A stretch of 34,871 nucleotides of DNA, taken from Asanoa siamensis (GTDB lineage Bacteria; Actinomycetota; Actinomycetes; Mycobacteriales; Micromonosporaceae). The position numbers were made by a program, and so were the translations under genes. Below the pieces are notes generated by a model. The model saw only the letters and a list, made by a program, of their open reading frames with translations, ran no database searches and was not told where the DNA came from. Shown here piece by piece: positions 1 through 34,871 of this stretch. The first letter of the stretch is position 1; the number at the start of each line of letters is the position of its first letter. Location: assembly GCF_016862555.1 (NCBI RefSeq), contig NZ_BONE01000083.1, positions 1 through 34,871 on the forward strand, read 5' to 3'.

Positions 1-59
1 AGGTCCTCGACCCAAGGGCGGACGGTCGCGGTCCGGCGCCAGCGTCTGCGGAAGAGCGG

Positions 60-1211
60 TTACTCGCGCCATGGGCTCTCCGGGGGGCGGCGGCGGAAGT
101 GGGGCATCCAGCGCCGGTACGGGCGGCGGGGCTGGTGGCCCGGGCGCCAGCGTTCCTCAGCGCGGATGCTGCCGCCGCCTGACAGGAACAGGTCGACCCA
201 TCTCGTGCCCGGTGACGCGTCGACCAGCAGCGCCCGGGCCAGCAGGGTGAGCGGCACCGCCAGGACCGCGCCGACGCCGCCGAGGATGAAGGTCCAGAAG
301 ATCAGGGACAGGAAGGTTACCGTGACCGACAGGTTGACGCTGTCGCCCACGATCTTGGGCTGGATGATCGACTGCAGGACGAAGTTGATCACGCTGTAGA
401 CGACGATCACCACGATCATCAGGCCGACGCCGCCCTCCAGGAGCGCCAGGACAGCCGGTGGGGCCAGGCCGATCACGAAGCCGATGTTCGGGATGTAATT
501 CGTGACGAACGCGAGCACCGCCCAGAGCGTCGCCAGCGGGATGTCGAGGATCCACAATGCGATGCCGTCGAAGATCGCGACGACGAGACCGAAGATCGTC
601 GAGACGACCAGGTAGCGGCGGGTGCCGGAGACGAACTGCCGCAGCGCCCGGGTCAGCGCCGGGCGGGCCAGGCCGACGCGGGCCATCCGCGCCGGGTACC
701 CGCCCGTCTCCACCGCCATGAACAGCAGCAGCGTGATCAGGAAGACCGTGTTGGTCAGCAGGGCGAGGACCGCCCCGGCGGCCGTCTGGGCGATGTTGGC
801 CAGCGTCCCGGGGTCGAGCCGCGTGACCAACTGCTGGGCGCTGTCCGACTCGACACCCAGATCCTGCAACCAACGTTGTACGGAGTCGACGATGTCGCTG
901 ACCCTGTCCGCGTACCGTGGCGCGATCGACGCCAGTTGGACCCCCGCCGCGACCAGTGACGCGACGCCGCCGGCGAGGATGCCGTAGAGGGCCAGGACGA
1001 GCACCGTGGTGGCGAGCCAGCCGGGCACCCACCGCGACAGCCACGAGCGGATCGGGCTGAGCGTGACGACGAGGATCAGGGCCAGGAAGATCGGGCCGAG
1101 CAGGCCGCCGGCGGCGCGCATCCCGGCGGTCACCACGACCAGTGCCGCGGTCACGTAGAGGGCCCGCGTCACGCCCGCGGTGCTTCGCCGGTCCTCCCCG
1201 CCGATGCGCAC
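60..1211 (-). CDS. AI-2E family transporter (PF01594-type membrane protein)
   Basis: A 383-residue polytopic membrane protein. Hydrophobic segments alternate with a soluble stretch at about residues 85-135, then a long hydrophobic C-terminal half that includes the glycine-rich segments around GFVIGLAPPAVLALL and FILGGVGAVLAVPLT, typical of the AI-2E/PerM family. The family is named for autoinducer-2 export but members also include Na+/H+ antiporters and uncharacterised permeases, so the substrate is unknown. The C-terminal tail (about residues 345-383) is Arg/Pro/Trp-rich and probably cytoplasmic. The start used is a GTG at 1211 with only a weak purine-rich region upstream; an in-frame GTG at 1172 is an alternative. 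It is divergent from the LPxTG gene, with about 180 bp between them, and no functional partner is adjacent. Family assignment is firm, function is not. Confidence 0.85.
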   Translation of the reverse strand: MRIGGEDRRSTAGVTRALYVTAALVVVTAGMRAAGGLLGPIFLALILVVTLSPIRSWLSRWVPGWLATTVLVLALYGILAGGVASLVAAGVQLASIAPRYADRVSDIVDSVQRWLQDLGVESDSAQQLVTRLDPGTLANIAQTAAGAVLALLTNTVFLITLLLFMAVETGGYPARMARVGLARPALTRALRQFVSGTRRYLVVSTIFGLVVAIFDGIALWILDIPLATLWAVLAFVTNYIPNIGFVIGLAPPAVLALLEGGVGLMIVVIVVYSVINFVLQSIIQPKIVGDSVNLSVTVTFLSLIFWTFILGGVGAVLAVPLTLLARALLVDASPGTRWVDLFLSGGGSIRAEERWRPGHQPRRPYRRWMPHFRRRPPESPWRE

Positions 1212-1389
1212 ATCTCATCACATCACGTACCACCATCTTAGGCCCCAAATTGGACGGTACGGGCAGCCTGCCCGAGCGGCCAGATCCGGCCCATAACGAC
1301 CGTGAAGATCCGTCCAACGTGGTTACCTGACACCGGGTCGCGTCCTGTTCATGAGCTTTACCCACACACAAACCAGTTGGGGTGATCTT

Positions 1390-1992
1390 GTGACGTTATC
1401 CGTGCTCGCCCGCCTCGGCGGGGCAGCCGCCACCGCGGCCGTTCTGGGCCTCGGCCTGGCCACACCGGCCTGGGCCGACACCACGATCCACATCGACCAG
1501 GCAGACGTCGGCAAGACGGCGGCCGCGTTCCCCGTGCAGCGCTGCGACCCGGCCCTGGGCGGCGGCCCGTTCGCGGGCGAGGACGTCTGGGTCTTCGCCC
1601 TGCCGCGCCCGCAGGAGCAGGGCGAGTTCCGCTCCGTGACGATCCAGTTCGCCACCGAAGGCGGCCCGGTCACCGAGACGATCACGACGGCCCCGGCCCG
1701 CGACCGGGCGATCGTCGGCGACCGCGCCTGGATCCGCACGTCGGCGGGCCTCGCACCGTCCGGCGAGCTGGTCAACCCCTTCTCGATCATCAACGCGTCC
1801 GCGGTGGTGACGGGCACGGACGGCACCTTCGACCTGGCCCAGACCTGCCCGGCCGGGCTGCCGGTCACGGGCGGCGGGCTGTCGCTGCGGGAGACGACCG
1901 GGATCGGCGGCGCGCTGGCCCTGACCGGCCTGCTGCTGGTCGCGTTCGCCCGCCGCCGGCCGGCTGCCGGCCGCCACCGCCGCACGGCCTGA
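1390..1992 (+). CDS. Secreted LPxTG-type cell-wall surface protein, unknown function
   Basis: About 200 residues. The GTG at 1390 is preferred because it is followed directly by a clean signal peptide (residues 1-29, cleavage after AWA); an in-frame ATG at 1351 would add 13 polar residues before it. The mature part is a beta-rich domain without recognised family, containing Cys at two positions (QRCDP and QTCPAG) that could form a disulfide. The C-terminus has a complete sorting signal: LPVTG at about 157-161, a hydrophobic stretch (GALALTGLLLVAF) and an Arg-rich tail. Known biology: sortases cleave LPxTG between T and G and attach the protein to peptidoglycan. No sortase gene is in the window. 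The gene ends just before a strong hairpin terminator. Surface location is well supported; function is unknown. Confidence 0.8.
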   Translation: MTLSVLARLGGAAATAAVLGLGLATPAWADTTIHIDQADVGKTAAAFPVQRCDPALGGGPFAGEDVWVFALPRPQEQGEFRSVTIQFATEGGPVTETITTAPARDRAIVGDRAWIRTSAGLAPSGELVNPFSIINASAVVTGTDGTFDLAQTCPAGLPVTGGGLSLRETTGIGGALALTGLLLVAFARRRPAAGRHRRTA

Positions 1993-2000
1993 TCAAACGG

Positions 2001-2027
2001 GGCCGGGCACCCCAGGGGTGCCCGGCC
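2001..2027 (+). terminator. Perfect 13-bp hairpin terminator after the LPxTG gene
   Basis: Arms 2001-2013 and 2015-2027 are exact reverse complements (GGCCGGGCACCCC and its complement) around a single base, starting 8 bp after the stop codon. There is no T-run, as is common for high-GC actinobacterial terminators. The right arm merges into the first copy of the tandem repeat. Confidence 0.75.
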
Positions 2028-2345
2028 TCAGCCGTTCACCCCCGGGTCCCGGCCTTAGGAGTTCGCGCCCGGGCCCCGGGCTCAGGCGTTTGCCCCCGGG
2101 CCCGCGGCCTTAGGCGTTGGCCCTCGGGTCTCGGGCTCAGGCGTTGGCCCTCGGGTCTCGGGCTCAGGCGTTGGCCCTCGGGTCCCGGGCTCAGGCGTTC
2201 GCCCCGGCTTCCGCCTCGGCCGTTCACCCGCCGGGCCCCGGCCTTAGGCGTTCGCCGCCGGGTCTCGGGCTCAGCCGTCCAACCCCCGGGCGCCTGGCCT
2301 CAGGCCTTCAACCCCGGTCTCGGGCTCAGGTGTTCGCGCCCCGGT
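2022..2345. repeat. Degenerate 27-bp tandem repeat, about 12 copies
   Basis: This stretch between two convergent genes consists of about twelve head-to-tail copies of a 26-29 bp unit with plus-strand core GGGCTCAGGCGTTNGCCC. Three central copies (about 2113-2195) are nearly identical 27-mers. Outer copies diverge and alternate between GGCTCAG and GGCCTTAG. The last copy runs into the 3' end of the DUF1801 gene, so its stop codon and last few codons lie inside a repeat unit. The unit length, a multiple of three, creates open frames on both strands made only of repeat peptides; these have no start or ribosome site of note and are not called genes. The GC-rich units could fold, but no clean hairpin is shared by all copies. 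Confidence 0.85.
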
Positions 2346-2769
2346 GCACCCGCACGGAGCGGTCGATCAGCTCACGTAGCGTGGCCTCGTCGGCGTCGGC
2401 GAGGCGGTTCAGGTAGAGGCAGCCCTTGCCCGTCTTGTGTTTTCCGAGCTTCGCCAGAACCCCCGGGTAACGTTCCTCGTAGCCTCCGACGAGATAGACC
2501 ACCAGGCTCGTCTTGCGCGGCGAGAAACCGGTCAGCGGGGCGTCGCCCTCGCGGCCGCTCTCGTACCTGTAGTGGTAGCTGCCGAAACCCACGATGCTCG
2601 GGCCCCACATCCGCGGCGTCTCGCCGGTGATCTCGGTCATCAGCGCGGCCAGCGACCGCGCGTCGTCCCGTCGCCGTTCGTCGGCGACCGCCGCGAGGAA
2701 CGCCTCGACGCTGGCGTCCGTGGGCGCCGTCGCGGGTGCCTTCTTCGAACCTGCCGCTGAAGTCGTCAT
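2326..2769 (-). CDS. DUF1801 (YdhG-like) protein, last gene of the nik-like operon
   Basis: 147 residues, cytoplasmic, no signal peptide. An Ala/Thr/Lys-rich N-terminus (1-20) leads into a DUF1801 fold: helix with ADERRRDDARSLAALM, then the family hallmark MWGPSIVGFGSYHYRY at about 54-69, SPRKTSLVVYLVGGYEE at about 83-99, and a C-terminal GKGCLYLNRL strand-helix. It overlaps the upstream ATPase gene by ATGA (2766-2769), so it is almost certainly translated from the nickel-type ABC operon. Known: Bacillus YdhG (Fra) of this fold is a frataxin-like iron chaperone. A metal-handling role for the imported metal is inference from that and from position. The last codons fall inside the neighbouring tandem repeat. 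Confidence 0.85.
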   Translation of the reverse strand: MTTSAAGSKKAPATAPTDASVEAFLAAVADERRRDDARSLAALMTEITGETPRMWGPSIVGFGSYHYRYESGREGDAPLTGFSPRKTSLVVYLVGGYEERYPGVLAKLGKHKTGKGCLYLNRLADADEATLRELIDRSVRVHRGANT

Positions 2770-3413
2770 GCCTCATCGTGCCGCACATCGGGGCCGGGCA
2801 ACACGCCGCGACGCGCGGTGAGGTCCTCCATCGCCAGGATGCGGGAGGCGACCGCATCGAGCAGCGGCATGTCGTGCGAGACCGCCAGGACGCCGTAGTC
2901 GCCGCGGGCGGCGCCGTCGAGGATGATGCGCCAGATCTGGACCTGCGTGATCGCGTCGAGGCTCGCGGTGATCTCGTCGGCGACGACGAACAAAGGCCGG
3001 CACAACAGAGCGCGGGCGAGGTTGACCCGTTGCAGCTCACCGCCGCTGAGCTCGTGCGGGAACGACCCGAGCCAGTCCGGAAACACCAGACCGGAGTCGA
3101 GTACGGGGGCCGGATCGGGCGCGGCCTCCGCCAGGATCCGTCCGATCTTCCAGCGCGGGTTGACGGACTGGTCGGCCTGCTGCAGGACCAGCTGCGCCGA
3201 CCGGGCGCGGCCCCGGCCCGCAGGCATGGAGACGGTCCCGCGGGCCGGCCTGAGGCGCCCCGTCAGCAGGCGGGCGAGCGTGCTCTTGCCGCAGCCGCTC
3301 GGACCCCACAGCCCGACGATCTCTCCGGGCGAGACCTGGATGCTGACGTCGCGCAGCACCCAGTCACGGTGGTAGGCGAACCAGAGCCCGGCCCCGCGCA
3401 GCGTGTCGGTCAT
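2766..3413 (-). CDS. nikE: Nickel/peptide-type ABC importer, ATP-binding subunit 2 (NikE/DppF-like)
   Basis: 215 residues from the ATG at 3413, whose ATGA overlaps the stop of the preceding ATPase gene; the open frame extends further upstream but that part lies inside the neighbour. All nucleotide-binding motifs are present: Walker A GPSGCGKS (37-44), Q-loop near 79, signature LSGGELQRV (122-130), Walker B FVVADE (142-147) and switch His in AVSHD (180). It is shorter than typical DppF/OppF (about 320) because it lacks the C-terminal oligopeptide extension, as in NikE. It would hydrolyse ATP at the membrane with NikD and the NikBC permeases. Nickel as substrate is inferred from the Nur-type boxes upstream of the operon; dipeptide, opine-metal or other substrates remain possible. 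Confidence 0.85.
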   Translation of the reverse strand: MTDTLRGAGLWFAYHRDWVLRDVSIQVSPGEIVGLWGPSGCGKSTLARLLTGRLRPARGTVSMPAGRGRARSAQLVLQQADQSVNPRWKIGRILAEAAPDPAPVLDSGLVFPDWLGSFPHELSGGELQRVNLARALLCRPLFVVADEITASLDAITQVQIWRIILDGAARGDYGVLAVSHDMPLLDAVASRILAMEDLTARRGVLPGPDVRHDEA

Positions 3414-4228
3414 CGCGTCACCTCGGAAGCGTCCAGCTCGTCGGGAAGGCGGAACCCATGGCTCGGCAGGGCCTGCCACAGGGCCCGGCTGTACGGCTCT
3501 CGGAGCGCGGAATCGTGGAACCGCGCCGGCGTCGCCTCCTCGATGGTCCGACCGGCCCGGCAGACGACGACCCGGTCGGCGATGGTCAGTGCCTGGTCGA
3601 TCCCGTGCGTGACGAGCACGACCGCCGCGCCGTCGTCGGCGAGCCCGCGGATGTCGGCGAGGACCTCGGCGACGCTGGCCGGATGCAGGCCCGGGGTGGG
3701 CTCGTCGGCGAACACCAGGGCCGGCCGGGCGAGCGTGGCCATTCCGAACAGGACCCGCCGGGTCATCCCGCCGGAAAGCTGGTGCGGGTAGAGCCGCCCG
3801 GTCCGTGCCGGCAGCCCGCGACGTTCGAGGACCGCGCGGGCGGTCGCGGCGGGGTCGGCCAGCCCCGCGAGCCGCGCCGCCCGCCGCAACTGACTGTCCA
3901 CACGCGCCAGGGGATCGAGGAAGCTGCCCGACTGCGGCAGCAGCGTCATCTCCCGCCCGGCCAGCCGGCGCCGATCGGCGGTCGTGACGAGCGTCCCACG
4001 GAACCGGATGCTGCCGGACTCCGTCGCGTTCGGCGGCAGCAGCCCCATCGTGGCCAGGCCGACGAGGCTCTTCCCGGCCCCGCTGGCACCGACGACGGCC
4101 AGGACCTCCCCGGCGTACGCGGTCAACGACATGTCGACCACGGGAGTGACCGTGCGCCGGCGCAGCCCCCGCTCGTACTGGTGGAAACTGATCGCCAGAT
4201 TGGCGATGCTCAAGACGGCCGCGGTCAC
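3410..4228 (-). CDS. nikD: Nickel/peptide-type ABC importer, ATP-binding subunit 1 (NikD/DppD-like)
   Basis: 272 residues from the GTG at 4228, which overlaps the permease stop as GTGA; the longer open frame upstream is antisense to nothing real and overlaps the permease, so it is rejected. Motifs: Walker A GASGAGKS (47-54), Q-loop Q99, signature LSGGMTRRV (151-159), Walker B LVFADE (171-176), H-loop H208. The D-loop region reads EPTPGLHPAS, slightly unusual in having PG where most have TALD, but the catalytic Glu and His are intact. It pairs with NikE as a heterodimeric ATPase. Position third-to-last in an operon with continuous overlaps supports strict co-translation. Confidence 0.87.
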   Translation of the reverse strand: MTAAVLSIANLAISFHQYERGLRRRTVTPVVDMSLTAYAGEVLAVVGASGAGKSLVGLATMGLLPPNATESGSIRFRGTLVTTADRRRLAGREMTLLPQSGSFLDPLARVDSQLRRAARLAGLADPAATARAVLERRGLPARTGRLYPHQLSGGMTRRVLFGMATLARPALVFADEPTPGLHPASVAEVLADIRGLADDGAAVVLVTHGIDQALTIADRVVVCRAGRTIEEATPARFHDSALREPYSRALWQALPSHGFRLPDELDASEVTR

Positions 4229-5079
4229 AGGTGATAGCTCCGAGGGTCGATGACGGACCGGAGGTTCTCGCCGATCGAGTCCACCAGCTTGACCATGACG
4301 AGCAGGCACACGCCGGGCAGCACGGCCAGCCACCACATGCCCGCCGACAGGACCTTCATGGAGTCCGACAGCAGGATCCCGATGGCCGGCTGTGACGGGT
4401 CGATGCCCAGGCCGAGGAACGACAGCGCGGCCTCGTGCAGGATCGCGTGCGGGAACATGAGCGCCGTGCCGACGACGAAGTGCGGCAGCAGATGCGGCAG
4501 CAGGTGCCCGCGGGCAAGCGCGAAGCCGCTGGTGCCGAGCGCCCGCGAGCTGGCGACGTACTCGGAGGCCACGACCTGGCGCGCCTGTGCCTGCAGCACC
4601 CGGGTCAGGGTCGGCCAGTGGGTGATCGCGACGGCGATGATCACCGCCTGGGTGCCGCCGCCCAGTGCGAACGCCAGCAGGATGAGCAGCACGAGGTGCG
4701 GCAGGGCCAGGAAGAAGTCGACCAGCCAGTTGACGGCGGTCTCGGCCCACCGCCCGACCGTGACCGACACGGTGGCGAGCACCACCGCGATCACGGCGGA
4801 GGCCAGCGCGGCGGTCGTGCCGACGACGAGGCTCAGCCGCAGGCCGACCAGGGTCCGGGCCAGCATGTCACGACCGAGCCGGTCCGTGCCGAACCAGTGG
4901 GCCGCTGACGGGCCCTGGCTGACCGCGTCGAGGTGGGTCGTGCGGGCCGCGTCCTGGGCGACCGTGCCGGCGACGACCACACCGATCAGGAGGAGCACGG
5001 CGAGGACCAGGAACGCCACGATGCGGGTACGGCGGTCGGGCAGCGCCAGCGACCGGCGCGCGACGGCCGGCGCGCTCAT
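4225..5079 (-). CDS. nikC: Nickel/peptide-type ABC importer, permease subunit 2 (NikC/DppC-like)
   Basis: 284 residues. One N-terminal membrane helix (about 22-44), then the DppC/NikC hallmark WFGTDRLGRDMLARTLVGLRLSL at about 67-89, followed by the BPD_transp_1 domain with five more helices. The EAA loop, which docks on the ATPase, is seen as EYVASSRALGTSGFALARGHLLPHL (about 170-195). The C-terminus shows the usual FLGLGIDPSQPAIGILLSDS motif of this subfamily. ATG at 5079 overlaps the nikB stop (ATGA). It forms the translocation pore with NikB in the cytoplasmic membrane. Family assignment is firm; metal specificity rests on context. Confidence 0.88.
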   Translation of the reverse strand: MSAPAVARRSLALPDRRTRIVAFLVLAVLLLIGVVVAGTVAQDAARTTHLDAVSQGPSAAHWFGTDRLGRDMLARTLVGLRLSLVVGTTAALASAVIAVVLATVSVTVGRWAETAVNWLVDFFLALPHLVLLILLAFALGGGTQAVIIAVAITHWPTLTRVLQAQARQVVASEYVASSRALGTSGFALARGHLLPHLLPHFVVGTALMFPHAILHEAALSFLGLGIDPSQPAIGILLSDSMKVLSAGMWWLAVLPGVCLLVMVKLVDSIGENLRSVIDPRSYHL

Positions 5080-6110
5080 CGCGCACCGTCCACTGTGACC
5101 CGTGGGTCCACGAACCGGTGGATGACGTCGCCGAGCAGGTTGCCGCAGAAGACGAACACGGTGGTGAACAAGGCGATTCCCAACAGCAGCGGTACGTCCT
5201 GCCGCAGCGCGGCGGTGGTGGTCGCCGCACCCAGGCCGGGGTAGGCGAAGACCTGCTCGGCGAGGATGGAGCCGCCGAAGAGCTCACCGAACGAGGCGAA
5301 CGAGAGCATCAGCGCCGGCGCGGCCGCGTTGCGCATGATGCGGTGCCGGACCAGGCCCCAGCCCCGCTCGCCCTGGGCCCGGGCGAACGCGACGTGGTCG
5401 CTGGCCAGCACCTCCACGACGGCCTGCCGGGTGTGCAGGACGATCGGTGCGACGCCGACGATGCTCAACGTCACGGCCGGCAGGATCAGGTGGTGCAGCC
5501 GGTCCCAGACGGTGACGTCGTCGGCGAGCACCCCGATCGGCGCCGCGCAGCAGACGGGCGCGATCCGCAGCGAGACGGCGAAGACGTAGAGGAGCAGCAG
5601 CGCGACCCAGAACGTGGGCGCGGACGCCAGGGTGTACGCCCACCAGGTCAGCACCCGGTCGACCCACCGGCCCCGGTACCATCCGGCCAGCAGGCCCATC
5701 CCGAAGCCGAGGACCGCCGACAGTGTCCACGCGGCGGCCATCAGGGCCAGGCTGGTCACGAACCGCTCGGCGATGACGTCGGCGACCGGCTGGTTGAACA
5801 CGATCGAGTCGCCGAGGTTGCCCTGGACGAGCTCACCGGCCCAGGCCAGGAAGCGTTCGACCGGCGGGTCGTCGAAACCCCAGGCATCCTCGATGAGTGC
5901 CTGCTGCTCGGGACCGATCCGGGCGACCTCCGCCCCGACGTAGGCCCGCACCGGGTCGACCGGTGAGGCGGTCATCAGGCTGAACGCGGCGACCGCGACG
6001 CCGCAGAGCAGGACGACGAGTCGTAGGGCCCGCTTCGCCGCGAACCTCCCCCAACCGAAACGGCCGGGGGAGGTTTCGGCCGGCACCGCGGTGGTGGTGT
6101 CGGCTGCCAT
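5076..6110 (-). CDS. nikB: Nickel/peptide-type ABC importer, permease subunit 1 (NikB/DppB-like)
   Basis: 344 residues. The first helix (about 29-48) is followed by the periplasm-side segment typical of DppB/NikB (ASPVDPVRAYVG, then WFD-type GFDDPPVERFLAW and GNLGDSIVFNQPV), then the BPD_transp_1 membrane domain. The EAA loop reads SDHVAFARAQGERGWGLVRHRIMRNA at about 236-261. Near the C-terminus AEQVFAYPGLG and the PLLLGIALFTTVFVFCGNLLGD segment match the family. The start at 6110 lies 3 bp after the substrate-binding protein stop, so it is in one transcript with nikA. It also overlaps nikC by 4 bp. Confidence 0.88.
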   Translation of the reverse strand: MAADTTTAVPAETSPGRFGWGRFAAKRALRLVVLLCGVAVAAFSLMTASPVDPVRAYVGAEVARIGPEQQALIEDAWGFDDPPVERFLAWAGELVQGNLGDSIVFNQPVADVIAERFVTSLALMAAAWTLSAVLGFGMGLLAGWYRGRWVDRVLTWWAYTLASAPTFWVALLLLYVFAVSLRIAPVCCAAPIGVLADDVTVWDRLHHLILPAVTLSIVGVAPIVLHTRQAVVEVLASDHVAFARAQGERGWGLVRHRIMRNAAAPALMLSFASFGELFGGSILAEQVFAYPGLGAATTTAALRQDVPLLLGIALFTTVFVFCGNLLGDVIHRFVDPRVTVDGAR

Positions 6111-6113
6111 CGG

Positions 6114-7724
6114 TCAGCAGGCCCAGGTCCACGCGGTGATGCCCGCGGTGATCGGCCAGCCGTGGCCGTGCGGCTCGGTCTGCGGCTTGCCCACGTTCAG
6201 GCAGGTGTCGACGTAGTAGGTGTGGTCGAGGTTGACGAGCCACGCCCAGGCGGCGTCCGCGGCAGCGGTGAACCCGTTGCCCTGGGCGTCGAGCTGTGCC
6301 GCGCGCCAGGCGGCGTTCGCCGCGTCCTGGTCGGTGCTGGACATGGCCGCGTCGAGGTGCTGGTCGACCGCGGGGTTGGCGTAGAAGCCGGCGTTGAAAT
6401 AGCCCACGCCCGCCTGCCGCGAGTTGTACAGGTTGTACATCTCGCTCGGGTCGTGCGAGCCCCAGCCGAACAGCACCGAGTCGGCGTGCATGCGCTGCTC
6501 GATCTGCTCCCAGGTGGCGCCCTTCGCCTCGATCCGCACGCCGATCGGCGCGACCTGGTCGGCCAGGGCGACCGCGAGCCCTTGCCGCAGCGTGTCCTCG
6601 GCCGGGTAGAGCACCGTGAAGGTGGCCTTGGTGCCGCCCTTCTCCCGCACGCCGTCGCCGTCGGCGTCGGTCCAGCCGGCCGCCTCGAGCACCGCCTTGG
6701 CCTCGTCGGGCTTGTTGTCGGTGATCGCCGACCTGGGCTCGTACCAGGGTGCGCCGTCGACCGGCCCGGTGGCGGGGGAGCCGTGCCCGCGCAGCACGCC
6801 GTCGACCATCGCCGTGCGGTTGGCGGCCAGGTTGATCGCCTGCCGGATCGCCTTGTCCGAGGTGACGTTGTTGCCGATCGGGTTTCCCTTGTCGGTCCTG
6901 CGGCCCTGGTCCGGCACGTAGGGGAAGCTCATGCCGCGGTTGTCGATCGAGTCGACGGGGGTTAGCTTCATGCCGGGGACGTCGGTGCCGGCCAGCGTCG
7001 AGGGGACGGCGGCGATGTCGACCTGGCCGGCGCGGGCCGCGGCGAGGGTGCCGTCCTCGTCGGTGAAGACGAACACGACCCGGGCGAACGCCGGCTTCTG
7101 GCCGTAGTATTTCTCGTTGCGCGCGACGATGAGCTGCTGGCCCTTGTCCCACTGCACCATGGTGAAGGGACCCGAGCCGACCGGACGCTGGGCGTAGTCG
7201 GCGCCGTGCGCGTGCTGCGGCACGATGCCCAGCGTCGCGAGCCGGTAGGCGAACGTGCTCTGCGGCCGCTCGAGGGTGAACTCGACGGTCGTGTCGTCGA
7301 CCGCCGTCGCGTTCGCGAGCGCGCTCACGTCGGTGAGGCCCGGCTGCTTCTTGGCGGTCAGGAACGTGTAGGCCACGTCGCGGGCCGTCACGGGCTTGCC
7401 GTCGGAGAACACCGCGTCGCGGCGCACCGTCACGGTCCAGGTCAGACCGTCCGCGCTCACCTTGTAGTCGGTGGCCAGGTCGTTGGCGAGCTTCAGGTCG
7501 GTGTCGAGCCTGAGCAGAGTGGACTGGAACAGCGGCGAACCGTAGCGCCCCCAGCCCAGGGTCGGGTCGTAGCCGTCCTCCGACTCGCCGCCGATGGCCA
7601 GCCGCAGCTCGGTCGGCGCGGCCCGGTCCTTTCCGGCCTCGTCACCCCCACCGCTGCAGGCCGCGAGGCCCAGCGCCACCACCGAAACGACTGCCGCCGC
7701 GATACCGCGAACATTCATCTTCAT
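6114..7724 (-). CDS. nikA: Nickel/peptide-type ABC importer, substrate-binding lipoprotein (NikA-like, SBP_bac_5)
   Basis: 536 residues from the ATG at 7724 (a second ATG lies two codons later). A lipoprotein signal ends in the lipobox LAAC with acylated Cys23, placing the protein on the outer face of the membrane. The body is a cluster-C periplasmic-binding fold (PF00496): N-lobe motifs LRLAIGGESEDGYDPTLGW, VSADGLTWTVTVRRDAVFSDGKPVTARDVAYTF, then GSGPFTMVQWDKGQQLIVARNEKYYG and KAIRQAINLAANR. It ends in a Trp-rich WPITAGITAWTWAC. It captures the solute for NikBCDE. The promoter region has two Nur-type boxes, arguing for nickel or a nickel chelate. The family also binds peptides and opine metallophores, and nothing in the sequence alone separates these. 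Confidence 0.85.
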   Translation of the reverse strand: MKMNVRGIAAAVVSVVALGLAACSGGGDEAGKDRAAPTELRLAIGGESEDGYDPTLGWGRYGSPLFQSTLLRLDTDLKLANDLATDYKVSADGLTWTVTVRRDAVFSDGKPVTARDVAYTFLTAKKQPGLTDVSALANATAVDDTTVEFTLERPQSTFAYRLATLGIVPQHAHGADYAQRPVGSGPFTMVQWDKGQQLIVARNEKYYGQKPAFARVVFVFTDEDGTLAAARAGQVDIAAVPSTLAGTDVPGMKLTPVDSIDNRGMSFPYVPDQGRRTDKGNPIGNNVTSDKAIRQAINLAANRTAMVDGVLRGHGSPATGPVDGAPWYEPRSAITDNKPDEAKAVLEAAGWTDADGDGVREKGGTKATFTVLYPAEDTLRQGLAVALADQVAPIGVRIEAKGATWEQIEQRMHADSVLFGWGSHDPSEMYNLYNSRQAGVGYFNAGFYANPAVDQHLDAAMSSTDQDAANAAWRAAQLDAQGNGFTAAADAAWAWLVNLDHTYYVDTCLNVGKPQTEPHGHGWPITAGITAWTWAC

Positions 7725-7773
7725 CACCGTTGCGCACCCCACCAAGCGATCACGGGCCAGACGGTAGGTTGTG

Positions 7774-7790
7774 TTGCACGAGATGGGCAA
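7774..7790. promoter_or_regulatory. Putative Nur (nickel regulator) box 1, nikA-proximal
   Basis: TTGCAC-GAGAT-GGGCAA fits the actinobacterial Nur consensus tTGCaa-N5-ttGCAA in all capital positions and in spacing, with weaker inner bases. It lies 50 bp upstream of nikA. Its right half plus flank (GGCAATAGCAAGT) is identical to the right half of the box in front of the MFS gene at 32.8 kb. Centre-to-centre distance to box 2 is 33 bp, about three helix turns, so two dimers could sit on one face. The consensus is recalled from work on Streptomyces Nur and was not re-checked. Confidence 0.6.
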
Positions 7791-7806
7791 TAGCAAGTGA
7801 CGGTTA

Positions 7807-7823
7807 TTGCAAACTCTTGGCAA
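7807..7823. promoter_or_regulatory. Putative Nur (nickel regulator) box 2, nikA-distal
   Basis: TTGCAA-ACTCT-TGGCAA matches tTGCaa-N5-ttGCAA at 11 of 12 defined positions, and the dyad extends by three more bases on each side (TTA before TTGC is mirrored by TAA after GCAA). It differs by one base from the 17-bp box in front of the MFS gene (32834-32850). It would lie upstream of or over the -35 region of the nik promoter. Nickel-bound Nur is expected to repress. Confidence 0.75.
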
Positions 7824-7826
7824 TAA

Positions 7827-8056
7827 GCGGGCCAATCTGTCAGGCGCGGGCCGCCCCCCGTTCACGTATGTCGTCATCGTGGCGCTGATCGGTGGGCGCT
7901 TCTGGAGGTACTGGCGGACGCTGCCGCCGGGTGCGCCCGATCACCGCCCCCGGCGTACGGACCGACGGCGCGCCCTGCCAAGGCGGCGTCAGGGTTCGCC
8001 TCGGCGTGGTCAAGAACGTGTCAAGCCCCTGGCCGGCGCCGCGTTCCCGGCGGAGC
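7827..8056. other. Gene-free spacer between the Nur boxes and a small ORF
   Basis: About 230 bp with no convincing gene. Open frames here on both strands are Arg/Pro-rich and lack family features. A short direct repeat (TCAAG twice, 8012-8028 region) is the only local pattern noted. It may hold the promoter of the small ORF that follows, but no -10/-35 pair stands out. Confidence 0.4.
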
Positions 8057-8218
8057 GTGGAGTTCGTGGAAGCCAGGTTGAGCCGCCGCGAGATCCTGCG
8101 CCGCAGCCGGGCGCACGGTGCCCGCCGGCCCGATGCCGTCGCCGCGTCGGTGGTGGTCGTGCTGCGCATCGGGCTGTTGCTGGCATTCTTCGCCGTAGCC
8201 GCGGCCGTCCTCCGCTAG
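8057..8218 (+). CDS. Possible small single-pass membrane protein
   Basis: A 53-codon frame starting at GTG 8057 (or GTG 8066, which has GGAG about 10 bp upstream). The N-terminal half is basic and amphipathic (RLSRREILRRSRAHGARR), and the C-terminal half is one membrane helix (VVVVLRIGLLLAFFAVAAAVL). Its TAG stop (8216-8218) abuts the TAG stop of the convergent thioesterase gene (8219-8221) with no gap. Such tight packing and the coherent basic-then-hydrophobic layout favour a real gene, but length and weak ribosome site keep this tentative. No homologue is recognised. Confidence 0.35.
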   Translation: MEFVEARLSRREILRRSRAHGARRPDAVAASVVVVLRIGLLLAFFAVAAAVLR

Positions 8219-8725
8219 CTAGGGTCTGTCTCGCGACGCCGTGATAGCGGCTCGCCGGGACAGCCGGTGGTCGCGGCGGATCTGGGCCTCGCGGAAGCGG
8301 CGGTGGTCGTCGGCCGTCTCCGGCAGCACCGGTGGCACGCGCCTCGGCCGCCCGTCGGCGCCGATGGCGACCATCACGAGGTACGCCGTGGCGACGTGGG
8401 TGGCGGGCACCGACTCGTTCCAGCGGTCCGCCATCACCCGCACGCCGACCTCCATCGAGCTGCTGCCGACCCAGTTGACCTGGGCGTGGGCGTGCACGAC
8501 GTCGCCGACGTGCACGGCGGTCAGGAAGGCCATCTCGTCCATGAACGCGGTGACGGCCGGCCCGCCGGAGTGCCGGGCGGCGACGACACCCGCGACGTCG
8601 TCGACGAGGTGCAGAATCACTCCACCATGGACGGTGCCCATCAGGTTGGTGTCGTGCGGACTCATGATCCGCGAGATGGTCAGCCGGGACACGTCGGTGG
8701 GCTTGCCGAGCAACAGATCGGTCAT
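8219..8725 (-). CDS. Acyl-CoA thioesterase, single hotdog domain
   Basis: 168 residues from the ATG at 8725, chosen because AGGAG lies 8 bp upstream and because the hotdog domain begins directly afterwards; the frame extends upstream into metE antisense and is rejected there. Features of the YciA/BACH-type thioesterases: ISRIMSPHDTNLMGTVHGGVILHLVDDVAGVVA (about 16-48, with the catalytic Asn/His-Gly-Gly loop), then AVTAFMDEMAFLTAVHVGDVVHAHAQVNWVGSSSMEVGVRV (about 57-97), where the conserved Asp and the GSSSMEV strand are seen. It would hydrolyse fatty acyl-CoA in the cytoplasm. It is downstream of metE on the same strand but separated by a strong hairpin, so it is probably its own unit. The basic C-terminal tail (about 145-168) is of no known role. 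Confidence 0.87.
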   Translation of the reverse strand: MTDLLLGKPTDVSRLTISRIMSPHDTNLMGTVHGGVILHLVDDVAGVVAARHSGGPAVTAFMDEMAFLTAVHVGDVVHAHAQVNWVGSSSMEVGVRVMADRWNESVPATHVATAYLVMVAIGADGRPRRVPPVLPETADDHRRFREAQIRRDHRLSRRAAITASRDRP

Positions 8726-8752
8726 CAGTGGTTCTCCTAGCGTGCGGGGCGC

Positions 8753-8778
8753 GCCCGGGGACGCGAACGTCCCCGGGC
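8753..8778 (-). terminator. metE terminator hairpin with UUCG loop
   Basis: An exact 11-bp stem (8753-8763 with 8768-8778) closes a four-base loop which reads UUCG in the minus-strand RNA. It begins 9 bp after the metE stop codon. No T-run follows. It separates metE from the thioesterase gene. Confidence 0.8.
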
Positions 8779-8786
8779 ACGCTGGT

Positions 8787-11051
8787 TCAGTCGAGCGAGG
8801 CGCGGATCTCGGCGGCTGCCGCGACCAGGTTGACCAGGGACTGCCGGACCTCGGCGTACCCCCGTGTCTTGAGGCCGCAGTCGGGGTTGACCCAGAGCCG
8901 GTCCGCCGGGACAGCGGCGACCGCGCGCCGCAACGCGGCCGCGATCTCGGCCTTGCTGGGCACCCGCGGCGAGTGGATGTCATAGACGCCGGGCCCGACT
9001 CCGCGCTTGTAGCCGGCGGTGCGCAGGTCGTCGAGGATCTCCATCCGGGACCGCGACGCCTCGATGCTGGTCACGTCGGCGTCGAGCGCGTCGATCGCCG
9101 GCAGCACCTCGCCGAACTCCGAGTAGCACAGGTGGGTGTGCACCTGGGTGCTGTCGGCGACGCCGCCGGTCGCCAGCCGGAACGCGCCGACCGCCCAGTC
9201 GAGGTAGGCCTTCTGGTCGGCGGCCCGCAACGGCAGCAACTCGCGCAGGGCGGGCTCGTCGACCTGGATGACCCGGATGCCGGCGGCCTCGAGGTCGCGG
9301 GCCTCGTCGCGGAGCGCCAGGGCGACCTGGTCGGCGGTGTCGGCCAGCGGCTGGTCGGTGCGGACGAACGACCAGGCGAGGATCGTGACCGGGCCGGTGA
9401 GCATGCCCTTGACCGGCTTGCGGGTCAACGACTGGGCGTAGGTCGACCACTCGACGGTCATGGGCGCCGGCCGGGTCACGTCGCCGTAGATGATCGGCGG
9501 GCGGACGCAGCGCGACCCGTACGACTGGACCCAGCCGTTGACCGTCGCGGCGAAGCCGCCGAGCCGCTCACCGAAGTACTGCACCATGTCGTTGCGCTCC
9601 GGCTCGCCGTGCACGAGCACGTCCAGGCCGAGGCGCTCCTGTTCGGCGATGACCTCGGCGATCTCGGCGCGCATGCGGACGTCGTACTCCCGCGCGGAGA
9701 TCCGGCCCGCGCGCAGGTCGGCCCGCGCCGAGCGGAGAGCGGCGGTCTGCGGGAACGAGCCGATGGTGGTCGTCGGCAACGGCGGAAGGGCGAGCCGTTC
9801 CCGCTGGGCGGCGGCCCGTCCGGCGTAGGCGCCCCGGCGGCTGTGCTCCGGCCGGAGCGCCGTCAGCCTTCCGCGCACTGGATCGTCCCGCCAACCGTCC
9901 GGTGTGGACGGTGCGGACGGCGGAAGCTTGGCGACACCGTCGCGCAGCGCCCGGCCGAGCAGCACCACCTCGTCGACCTTCTGGCGGGCGAAGGCCAGCC
10001 GGCCCCGCAGGTCCGGGTCGAGCCCGGTCTCCGCGGCCAGGTCGACCGGGACGTGCAGCAGCGAGCACGAGGTCGACACCGCGACGTGGTCGGCCAGCCC
10101 GGTCAGCACCGCGCCCCGCGCCGCGGCCGCGCGCAGGTCGGTGCGCCACACGTTGTGCCCGTCGACGAGCCCCGCCACGATCGTCTTGCCAGGGATCGGC
10201 CCGCTGGACGCCAGCCGCGCGAGGTTGCCCGGGCCGGCAACCAGATCGAGCCCGACCGCCTCGACCGGGGTGCGCAGCAGCGCCGGCAGGGCGTCGCCGA
10301 GGTCACCGAAGTAGCTCGCGACGAAGATCTTCGGCCGCCGGGTCAGGGCACCGAGCCGGGTGTACGCGGCGCGTAAGGCATCGATCTCCGCGGGCGTGCG
10401 GTCGGCGACGTACGCCGGCTCGTCGAGCTGCGCCCAGGTCACGCCGGCGTCGGCGAGCGCGCCGAGCAGGTCGGCGTAGACGGCGACCAGCTCGTCGAGG
10501 CGGTCGAAGGGCCGGAACCCGGCCGGTGCGCCGTCCGCGGCCTTCGCCAGCAGCAGGAAGGTGGCCGGTCCGACCAGCACGGGCCGGGTGTCCAGACCCA
10601 GCCGCCGCGACTCGGCGTACTCGGTGAGGGGCTTGTCAGGCCGGGCGGCGAAGACCGTGTCTGGACCGATCTCGGGGACCAGGTAGTGGTAATTGGTGTT
10701 GAACCATTTGGTGAGCTCCAGCGCCGGCTGCTCGGCGGTGCCTCGGGCCATCGCGAAGTAGGTGCCCAGGTCGTCGAGGCGCAGGGCCCGGAACCGGTCC
10801 GGGATCGCGTCGACCGTGACGGCGGCGTCGAGGACGTGGTCGTAGAGCGAGAACGTGTTGGACGGGATCGCGTCCAGGCCGGCGTCGCGCAGCGTGCGCC
10901 AGACCTCGGCACGCAGCCCGGCCGCCGTCTCCCGGAGCGCGTCGGCGTCCAGGTCGCCGGCCCAGTAGGCCTCGACGGCGCGCTTGAGCTCGCGGTCGGG
11001 CCCGATGCGTGGATAGCCGAGCACGGTGCTCTGACCGAACGGTGCGGTCAT
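8787..11051 (-). CDS. metE: Cobalamin-independent methionine synthase MetE
   Basis: 754 residues, normal length for the family. It transfers the methyl group of 5-methyltetrahydropteroyl-triglutamate to homocysteine, giving methionine, without B12. N-terminal half: [23 protein letters not shown] (about 7-29). The C-terminal catalytic barrel begins near [15 protein letters not shown] (about 422) and carries the zinc ligands: His and Cys in HLCYSEFGE (about 637-639), Glu in the following strand, and Cys in [11 protein letters not shown] (about 724). The start ATG 11051 has GGGAAGGGA about 10 bp upstream. Its leader carries a complete cobalamin riboswitch, so expression should fall when B12 is plentiful and the B12-dependent MetH (not in this window) can take over. 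Confidence 0.97.
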
Positions 11052-11169
11052 GGGTGGGTCGTCCCTTCCCTCGAAGTGGCCGACAGCCACCCGGGGGCGG
11101 GGAGACGCGCGACGTCCCGCCGCGCCCTGGCCCGCCCGAGAGGCCGTCGGCGGCGCACGCGGTCGCGTA

Positions 11170-11362
11170 CGCGATGCGGGCAGGTCTTCGGACTCGTGGG
11201 CGTCGTCGCTCGCTCCTACTGGCCGTCACTTCCCAGGCCGATGGCCCAGTGTTCTCGACGGCGGTCGTTCCCACTCACCGCTGCGGGGCAGTCCCGGATT
11301 CCCACCGGGTTCCCTCTTACGACGCCTCCGGCGGACCGGAGGCGAACCAGCACTGTCGTTGA
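11170..11362 (-). ncRNA. Cobalamin riboswitch in the metE leader
   Basis: Read on the minus strand, the leader contains the B12-box core AGGGAACCCGGTG (about 11316-11304), a TCC turn, CTGCCCCGCAGCGGT (about 11291-11277), a long peripheral arm with GACGGCCAGTAGGAGC, and the closing element GAGTCCGAAGACCTGCC (11195-11179). These are the conserved blocks of adenosylcobalamin riboswitches in known order. A -10-like TACCAT lies just upstream (about 11366-11371). About 120 bp separate the aptamer from the start codon; no clear terminator is seen, so translational control is likely. Nearly identical in layout to the nrdA leader. Confidence 0.93.
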
Positions 11363-11379
11363 TGGTAGCCCGGCGCTCA

Positions 11380-11540
11380 ACGGGCCCCGGGGCAGGTCGA
11401 TCGCGTCGATCTCCTCCCGGCCGCCCATCGTGATCAGGTGCCGGCCCAGGTGGGCCCGAAGCCCGGCCTCCCAGACGGCCTGGTCGAATGTGGGCAGGTG
11501 CGATTTACCGGTGCGAGCCGTCGCGGTCGGCCCGCGTGCG
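11380..11540 (-). pseudogene. Possible coding remnant between the ECF S gene and the metE riboswitch
   Basis: In one minus-strand frame this gene-free stretch reads as a convincing protein fragment of about 45 residues (FDQAVWEAGLRAHLG, HLITMGGREEIDAIDLPRG), with nearly every codon ending in G or C. It has no start codon with a ribosome site on its 5' side and no stop before the riboswitch, so it is not a complete gene. The family is not recognised. It may be the remains of a gene cut when the metE leader and the ECF operon came together; chance in high-GC DNA is the alternative. Confidence 0.3.
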
Positions 11541-11544
11541 GCGG

Positions 11545-12402
11545 CTAGCTCGGAGGCCGCGGCGGTCGGGCGCGGACCGGGTTCGAGAAAGGTTCGCCGG
11601 CCGGTGCGAAGGTGCCGCTCTCGCCGTAGGACGCCTTGCGCGCGGCCCGGCGCAGCACCGCGAGCACGGCGGGGCCGACGACGAGGATCGCGACCGTGTT
11701 GGTGATCGCGCGGCCGGTGTCCCAGCCGGCGGTGGAGGTGAGCACGGTGAAGACCACGAAGCGGTGCAGGTTCTCGAGCACGGGCGCGCCCGGGACGTAG
11801 GAGATGCTGCCGCTGTAGTAGTCGACCTCGGCGCCGGTGATGAAGGGCCAGAACCAGAGGTTCATGATGAACCCGAAGAGGTACGCGACGACGATGCCGT
11901 ACCCGACCAGCATCGCGATCTCGGCCTTGCCGGTGACCCGGCGGGGGAGCAGGCCGGCGCCCATCCCGATCCAGGCCGAGGCGAGCATCTGGAACGGGAG
12001 CCACGGGCCGACGCCGGCGGTCAGCAACGCCGACGCGAACAGTGAGGTGCACCCGAGCACGAAGCCGAACCCGGGGCCGAAGACCCGGCCGGCCAGCACC
12101 AGCATGAAGAAGACGGTTTCGATGCCGGCGGTGCCGGCGCCCAGCGGTCGCAAAGCCGCGTTGACCGCCGAGAGCACGCCGAGCATGGCCAGCGCCTTGG
12201 AGTCCATGCCGCCCTCGCTGAGCTCGGCGAGGACGACGACGATGAGGATCGGCAGGATGCCGATGAACACGAACGGGGCGTCGGGCCCGTGTTGCATGCT
12301 CTGCGGCTCGACCCGCACCAGCAGCGGCCAGACGAACATCATCAGGCCGGCCAGCGAGGCCAGCGTCAGCACGACCGCCGAGCGCGGCCGCAGCCGGATC
12401 AC
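11545..12402 (-). CDS. ECF transporter S component, predicted cobalamin-specific
   Basis: 285 residues from the GTG at 12402, which overlaps the ATPase stop as GTGA. Several membrane helices are evident (about 9-30, 42-60, 66-84, 95-125, 128-150, 158-185, 215-250). They include GFGFVLGCTSLFASALLTAGVGPWLPFQMLASAWIGMGAGLLP, the pattern of actinobacterial ECF S components that pair with a dedicated EcfT and fused EcfA. It would bind substrate in the membrane and toggle it inward. CbiM-type cobalt components start with a metal-binding MHIPDG; this protein does not, so cobalt ion is disfavoured. Substrate cobalamin is inferred from the riboswitch at the head of the operon. Confidence 0.8.
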   Translation of the reverse strand: MIRLRPRSAVVLTLASLAGLMMFVWPLLVRVEPQSMQHGPDAPFVFIGILPILIVVVLAELSEGGMDSKALAMLGVLSAVNAALRPLGAGTAGIETVFFMLVLAGRVFGPGFGFVLGCTSLFASALLTAGVGPWLPFQMLASAWIGMGAGLLPRRVTGKAEIAMLVGYGIVVAYLFGFIMNLWFWPFITGAEVDYYSGSISYVPGAPVLENLHRFVVFTVLTSTAGWDTGRAITNTVAILVVGPAVLAVLRRAARKASYGESGTFAPAGEPFSNPVRARPPRPPS

Positions 12403-14009
12403 CGGGCCGCCTTCAGTGCGTCGTCCACTTCGGACACGGTGAGCCAGTCCGGGCCGATGATCTTCGCGACCTGGGTGGCGAATGCCGGCGACCCACCCAG
12501 CACCTCCGCGGTGGGGCCGTCGGACACGATCTCGCCCTCCGCGAGCACCACCACCCGGTCGGCGACGCTGGCCACGAACTCCACGTCGTGGGTGGCGACC
12601 ACGACGGCCCGGCCCCGCTTCGCGAGGTGGCCGACCTGGCGGGCGAGCGCCGCCTTGGCGGTGTAGTCGAGGCCGCGGGTGGGCTCGTCGAGCAGCAGTA
12701 CGGGCGGCGCGGCGGTGAGCTGGACGGCGAGCACCAGCGCGAGCCGCTGGCCCTCGGACAGGTCCCGTGGGTGTTGGTCGGGGTCGACCCCGGGCGCCAG
12801 CGAGTCGAGCAGGAAGCGGCAGGTGCCGGGGGTGGCGTCGGACTCGCGGTCGGCGGCGGCGCACTCTCCTTCGACGGATTCGAGGTAGAGCAGGTCGCCG
12901 GCCGTCTGCGGGACCATGCCGACGAGCTTGCGGGCGCGGGCGCTGGGCAGCGCGCCCGGGTCGTCGCCCGCGACGTCGACCGTCCCGCCCTGCCGGGGGC
13001 CGGAGCCCTGCACGGCCCAGAGCAGCGACGACTTGCCGGAGCCGTTGCGGCCCATGATCGCGACCACCTTGCCCGCGTGCAGGTCGAGGTCGACGCCGCG
13101 CACCGCGACCGTCGTCCCGTACCGGACGACCACGCGCTCGGCGGTCAGCAGCGGGGGCTCCGGGCTGGTCGGGGCGGGCCGGGCCGGTGCCGGCGCGGCG
13201 GCGAGGTCGGCGCGGATCGCCTCGGCGCGGCGGCGGGCGTCGCGCACCGACAGCGGCAGCGGAGACCAGCCGGCCAGTCGGCCCAGCTCGACGATCGGCG
13301 GGGCGATCGGCATGCCCGCCAGCACGGCGGCCGGCTCGCCGTCGCGCACGGACCCGTCGCCGGGCAGGTAGATGAACCGGTCGGCGAACGGGACCACCCG
13401 TTCCAGCCGGTGCTCGGCCATCACGACGGTGGTGCCGAGGTCGTGGACGAGCCGCGCGAGGGTGGCCAGCACGTCCTCGGCGGCGGTCGGGTCGAGGGCC
13501 GAGGTGGGCTCGTCCAGGACGAGCACCCGGGGGTGCATGGTGAGCACGGCACCGACGGCGACCCGCTGCTGCTGGCCGCCGGAGAGGGTGCGCAGCGGTC
13601 GCCGGCGCAGCTCGGCGATGCCGAGCAGGTCGAGCGTCTCCTCGACCCGGCGACGCATCACCTGCGGTGCGACGCCGAGCTGTTCCATGCCGTAGGCGAG
13701 CTCGTCCTCGACGGTGTCGGTGACGAAGCCCGCGAGGGGATCCTGGCCGACCATGCCGACGAGGTGGGCGAACTCGCGGGGTGGCCGGGACCGGGTGCTG
13801 ACGCCGTCGACCGTCACGGTGCCGGCCAGGTGGCCGCCGGTGAAGTGCGGGACCAGGCCGTTCACGGTGCCGAGCAGGGTCGACTTGCCCACGCCGGTGC
13901 GTCCGGCCAGGACGACGAGCTCACCCTCGCCGATGGTCAGCGTGACGTCGGCGAGGACCGGTTCGCCCGCTCCGCGGTACCAGAAGCTGACGTGGTCGAG
14001 GGTGATCAT
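12399..14009 (-). CDS. ECF transporter ATPase, two fused ATP-binding domains (EcfA1-EcfA2)
   Basis: 536 residues from the ATG at 14009, overlapping the EcfT stop by ATGA. Domain 1 (about 1-230): Walker A GRTGVGKS (36-43), signature LSGGQQQRV (142-150), Walker B VLVLDE (162-167), H200. Domain 2 (about 287-510): Walker A GRNGSGKS (320-327), signature LSEGQRLAL (417-425, Glu in place of Gly), Walker B LLLDE (438-442), His in ATHDVEF. A Pro/Ala linker (about 271-286) joins them. Fusion of the two ATPases is usual in actinobacterial ECF systems. It powers the S component through EcfT. The altered second signature makes the two sites unequal, as in many heteromeric ABC ATPases. Confidence 0.93.
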   Translation of the reverse strand: MITLDHVSFWYRGAGEPVLADVTLTIGEGELVVLAGRTGVGKSTLLGTVNGLVPHFTGGHLAGTVTVDGVSTRSRPPREFAHLVGMVGQDPLAGFVTDTVEDELAYGMEQLGVAPQVMRRRVEETLDLLGIAELRRRPLRTLSGGQQQRVAVGAVLTMHPRVLVLDEPTSALDPTAAEDVLATLARLVHDLGTTVVMAEHRLERVVPFADRFIYLPGDGSVRDGEPAAVLAGMPIAPPIVELGRLAGWSPLPLSVRDARRRAEAIRADLAAAPAPARPAPTSPEPPLLTAERVVVRYGTTVAVRGVDLDLHAGKVVAIMGRNGSGKSSLLWAVQGSGPRQGGTVDVAGDDPGALPSARARKLVGMVPQTAGDLLYLESVEGECAAADRESDATPGTCRFLLDSLAPGVDPDQHPRDLSEGQRLALVLAVQLTAAPPVLLLDEPTRGLDYTAKAALARQVGHLAKRGRAVVVATHDVEFVASVADRVVVLAEGEIVSDGPTAEVLGGSPAFATQVAKIIGPDWLTVSEVDDALKAAR

Positions 14010-15109
14010 GCGGGTACCTCTTCGGGCGTCGCCAGGACCGGCGGCGGAGCGAGCAGGGCGGGTACGACACCGGCGAGCACGCCGAGCAGCGGCGGCCAGG
14101 ACAGCAGCGGCCAGGACAGGGTGATCAGGGACGGGTTGAGGTTGGTGGGGTCGACCCGTGAGGTGCCGAACATGACGACGGCGACGGCGACGCCGCTGGC
14201 GGCGACGACGACCTCGGCGAGCTGCCACCGGTCGGGCCGGTAGCGGCTGCGGTGCACCCGCCGGCCCGCGGCGCGGAAGCCGGCGACCGCCACCGCCAGG
14301 CCGGCGACCAGCACCGGGGTGGCCAGGTAGCGAGGTGTGGAACCATCCAATGTGGCGTAGACGCCGACGCAGACGCCGAGCAGACCGACGACCATCAGGG
14401 CTCCGGTGGCCGCACGGGCGCGGGTGGTCGCGACGCCGGCCCGCCCGTAGCCGCGGGAGTCCATCGAGGCCGCCAGCAGCAGCGAGCGGTCCAGGGCGTC
14501 GGCGAGCACCGGGATGACGATCCCGCGCAGGGCGCGGACGCCCTTGCCCGTGCCGCCGCGCAGTTTGCGGGCCTGCCGGACCCGCTGCACGCTCTCGGCG
14601 AGCTGTGGGAACACCGACAGGGCGACAGTGACGGCGGTGCCCACCTCGTACAACGCCGCGGGCATCGCCTTGAGCAGCCGTTTGGGATTGGCGAGGGCGT
14701 TGGCGGCGCCGAGGCAGACGACCATGGTGGCCAGCCGCAACCCGTCGTAGAACCCGCCCAGCACCGACTCGGCGGAGACCGCGCCGAACAGCCGGATGCC
14801 GGCGGCCCAGGCGGGCAGGGGGATCTCGGGCAGCCGCAGGATGATCGTCGAGCCCTCGGCGCCGCCGAAGATGACGCGGAACACGACCCGCATCGTGACG
14901 ATGAACCCGGCCAGGACGAGGTAGAGCCGGAACGCCAGCGCCCACGGTGCTTCGCCGCGGCGGGCGACCACGACGAGGCACGCCACGGCGATGATGAGGC
15001 CGAGCAGCCACGGGTTGGTGGTGCGGCTGGCGGCGGTGGCCAGGCCCAGCGCCCACACCCACCAGGCGGCGGGGTGCAGGTCGCGGGGCAGGAAGTAGGT
15101 GCCGAACAT
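14006..15109 (-). CDS. ecfT: ECF transporter transmembrane coupling protein EcfT (CbiQ family)
   Basis: 367 residues from the ATG at 15109, sharing one base with the stop before it (TGATG). N-terminal helices about 14-60 and 75-100, then the soluble coupling region typical of CbiQ/EcfT, seen in PKRLLKAMPAALYEVGTAVTVALSVFPQLAESVQRVRQARKLRGG (about 137-182) and ALRGIVIPVLADALDRSLLLAASMDSRGYGR (about 190-220). The family's two Ala-Arg-Gly-type coupling motifs appear here as RQARKLRGG and SMDSRGYGR. Further helices fill the C-terminal part. It links the double ATPase to the S component at the membrane. Confidence 0.92.
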   Translation of the reverse strand: MFGTYFLPRDLHPAAWWVWALGLATAASRTTNPWLLGLIIAVACLVVVARRGEAPWALAFRLYLVLAGFIVTMRVVFRVIFGGAEGSTIILRLPEIPLPAWAAGIRLFGAVSAESVLGGFYDGLRLATMVVCLGAANALANPKRLLKAMPAALYEVGTAVTVALSVFPQLAESVQRVRQARKLRGGTGKGVRALRGIVIPVLADALDRSLLLAASMDSRGYGRAGVATTRARAATGALMVVGLLGVCVGVYATLDGSTPRYLATPVLVAGLAVAVAGFRAAGRRVHRSRYRPDRWQLAEVVVAASGVAVAVVMFGTSRVDPTNLNPSLITLSWPLLSWPPLLGVLAGVVPALLAPPPVLATPEEVPA

Positions 15110-16035
15110 CAGGCCTGGCGGGCCCGGTTCCGGCGCCACGCGATCCATCCGGCGGCGGCCGCGAGGAGCAGCACCGCGGCACCGGCCACCCAGGCGGCGA
15201 GCAGGCTCGCGCCGGACTGCTCGCGGAGCACGTCGTTGACGTCCGGGGCGCCCTCGCCGCCGGTGTAGGCGGCGTTGAGCGCCGGGTTGCCGGCCGTCGG
15301 GCTCGCGCTGGCCCGGGGCCGGGGCGGCGGCAGCGTGGTGCTGGTGGCGGCGGGTGCCGTGGGATCGTCGTCGGCGGCCGGTGGTTGCTCCGGGTCGTCG
15401 TCGCCGCCCGCGCGGGGCGGCGGATTCGGCCGGGGCGGCGCCTGCTCGTTCGGGTTGCTCGAGGTCGGCTTCGGCTCGACCGGCGCGTCGCAGTGTCCGG
15501 TGGTGGAGCCCGGCCGGACCGCGGCGATCCGGGGCCACGGGTTGGTGTCGGCGGTCCGGTTCAGCGAGAACGACCAGCCCTCGAAGCCACCCGGGATGAA
15601 GTCGCGGTTCTTGACCCCCCACTGGCTGTAGACCCAGGGGCAGTTGTTGCCGGCGTGCCAGTAGGACCAGTAGGCGCTGCCGGGTGGGGTGTCGATGCAC
15701 AGCTCCCGGTAGTTCTTCTTGCCCTGCGCCGGGATGATCTCGACCGCGGAGGGACGGTTCTCGACCCGGCAGATGAAGCCCTCGCCCCACCGCTGCACGC
15801 CGGCGATCTGGAAACCGGCGCCCTTGAGGGCGTCGAGGCCGGTGCCGCGCGCGGCGCTCGGGAAGCAGCGCACGATGGTGGTGCCGCCGAGCTCCTGGAA
15901 GTCGACGACGACGGTGACGCCGGTCGCGGTGGGGCAGAAGCCCGGCCGGCCCTTGCTGTGGTCGATCGCGTAGGCCGGCGCGGCGACCAGCGTCACCAGG
16001 ACGGCGGCCGCCGCGGCGATCAGGCGAGACCTCAT
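15109..16035 (-). CDS. Secreted, membrane-anchored protein with transcobalamin-beta-like (DUF4430-like) domain
   Basis: 308 residues; ATG 16035 overlaps the upstream stop (ATGA). Signal peptide 1-23 (AYA cleavage). The domain at about 24-165 is a paralogue of the next gene upstream (shared VVVDFQEL, RWGEGFICRVENRPSAVE, AYWSYWHA, VPGG/IPGGFEGWSFSLNRT). Cys34, 57, 89, 113 and 132 suggest disulfides. A Pro/Ser/Asp-rich stretch (about 170-255) and a membrane helix (about 275-298) with basic tail follow. The order (ligand strand, W-G-x-G-F/I, then YWSYWH, then aromatic WSF strand) resembles DUF4430, the beta domain of intrinsic factor and transcobalamin; this is my reading by eye. It probably corresponds to the actinobacterial family named after SCO2322 (from memory). 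Predicted role: external part of B12 capture. Confidence 0.75.
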   Translation of the reverse strand: MRSRLIAAAAAVLVTLVAAPAYAIDHSKGRPGFCPTATGVTVVVDFQELGGTTIVRCFPSAARGTGLDALKGAGFQIAGVQRWGEGFICRVENRPSAVEIIPAQGKKNYRELCIDTPPGSAYWSYWHAGNNCPWVYSQWGVKNRDFIPGGFEGWSFSLNRTADTNPWPRIAAVRPGSTTGHCDAPVEPKPTSSNPNEQAPPRPNPPPRAGGDDDPEQPPAADDDPTAPAATSTTLPPPRPRASASPTAGNPALNAAYTGGEGAPDVNDVLREQSGASLLAAWVAGAAVLLLAAAAGWIAWRRNRARQA

Positions 16036-16661
16036 TGGACGGTGAACTGTGCGGTCGCGTACACCGTCCCCTGCGCGCTGACGGCTGGGTTGCGCGGCGT
16101 CACCCGGGGCACCGGGTTGGTCGACGCCGTGCGGTTCAACGAGAACGACCAGCCTTCGAAGCCACCGGGTACGACGGTGCGGTTCAGCGCCCCGAAGCTG
16201 CTGTAGGTCCAGGTGGTGCCGGCGCCGGTCGCGTGCCAGTAGGACCAGTAGGCGTTGGCGGGCGGCGTGACGACGCACGCCTCCTTGTAGGTCGGGTTGC
16301 CCGCCCGCGGGATCGACTCGATCGCCGAGGGCCGGTTCTCCAGCCGGCACACGAAGCCGAGCCCCCACTGCGCCACGCCGGTCACCCCGATGCCCGCGTC
16401 CTGCAGCGCCTTGATACCCGTCCGCGCGGTGCCCGGACTGGCATTGGGGGAGCAGCGGGTGATCGTGGGCGCGGCGACGCCGCCGTTGCCGTTGAGCTCC
16501 TGGAAGTCGATGACGACCGTGACGCCGGTCAGGGCGTCGGCGCCGGTGCAGATGCCGTTGTAGCCCTTGGTCGGGTCGACGGCGCCGGCCGGCGCGGGCG
16601 CGACGGCGATCAGGCCGAGCACCAGCGCGGTGCCGCTCAGCAGGGACAGGACTCGTTTCAT
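16032..16661 (-). CDS. Secreted soluble paralogue with transcobalamin-beta-like (DUF4430-like) domain
   Basis: 209 residues from the ATG at 16661 (ATGA overlap with the upstream gene). Signal peptide 1-27 (PAGA cleavage). One domain: VVIDFQELNG (about 49-58), GIKALQDAGIGVTGVAQWGLGFVCRLENR (about 82-110), AYWSYWHATG (137-146) and VPGGFEGWSFSLNR (164-177). Four Cys (38, 70, 105, 129) could form two disulfides. Unlike its neighbour it has no C-terminal membrane helix and ends in AQFTVQ, so it would be released or held by partners. Tandem duplication is clear from the shared motifs. Function is inferred from the riboswitch-controlled ECF operon: a B12-binding or B12-capping partner of the toroid protein. 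Confidence 0.75.
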   Translation of the reverse strand: MKRVLSLLSGTALVLGLIAVAPAPAGAVDPTKGYNGICTGADALTGVTVVIDFQELNGNGGVAAPTITRCSPNASPGTARTGIKALQDAGIGVTGVAQWGLGFVCRLENRPSAIESIPRAGNPTYKEACVVTPPANAYWSYWHATGAGTTWTYSSFGALNRTVVPGGFEGWSFSLNRTASTNPVPRVTPRNPAVSAQGTVYATAQFTVQ

Positions 16662-19213
16662 GGCGCGACCACCTTGTGGGTTGAGTGCCGACGGACGAGA
16701 TAGCGACGGACGAGCAGGATGCCGGCCGCGAGCAGGAAGCCCAGCGCGAACAGGGTCAGGGCGAACCAGAGCGGCACGCCGGTGTCGCCGGCCGCGGCCG
16801 CGACCGCGGCTTGGGAGTCGGCGGCGGGCAGCGGTAGGCGCACCGCCATCACGACCGGCGACCCGGTGGCCGCCGGCCACGAGCGGCCGGCGACGCCCGG
16901 CGCCGCGGCGATGCTGGCGGCGACGTCGCTGGCCGTGCCGCCGAGCTTCGGCAGGCCGCCGTCAGGGCGAGCCAGGGTGGCCAGCGTGCGGGCGGCGCCG
17001 CCGCTGTCGAGGCCGACGGCCTGGCGGCCGGTCGCGACGACCGCGGTGTGGACGGCGTCGACCGTGCCCGACTCGTTGCGCACGACGTCGGTCGCGCCGG
17101 AGGTGAGCGCGGCCGCGGCACGTTCGAGCGCCCTGGTGCGCGCCGGTGGCCAGCCGGCCGGTGTGCCGGCGACGACCGCGGTGGGCGTGGCGGTGGGTGC
17201 CGCACCGCTGGTGGTCGCGGGTGCGGCGTTGAGGGCGACGAGGGCGGCCGCGGTCGCGGGCCGCTGACCGGCGGCGCACCCGCTGGTGCCGAGCACGGCC
17301 GGGAAGGTGCCGTCGGTGCACTGGCCTGCGATCAGCCGCTCGACGGCGGGGCCGCTGTCGGCGGGTGCGCCGGCGATCGTGGCAAGCGTGGCCCAGGCGT
17401 GCCGGCGCACCGTCTGCGCGGTGTCGGCGAAGGCGCCGGTGTCGGTGAACCGGCCGTCGTCGCCGCGCAGCTTGGCGAGGTCGGCGTCCAGGGTGGCCAC
17501 GGTCGTCGCCGGCACGGCCGCGTCGGTCTGGCCGAAGCGGGCGATGATGACCAGCTTGGCCAGCGGCTCCGCGTAGGCGGCCGGGCCCTTTTCGTACGGT
17601 GCGCCGTGCGCGTACGCCTGGATCGAGTCGGGCCGCAGCAGGAAGCGGGTGGCCCGGGTGACCGCCGCCGGCTGCTCGCCGAGGGCGCGCAGGCCGAGCA
17701 CGAGGTCGGCGGTGGCGTCGTAGTCGACGAAGGTCTTGCCGTTCTCGGTGACCTCGACGTGGTCGCCGCCGGTCAGCCGGCCGGCCAGGTAGTGGGCCAG
17801 CCGGCCGGCGGGGCTGCCGGTCGCCGCCTGCGGCGCCACCCCTGCCGCCGGCACCGTGTGGCGGGTCTGTCGTGGTCGTGGCGGCGTGGTGGTGCGGCGT
17901 GGGGTAGGCCGAGCGGTGGCCGTCCGGCTCGGTGTCGGCGTGGGCGACGCGCTCGGGCTGGTCGGCGTCGGGGTGGCGGACTGGGTCGGGTCCGGCGTCG
18001 CGGTCGGTGTGGGTGTGGCCGTCGGGGTCGGCGTCGGGGTTTCGGTCGGGTCGGGATCGGTGGGGACCCGGCCCTGAGCGAGGTCGTAGAAGCTGACCTG
18101 GGAGAGCCCGAGCGACGCCTGGGCGCCGGCCCGGATCCAGGTGTCCAGCCCGACGATGCCGCTGTCCCGGGCGGCGATGTAGTCGCTCGGCGTGTAGGCG
18201 ATCGCGCCGATGTCGTTGCCGAGCGCGTTGCCGGTGTCGGCCGCGGTGACCTGCGCGCTCGCCAGGTAGGCGGCGCCGGAGTCGACGGCAACGCCGGCCT
18301 GGGCGAGCGCCTGGACGATCAGCCCGGTGCTGTTCGTGTTGGGTGCCTGGGTGGTGACGCCGCCGCCCCAACCGCCGCCGGCGTCCTGGTTGGCGAGCAG
18401 CCAGCTCACCGCCCGGTCGATCGGCTCGTCCAGCCCGGCGGCACCGGCCTCCCGCGCGGCCAGCAGGGCCGACAGCGCCATCCCGGTGGCGTCACCGTCG
18501 GGCGCCGACTGGTCGAATGGTTTGCCCTCGTCGCAGCTCGCCAGCCGGGTGATCGCCGGGTCGTAGTAGAAGAAGATCCGGAAATAGCCCTCGGCGCACT
18601 GTTGGGTCACCAGCGTGTCGATGGCGAGCTGGTCGTTCTCGCCGACGGCCGCCAGGCCGATGATGGCCAACGACTGCCCGAACATGTTCGAGTTGTTGCT
18701 GACATAGTCGGCGTACTCGGGGTTCTTCGAGTAGTCACTGACCCGGCCGGTGTCCAGGCCGGACCGCCTGATGGCGGCCTTGGTCTCGGCGACCATGTCG
18801 TAGCCGTCGAAGTTGCGCGGGTCGCGGCCGGCGACCTCGGCGGCCACCAGCACCTTCGCCGCGGCGCCACCCGTGATGATGGCGTCGAACCCGGCGCCCG
18901 GCACCAGGCCGTCCCAGGTGAAGTAGTCGCTCGCGTGGCCGTCGTCGTCGAGGTTGCGCACGATGGGCGCGGCGAGCGCGCCGTCGCCGGACGCGTACAT
19001 CGCGAACAGATTGTCGATCATCAGCCCGTAGTCGGGCAGGACGCCGCCGTTGGGGTTCTGCAGCGTGCCGTCGGGAGCGAGCTGGCGGGCGAGCCACTGG
19101 GAGTTGGATCGCGCCGCGGGTCGGTCGGCAGCCTCCGCATCGGCGGGCACCACGACCAGCACAGCGGCCGCGACCGCCGTCAACGCGGCGACCTTGGCGA
19201 GGGTTGCGCTCAC
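16658..19213 (-). CDS. Exported membrane-anchored protein with two prenyltransferase/terpene-cyclase-like alpha-toroid domains
   Basis: 851 residues from the GTG at 19213 (GAAGGA about 7 bp upstream). Signal peptide 1-28. Toroid 1 (about 36-375) contains WLARQLAPDG, DYGLMIDNLFAMYASGDG and the classic repeat WLLANQDAGGGWGGG (about 275-290). A Thr/Pro linker (about 384-470) follows. Toroid 2 (about 470-800) repeats the pattern (YLAGRL, DYDATADLVLGLRALGE, CTDGTFPAVLG). A membrane helix (about 812-836) and a basic tail end it. Such toroids occur in prenyltransferases and squalene cyclases, and as the alpha domain of intrinsic factor/transcobalamin. No catalytic Asp-rich DXDD motif or zinc site is evident, so binding is likelier than catalysis. 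First gene of the six-gene ECF operon, behind a cobalamin riboswitch. Confidence 0.85.
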   Translation of the reverse strand: MSATLAKVAALTAVAAAVLVVVPADAEAADRPAARSNSQWLARQLAPDGTLQNPNGGVLPDYGLMIDNLFAMYASGDGALAAPIVRNLDDDGHASDYFTWDGLVPGAGFDAIITGGAAAKVLVAAEVAGRDPRNFDGYDMVAETKAAIRRSGLDTGRVSDYSKNPEYADYVSNNSNMFGQSLAIIGLAAVGENDQLAIDTLVTQQCAEGYFRIFFYYDPAITRLASCDEGKPFDQSAPDGDATGMALSALLAAREAGAAGLDEPIDRAVSWLLANQDAGGGWGGGVTTQAPNTNSTGLIVQALAQAGVAVDSGAAYLASAQVTAADTGNALGNDIGAIAYTPSDYIAARDSGIVGLDTWIRAGAQASLGLSQVSFYDLAQGRVPTDPDPTETPTPTPTATPTPTATPDPTQSATPTPTSPSASPTPTPSRTATARPTPRRTTTPPRPRQTRHTVPAAGVAPQAATGSPAGRLAHYLAGRLTGGDHVEVTENGKTFVDYDATADLVLGLRALGEQPAAVTRATRFLLRPDSIQAYAHGAPYEKGPAAYAEPLAKLVIIARFGQTDAAVPATTVATLDADLAKLRGDDGRFTDTGAFADTAQTVRRHAWATLATIAGAPADSGPAVERLIAGQCTDGTFPAVLGTSGCAAGQRPATAAALVALNAAPATTSGAAPTATPTAVVAGTPAGWPPARTRALERAAAALTSGATDVVRNESGTVDAVHTAVVATGRQAVGLDSGGAARTLATLARPDGGLPKLGGTASDVAASIAAAPGVAGRSWPAATGSPVVMAVRLPLPAADSQAAVAAAAGDTGVPLWFALTLFALGFLLAAGILLVRRYLVRRHSTHKVVAP

Positions 19214-19284
19214 ACATCGTCCTTCGGATGGAGCGCGAGAACGAGATGTGAGTGAACGGCACGTACGCCGGGTGGTCACCTCTG

Positions 19285-19440
19285 TTTTCGCGACAGGGGT
19301 CTGACTCGCCGCCCGCGTGGTGGACCCGACTCGTCACCAGGAAGGTGACCCACGGTTGCGCGACAGTGCCGGACTTCGACCGGCTTCCCCTGGCGCGGGC
19401 GGCTGGAACGTATTCGGTTGTGCCGACGCCAGGCGGCGCC
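19285..19440 (-). ncRNA. Cobalamin riboswitch heading the ECF uptake operon
   Basis: On the minus strand: CAGGGGAAGCCGGT (about 19392-19379), GAAGTCCGGCA, CTGTCGCGCAACCGT (about 19369-19355), a variable arm, and the closing GAGTCAGACCCCTGTCGCG (about 19308-19290). These blocks match cobalamin riboswitches, but of a more compact subtype than the metE and nrdA leaders, with CGCGCAAC in place of CCCCGCAGC. The aptamer ends about 75 bp before the GTG of the toroid gene. The 5' boundary is approximate. Confidence 0.88.
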
Positions 19441-19531
19441 GAGCAGGGACAGTAACCCGCGACCCGACTCGCGCGCCACTGTGACGTTTCGCATGACCGG
19501 CGACGCCGACACGCCGACACATCATCTGGTG

Positions 19532-19560
19532 TTGCGTGTTCCGGGGGGCGCCCATATATG
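19532..19560 (+). promoter_or_regulatory. Likely sigma-70-type promoter of nrdAB
   Basis: TTGCGT (19532-19537) and TATATG (19555-19560) are separated by 17 bp, and the riboswitch begins just after. The -10 lies in a perfect palindrome CCATATATGG, an unusually AT-rich spot in this DNA. The transcript would start near 19567. Confidence 0.55.
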
Positions 19561-19565
19561 GTGTG

Positions 19566-19755
19566 TCCCGCAGCTGGTTCGGGCGTCCCGTCGGGACGGT
19601 CGAGGCAACAGGGAACCCGGTGTGAGTCCGGGACTGCCCCGCAGCGGTAAGTGGGAACGACCGCCGTCAACGAAGCACTGGGCCGACGGGTCCTGGGAAG
19701 CGACGGCCAGTAGGAGCGTGCACCGACGCCCACGAGTCCGAAGACCTGCCAGCGC
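19566..19755 (+). ncRNA. Cobalamin riboswitch in the nrdA leader
   Basis: Conserved blocks in order: AGGGAACCCGGTG (about 19610-19622), GTCCGGGACTGCCCC, GCAGCGGTAAGTGGGAACG, a long arm with GACGGCCAGTAGGAGCG, and GAGTCCGAAGACCTGCC (about 19734-19750). Sequence and peripheral arm closely match the metE leader. Known: class I nrdABS of Streptomyces is repressed by B12 through such a switch so that the B12-dependent class II enzyme is used. A 7-bp hairpin (19815-19821 with 19829-19835) between aptamer and start codon is a candidate expression platform. Confidence 0.94.
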
Positions 19756-19885
19756 GCCGCAGGCCAACAGGGCGTGCGGCGGTCGAAGGCCGCGCGGGAC
19801 GGCCGACGCCGACAACCGGACCCTGCGCGTCCGGTGGCGTCCCCGCGTGATTGACGACCTCGGTGTCAGCGTGCGGAGGGGGACC

Positions 19886-22294
19886 ATGACGGTCACGCAG
19901 GACAAGGCGATCGTGCCGGAGCAGCGCCGCCAGGTGATGCAGGTGCGCAAGCGCAACGGTGATCTGGAGCCGGTCGACGTCAACAAGATCGTCAAGGCGG
20001 TCGAGCGGTGGGTCGGCGACCTCGACGAGGTCGACCCCCTGCGGGTCGCGACCAAGACGATCAGCGGGCTCTACGACGGTGCCACCACCGCCGAGCTCGA
20101 CAAGCTGTCGATCCAGACGGCCGCCGAGCTGATCGGCGAGGAACCCCAGTATTCCCGGCTCGCGGCGCGGCTGCTCGCGGCCTATGTGGACAAGGAGGTG
20201 CGCGGGCAGGGGGTCGCGAGCTTCAGCCAGTCCATCCGGTACGCGTACCAGAACGGTTTGATCGGCGACGAGACCGCCGCGTTCGTGGCCCGCAACGCCC
20301 GCAAGCTCGACGACGCCGTCGATCCGGACGGCGATCGGCGGTTCGAGTACTTCGGCCTGCGTACCGTGGCGGATCGTTATCTGCTGAAGCACCCCGAGAC
20401 CCGGCTGGTCGTGGAGACGCCACAGTACTGGCTCCTTCGCGTCGCTTGTGGACTCTCGACGAACCCGGGCGAGGCGATCGCCTTCTACCGCCTCATGTCC
20501 AGCCTCGCCTACCTGCCCAGCTCGCCAACGCTGTTCAACTCCGGCACCCGGCACACCCAGATGTCGTCGTGCTTCCTGGTCGACTCGCCGCGCGACGAGC
20601 TCGACTCCATCTACGAGCGCTACCACCAGGTCGCGAAGCTGTCGAAGTTCTCCGGCGGCATCGGCATCTCCTGGTCGCGGATCCGTGGCCGGGGCGCGCT
20701 GATCCGGGGCACCAACGGCAGGTCCAACGGGATCGTGCCGTTCCTCAAGACGCTCGACGCCGGCGTGGCCGCGGTCAACCAGGGCGGCCGGCGCAAGGGC
20801 GCGGCGTGCGTCTACCTCGAGCCGTGGCACCCGGACATCGAGGAGTTCCTCGAGCTGCGCGACAACACGGGTGAGGAGTCCCGGCGTACGCACAACCTCA
20901 ACCTGGCCAACTGGATCCCGGACGAGTTCATGCGCCGGGTCGAGGCCGACGGGGACTGGTCGCTGATCGACCCGAGTGACGCGCCCGAGCTGCCTGACCT
21001 GTTCGGGGAGGCGTTCGACGAGGCCTACCGCGCCGCGGAGAAGAAGGCGGTGCGCACGGTCAAGGCCCGCGACCTCTACGGCCGGATGATGCGCACGCTG
21101 GCGCAGACCGGCAACGGTTGGATGACGTTCAAGGACCGGTCGAACGCACTGTCCAATCAGACCGGTGGACCGGGAAGCACCATCCACCTGTCGAACCTGT
21201 GCACCGAGATCCTCGAGGTGAACTCCGACGACGAGACGGCGGTCTGCAACCTCGGCTCGATCAACCTGGCCGGGCACCTGACCGCCGACGGCACCGGGAT
21301 CGACTGGGAGAAGCTGCGGGCCACCGTACGCACGGCGGTCGTGTTCCTGGACCGGGTCATCGACATCAACTACTACCCGTCCCAGCAGGCGGCCGCGTCG
21401 AACCCGCGCTGGCGGCCGGTCGGGCTCGGGCTGATGGGCCTGCAGGACGCGTTCTTCGCGCAGCGACTGCCGTTCGACTCCGCCGGAGCGCGGGAGTTGT
21501 CGACGCGGGTGCAGGAGGAGATCCTGCTGACGGCGCTGGAGACCTCGGCGGGGCTGGCCGCGGAGTTCGGGGCGCACCCCGCCTTCGCGGAAACCCGGGC
21601 GGCGCACGGCGACCTGCACCCGGACCTGTGGGGCGCCACGCCGACACAGCCGGAGCGGTGGGCCGCGCTGCGGGAAACCGTTGCCGCGCACGGGCTGCGC
21701 AACTCGCTGCTCGTCGCGATCGCGCCGACGGCCACCATCGCGTCGATCGCCGGTTGCTACGAGTGCATCGAGCCGCAGGTGTCCAACCTGTTCAAGCGCG
21801 AGACGATGTCCGGCGAGTTCCTGCAGATCAACACCTATCTGGTACGGGGGCTGAAGGCGCGCGGCAGGTGGACGCCCGAGATCCGGGAGCGGATCAAGCG
21901 GGCCGACGGCTCCGTGCAGGACATCACCGAGCTGCCCGCCGACGTCCGCGAGCTCTTCCGCACCGCGTGGGAGCTACCGCAGCGGGCGCTGATCGACCTG
22001 GCCGCCGCGCGGGCGCCGTACATCGACCAGTCGCAGTCGCTGAACTTGTTCATGAGCGCTCCCACCATCGGCAAGCTCTCCTCGATGTACCTGTACGCGT
22101 GGAAGGCCGGCCTGAAGACCACCTACTACCTGCGGTCGCGTCCCGCGACCCGGATCCAGCAGGCCACGGTCGCCGTGACCCCGGCGGTTACGCCGATCAC
22201 CCCGATCGCTCCGATCAGCCTCGTCTCCGACGCGGACGCCGAGGCCCTGGCCTGCTCCCTCGAAAACCCGGAAAGCTGCGAGGCCTGCCAGTGA
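19886..22294 (+). CDS. nrdA: Class I ribonucleoside-diphosphate reductase, alpha subunit
   Basis: 802 residues from the ATG at 19886 (GGAGGGGG 4-11 bp upstream); the longer open frame upstream is riboswitch. It reduces ribonucleoside diphosphates to deoxy forms. Domains: N-terminal ATP cone (about 12-100, VRKRNGDLEPVDVNKIVKAVERW), then the barrel. Active-site residues are visible: Cys in MSSCFLVDS (about 227), NLCTEIL with Asn, thiyl-radical Cys and Glu (about 436-442), partner Cys in VCNLGSINL, and radical-transfer Tyr pair in TTYYLRS near residue 750. The C-terminal ESCEACQ carries the redox-active CxxC pair used by thioredoxin/glutaredoxin. Overlaps nrdB by GTGA. The intact ATP cone predicts dATP feedback inhibition. 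Confidence 0.96.
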   Translation: MTVTQDKAIVPEQRRQVMQVRKRNGDLEPVDVNKIVKAVERWVGDLDEVDPLRVATKTISGLYDGATTAELDKLSIQTAAELIGEEPQYSRLAARLLAAYVDKEVRGQGVASFSQSIRYAYQNGLIGDETAAFVARNARKLDDAVDPDGDRRFEYFGLRTVADRYLLKHPETRLVVETPQYWLLRVACGLSTNPGEAIAFYRLMSSLAYLPSSPTLFNSGTRHTQMSSCFLVDSPRDELDSIYERYHQVAKLSKFSGGIGISWSRIRGRGALIRGTNGRSNGIVPFLKTLDAGVAAVNQGGRRKGAACVYLEPWHPDIEEFLELRDNTGEESRRTHNLNLANWIPDEFMRRVEADGDWSLIDPSDAPELPDLFGEAFDEAYRAAEKKAVRTVKARDLYGRMMRTLAQTGNGWMTFKDRSNALSNQTGGPGSTIHLSNLCTEILEVNSDDETAVCNLGSINLAGHLTADGTGIDWEKLRATVRTAVVFLDRVIDINYYPSQQAAASNPRWRPVGLGLMGLQDAFFAQRLPFDSAGARELSTRVQEEILLTALETSAGLAAEFGAHPAFAETRAAHGDLHPDLWGATPTQPERWAALRETVAAHGLRNSLLVAIAPTATIASIAGCYECIEPQVSNLFKRETMSGEFLQINTYLVRGLKARGRWTPEIRERIKRADGSVQDITELPADVRELFRTAWELPQRALIDLAAARAPYIDQSQSLNLFMSAPTIGKLSSMYLYAWKAGLKTTYYLRSRPATRIQQATVAVTPAVTPITPIAPISLVSDADAEALACSLENPESCEACQ

Positions 22295-23289
22295 CACTGC
22301 TCGACCCCGGTATGGACCTGACCCTGCGACCCATGCGCTACCCGGCGTTCTTCGACCGGTTCAAGGACGCCATCAAGAACACGTGGACGGTAGAGGAGGT
22401 CGACCTGCACACCGACCTCGCCGACCTGGAGAAGCTGTCGCCGGCCGAGCGGCACCTGATCTCCCGGTTGGTGGCGTTCTTCGCGACCGGCGACACGATC
22501 GTCGCCAACAACCTGGTGCTGAACCTCTACCAGCACGTCAACTCGCCCGAGGGCCGGCTGTACCTGTCGCGGCAGCTCTTCGAGGAGGCCGTACACGTCC
22601 AGTTCTATCTCAACCTGCTCGACACGTACGTGCCGGACGAGGCGGAGCGGTACGAGGCGTTCGCGGCGATCGAGAACATCCCGTCGATCCGGCGCAAGGC
22701 CGAGTTCTGTTTCAAGTGGATCGACTCGATCTTCGAGCTGCGCGAGCTGCGTACCCGGGAGGATCGGAAAGCTTTCCTGCTCAACCTGATCTGCTTCGCG
22801 GCCTGCATCGAGGGGCTGTTCTTCTACGGCGCCTTCGCGTACGTCTACTTCCTGCGCTCCCGCGGTGTCCTGCAGGGCCTGGCGAGCGGCACCAACTGGG
22901 TGTTCCGGGACGAGTCGATGCACATGGCGTTCGCGTTCGACGTGGTCGAGGTGGTCCGGCGGGAGGAGCCGGACCTGTTCGACGACGAGATGACCCGCCA
23001 GGTGACCGAGATGCTGGCCGAGGCGGTCGACTGCGAGGTGCAGTTCGCCGAGGACCTGCTCGGGCAGGGCATCAGCGGGCTGTCGCTGGGCGACATGCGG
23101 GAATACCTGCAGCACGTCGCCGACCGGCGGCTGGCGACGCTCGGCATCGCGCCGAAGTACGGCAGCAAGAACCCGTTCGCGTTCATGGAGCTCCAGGACG
23201 TGCAGGAGCTGTCGAACTTCTTCGAGCGCCGCGTGTCGGCCTACCAGGTCGGCGTCACCGGCACGGTCGGCTTCGACGAGGACTTCTGA
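22291..23289 (+). CDS. nrdB: Class I ribonucleoside-diphosphate reductase, beta subunit
   Basis: 332 residues from the GTG at 22291, overlapping nrdA by 4 bp. Ferritin-like helical protein that stores the radical used by NrdA. Dinuclear-metal ligands can be assigned against the human enzyme: Asp68 (GDTIVANN), Glu99 and His102 (FEEAVH), Glu174 (CIEGLFF), Glu208 and His211 (RDESMHMAF). The radical tyrosine is kept as Tyr106 (VQFYLNLLDTY). This makes it a tyrosyl-radical enzyme rather than class Ic. The C-terminal peptide (VGVTGTVGFDEDF) is the expected docking tail for NrdA. No nrdR or nrdS gene follows. Confidence 0.96.
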   Translation: MTLLDPGMDLTLRPMRYPAFFDRFKDAIKNTWTVEEVDLHTDLADLEKLSPAERHLISRLVAFFATGDTIVANNLVLNLYQHVNSPEGRLYLSRQLFEEAVHVQFYLNLLDTYVPDEAERYEAFAAIENIPSIRRKAEFCFKWIDSIFELRELRTREDRKAFLLNLICFAACIEGLFFYGAFAYVYFLRSRGVLQGLASGTNWVFRDESMHMAFAFDVVEVVRREEPDLFDDEMTRQVTEMLAEAVDCEVQFAEDLLGQGISGLSLGDMREYLQHVADRRLATLGIAPKYGSKNPFAFMELQDVQELSNFFERRVSAYQVGVTGTVGFDEDF

Positions 23290-23295
23290 GACCGG

Positions 23296-23330
23296 ATGCC
23301 GGCCGCCCCAGGGATGCGGGCGGCCGGCAT
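23296..23330. terminator. Bidirectional terminator between nrdB and the PepSY gene
   Basis: Exact 13-bp inverted repeat (ATGCCGGCCGCCC at 23296-23308, complement at 23318-23330) with a nine-base loop, 7 bp after the nrdB stop and 8 bp before the stop of the convergent PepSY gene. No T-run on either side. Confidence 0.85.
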
Positions 23331-23337
23331 TGCCGGC

Positions 23338-24825
23338 TCAGGGTTGGGCGGTCGGTGCGGGCGAGGTGGGCATCGCGCCGCCGGTGCGCCACCGGCGCAG
23401 CGCGCCGATCAGCAGGTCGACGATCACGAACGCGGCGAGGCTGATGCCCAGCATCGGCAGGGACCAGCCGACCGCGACGGCCAGCACGAGGAGCACGACG
23501 ACCGCGGCGGGGTGGGCCTGCCGCCAGGCTCCGCGAGCCGGCGGCGCGCCCAGCGGCGCGGCCCGGTCGGCCCGGGTCGGCCGGCGTTGCCACCACATCC
23601 GGTAGCCCCAGACGATCACGCAGAGCAGGCCGAGGGCGAGGGCGGCCAGCAGGACCTGGTTGAGCAGCCCGAACAGGTATCCCATGTGGAGGGACACGCC
23701 CCAGGTCGACAGTTTCTGCATGAGCGGCCATTCCGCGAAGTACGTCCGGGCGACCACGGTCCCGGCGGCCGGGTCGACGGCGGCGCTGTCCTGCCTCGTC
23801 GGCCACCTCATGTCGTTCTGGGCCACCACCCACGCGGCGCCGGGCTCGGCCGGGGGAGTGACCTGGATCGGGCCGGCCAGGCCCGCTTCCCGCGCGACGA
23901 TCGTGACCCGGTCCACGTCGGCGATGGTGACGTCGCCGCCGGCGGGTGCGGCGCCGCCGTGGTGGCCGCCGCCGGTGTCGCCGCCGCCCGCGGGCCCGCC
24001 GGGCAGGGCGGTGTCGAGCGTCGGCCGGGGGCCGCCCCAGGCCTCCTGCACGACGTCGAAGTTGGCGCCGGCGTAGCGGGACCAGGTCAGCCCGGTCGCG
24101 GACAGCGCGAGCAACCCGATGACGAGCCAGACGCCGGTGGCGGCGTGCCAACCGCGGGTACGCCGGACGCCCTTCCTGGCCGCAAGGTCCGGCAGGACGG
24201 TGCGACGCAGCTTGCCACGGCCTGTCCACTGGCGACGCAGCCACAGGAACAGCCCGCCGAGGGCGACCAGCCACAGCCCGCTCGCCGCGAGTTCCGAGTA
24301 GTGCCGGCCGACCACGCCGAGGTGCAGGTTGCGGTGCATGTCGTCGAGCCAGGTCTGCAGCGGTGTCGAGCCGAACCAGGTGGTCAGCGTCCCCCGTACC
24401 GCGTTGTCGTAGGGGTTGACGTAGACCGTGTGCTGCTTCTCGCCCAGCTCGGGAAGGTTGAACACCACCTTGGTGGTATCGGTGGCCGCGACGGGCGGGA
24501 TCACCGTGGCGAGGTCGCCGTCGGGGTGGGCCTGCCGGGCGGCGGTGACCTGCTCGGCCAACGGCCGGGCCGCTCCGGTCGGATCCACGCGCAACTCGTG
24601 GGCGTAGACGACCTGGTCGAGCTGCGGGCTGAACACGAATGCCAGTCCGGTCATCGCGGCCACCACCAGGAAGGGCGCGATGAGGATGCCGGCGTAGAAA
24701 TGCAGGCGAAGCACCAGCGGGCTGATGGTTCGCCGGCGTTCGGCCGCGGCGGCGCCGGCGCGGCCCGGATCGGTCGCCGAGGACTTCGGCGTACCCGGTT
24801 CGGTGAGCTCGGTGGTCGTGGACAA
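23338..24825 (-). CDS. PepSY-associated membrane protein (PepSY_TM family)
   Basis: About 495 residues from a TTG at 24825, preferred because GGAGG lies just upstream; an ATG at 24903 would overlap the preceding gene and lacks a ribosome site. Four main membrane segments in the PepSY_TM layout: one at about 40-62 (LRLHFYAGILIAPFLVVAAMTGLAF), a pair near 190-270 and one or two near 390-460. Two outer loops hold PepSY-type domains (ERQ/AEQVTAARQAHPDGD and DVDRVTIVAREAGLAGP). The second loop contains a Gly/His patch GGGHHGG before the PepSY part, a possible metal site. Family members sit with iron or copper uptake and reduction genes. Here it is downstream of copC-copD/ctaG, probably in the same transcript, so a copper link is likely. 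Activity is unproven. Confidence 0.82.
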   Translation of the reverse strand: MSTTTELTEPGTPKSSATDPGRAGAAAAERRRTISPLVLRLHFYAGILIAPFLVVAAMTGLAFVFSPQLDQVVYAHELRVDPTGAARPLAEQVTAARQAHPDGDLATVIPPVAATDTTKVVFNLPELGEKQHTVYVNPYDNAVRGTLTTWFGSTPLQTWLDDMHRNLHLGVVGRHYSELAASGLWLVALGGLFLWLRRQWTGRGKLRRTVLPDLAARKGVRRTRGWHAATGVWLVIGLLALSATGLTWSRYAGANFDVVQEAWGGPRPTLDTALPGGPAGGGDTGGGHHGGAAPAGGDVTIADVDRVTIVAREAGLAGPIQVTPPAEPGAAWVVAQNDMRWPTRQDSAAVDPAAGTVVARTYFAEWPLMQKLSTWGVSLHMGYLFGLLNQVLLAALALGLLCVIVWGYRMWWQRRPTRADRAAPLGAPPARGAWRQAHPAAVVVLLVLAVAVGWSLPMLGISLAAFVIVDLLIGALRRWRTGGAMPTSPAPTAQP

Positions 24826-24889
24826 GGGGCCTCCAAGGTGGCGTGGCGCCGGCTGGCGCGCCACCGTGTTGGTCGGCGGCGGAGGCCGA

Positions 24890-26899
24890 TCAGTTCCCGC
24901 CATCTATGTCGTGACTGCTGCGCTCCTCATCGGCCACCTTGGCGAGACACTCGTTGTAGGCGTCGTGGGCGTCGGGTGGCCCGCCCGCCTCGGCGCGGTC
25001 GGCGGCGCGGTCGAGGCGCCGCTGTTCCCGCTTGTCGGCGCGGATCCACTGCCGGAAGACGGCGCCCACGACGAGCACGGTCGGCAGCTCGCCGAAGGAC
25101 CAGGCGATGCCGCCGGCCACGTACTGGTCGTCGGCCGGGGTGGGACCCCAGTCGCGGGGCAGCGCCGTGAACCAGTCGCCGGCGATCAGGTCACTGGACT
25201 GCATGATGGCCAGGCCGAGGAAGCCGTGCAGCACCATCGAGATCAGCACGAGGACCATCCGGACCAGCGGGGACGGCCGGCCGCGGGGGGCCGGGTCGAT
25301 GCCGACCACAACCCAGAAGAACAGGTACCCGGCCAGCAGGAAGTGGGCGACCATCAGCAGGTGGGCCGCGTGGGAGCGCAGCGCGAGCGCGAACAGGTCG
25401 GTGAAGTAGAACGCGTACATGCTCACGACGTAGACGCCGAGCGCGACGAGCGGCTGGGTGAGCAGGCGGGCCGCCCGGGAGTGGACGGCGGCGAGCAGCC
25501 ATTCCCGCGGGCCCGGCCAGGTCGGGTCCGTCGTTGCCGGCAGCGCACGCAGCCCGAGCGTCACCGGAGCGCCGAGCACCAGCAGCACCGGGGCGACCAT
25601 CGCCAGCAGCAGGTGCTCGACCATGTGCACCGAGAACAGCACCGGTGCGTAGCGGGCGATGCCGCCGCAGGTCGCGACGGCGACGACCGCGCAGCCGGCC
25701 AGGAACGCCGCGGTCCGCCCCGGCGGCCACGCGTCGCCGCGGCGGGACAGCCGGCGCACGCCGGCCAGGTAGGTGCCGGCAAGGGCGAGGACCGCGGCCA
25801 ACAGGAGCGGGTCGACGAGCCAGCGGGTCGCCAGAGCGCCGATCGACAGCGCGGGCGGCATCGCGAAGCCGAGCAGGGACGTCGCGACGTCCTCCGACTC
25901 GGCGGCGACGGGTGCCGGCGTCCGGGAGAGGGCGACAGCGGCGCCGAGGGCGGCGGCGAAGACGAGCACCTCGACGGCGGCGACGCGGACGAACGCCCGC
26001 CGGTCGCCGGCCCGCAAATGCGGCAGTGTCGCCCGGCGGTGCTGCCAGCCGGCCCAGCCGGCGAACGCGAACAGCGCGACCTTGATCAGGACGAACTGCC
26101 CGTACCAGGTGGTGAGCAGCTCCGTCCAGGACGGCAATCGGACCGCGGCCGACAGCACCCCCGACACCCCAACCGCGACCAGGCACCACACGGCCAGCGC
26201 GGAGAACCGGCTGACGGCGCGGGCCAGGTCGCCGGCGTCGGTCCTGGAGACGAGCAACAGCGCGAGCAGGCCACCGACCCAGAGCGTCACGGGTACGACG
26301 TGCAGGAGCTGACTGGAGACGGCGAGCTGGTGGTTGTCGGCAGAGGCAGCGTGGCCGGTGAACACCGCCGGAGTCACGGCCACCAGCGCGAGCACCAGAG
26401 CGAACAGCGCACCACCGGGCCGTAGGGCCACCGTGCAGGCCAGGAACACCGCGACGGCCAGCATCGCCGACACGGCCAAGGCGCGACCGAGGTCCACCGA
26501 GCTGACGAACGTCATGATCGACGTGCCCGAGACGGTCGCACCGACGGGTCGTCCGAGCAGGTCCGAGATGGTCAGGCAGAGCAGGGCGACCGACGAGACG
26601 GCCCACGCCAGGGCGGGCCAGCGCGCGGCCCGCACGTGCCGGTAGGCGAGCGGGGTGAGCAGGCGGTCGCGTCGCGGCGCCAGGACGGTGGCGCCGAGCA
26701 GCAGGCCGACGGTCGCCGCGGCGAAGACCTGGGTGCCCAGGCGGGCGGTGGGCAGCATCCAGGCGGTGAAGGGGCCCGGATACGGCAGGCCGGGCAGGAG
26801 CCTGTCGTCGACGCCGCCGCCGTACCCGAGCAGCACCGTCATCGTCGCGGCGGCGACGCCGAGCCCGGCGACGGCGACCGGCCACCGACGGAGCGTCAC
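24890..26899 (-). CDS. CopD-CtaG fusion: copper import / cytochrome oxidase assembly membrane protein
   Basis: 669 residues from the GTG at 26899 (GTGA overlap with copC). The N-terminal half (about 1-330) is CopD-like, with helices and the VFTGHAASADNHQLAVSSQLLHVVPVTLWVGGLLAL stretch (about 180-215) that carries conserved His. The C-terminal half (about 340-620) is the CtaG/caa3 assembly domain: FSVHMVEHLLLAMVAPVLLVLGAPV (about 421-445), AFYFTDLFALALRSHAAHLLMVAHFLLAGYLFFW and DWFTALPRDWGPTPADDQYVAGGIAWSFGE near the end. The fusion is common in actinobacteria. It is thought to move copper from outer CopC across the membrane or to the CuB site of oxidase. The charged C-terminal tail is cytoplasmic. 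Confidence 0.92.
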   Translation of the reverse strand: MTLRRWPVAVAGLGVAAATMTVLLGYGGGVDDRLLPGLPYPGPFTAWMLPTARLGTQVFAAATVGLLLGATVLAPRRDRLLTPLAYRHVRAARWPALAWAVSSVALLCLTISDLLGRPVGATVSGTSIMTFVSSVDLGRALAVSAMLAVAVFLACTVALRPGGALFALVLALVAVTPAVFTGHAASADNHQLAVSSQLLHVVPVTLWVGGLLALLLVSRTDAGDLARAVSRFSALAVWCLVAVGVSGVLSAAVRLPSWTELLTTWYGQFVLIKVALFAFAGWAGWQHRRATLPHLRAGDRRAFVRVAAVEVLVFAAALGAAVALSRTPAPVAAESEDVATSLLGFAMPPALSIGALATRWLVDPLLLAAVLALAGTYLAGVRRLSRRGDAWPPGRTAAFLAGCAVVAVATCGGIARYAPVLFSVHMVEHLLLAMVAPVLLVLGAPVTLGLRALPATTDPTWPGPREWLLAAVHSRAARLLTQPLVALGVYVVSMYAFYFTDLFALALRSHAAHLLMVAHFLLAGYLFFWVVVGIDPAPRGRPSPLVRMVLVLISMVLHGFLGLAIMQSSDLIAGDWFTALPRDWGPTPADDQYVAGGIAWSFGELPTVLVVGAVFRQWIRADKREQRRLDRAADRAEAGGPPDAHDAYNECLAKVADEERSSHDIDGGN

Positions 26900-27426
26900 C
26901 GGGTCCGCGCCCGGTGCCGCCAGAACGCCCAGCCACCGGCGACGGCCAGCGCGGCACCGGCGATCAGCGCCGCGATCGGCAGGCCCGACCGCGACTGCCC
27001 GGCCGACGCAGCACTCGGCGAGGGTGCGGTCGCGGCCGTGGCCGTGCCCACCGAGAACCTCAACGCACCTTGCACCGGGTGACCGTCGGGAGACACCACC
27101 CGGTAGGCGACCGTGTAACCCCCGTCAGGCAGGTCGCCGTCGAGGTCGAGGATCGCGGACGTGCCGGACACGGTCGGAGGCTGGGCCGGCATCGGCGCAC
27201 GGTGACCATCGGTGACGACGATCTGCGTGTACCGCTGATCGAGCCGTTGCGTGAAGGTGAGCACGACCTGCCCGGGAGCGGTGGCCAGCCGCGCGCCGTC
27301 AGCCGGCGCGGACGAGGTGAGCTCGTTGTGCGCCCACGCCGGAGCGGCGGGCAGCACCACCACGGCGAAGGTGACGAGGCCACCGATCAGCGCGGCGATA
27401 CGGGCGGGACGGTGCGACGAGGGCAT
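26896..27426 (-). CDS. copC: CopC-family extracytoplasmic copper-binding protein (copy 1)
   Basis: 176 residues. Signal peptide 1-32 ends AWA, leaving His33 as the mature N-terminus (HNELTSSAPADG), as needed for the Cu(II) site. The other ligands are in SPDGHPVQGALRF (about 110-122). The domain covers about 33-125, followed by a Ser/Ala/Pro linker and a C-terminal membrane helix (about 148-168) with a basic tail, so it is anchored with the domain outside. It is first in a copC-copD/ctaG-PepSY unit and overlaps copD/ctaG. A GGAAC-N17-CGACTA promoter lies 35-62 bp upstream. Confidence 0.93.
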   Translation of the reverse strand: MPSSHRPARIAALIGGLVTFAVVVLPAAPAWAHNELTSSAPADGARLATAPGQVVLTFTQRLDQRYTQIVVTDGHRAPMPAQPPTVSGTSAILDLDGDLPDGGYTVAYRVVSPDGHPVQGALRFSVGTATAATAPSPSAASAGQSRSGLPIAALIAGAALAVAGGWAFWRHRARTR

Positions 27427-27460
27427 GGGAGACGACTTCCGTTGGCGACTGCTCTCCTAC

Positions 27461-27488
27461 TAGTCGTCGTAGTCGCCCGGGTGGTTCC
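27461..27488 (-). promoter_or_regulatory. ECF-sigma-type promoter of the copC-copD/ctaG-PepSY unit
   Basis: On the minus strand GGAAC (27488-27484), 17 bp, CGACTA (27466-27461). The same motif and exact spacing precede the PCu(A)C and YcnI genes. It lies between the stop of the sigma gene and copC. Confidence 0.65.
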
Positions 27489-27499
27489 GGTGAGTCGGA

Positions 27500-28084
27500 T
27501 CAGCTCGTCGGCCGTAGCCGTCCCCGGCCCTCGGCGGTCATCGCCTCGACGAGGTCCTCCCGCGCTCGGGCGACCCGGGAGCGGATCGTCCCGACCGGGC
27601 AGCCGCAGACCTCCGCGGCCTCCGTATAGCTGAGCCCCGCGATCTGCGTCGCGACGAAGGCCTCCCGCCGTTCGTCGCTCAACGCGCGCACGAGGTTCGT
27701 CAGCGCCACGCCGACCTCGAAGCCCGCCGGCCGCTCCCGCAACGCCGCGGCCTCCGCCGCGATCCGCCAGTCCTGGGTGGGTGCGATCCGCGGTCGCCGG
27801 GTGATCGACCGCACGTGGTCGACACAGACCCGGCGGGCGATGGCCAGCAGCCACGTCGTCGCCGACGAGCGGGCGTCGAACGACGGCAGGGACCGCATCG
27901 CCCGCAGGTACGTCTCCTGCGTGAGGTCGTCGACGTCGCCCTGATCCGAGAGGTGCCCGACGAAGCGCCGTACGGTGTGCTGGGTCGCCTCCACGAACGC
28001 GGCAGCAGCGGCGCGATCGCCGGCGCCCGCGGCCAGAGCACGCTCCGTGATCGGGTCGACGGACTCCGGACCGGGCTCAGGCAT
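27500..28084 (-). CDS. ECF-type sigma-70 factor within the copper cluster (SigC-like)
   Basis: About 194 residues from the ATG at 28084; no good ribosome site is seen, so a leaderless or longer form (ATG 28156) is possible. Region 2: DVDDLTQETYLRAMRSLPSFDARSSATTWLLAIARRVCVDHVRS (about 50-95). Region 4: ALSDERREAFVATQIAGLSYTEAAEVCGCPVGTIRSRVARAREDL (about 135-180), with the helix-turn-helix that reads -35 elements. No anti-sigma factor is adjacent, as for mycobacterial SigC. It is flanked by two copC genes on the same strand, and three nearby promoters share GGAAC-N17-CGAC(T/C)A, so it most likely directs the copper cluster. No such motif was found before its own gene. Confidence 0.88.
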   Translation of the reverse strand: MPEPGPESVDPITERALAAGAGDRAAAAAFVEATQHTVRRFVGHLSDQGDVDDLTQETYLRAMRSLPSFDARSSATTWLLAIARRVCVDHVRSITRRPRIAPTQDWRIAAEAAALRERPAGFEVGVALTNLVRALSDERREAFVATQIAGLSYTEAAEVCGCPVGTIRSRVARAREDLVEAMTAEGRGRLRPTS

Positions 28085-28173
28085 GGGGATCAGGCTAGCG
28101 TCCGACGGCGCCCGCGAGAACCGGCATCCGACGACACGCTTGACATCGATCAGCATCTGTATGTTTGCTCATG

Positions 28174-28761
28174 TCAGGCAGCCGTCCGACGGCGCCGCCA
28201 CCACACCAGCCCGCCACCGAGGGCGAGGACCGCGGCCACGGCGGCGATGATCCAACCGAGCGGCGAGGATCCTTCGCCCGCCGCGGTTCGGGACACGGGC
28301 ACCGCGGCGGCCACGGTCGGCTCGGCCGCCGCCGGAGCCGGTGAGGAAGTGGCTGCGGCGGTCGGGCTCGGGCTGGCCGCGACGGGTGGGGCGGCCTTGT
28401 TGGTGAACGTGAACGACCCTTGGATGGGATGGCCGTCGGACGACACGGTGCGCCAACGGACCGTGATCTCCCCGACCGGCAGCGGCCGCACCGCCTGGGT
28501 GATCGTGCGATCCACCGCCGCGGCCGCACCGTCGCTGTAGGACACCTTGTCCGGCCCGGACACCACCACCGTGGTCCCGGCCTTCTTGATCAGCCCGCTG
28601 AACGTCAGCGTCAACTCGGTGATCGGCTTGCTCACGGTGCCCTTCGCCGCGGGCGTCGACCCCGTCAGCTTCGTGTGCGCGAACGCGGGCGCCGCCGGCA
28701 ACCACGCCGTCAACGCGGCCACGACGGCGGCCACGACGGCGAGCGAACGGGCACGGGACAT
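28174..28761 (-). CDS. copC: CopC-family extracytoplasmic copper-binding protein (copy 2)
   Basis: 195 residues from the ATG at 28761, with GGAGG about 9 bp upstream. Signal peptide 1-28 ends AFA, giving mature N-terminal His29 (HTKLTGSTPA). The second half-site is SSDGHPIQGSFTF (about 116-128). A Pro/Ala/Ser linker (about 132-165) and a membrane helix (about 167-186) with Arg tail anchor it. Copper ligands match copy 1 but the surrounding sequence differs, so this is an old paralogue, not a recent duplication. It is divergent from the PCu(A)C gene, with about 130 bp between. No GGAAC motif is seen on its side. Confidence 0.92.
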   Translation of the reverse strand: MSRARSLAVVAAVVAALTAWLPAAPAFAHTKLTGSTPAAKGTVSKPITELTLTFSGLIKKAGTTVVVSGPDKVSYSDGAAAAVDRTITQAVRPLPVGEITVRWRTVSSDGHPIQGSFTFTNKAAPPVAASPSPTAAATSSPAPAAAEPTVAAAVPVSRTAAGEGSSPLGWIIAAVAAVLALGGGLVWWRRRRTAA

Positions 28762-28822
28762 GGTGATGCCTCCTCGAGTGAGCCCTCACACGGTAGCCGC
28801 CGGCGACGGACGCGGACGAGCC

Positions 28823-28850
28823 GGAACTTCTGCCCGCCTGTCGGCGACCA
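28823..28850 (+). promoter_or_regulatory. ECF-sigma-type promoter of the PCu(A)C-Dyp peroxidase unit
   Basis: GGAAC (28823-28827), 17 bp, CGACCA (28845-28850), 43 bp before the start codon. Same elements and spacing as the promoters at 27461-27488 and 30678-30705; the last bases differ (CCA for CTA). Confidence 0.6.
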
Positions 28851-28893
28851 ATGCTCTGACCCACTCGTGAGCGACGACCGGAGGAACCACGGC

Positions 28894-29448
28894 ATGAGCA
28901 TTTCCACCACGGCGCGCGGCCTCGGGCTCGCGGCGACCGCCGCGTTCGCGTTGCTCGCGGGAGCCTGCGGTGCCGCGGCCGAACCGGCGACCACCGGCAC
29001 CCCACCGCCGCCGTCCGCCTCCGTCGCGGCCGACCCCATCGCGGTGCGCGACATGTGGGTCAAGACCGCGGACAAGGGCATGACCGCCGCGTTCGGCACC
29101 CTGCTCAACACCGGTGGCGCCGACGTCACGATCGTCAAGGCGACCTCCACCGCCTCGCCGATGATGGAGTTGCACGAGGTCGCCGAGGTCGACGGCAAGA
29201 TGGAGATGCGGCCCAAGGAGGGCGGGTTCGAGATCCCGGCCGGCGGCAGCCACGTGCTCGAGCCCGGCGGCGACCACCTGATGCTGATGGACGTCAAGGC
29301 ACCGGTGAAGGCCGGCGACGAGGTCACCGTCACCCTCACCCTCGGCGACGGCACGACCTTCGCGTTCACGGCGGTGGCCAAGGACTTCGCCGGCGGCAAC
29401 GAGAGCTACAACCCGGGCACCGGCGCCAGCCCGATGACCATGAGCTGA
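28894..29448 (+). CDS. PCu(A)C copper chaperone, probable lipoprotein (ECuC-like)
   Basis: 184 residues from the ATG at 28894 with GGAGGA 8 bp upstream. Signal segment ends in LLAGAC; Cys25 may be acylated, although the lipobox (AGAC) is not ideal. The PCu(A)C domain covers about 47-170. Copper ligands: His94, Met105, His128 and Met130, i.e. H-X10-M-X22-H-X-M against the published X21. Known: these proteins carry Cu(I) outside the membrane to the CuA site of oxidase or, in Streptomyces lividans, to Sco for GlxA and CcO maturation. It shares its last base with the Dyp peroxidase start (TGATG), reproducing the lividans ECuC-DtpA pairing. No Sco gene is in the window. Confidence 0.9.
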   Translation: MSISTTARGLGLAATAAFALLAGACGAAAEPATTGTPPPPSASVAADPIAVRDMWVKTADKGMTAAFGTLLNTGGADVTIVKATSTASPMMELHEVAEVDGKMEMRPKEGGFEIPAGGSHVLEPGGDHLMLMDVKAPVKAGDEVTVTLTLGDGTTFAFTAVAKDFAGGNESYNPGTGASPMTMS

Positions 29449-30668
29449 TGGGTACGCCCGACCGGCCGCTGTCCCGGCGGCGGCTCCTCGGCGGCGGCGC
29501 TCTGGCCGTCGGCGGGGGCGTCGTCGGGGCCGGCCTCACGCATGCCGGCGCGGCCACCGACACCCCGCCGGCCACGCCACCGGCGCAGCCCCTCGGCACG
29601 CAGACCGTGCCGTTCTTCGGCGCCCACCAGGCCGGCATCGACACACCCGCCCAGGCGCACGCCGTGTTCCTCGCCTTCGACCTACTCGACGGGGTCGACC
29701 GCGCGGCCCTGGGGCGGATGATGCGGCTGCTCACCGACGACGCCGCCCGCCTCACCCAGGGCCGCCCCGCCCTCGCCGACACCGAACCCGAGCTCGCGGT
29801 CGTGCCGGCCCGGCTGACCGTCACGTTCGGGTTCGGCCCGAAGGTCTTCGCCGCGGCCGGCGTGGAGACGCAGCGGCCGCGGTCGCTGGAGCCGCTGCCC
29901 GCGTTCCCGATCGACAAGCTCCAACCACGGTGGACCGGCGGTGATCTCCTCATCCAGATCTGCGCCGACGACCCGCTGACCGTGACCCACACGCAGCGGA
30001 TGCTGATCAAGGACACCCGGGCCTTCGGCCGCCTGCGCTGGACCCAGCGGGGCTTTCGCCGCGGGCGCGGCATGCAGGACGACGGAGTGACCCAACGCAA
30101 CGTCATGGGCCAGCTCGACGGCACCCGCAACCCGCCGCTCGGCTCACCGGTCTTCGACGGCGCGGTCTGGGTCGACAGTGGACCACGCTGGCTGCACGGC
30201 GGCACCACCGTCGTCGTCCGGCGCATCCGCGCCGAGTTGGAGACGTGGGACGCCGCTGACCCGACCGCCAAGGAGTTCGCGGTCGGGCGACGCCTGTCCG
30301 ACGGCGCCCCGCTGACCGGAGTCGCCGAGCACGACGAACCCGATCTCACGAAGACCAACGAGCTCGGCTTCACCGTCATCTCGGAGTCGGCGCACATCGC
30401 CCGCGCACACGTCCGGTCCGACCGGCAGCGGATCTTCCGCCGCCCCTACAACTACGACGACGCGCCCGCCCCCGACGGCACCTCCGACGCCGGGCTCATC
30501 TTCGCCGCCTACCAGCGGGACATCGGCAGCCAGTTCCTCCCCATCCAGCGGAACCTGGCCGAGAACGACCTCCTCAACGACTGGATCACGCCCATCGGGT
30601 CGGCCGTGTTCGCCGTCCCACCGGGCTGCCGTGAAGGCGAATGGGTGGGCCAGTCCCTCCTCGGCTGA
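29448..30668 (+). CDS. dtpA: Tat-exported Dyp-type haem peroxidase (DtpA/EfeB-like)
   Basis: 406 residues. Twin-arginine signal SRRRLLGG at 9-16 with a hydrophobic run to about 35, so exported folded with haem. The Dyp fold shows GxxDG as MGQLDGT (about 220-226, catalytic Asp) and the proximal-His region ESAHIARAHVRS (about 312-323), with Arg further on in FRRPYNYDD. The C-terminal QRDIGSQFLPIQRNLAENDLLNDWITPIGSAVFAVPPG is typical of the family. Known: S. lividans DtpA, encoded with the copper chaperone ECuC, is needed to mature the copper oxidase GlxA; EfeB relatives act in iron uptake. Coupling to PCu(A)C here favours the DtpA role. No EfeO/EfeU genes are nearby. Confidence 0.92.
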   Translation: MGTPDRPLSRRRLLGGGALAVGGGVVGAGLTHAGAATDTPPATPPAQPLGTQTVPFFGAHQAGIDTPAQAHAVFLAFDLLDGVDRAALGRMMRLLTDDAARLTQGRPALADTEPELAVVPARLTVTFGFGPKVFAAAGVETQRPRSLEPLPAFPIDKLQPRWTGGDLLIQICADDPLTVTHTQRMLIKDTRAFGRLRWTQRGFRRGRGMQDDGVTQRNVMGQLDGTRNPPLGSPVFDGAVWVDSGPRWLHGGTTVVVRRIRAELETWDAADPTAKEFAVGRRLSDGAPLTGVAEHDEPDLTKTNELGFTVISESAHIARAHVRSDRQRIFRRPYNYDDAPAPDGTSDAGLIFAAYQRDIGSQFLPIQRNLAENDLLNDWITPIGSAVFAVPPGCREGEWVGQSLLG

Positions 30669-30677
30669 GCCGACTCG

Positions 30678-30705
30678 GGAACTTTCCGCGGCGGCCGGAC
30701 GACTA
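30678..30705 (+). promoter_or_regulatory. ECF-sigma-type promoter of the YcnI gene
   Basis: GGAAC (30678-30682), 17 bp, CGACTA (30700-30705), 58 bp before the start codon. Identical elements and spacing to the copC promoter at 27461-27488. It implies separate transcription of this gene although it follows the peroxidase closely. Confidence 0.65.
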
Positions 30706-30763
30706 CGTCATCGACGACTTTGTGTCAGCCGGCACCGGTCGGCGCTTTCGACAGGAGTGAGCG

Positions 30764-31492
30764 ATGCGAGCAAGGCGGATGGCAGCGGGCCTCGGTGTGG
30801 CGGCGTTGGTGGGACTCGCGGGCGCGGTCGGGTTCGGGATCGGGCCGGCGTCGGCGCACGTCACGGTGAACGCGACGGGTGCGACGCAGGGCGGCTACGC
30901 CAAGCTCGCGTTCCGGGTGCCGAACGAACGGGACAACGCGTCGACGGTGAAGGTGGAGGTCAACATCCCGGCCGAGACCGCGGTCGCGTCGGTGTCGGTG
31001 CGCCCGACCCCCGGCTGGACGGCCACGACGGAGAAGTCGAAGCTCGCGACGCCGCTGAAGGCGCACGGCGAGGACATCACCGAGGCGGTCACGAAGATCA
31101 CCTGGACGGCGGCGGCGGGCAGCGAGGTCAAGCCGGGCGAGTTCCAGGAGTTCGAGGTGTCCGCCGGGCCGCTGCCCGAGGTGGACCAGATGGTTTTCAA
31201 GGCGCTGCAGACGTACTCGAACAACGAGGTCGTGCGCTGGATCGACGAGCCGGCAGCCGGTGCGGAGGCCGAACACCCGGCGCCGGTGCTGAAGCTGGCC
31301 AAGGCCGGCGCGACCGGCGGCGCGGCGGCGTCGCCCGCGGCCAACGCCAACGTCAACCTGGCCGCGTCGGCGGACGACAGCGGCGACTCGTCCACCGGGA
31401 CCGTGACGGGTGTCGCCGGTCTGGTTCTCGCGCTGGCCGCCCTGATCTTCGCCGTGCTGGCCTGGCGGCGGTCCAGCACCGCGAAGGGCTGA
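30764..31492 (+). CDS. ycnI: YcnI family (DUF1775) copper-binding exported protein
   Basis: 242 residues; ATG 30764 has GGAG 8 bp upstream. Signal peptide 1-31 (ASA cleavage) leaves His32 as the mature N-terminus (HVTVNATGATQGGYAKLAFRVPNE), the copper ligand known from Bacillus YcnI. The domain covers about 32-160; a Glu on the KVEVNIPAE strand and Trp in VRWIDEP fit the reported His/Glu/Trp site. An Ala/Pro linker (about 165-210), a membrane helix (about 212-233) and a short basic tail follow. Known: YcnI genes sit beside CopC/CopD genes and are thought to act as Cu(II) chaperones. It is the last gene of the copper cluster and ends convergent to the MFS gene. Confidence 0.92.
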   Translation: MRARRMAAGLGVAALVGLAGAVGFGIGPASAHVTVNATGATQGGYAKLAFRVPNERDNASTVKVEVNIPAETAVASVSVRPTPGWTATTEKSKLATPLKAHGEDITEAVTKITWTAAAGSEVKPGEFQEFEVSAGPLPEVDQMVFKALQTYSNNEVVRWIDEPAAGAEAEHPAPVLKLAKAGATGGAAASPAANANVNLAASADDSGDSSTGTVTGVAGLVLALAALIFAVLAWRRSSTAKG

Positions 31493-31551
31493 GAACTTCA
31501 GGGCGGGGGCCGGGCCACACGTGGGCGGGCGGTGCCGGTGAGTTCGACTCG

Positions 31552-32820
31552 TCAGGCCGCACCGCGCTGCCGCAGGGCACGCGTGGTCGGGCGCCAGGAG
31601 CGAGCGGGGCGGTCGTCGACGCGGCCGCCCCGCTCGCTTGCCCGCGCCCAGCGGACGGCGGCCGGGGCCAGCAGCCCGGTCACCGCGAACAGCGCGCCCA
31701 CCACGTACCAGCCGGGTGTGCCCCACGAGATGCACAGGGCGATCAGCAGTCCGGGCCCGAGCGCCTCGGCCAGGCCGGCGCCGAGGCCGAAGACGCCGAG
31801 GTACTGGCCGGTGGCGTGCACCGGCGCGAGGGCGAACGACACCTCGAAGCCGGCGGCGGAGTGCCACAGCTCGCCGACCGTGTGCACGACCGCCGCGACC
31901 AGCAGCAGGACCGCCGCGGCCCACCCCGGAATGCCGCGGGACAACGGGATCAGCGCGCAGGAGGCGAGAAAGGCGATGCCCGAGCGGCGGTACGCGCGGC
32001 CGCCGGCGACGGGGGAGTCGATGCCACGGCTGGCGCGCACCTGGAACAGCACGACCATGATCGTGCTGATCAGCATCGTGCCCGACACGGTCCAGGCCGG
32101 TGCGGTCGTCGCGGTGACCAGCCACAGCGGGATGGCCACCGTGAGCACCTTGAACTGGATCGCCATGACACCGTCGATCGCGGTCAGCGCGAGATAGGGC
32201 CAGTCGCGCAGCGCGACCCGGCGCGTGCCGTCGTCCGCGACGGGCGCCGGCGCGACGGCCGGCAGGCCGACCAGGATCACCGCCGAGACCACGAACGCGA
32301 TCGCGTTGCCCACGACCATCAGCTGGTACGCGGAGAGCGTTCCCACCTGGACCACCCAGCCCGCGGCGAGCGCGCCGAGCGAGATCCCGACGTTGGTCAC
32401 CGCGCGCAGGTATGCCCGGAACTCCTGCGGACGGTCGCCGCCGAAGTGCCGGATCAGTGGGCTGCGGGCCGCGAGCCCGGCCGCCTTGGCCCCGGTGGCG
32501 AGGCAGACCGTGACGACGAACGGCCAGAAGCTGTGCACCAGCACGAACGACGCGGTCGCCAGCGCCTGCACGGCGAGCGTGACGGCGTAGACACGGCGGG
32601 GGCCGTGCCGGTCGGCGAGGTGCCCGGCGCCGATGCCGATGGCCAGCGCGACGGACCCGGCGATCGCGAGGCCGGCGCCGACCTGGCCCGCGGGCAGGCG
32701 GACGCCCTGCGTGAAGTAGAGGACGCCGGCCGTCAGGTAGAGGCCGCTGCCGACCGTGTAGACGAGGTTCGACGCGGCGAGCAGGCGTTGCGGCCCGCGC
32801 TCCGGCAGCAGTCGTGACAT
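31552..32820 (-). CDS. MFS transporter with a Nur-type box at its start
   Basis: 422 residues from the ATG at 32820; an in-frame upstream ATG lies inside the operator and is rejected. Twelve hydrophobic segments, with the MFS loop-2 motif as GAGHLADRHGPRRVY (about 60-74), and a less hydrophobic central loop near 195-215 (PAPVADDGTRRVALRDW). The C-terminal tail (about 390-422) is Arg-rich. No substrate-specific family is recognised. The box 14 bp before the start matches that of the nickel importer operon, so the two should respond to the same metal regulator. By analogy with CntE, which exports staphylopine for a NikA-type importer, it may export a nickel-binding metallophore. Direct nickel transport or an unrelated substrate remain possible. 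Confidence 0.85.
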   Translation of the reverse strand: MSRLLPERGPQRLLAASNLVYTVGSGLYLTAGVLYFTQGVRLPAGQVGAGLAIAGSVALAIGIGAGHLADRHGPRRVYAVTLAVQALATASFVLVHSFWPFVVTVCLATGAKAAGLAARSPLIRHFGGDRPQEFRAYLRAVTNVGISLGALAAGWVVQVGTLSAYQLMVVGNAIAFVVSAVILVGLPAVAPAPVADDGTRRVALRDWPYLALTAIDGVMAIQFKVLTVAIPLWLVTATTAPAWTVSGTMLISTIMVVLFQVRASRGIDSPVAGGRAYRRSGIAFLASCALIPLSRGIPGWAAAVLLLVAAVVHTVGELWHSAAGFEVSFALAPVHATGQYLGVFGLGAGLAEALGPGLLIALCISWGTPGWYVVGALFAVTGLLAPAAVRWARASERGGRVDDRPARSWRPTTRALRQRGAA

Positions 32821-32833
32821 GGCCCCAGTCTTA

Positions 32834-32850
32834 TTGCAAACTATTGGCAA
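32834..32850. promoter_or_regulatory. Putative Nur (nickel regulator) box before the MFS gene
   Basis: TTGCAA-ACTAT-TGGCAA matches tTGCaa-N5-ttGCAA at 11 of 12 defined positions and differs by one base in the spacer from nik box 2. The dyad extends outward (TTA before TTGC, TAG after GCAA). It lies 14 bp from the ATG, so a bound dimer would cover the core promoter of a short-leader transcript. It could also touch the divergent gene at 32973. Confidence 0.75.
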
Positions 32851-32972
32851 TAGCAAGTAAGTGGCGGTATGGGGTTGGTCGCCTTACGGCTGACCCGCGG
32901 GCGTACGGAGACCCCGCCGCTGGTCGTTGGATAGTCTGCGGTTTCGTTTCGTCGGCGATGGGGAGCTGTCGC

Positions 32973-34058
32973 GTGGTCTCAGGCCCCGAGCGGCGGTGGG
33001 CCGGGCTGGTCGCCGCGCTGCTGGCCGCCGGGTGGCTGCTGTCGTTGCCGCCGGCGGCGCGCGACGATGACCGGACCGCGCCGGCGCCGAGCCTCGCTGC
33101 CGTGTGGCCGCAGGCGGAGCGGGGAACCGTGTCCGGTTCGCTGCCCGACGGCACCGTCTACACGCCCAGCCTGTTCCTCGACGCCGGCACCTCCCTCGGC
33201 CAGGCGCTCACCACGGACGAGGCCTTCGTCCGCCTGCTCGCCGTGCGCGGCGACGAGGTCCGCGAACTGCGGCGGCTGCCGGCGGTGGCGGCTCCCCAGT
33301 TCTTCGGGTTCGTGGCCGATGACGACGGCCGGGTCGCCTGGGCCGAGTCGGTAGAGGACGCGGACGGCGCGCGGACGACGTCGATGTGGGTCGCGCACGG
33401 CGACGCGGCCCGCCGGATCGTCGCGGACGCCGGTGACGTGCGGCAGACCGACTCCGCCCACGATCTGGCCATCGTGGACGGTCGGCTGCACTGGACCGCG
33501 CTCGCCGGTGACGACACCGCGCTGCGATCGGTCGCTCTCGACGGCGGTGACGCGCGGACGGACTCGGTGGCCGGCACCTGGTCACCGGTCGGCTGGCCGT
33601 CGCTGCTCGACGGGACGGACGCGGTCGGTGGCGGCCGGGTCGTGCTGATGGACCGCACCACGCGGCAGACCCGGGAGTTCCTGGCCGGGCCTGCGGACTT
33701 CCCGGCCTGCGGCGCCACCTGGTGCCGGTCGATCGTCCTCGAGGACGGCGGCAGCGGCCAGGTCGACCTCGTCCGCGTCGACGGCGACGAGCGGCGCCGG
33801 ATCGCCGGGCCGGACGTCGGGTTCCCGGTGACCGACGTCGCCGTACTCGACCGGTTCGAGATCCTGACGTCCCTCGACCCGGCGACGCGGGCGGCGGTCG
33901 GCCGGCCGCTGTCCCTCTACGACATCGCCCGGTCGCAGACCCTGGCGGTCGCGCCGGACGCCATCAGCGTGCTGTGCCGGGGCGGCTTCCTCTGGTGGTC
34001 CAGCGGCTTCGAGGACCGGATGTCATGGACCGTCGTGGACCTGCGGACCCTGTCCTGA
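32973..34058 (+). CDS. Membrane-anchored, probably beta-propeller-like exported protein, function unknown
   Basis: 361 residues from the GTG at 32973, chosen for GGGGAG 7 bp upstream; ATG 32958 is an alternative adding five residues. One N-terminal hydrophobic segment (about 10-28, WAGLVAALLAAGWLLSL) anchors or exports it. The rest has repeated short beta-strand blocks of the kind found in propellers (FFGFVADDDGRVAWAES, DLAIVDGRLHWTALAGD, LYDIARSQTLAVAPDAISVLCRGGFLWWSS). Two Cys (ACGATWC) in the middle and one near the end could be disulfide-bonded. No catalytic motif or named family is recognised. It is divergent from the MFS gene and convergent with the DUF1980 gene. Confidence 0.7.
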   Translation: MVSGPERRWAGLVAALLAAGWLLSLPPAARDDDRTAPAPSLAAVWPQAERGTVSGSLPDGTVYTPSLFLDAGTSLGQALTTDEAFVRLLAVRGDEVRELRRLPAVAAPQFFGFVADDDGRVAWAESVEDADGARTTSMWVAHGDAARRIVADAGDVRQTDSAHDLAIVDGRLHWTALAGDDTALRSVALDGGDARTDSVAGTWSPVGWPSLLDGTDAVGGGRVVLMDRTTRQTREFLAGPADFPACGATWCRSIVLEDGGSGQVDLVRVDGDERRRIAGPDVGFPVTDVAVLDRFEILTSLDPATRAAVGRPLSLYDIARSQTLAVAPDAISVLCRGGFLWWSSGFEDRMSWTVVDLRTLS

Positions 34059-34065
34059 GCGGGGC

Positions 34066-34758
34066 TCACTGGTACTGGTTGCGGGGCGGGTCGATCGGCG
34101 TCCACAAGCGTACGTCCACATAGGGGATCCGCTCGCCGTTGACCGGGTCGGCGGCGCTCCGATCGGTGTAACGGCCGGTGATCTCGATCCACGTGTCGGC
34201 GGGCAGGTCGACCGGTGGGCCGCCGGTCATGCCGACCTTGATGGGTCGGCCGTCGGCCGCACAGCACGACAGGATCATCCGGGCGAGCAGCAGTTCGCCG
34301 CCTTCGCCCGGCACGACGAAACCCGACATCCGGACGGTACGGTCCCCGATGGACACGCCGTTGTCGTAGACCGCGCGCGACGCGTACTCCAGCACGCTGA
34401 TGTCGGCCGGATCCCCGGCCGGCAGTGGCGGATAGTCGGAGACCGCCTGGCTCGACAGCGCCGTCCCGGCCTGGCCGGCGGCGAACGCGCCCAGCGCCGG
34501 CGGGGCGACCAGCAGCAGGCCCAGCACCGGCAGCACCAGCAACCAACCGACGGCGGGCCCGTGGGCGTGGTCCTCCCGGCGCTGCCGCAGGTCGTGCACG
34601 AGGGTCATCACGGCCGTCACGACCAGCACCGCGCCGGCGGCGATCAGGAACGGCCGCAGCCCTTCCTTGACGTAGCGCAGGTAGACGTCGGTCAGGCTCG
34701 CCTTGAGCACCGCGCCGCCGAGCAGCAACAGCACGACGCCCTGCGCCTGCCGGTTCAC
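34066..34758 (-). CDS. TIGR03943/DUF1980 family protein (permease-associated)
   Basis: 230 residues from the GTG at 34758 (GTGA overlap with the permease gene). Two or three N-terminal membrane helices (about 7-20, 35-53, 70-95), then an outer domain with SVLEYASRAVYDNG (about 119-132), GDRTVRMSGFVVPGEG and the Cys pair ARMILSCCAADGRPIKVGM (about 156-174). The end reads DTWIEITGRYTDRS ... PYVDVRLWTPIDPPRNQY. This is the usual partner of a DUF318/ArsP-like permease, and the overlap shows co-translation. The Cys pair may bind a metal. Substrate is unknown. Confidence 0.88.
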   Translation of the reverse strand: MNRQAQGVVLLLLGGAVLKASLTDVYLRYVKEGLRPFLIAAGAVLVVTAVMTLVHDLRQRREDHAHGPAVGWLLVLPVLGLLLVAPPALGAFAAGQAGTALSSQAVSDYPPLPAGDPADISVLEYASRAVYDNGVSIGDRTVRMSGFVVPGEGGELLLARMILSCCAADGRPIKVGMTGGPPVDLPADTWIEITGRYTDRSAADPVNGERIPYVDVRLWTPIDPPRNQYQ

Positions 34759-34871
34759 AGCACCACCGCCCCGACGCCGACGGCGACGAGCACCGCGACC
34801 GCGAAGGTGGCGGGGGAGAACCGCGCCGCGAACCGCCGGCCGAACACGCCCGTCTGCATCGAGATGAGCTT
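34755..34871 (-). CDS. Permease (DUF318/YraQ-like), C-terminal fragment cut by the window edge
   Basis: Only the last 38 codons are present. They read ISMQTGVFGRRFAARF, then a terminal membrane helix FAVAVLVAVGVGAVVL and TGA, overlapping the DUF1980 start. The identification as the DUF318-type permease rests mainly on its invariable pairing with DUF1980 genes; the fragment itself only shows a membrane-helix end. Confidence 0.55.
   Translation of the reverse strand, partial: KLISMQTGVFGRRFAARFSPATFAVAVLVAVGVGAVVL

Follow-up and report, generated by a model that had tools for sequence, protein, structure and literature searches.

A riboswitch-linked operon of Asanoa siamensis encoding a putative split, intrinsic factor-like corrinoid receptor and its own ECF importer

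The current study concerns a six-gene operon within a 34,871-nucleotide stretch of Asanoa siamensis DNA (contig NZ_BONE01000083.1, positions 1 to 34,871, hereafter the window), which probably serves to capture a corrinoid, most likely cobalamin, at the cell surface and to hand it over to a dedicated ECF importer. The operon was confirmed to comprise a toroid protein (O1), two DUF4430/SLBB-like exported proteins (O2 and O3), EcfT, a double EcfA and EcfS. The original prediction for this DNA had been a split intrinsic factor/transcobalamin-like receptor joined to an ECF importer, with B12 as the controlling signal; fold prediction, gene linkage, aptamers and natural fusions now add support to this proposal, while it requires amendment in that O3 is anchored and in that the idea itself had been predicted in 2007.

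Operon layout, riboswitch and ECF module

The features of the operon and its surroundings are listed in Table 1. On the minus strand, each stop codon overlaps the start of the following gene: O1 stop 16658 with O2 ATG 16661, O2 stop 16032 with O3 ATG 16035, O3 stop 15109 with EcfT ATG 15109, EcfT stop 14006 with EcfA ATG 14009, and EcfA stop 12399 with the EcfS start 12402. The O1 start codon is likely the GTG at 19213. These ORF coordinates agree with the overlapping, co-translated gene set containing EcfS, EcfA and EcfT that had been proposed earlier. Signal peptides and membrane spans of the operon proteins were judged by eye from the sequence. Two secreted DUF4430-like proteins had been envisaged; since O3 carries a C-terminal membrane anchor, O2 is the only free exported protein.

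Table 1. Features of the operon and neighbouring aptamers (window positions)
Feature	Position	Strand	Basis or remark
Six-gene operon	11545-19213	minus	ORFs overlapping by 4 bases or 1 base
AdoCbl-type cobalamin riboswitch aptamer	19272..19416	minus	RF01482 match
O1, Pro/Thr-rich linker between two alpha/alpha toroid domains	16658..19213	minus	exported, C-terminally membrane-anchored (by eye)
O1 toroid 1, residues 29-378	18080..19129	minus	profile built from relatives, E 3e-114
O1 toroid 2, residues 464-687 (profile match)	17153..17824	minus	relatives' profile, E 9e-53
O2, exported SLBB (DUF4430-like) protein, no anchor seen	16032..16661	minus	profile of relatives including O2, E 4.2e-59
O3, SLBB (DUF4430-like) protein, Pro-rich stalk and C-terminal membrane anchor	15109..16035	minus	AlphaFold2 and fold search
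EcfT (CbiQ family)	14006..15109	minus	PF02361 48.3 bits, cut-off 25
EcfA, two ABC ATPase domains in one chain	12399..14009	minus	PF00005, two stretches
EcfS, substrate-binding membrane component	11545..12402	minus	PF07155 29.3 bits, cut-off 26.7
RF00174 cobalamin aptamer	11162-11366	minus	in front of metE
RF00174 cobalamin aptamer	19558-19767	plus	in front of nrdJ-type gene

A cobalamin riboswitch ahead of the operon had also been predicted, and an aptamer match was found there, ending approximately 60 bases upstream of the likely O1 start codon. Its RF01482 score of 44.9 bits (E 7.6e-7, 901 bases searched) does not reach the gathering cut-off of 50, while at the matching place in a near relative (locus L036) the same model scores 54.1 bits, above that cut-off. 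Both RF00174 matches above cut-off in the window search lie elsewhere than before the operon. An Rfam AdoCbl match was present within 41 of the 44 loci tested out of 77 related loci, and in all 36 related loci with a measurable distance the first domain detected began 132-502 bases after the aptamer's end, a position like that in the window. Among 20 more distant loci, an over-cut-off Cobalamin aptamer preceded the toroid or SLBB gene, by coordinates, in 11, and none above cut-off was found in the remaining 9.

With genes for EcfT, a double EcfA and EcfS side by side, the operon encodes an ECF transporter with its own module. EcfA matches TIGR04520 in two stretches (269.6 bits, cut-off 315). 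In a sequence comparison of the EcfS profile with PDB entries, no S component, CbrT included, was retrieved at E <= 10.

The toroid and SLBB proteins

The profile of relatives detects two toroid domains in O1, which bears out the double-toroid anchored protein proposed before. Toroid 1 carries the motifs DGDAT and NTNSTGLIVQAL, while toroid 2 is degenerate, its DxDxT and NxNSTGL motifs having been lost according to a motif check. Of 37 toroids, 4 matched the cobalamin-binding family PF01122, at best with E 0.0086, as did one distant fusion (E 0.0059), all under cut-off, and it cannot be told by sequence whether the toroid is of the intrinsic-factor type. The toroid profile also matches squalene-hopene cyclase (2.6e-28), via repeated short units. 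The class II cyclase motif DxDD was complete at the aligned site in none of the 37 toroids, and occurred elsewhere than at that site in 2 of 106 toroid domains; a terpene cyclase reading of the toroid was discarded on this motif, even though cyclases head the rankings by both fold and sequence.

Concerning O2 and O3, the DUF4430-like motifs on which the earlier reading was based are present in both translations. The DUF4430 family PF14478 itself gave no match in either protein, nor anywhere in the host genome at E <= 1, while this profile does respond in 3 of 14 control genomes; it was matched in one of 20 relatives (E 0.0023). A search of ten proteins for a link between distant SLBB members and PF14478 found none, and the SLBB family profile retrieved no PDB sequence at E <= 10. 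Matches to PF14478 and PF01122 were set aside as too weak to serve as direct evidence.

Structure prediction and fold search had been put forward as a check of the receptor proposal. The AlphaFold2 model of O3 residues 24-185 (pLDDT 92.4) shows a helix followed by a strand hairpin, which fits the S1 S2 H insert S3 S4 S5 layout described for transcobalamin-type SLBB domains in a passage of PMC1949818. Transcobalamin accounted for all ten best matches of this model among PDB folds (prob 0.41-0.89; the eleventh match reached 0.09), with E-values of 0.06-0.54 that are weak, none being below 0.001. A natural fusion of SLBB and toroid from Actinomadura hibisca (pLDDT 93.9, pTM 0.83) matched transcobalamin 7qbe_A with E 1.4e-3 and prob 1.00 at rank 30, and the best folds for its toroid were drimenyl diphosphate synthase and squalene-hopene cyclase, ahead of transcobalamin.

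Recurrence of the gene set in the phylum

The association of these genes is more than chance, and it also recurs elsewhere in the phylum. Of 396 sampled phylum genomes, 107 hold an EcfS relative at E <= 1e-10 and 73 at E < 1e-40. All 52 genomes with a match to the first SLBB profile, the host's own included, also hold EcfS, and the two genes lie no more than 12 kb apart in 46 of them. This profile had no match in 21 EcfS genomes; 19 of these (20 loci) were then checked, G284 and G453 being left out, and a broader profile detected toroid and SLBB in 10 of the 19, while the other 9 are cut by contig ends. Overall, 62 of the 73 EcfS genomes contain an SLBB gene, and in 9 the contig breaks off next to EcfS. 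Wherever a sampled actinobacterial genome was open to judgement, EcfS is accompanied by SLBB and usually also by a toroid. One uncut EcfS copy (L143 in genome G209) has no toroid, SLBB or EcfT alongside, and the other copy in that genome (L144) lies in a full set.

SLBB, EcfT, EcfA and EcfS occur together in 74 of the 77 related loci, and a toroid is present in 68. Upstream of EcfT, the number of toroids equals the number of SLBB domains in 48 of 76 loci; the 1:1 count is broken in the other 28, in part through cut contigs, split profile hits or a different gene order. The two domains are fused in a single frame in either order: SLBB comes first in 5 of the 77 related loci, and the toroid comes first, as in intrinsic factor, in 5 of the 20 distant loci. 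A further 20 loci yielded no fusion. In one locus (L061) a partial toroid and an SLBB share a frame, which could be a genuine fusion or an artefact of sequencing; this locus was left out of these counts.

Proposed function and relation to known systems

If the operon acts in corrinoid uptake, low AdoCbl would permit its expression through the riboswitch, toroid 1 of O1 and the SLBB domain of O2 or O3 would close over one cobalamin molecule from two sides, the toroid in the role of the alpha domain and the SLBB in that of the beta domain of intrinsic factor and transcobalamin, only that here the two would be individual chains joining as a pair. O1 and O3 appear to be held at the membrane by their C-terminal anchors, so that the loaded receptor could pass its ligand to EcfS, and import would be driven by EcfT and the double EcfA. 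For the EcfS family as a whole, we consider the chances to be even that the accompanying SLBB and toroid proteins form an external split intrinsic factor, whose chains pair 1:1 and close on a corrinoid to feed the ECF pump. Such a system would represent a B12 importer distinct from both BtuF-BtuCD and a lone S component, and would be related to the animal B12 carriers through a deep branch.

The host genome contains cobN (1131.5 bits, cut-off 822.05), cobB (499.9 bits, cut-off 254) and a riboswitch-linked BtuFCD-like ABC set, such that the operon need not be its B12 source. This background would make the salvage of pieces worthwhile, and it is conceivable, if unlikely, that the same apparatus imports a B12 precursor or fragment such as cobinamide, cobyric acid, alpha-ribazole, a lower-ligand base or a cobalt chelate. 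Passages of Burroughs et al. (PMC1796856) allow for "B12 or its precursors", and since the EcfS profile retrieves no solved S component at the sequence level, the substrate cannot be deduced from it; yet the SLBB and toroid folds are those of proteins enclosing a whole corrinoid, and a small base or metal would hardly need such a pair.

We attach only a small probability to the operon being B12-sparing, that is, importing another nutrient needed when B12 is short, in the manner of the neighbouring metE, which makes methionine without B12. The aptamer alone is no proof of B12 transport, given that one also precedes metE, and the S components closest to EcfS by profile are of the riboflavin and folate types, but transcobalamin is the best fold match of the SLBB domain and the SLBB gene keeps company with EcfS wherever the first profile found it. 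That the toroid is an exported enzyme, resembling a terpene cyclase, glycosidase or lyase, whose product is imported by the ECF part, seems very improbable: the cyclases that lead its fold and profile searches speak for it, and against it stand the incomplete DxDD motif, the SLBB and B12 riboswitch partners and the export signal read in the sequence. Surface capture of a corrinoid, most likely cobalamin, is the reading that we prefer.

The concept was put forward as a prediction in 2007, and what is described here is a divergent, split version of it. According to passages of Burroughs et al. (PMC1796856), operons with toroid, SLBB, CbiO and CbiQ components were proposed to scavenge B12 or its precursors and are widespread in low-GC Gram-positive bacteria and planctomycetes and rarer in euryarchaea; one Mycobacterium is named in a figure legend. 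Common to these and to the window are an exported transcobalamin-like SLBB protein (export judged by eye), an alpha/alpha toroid, a CbiO-like ATPase and a CbiQ-like membrane protein; a second SLBB paralogue is frequent there and two SLBB proteins are present here, and fusions in both domain orders are found in those systems and among the relatives of the window operon. In contrast, toroid and SLBB occupy separate chains in the window (as in most relatives), the toroid is doubled alongside two SLBB proteins, and an AdoCbl aptamer belongs to the set, as does an EcfS dedicated to it, while riboswitches and an S component go unnamed in those passages. The same passages place such systems mostly in bacteria without key B12 synthesis enzymes, which is a tendency rather than a definition, whereas the present host keeps cobN and cobB. 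In light of the 2007 prediction, the window operon may be regarded as a split, riboswitch-linked actinobacterial variant of the predicted kind. Among ECF importers, it resembles ECF-CbrT of Lactobacillus delbrueckii, a cobalamin importer encoded in a B12-linked gene cluster, but according to passages of PMC5997447 eight S components, among them CbrT, are predicted to draw on a single ECF module, whereas the EcfS in the window has its own.

In NCBIfam, O1 matches SCO2321_fam (72.9 bits, curated cut-off 300) and O2 and O3 match SCO2322_fam (30.8 and 23.9 bits, curated cut-off 85), all under those cut-offs. Among the open-licence matches listed, no paper was found that ties the gene names SCO2321-2325 to ECF or B12. 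SCO2321 is named in one open-licence paper, apparently on an unrelated subject. Rodionov and colleagues reportedly predicted cobalamin ECF systems, named CbrTUV, in 2009, perhaps in actinobacteria.

Animal intrinsic factor, transcobalamin and haptocorrin (PF01122 and PF14478) share the same two folds by prediction, judging from the O3 model and the relative's fusion. They differ in that toroid and beta domain reside here in separate, membrane-anchored chains (O1 and O3), being one chain only in some relatives, and in that the toroid and SLBB proteins of the window operon lack an over-cut-off Pfam match. The animal carriers are delivered to an endocytic receptor, while the ligand here would go to an ECF pump.

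The S components of ECF transporters are usually regarded as capturing their vitamin unaided, and the present analysis ties one S-component family to an exported protein predicted to have the transcobalamin beta-domain fold. If the receptor binds cobalamin, it would show how many actinobacteria could scavenge B12 and would give meaning to two uncharacterised families, SCO2321 and SCO2322; it would also provide separable alpha and beta chains with which to study intrinsic factor-like closure on B12, and a handle on the origin of the animal carriers.

Organisation of the operon and its products

Six minus-strand genes, each overlapping the next by 1 or 4 bases, lie on contig C83 of an 8.78 Mb host genome. 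The original prediction that they are co-translated behind a cobalamin riboswitch is supported by these overlaps and by an Rfam AdoCbl (RF01482) match that falls below the gathering score. The operon is flanked by metE on one side and an nrdJ-type gene on the other (names taken from translations, without family search), each with an aptamer, so that three B12 switches occur within approximately 8.6 kb.

Genes and aptamers of the operon region
Feature	Positions	Strand	Match
O1	16658-19213	minus	
O2	16032-16661	minus	
O3	15109-16035	minus	
EcfT	14006-15109	minus	
EcfA	12399-14009	minus	
EcfS	11545-12402	minus	
Operon's own aptamer	19272-19416	minus	RF01482, 44.9 bits (gathering 50), E 7.6e-7
Cobalamin aptamer before metE	11162-11366	minus	96.8 bits
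Cobalamin aptamer before nrdJ-type gene	19558-19767	plus	82.0 bits

Pfam searches assigned EcfT to the CbiQ family, located two ABC stretches in EcfA and matched EcfS, slightly above cut-off, to the riboflavin-type S-component family; sequence comparison of EcfS with solved S components detected no relation. The anchored double-toroid protein O1 showed no Pfam match other than a weak cyclase-type one under the cut-off; it scored 72.9 bits against SCO2321_fam (cut-off 300), and the SLBB (transcobalamin beta-domain-type) proteins O2 and O3 scored 30.8 and 23.9 bits against SCO2322_fam (cut-off 85); the DUF4430 Pfam model did not detect this SLBB branch in the window genome. A profile built from relatives placed toroid domains at residues 29-378 and 464-687 of O1, the second lacking two motifs, DxDxT and NxNSTGL, that hardly vary across 37 aligned toroids. 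Both DUF4430-like proteins had been described as secreted, which, by eye, suits O2, as it has no C-terminal hydrophobic span or arginine-rich tail, but not O3, which, like O1, ends in both.

Predicted folds of the exported domains

The expectation that the exported proteins would adopt intrinsic factor/transcobalamin folds held in part. For O3 (residues 24-185; AlphaFold2 on 86 sequences, pLDDT 92.4, pTM 0.88), the ten best PDB matches were all chains of transcobalamin, the beta domain on its own (5np4, 5no0) among them, at probabilities of 0.41-0.89 against 0.09 for the eleventh, although their E values of 0.06 to 0.54 were weak, none reaching 0.001. The strand-strand-helix-hairpin order of the model agrees with the layout described for transcobalamin-type SLBB domains in the accessible text of PMC1949818.

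In place of O1, a natural fusion from Actinomadura hibisca (locus L045, SLBB then toroid) was modelled with a pLDDT of 93.9 and a pTM of 0.83; since, by our estimate, a pTM of approximately 0.7 would be expected at these lengths for randomly placed domains, their relative placement in the model is probably meaningful. For this relative the expectation fared less well, as Foldseek placed drimenyl diphosphate synthase (E 1.7e-5) at the top and transcobalamin 7qbe_A at rank 30 (E 1.4e-3, probability 1.00). Since a cyclase outranks transcobalamin, the modelled toroid is, by Foldseek ranking, alpha/alpha but not specifically transcobalamin-type. Searching with a profile built from 37 toroid sequences also found squalene-hopene cyclases (2.6e-28) and did not find transcobalamin; at the cyclase DxDD site all 37 toroids lack the final Asp, having S, A, G or T after D-x-D.

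Conservation of the gene set

Scanning of 84,980 species genomes revealed 330 stretches encoding a relative, the best 80 of which yielded 77 loci; among these 80, the nearest named relative is Asanoa ishikariensis, whose O3 domain is 93% identical. Within the 77 loci, SLBB, EcfT, EcfA and EcfS occur together in 74, with a toroid too in 68; EcfS or more is missing from three (L066, L069, L097), and no toroid was found in seven (L047, L051, L059, L071, L085, L096, L097). Toroid and SLBB counts upstream of EcfT are equal in 48 of 76 loci, arranged as toroid-toroid-SLBB-SLBB (26), toroid-SLBB (16), doubled pairs (five) or SLBB-toroid-toroid-SLBB (one). Twelve of the 28 unequal loci have SLBB alone upstream of EcfT, seven of them with a toroid after EcfS (L083, L088, L090, L091, L100, L104, L108); some of the unequal loci reflect truncated contigs or profile hits that were split. 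In five of the 77 (L045, L070, L076, L080, L094) a single chain carries both domains, with SLBB preceding the toroid.

The Crossiella chain (L094, 6571-9426) comprises SLBB and two toroids; its C-terminal end, made up of a LARTG-like motif, a hydrophobic span and basic tail, suggests sortase anchoring. That of Nocardioides sp. 1609 (L070, 4253-7666) also joins SLBB to two toroids, with an extra, possibly Ig-like, insert between SLBB and toroid, and another toroid gene follows. In Amycolatopsis regifaucium (L061, 7723-9432) a partial toroid and SLBB occupy a single open frame, representing either a fusion or a sequencing error. Extra single-toroid genes adjoin the operon in L036, L039, L043, L058, L077, L082, L101 and others, some being divergent and behind their own aptamer (e.g. 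L043).

In a phylum sample of 396 evenly drawn genomes, the SLBB profile (E <= 1e-5) matched 52, the window's own included, and the EcfS profile (E <= 1e-10) 107, of which the 73 with E < 1e-40 were counted and the weaker 34 left out. All 52 SLBB genomes lie within these 73, the two genes being at most 12 kb apart on one contig in 46. In 21 of the 73 the first profile gave no SLBB hit; examination of 19 of these revealed toroid and SLBB in ten, using a broader profile, and a contig end cutting nine. An SLBB gene is present in 62 of the 73, and no judgeable genome among the 73 (nine being contig-cut) has EcfS without SLBB, although one additional EcfS copy (L143) has none beside it. At 20 SLBB places chosen by hand from this sample, EcfT, EcfA and EcfS adjoin SLBB in 18 (not L114, L127) and a toroid, scored at examined loci only, occurs in 17 (not L122, L123, L129). 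Five carry a toroid-SLBB fusion in the intrinsic factor order (L113, L120, L124, L125, L126), three of which bear cell-wall-binding repeats. At L129 of genome G326 (minus strand, 3608-6661), a single frame of 1018 residues beside an SLBB gene seems to combine EcfT, two ATPase stretches and EcfS.

Only two of six searched genomes of the genus, the window's own among them, have an O3 match, and window O3 is approximately 75-84% identical to Actinomadura and Amycolatopsis proteins, above most Micromonospora listed among the best 80 of 330; these observations hint at horizontal transfer.

Probable B12 regulation and the proposed function

The whole genomes behind 44 of the 77 loci, together with the window's genome, were searched with the Rfam AdoCbl model. 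Since it matched somewhere in 45 of 45 genomes and in five of 14 controls, position within the locus is what counts. A match lies within the locus in 41 of 44, and none was found within L070, L072 or L073 (motif search located an aptamer core in L073); with 1-8 matches per 4-12 Mb genome, we estimate a chance match in a 19-kb locus at about 1/100, coordinate-based assignment allowing an occasional false one. The listed match is on the opposite strand in four (L043, L046, L049, L101); the domain chain was readable in 36 of the other 37, the aptamer ending 132-502 bases upstream of the first detected domain. By coordinates, a Cobalamin aptamer above cut-off precedes a toroid or SLBB gene in 11 of the 20 hand-chosen loci and was not found above cut-off in nine. 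A weak match in the window genome (G000:C33:50864-50941, L135; 26.4 bits, below cut-off) precedes an acetyltransferase-like gene.

Close to another aptamer the window genome also has cobN, cobB and a chelatase subunit, and a further aptamer precedes a BtuFCD-like ABC set, which scored 71.6 bits with the BtuF model (cut-off 234) and 245.3 bits with the BtuC model (cut-off 461). Given these genes, the operon's importer would be an addition and not evidently the sole B12 source. We consider capture and import of a predicted cobalamin or other corrinoid ligand to be the best supported reading and a likely one; import of a B12 precursor by the operon comes second and seems improbable.

Burroughs, Balaji, Iyer and Aravind (2007; PMC1796856) defined the SLBB superfamily and, in the text available, described bacterial toroid/SLBB fusions in both orders, noted CbiO/CbiQ neighbours and a second extracellular SLBB paralogue, and proposed B12 scavenging for such sets; the transcobalamin-like clade was reported as widespread among low-GC Gram-positives and planctomycetes but less common in euryarchaea. 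On that text, the window's gene set belongs to the predicted kind. Relative to those sets, the current study adds a divergent actinobacterial branch that the DUF4430 model misses in the window genome; its chains are mostly separate, it has its own EcfS and a riboswitch, and the linkage extends across the phylum. Transport of cobalamin by ECF-CbrT is reported in the accessible part of Santos et al. 2018 (PMC5997447). No experiments on bacterial toroid/SLBB receptors were recognised in the open-licence literature searched. While the idea of capture and import has, as far as that 2007 text goes, been in print since then, the biology of this operon is attractive and directly testable.
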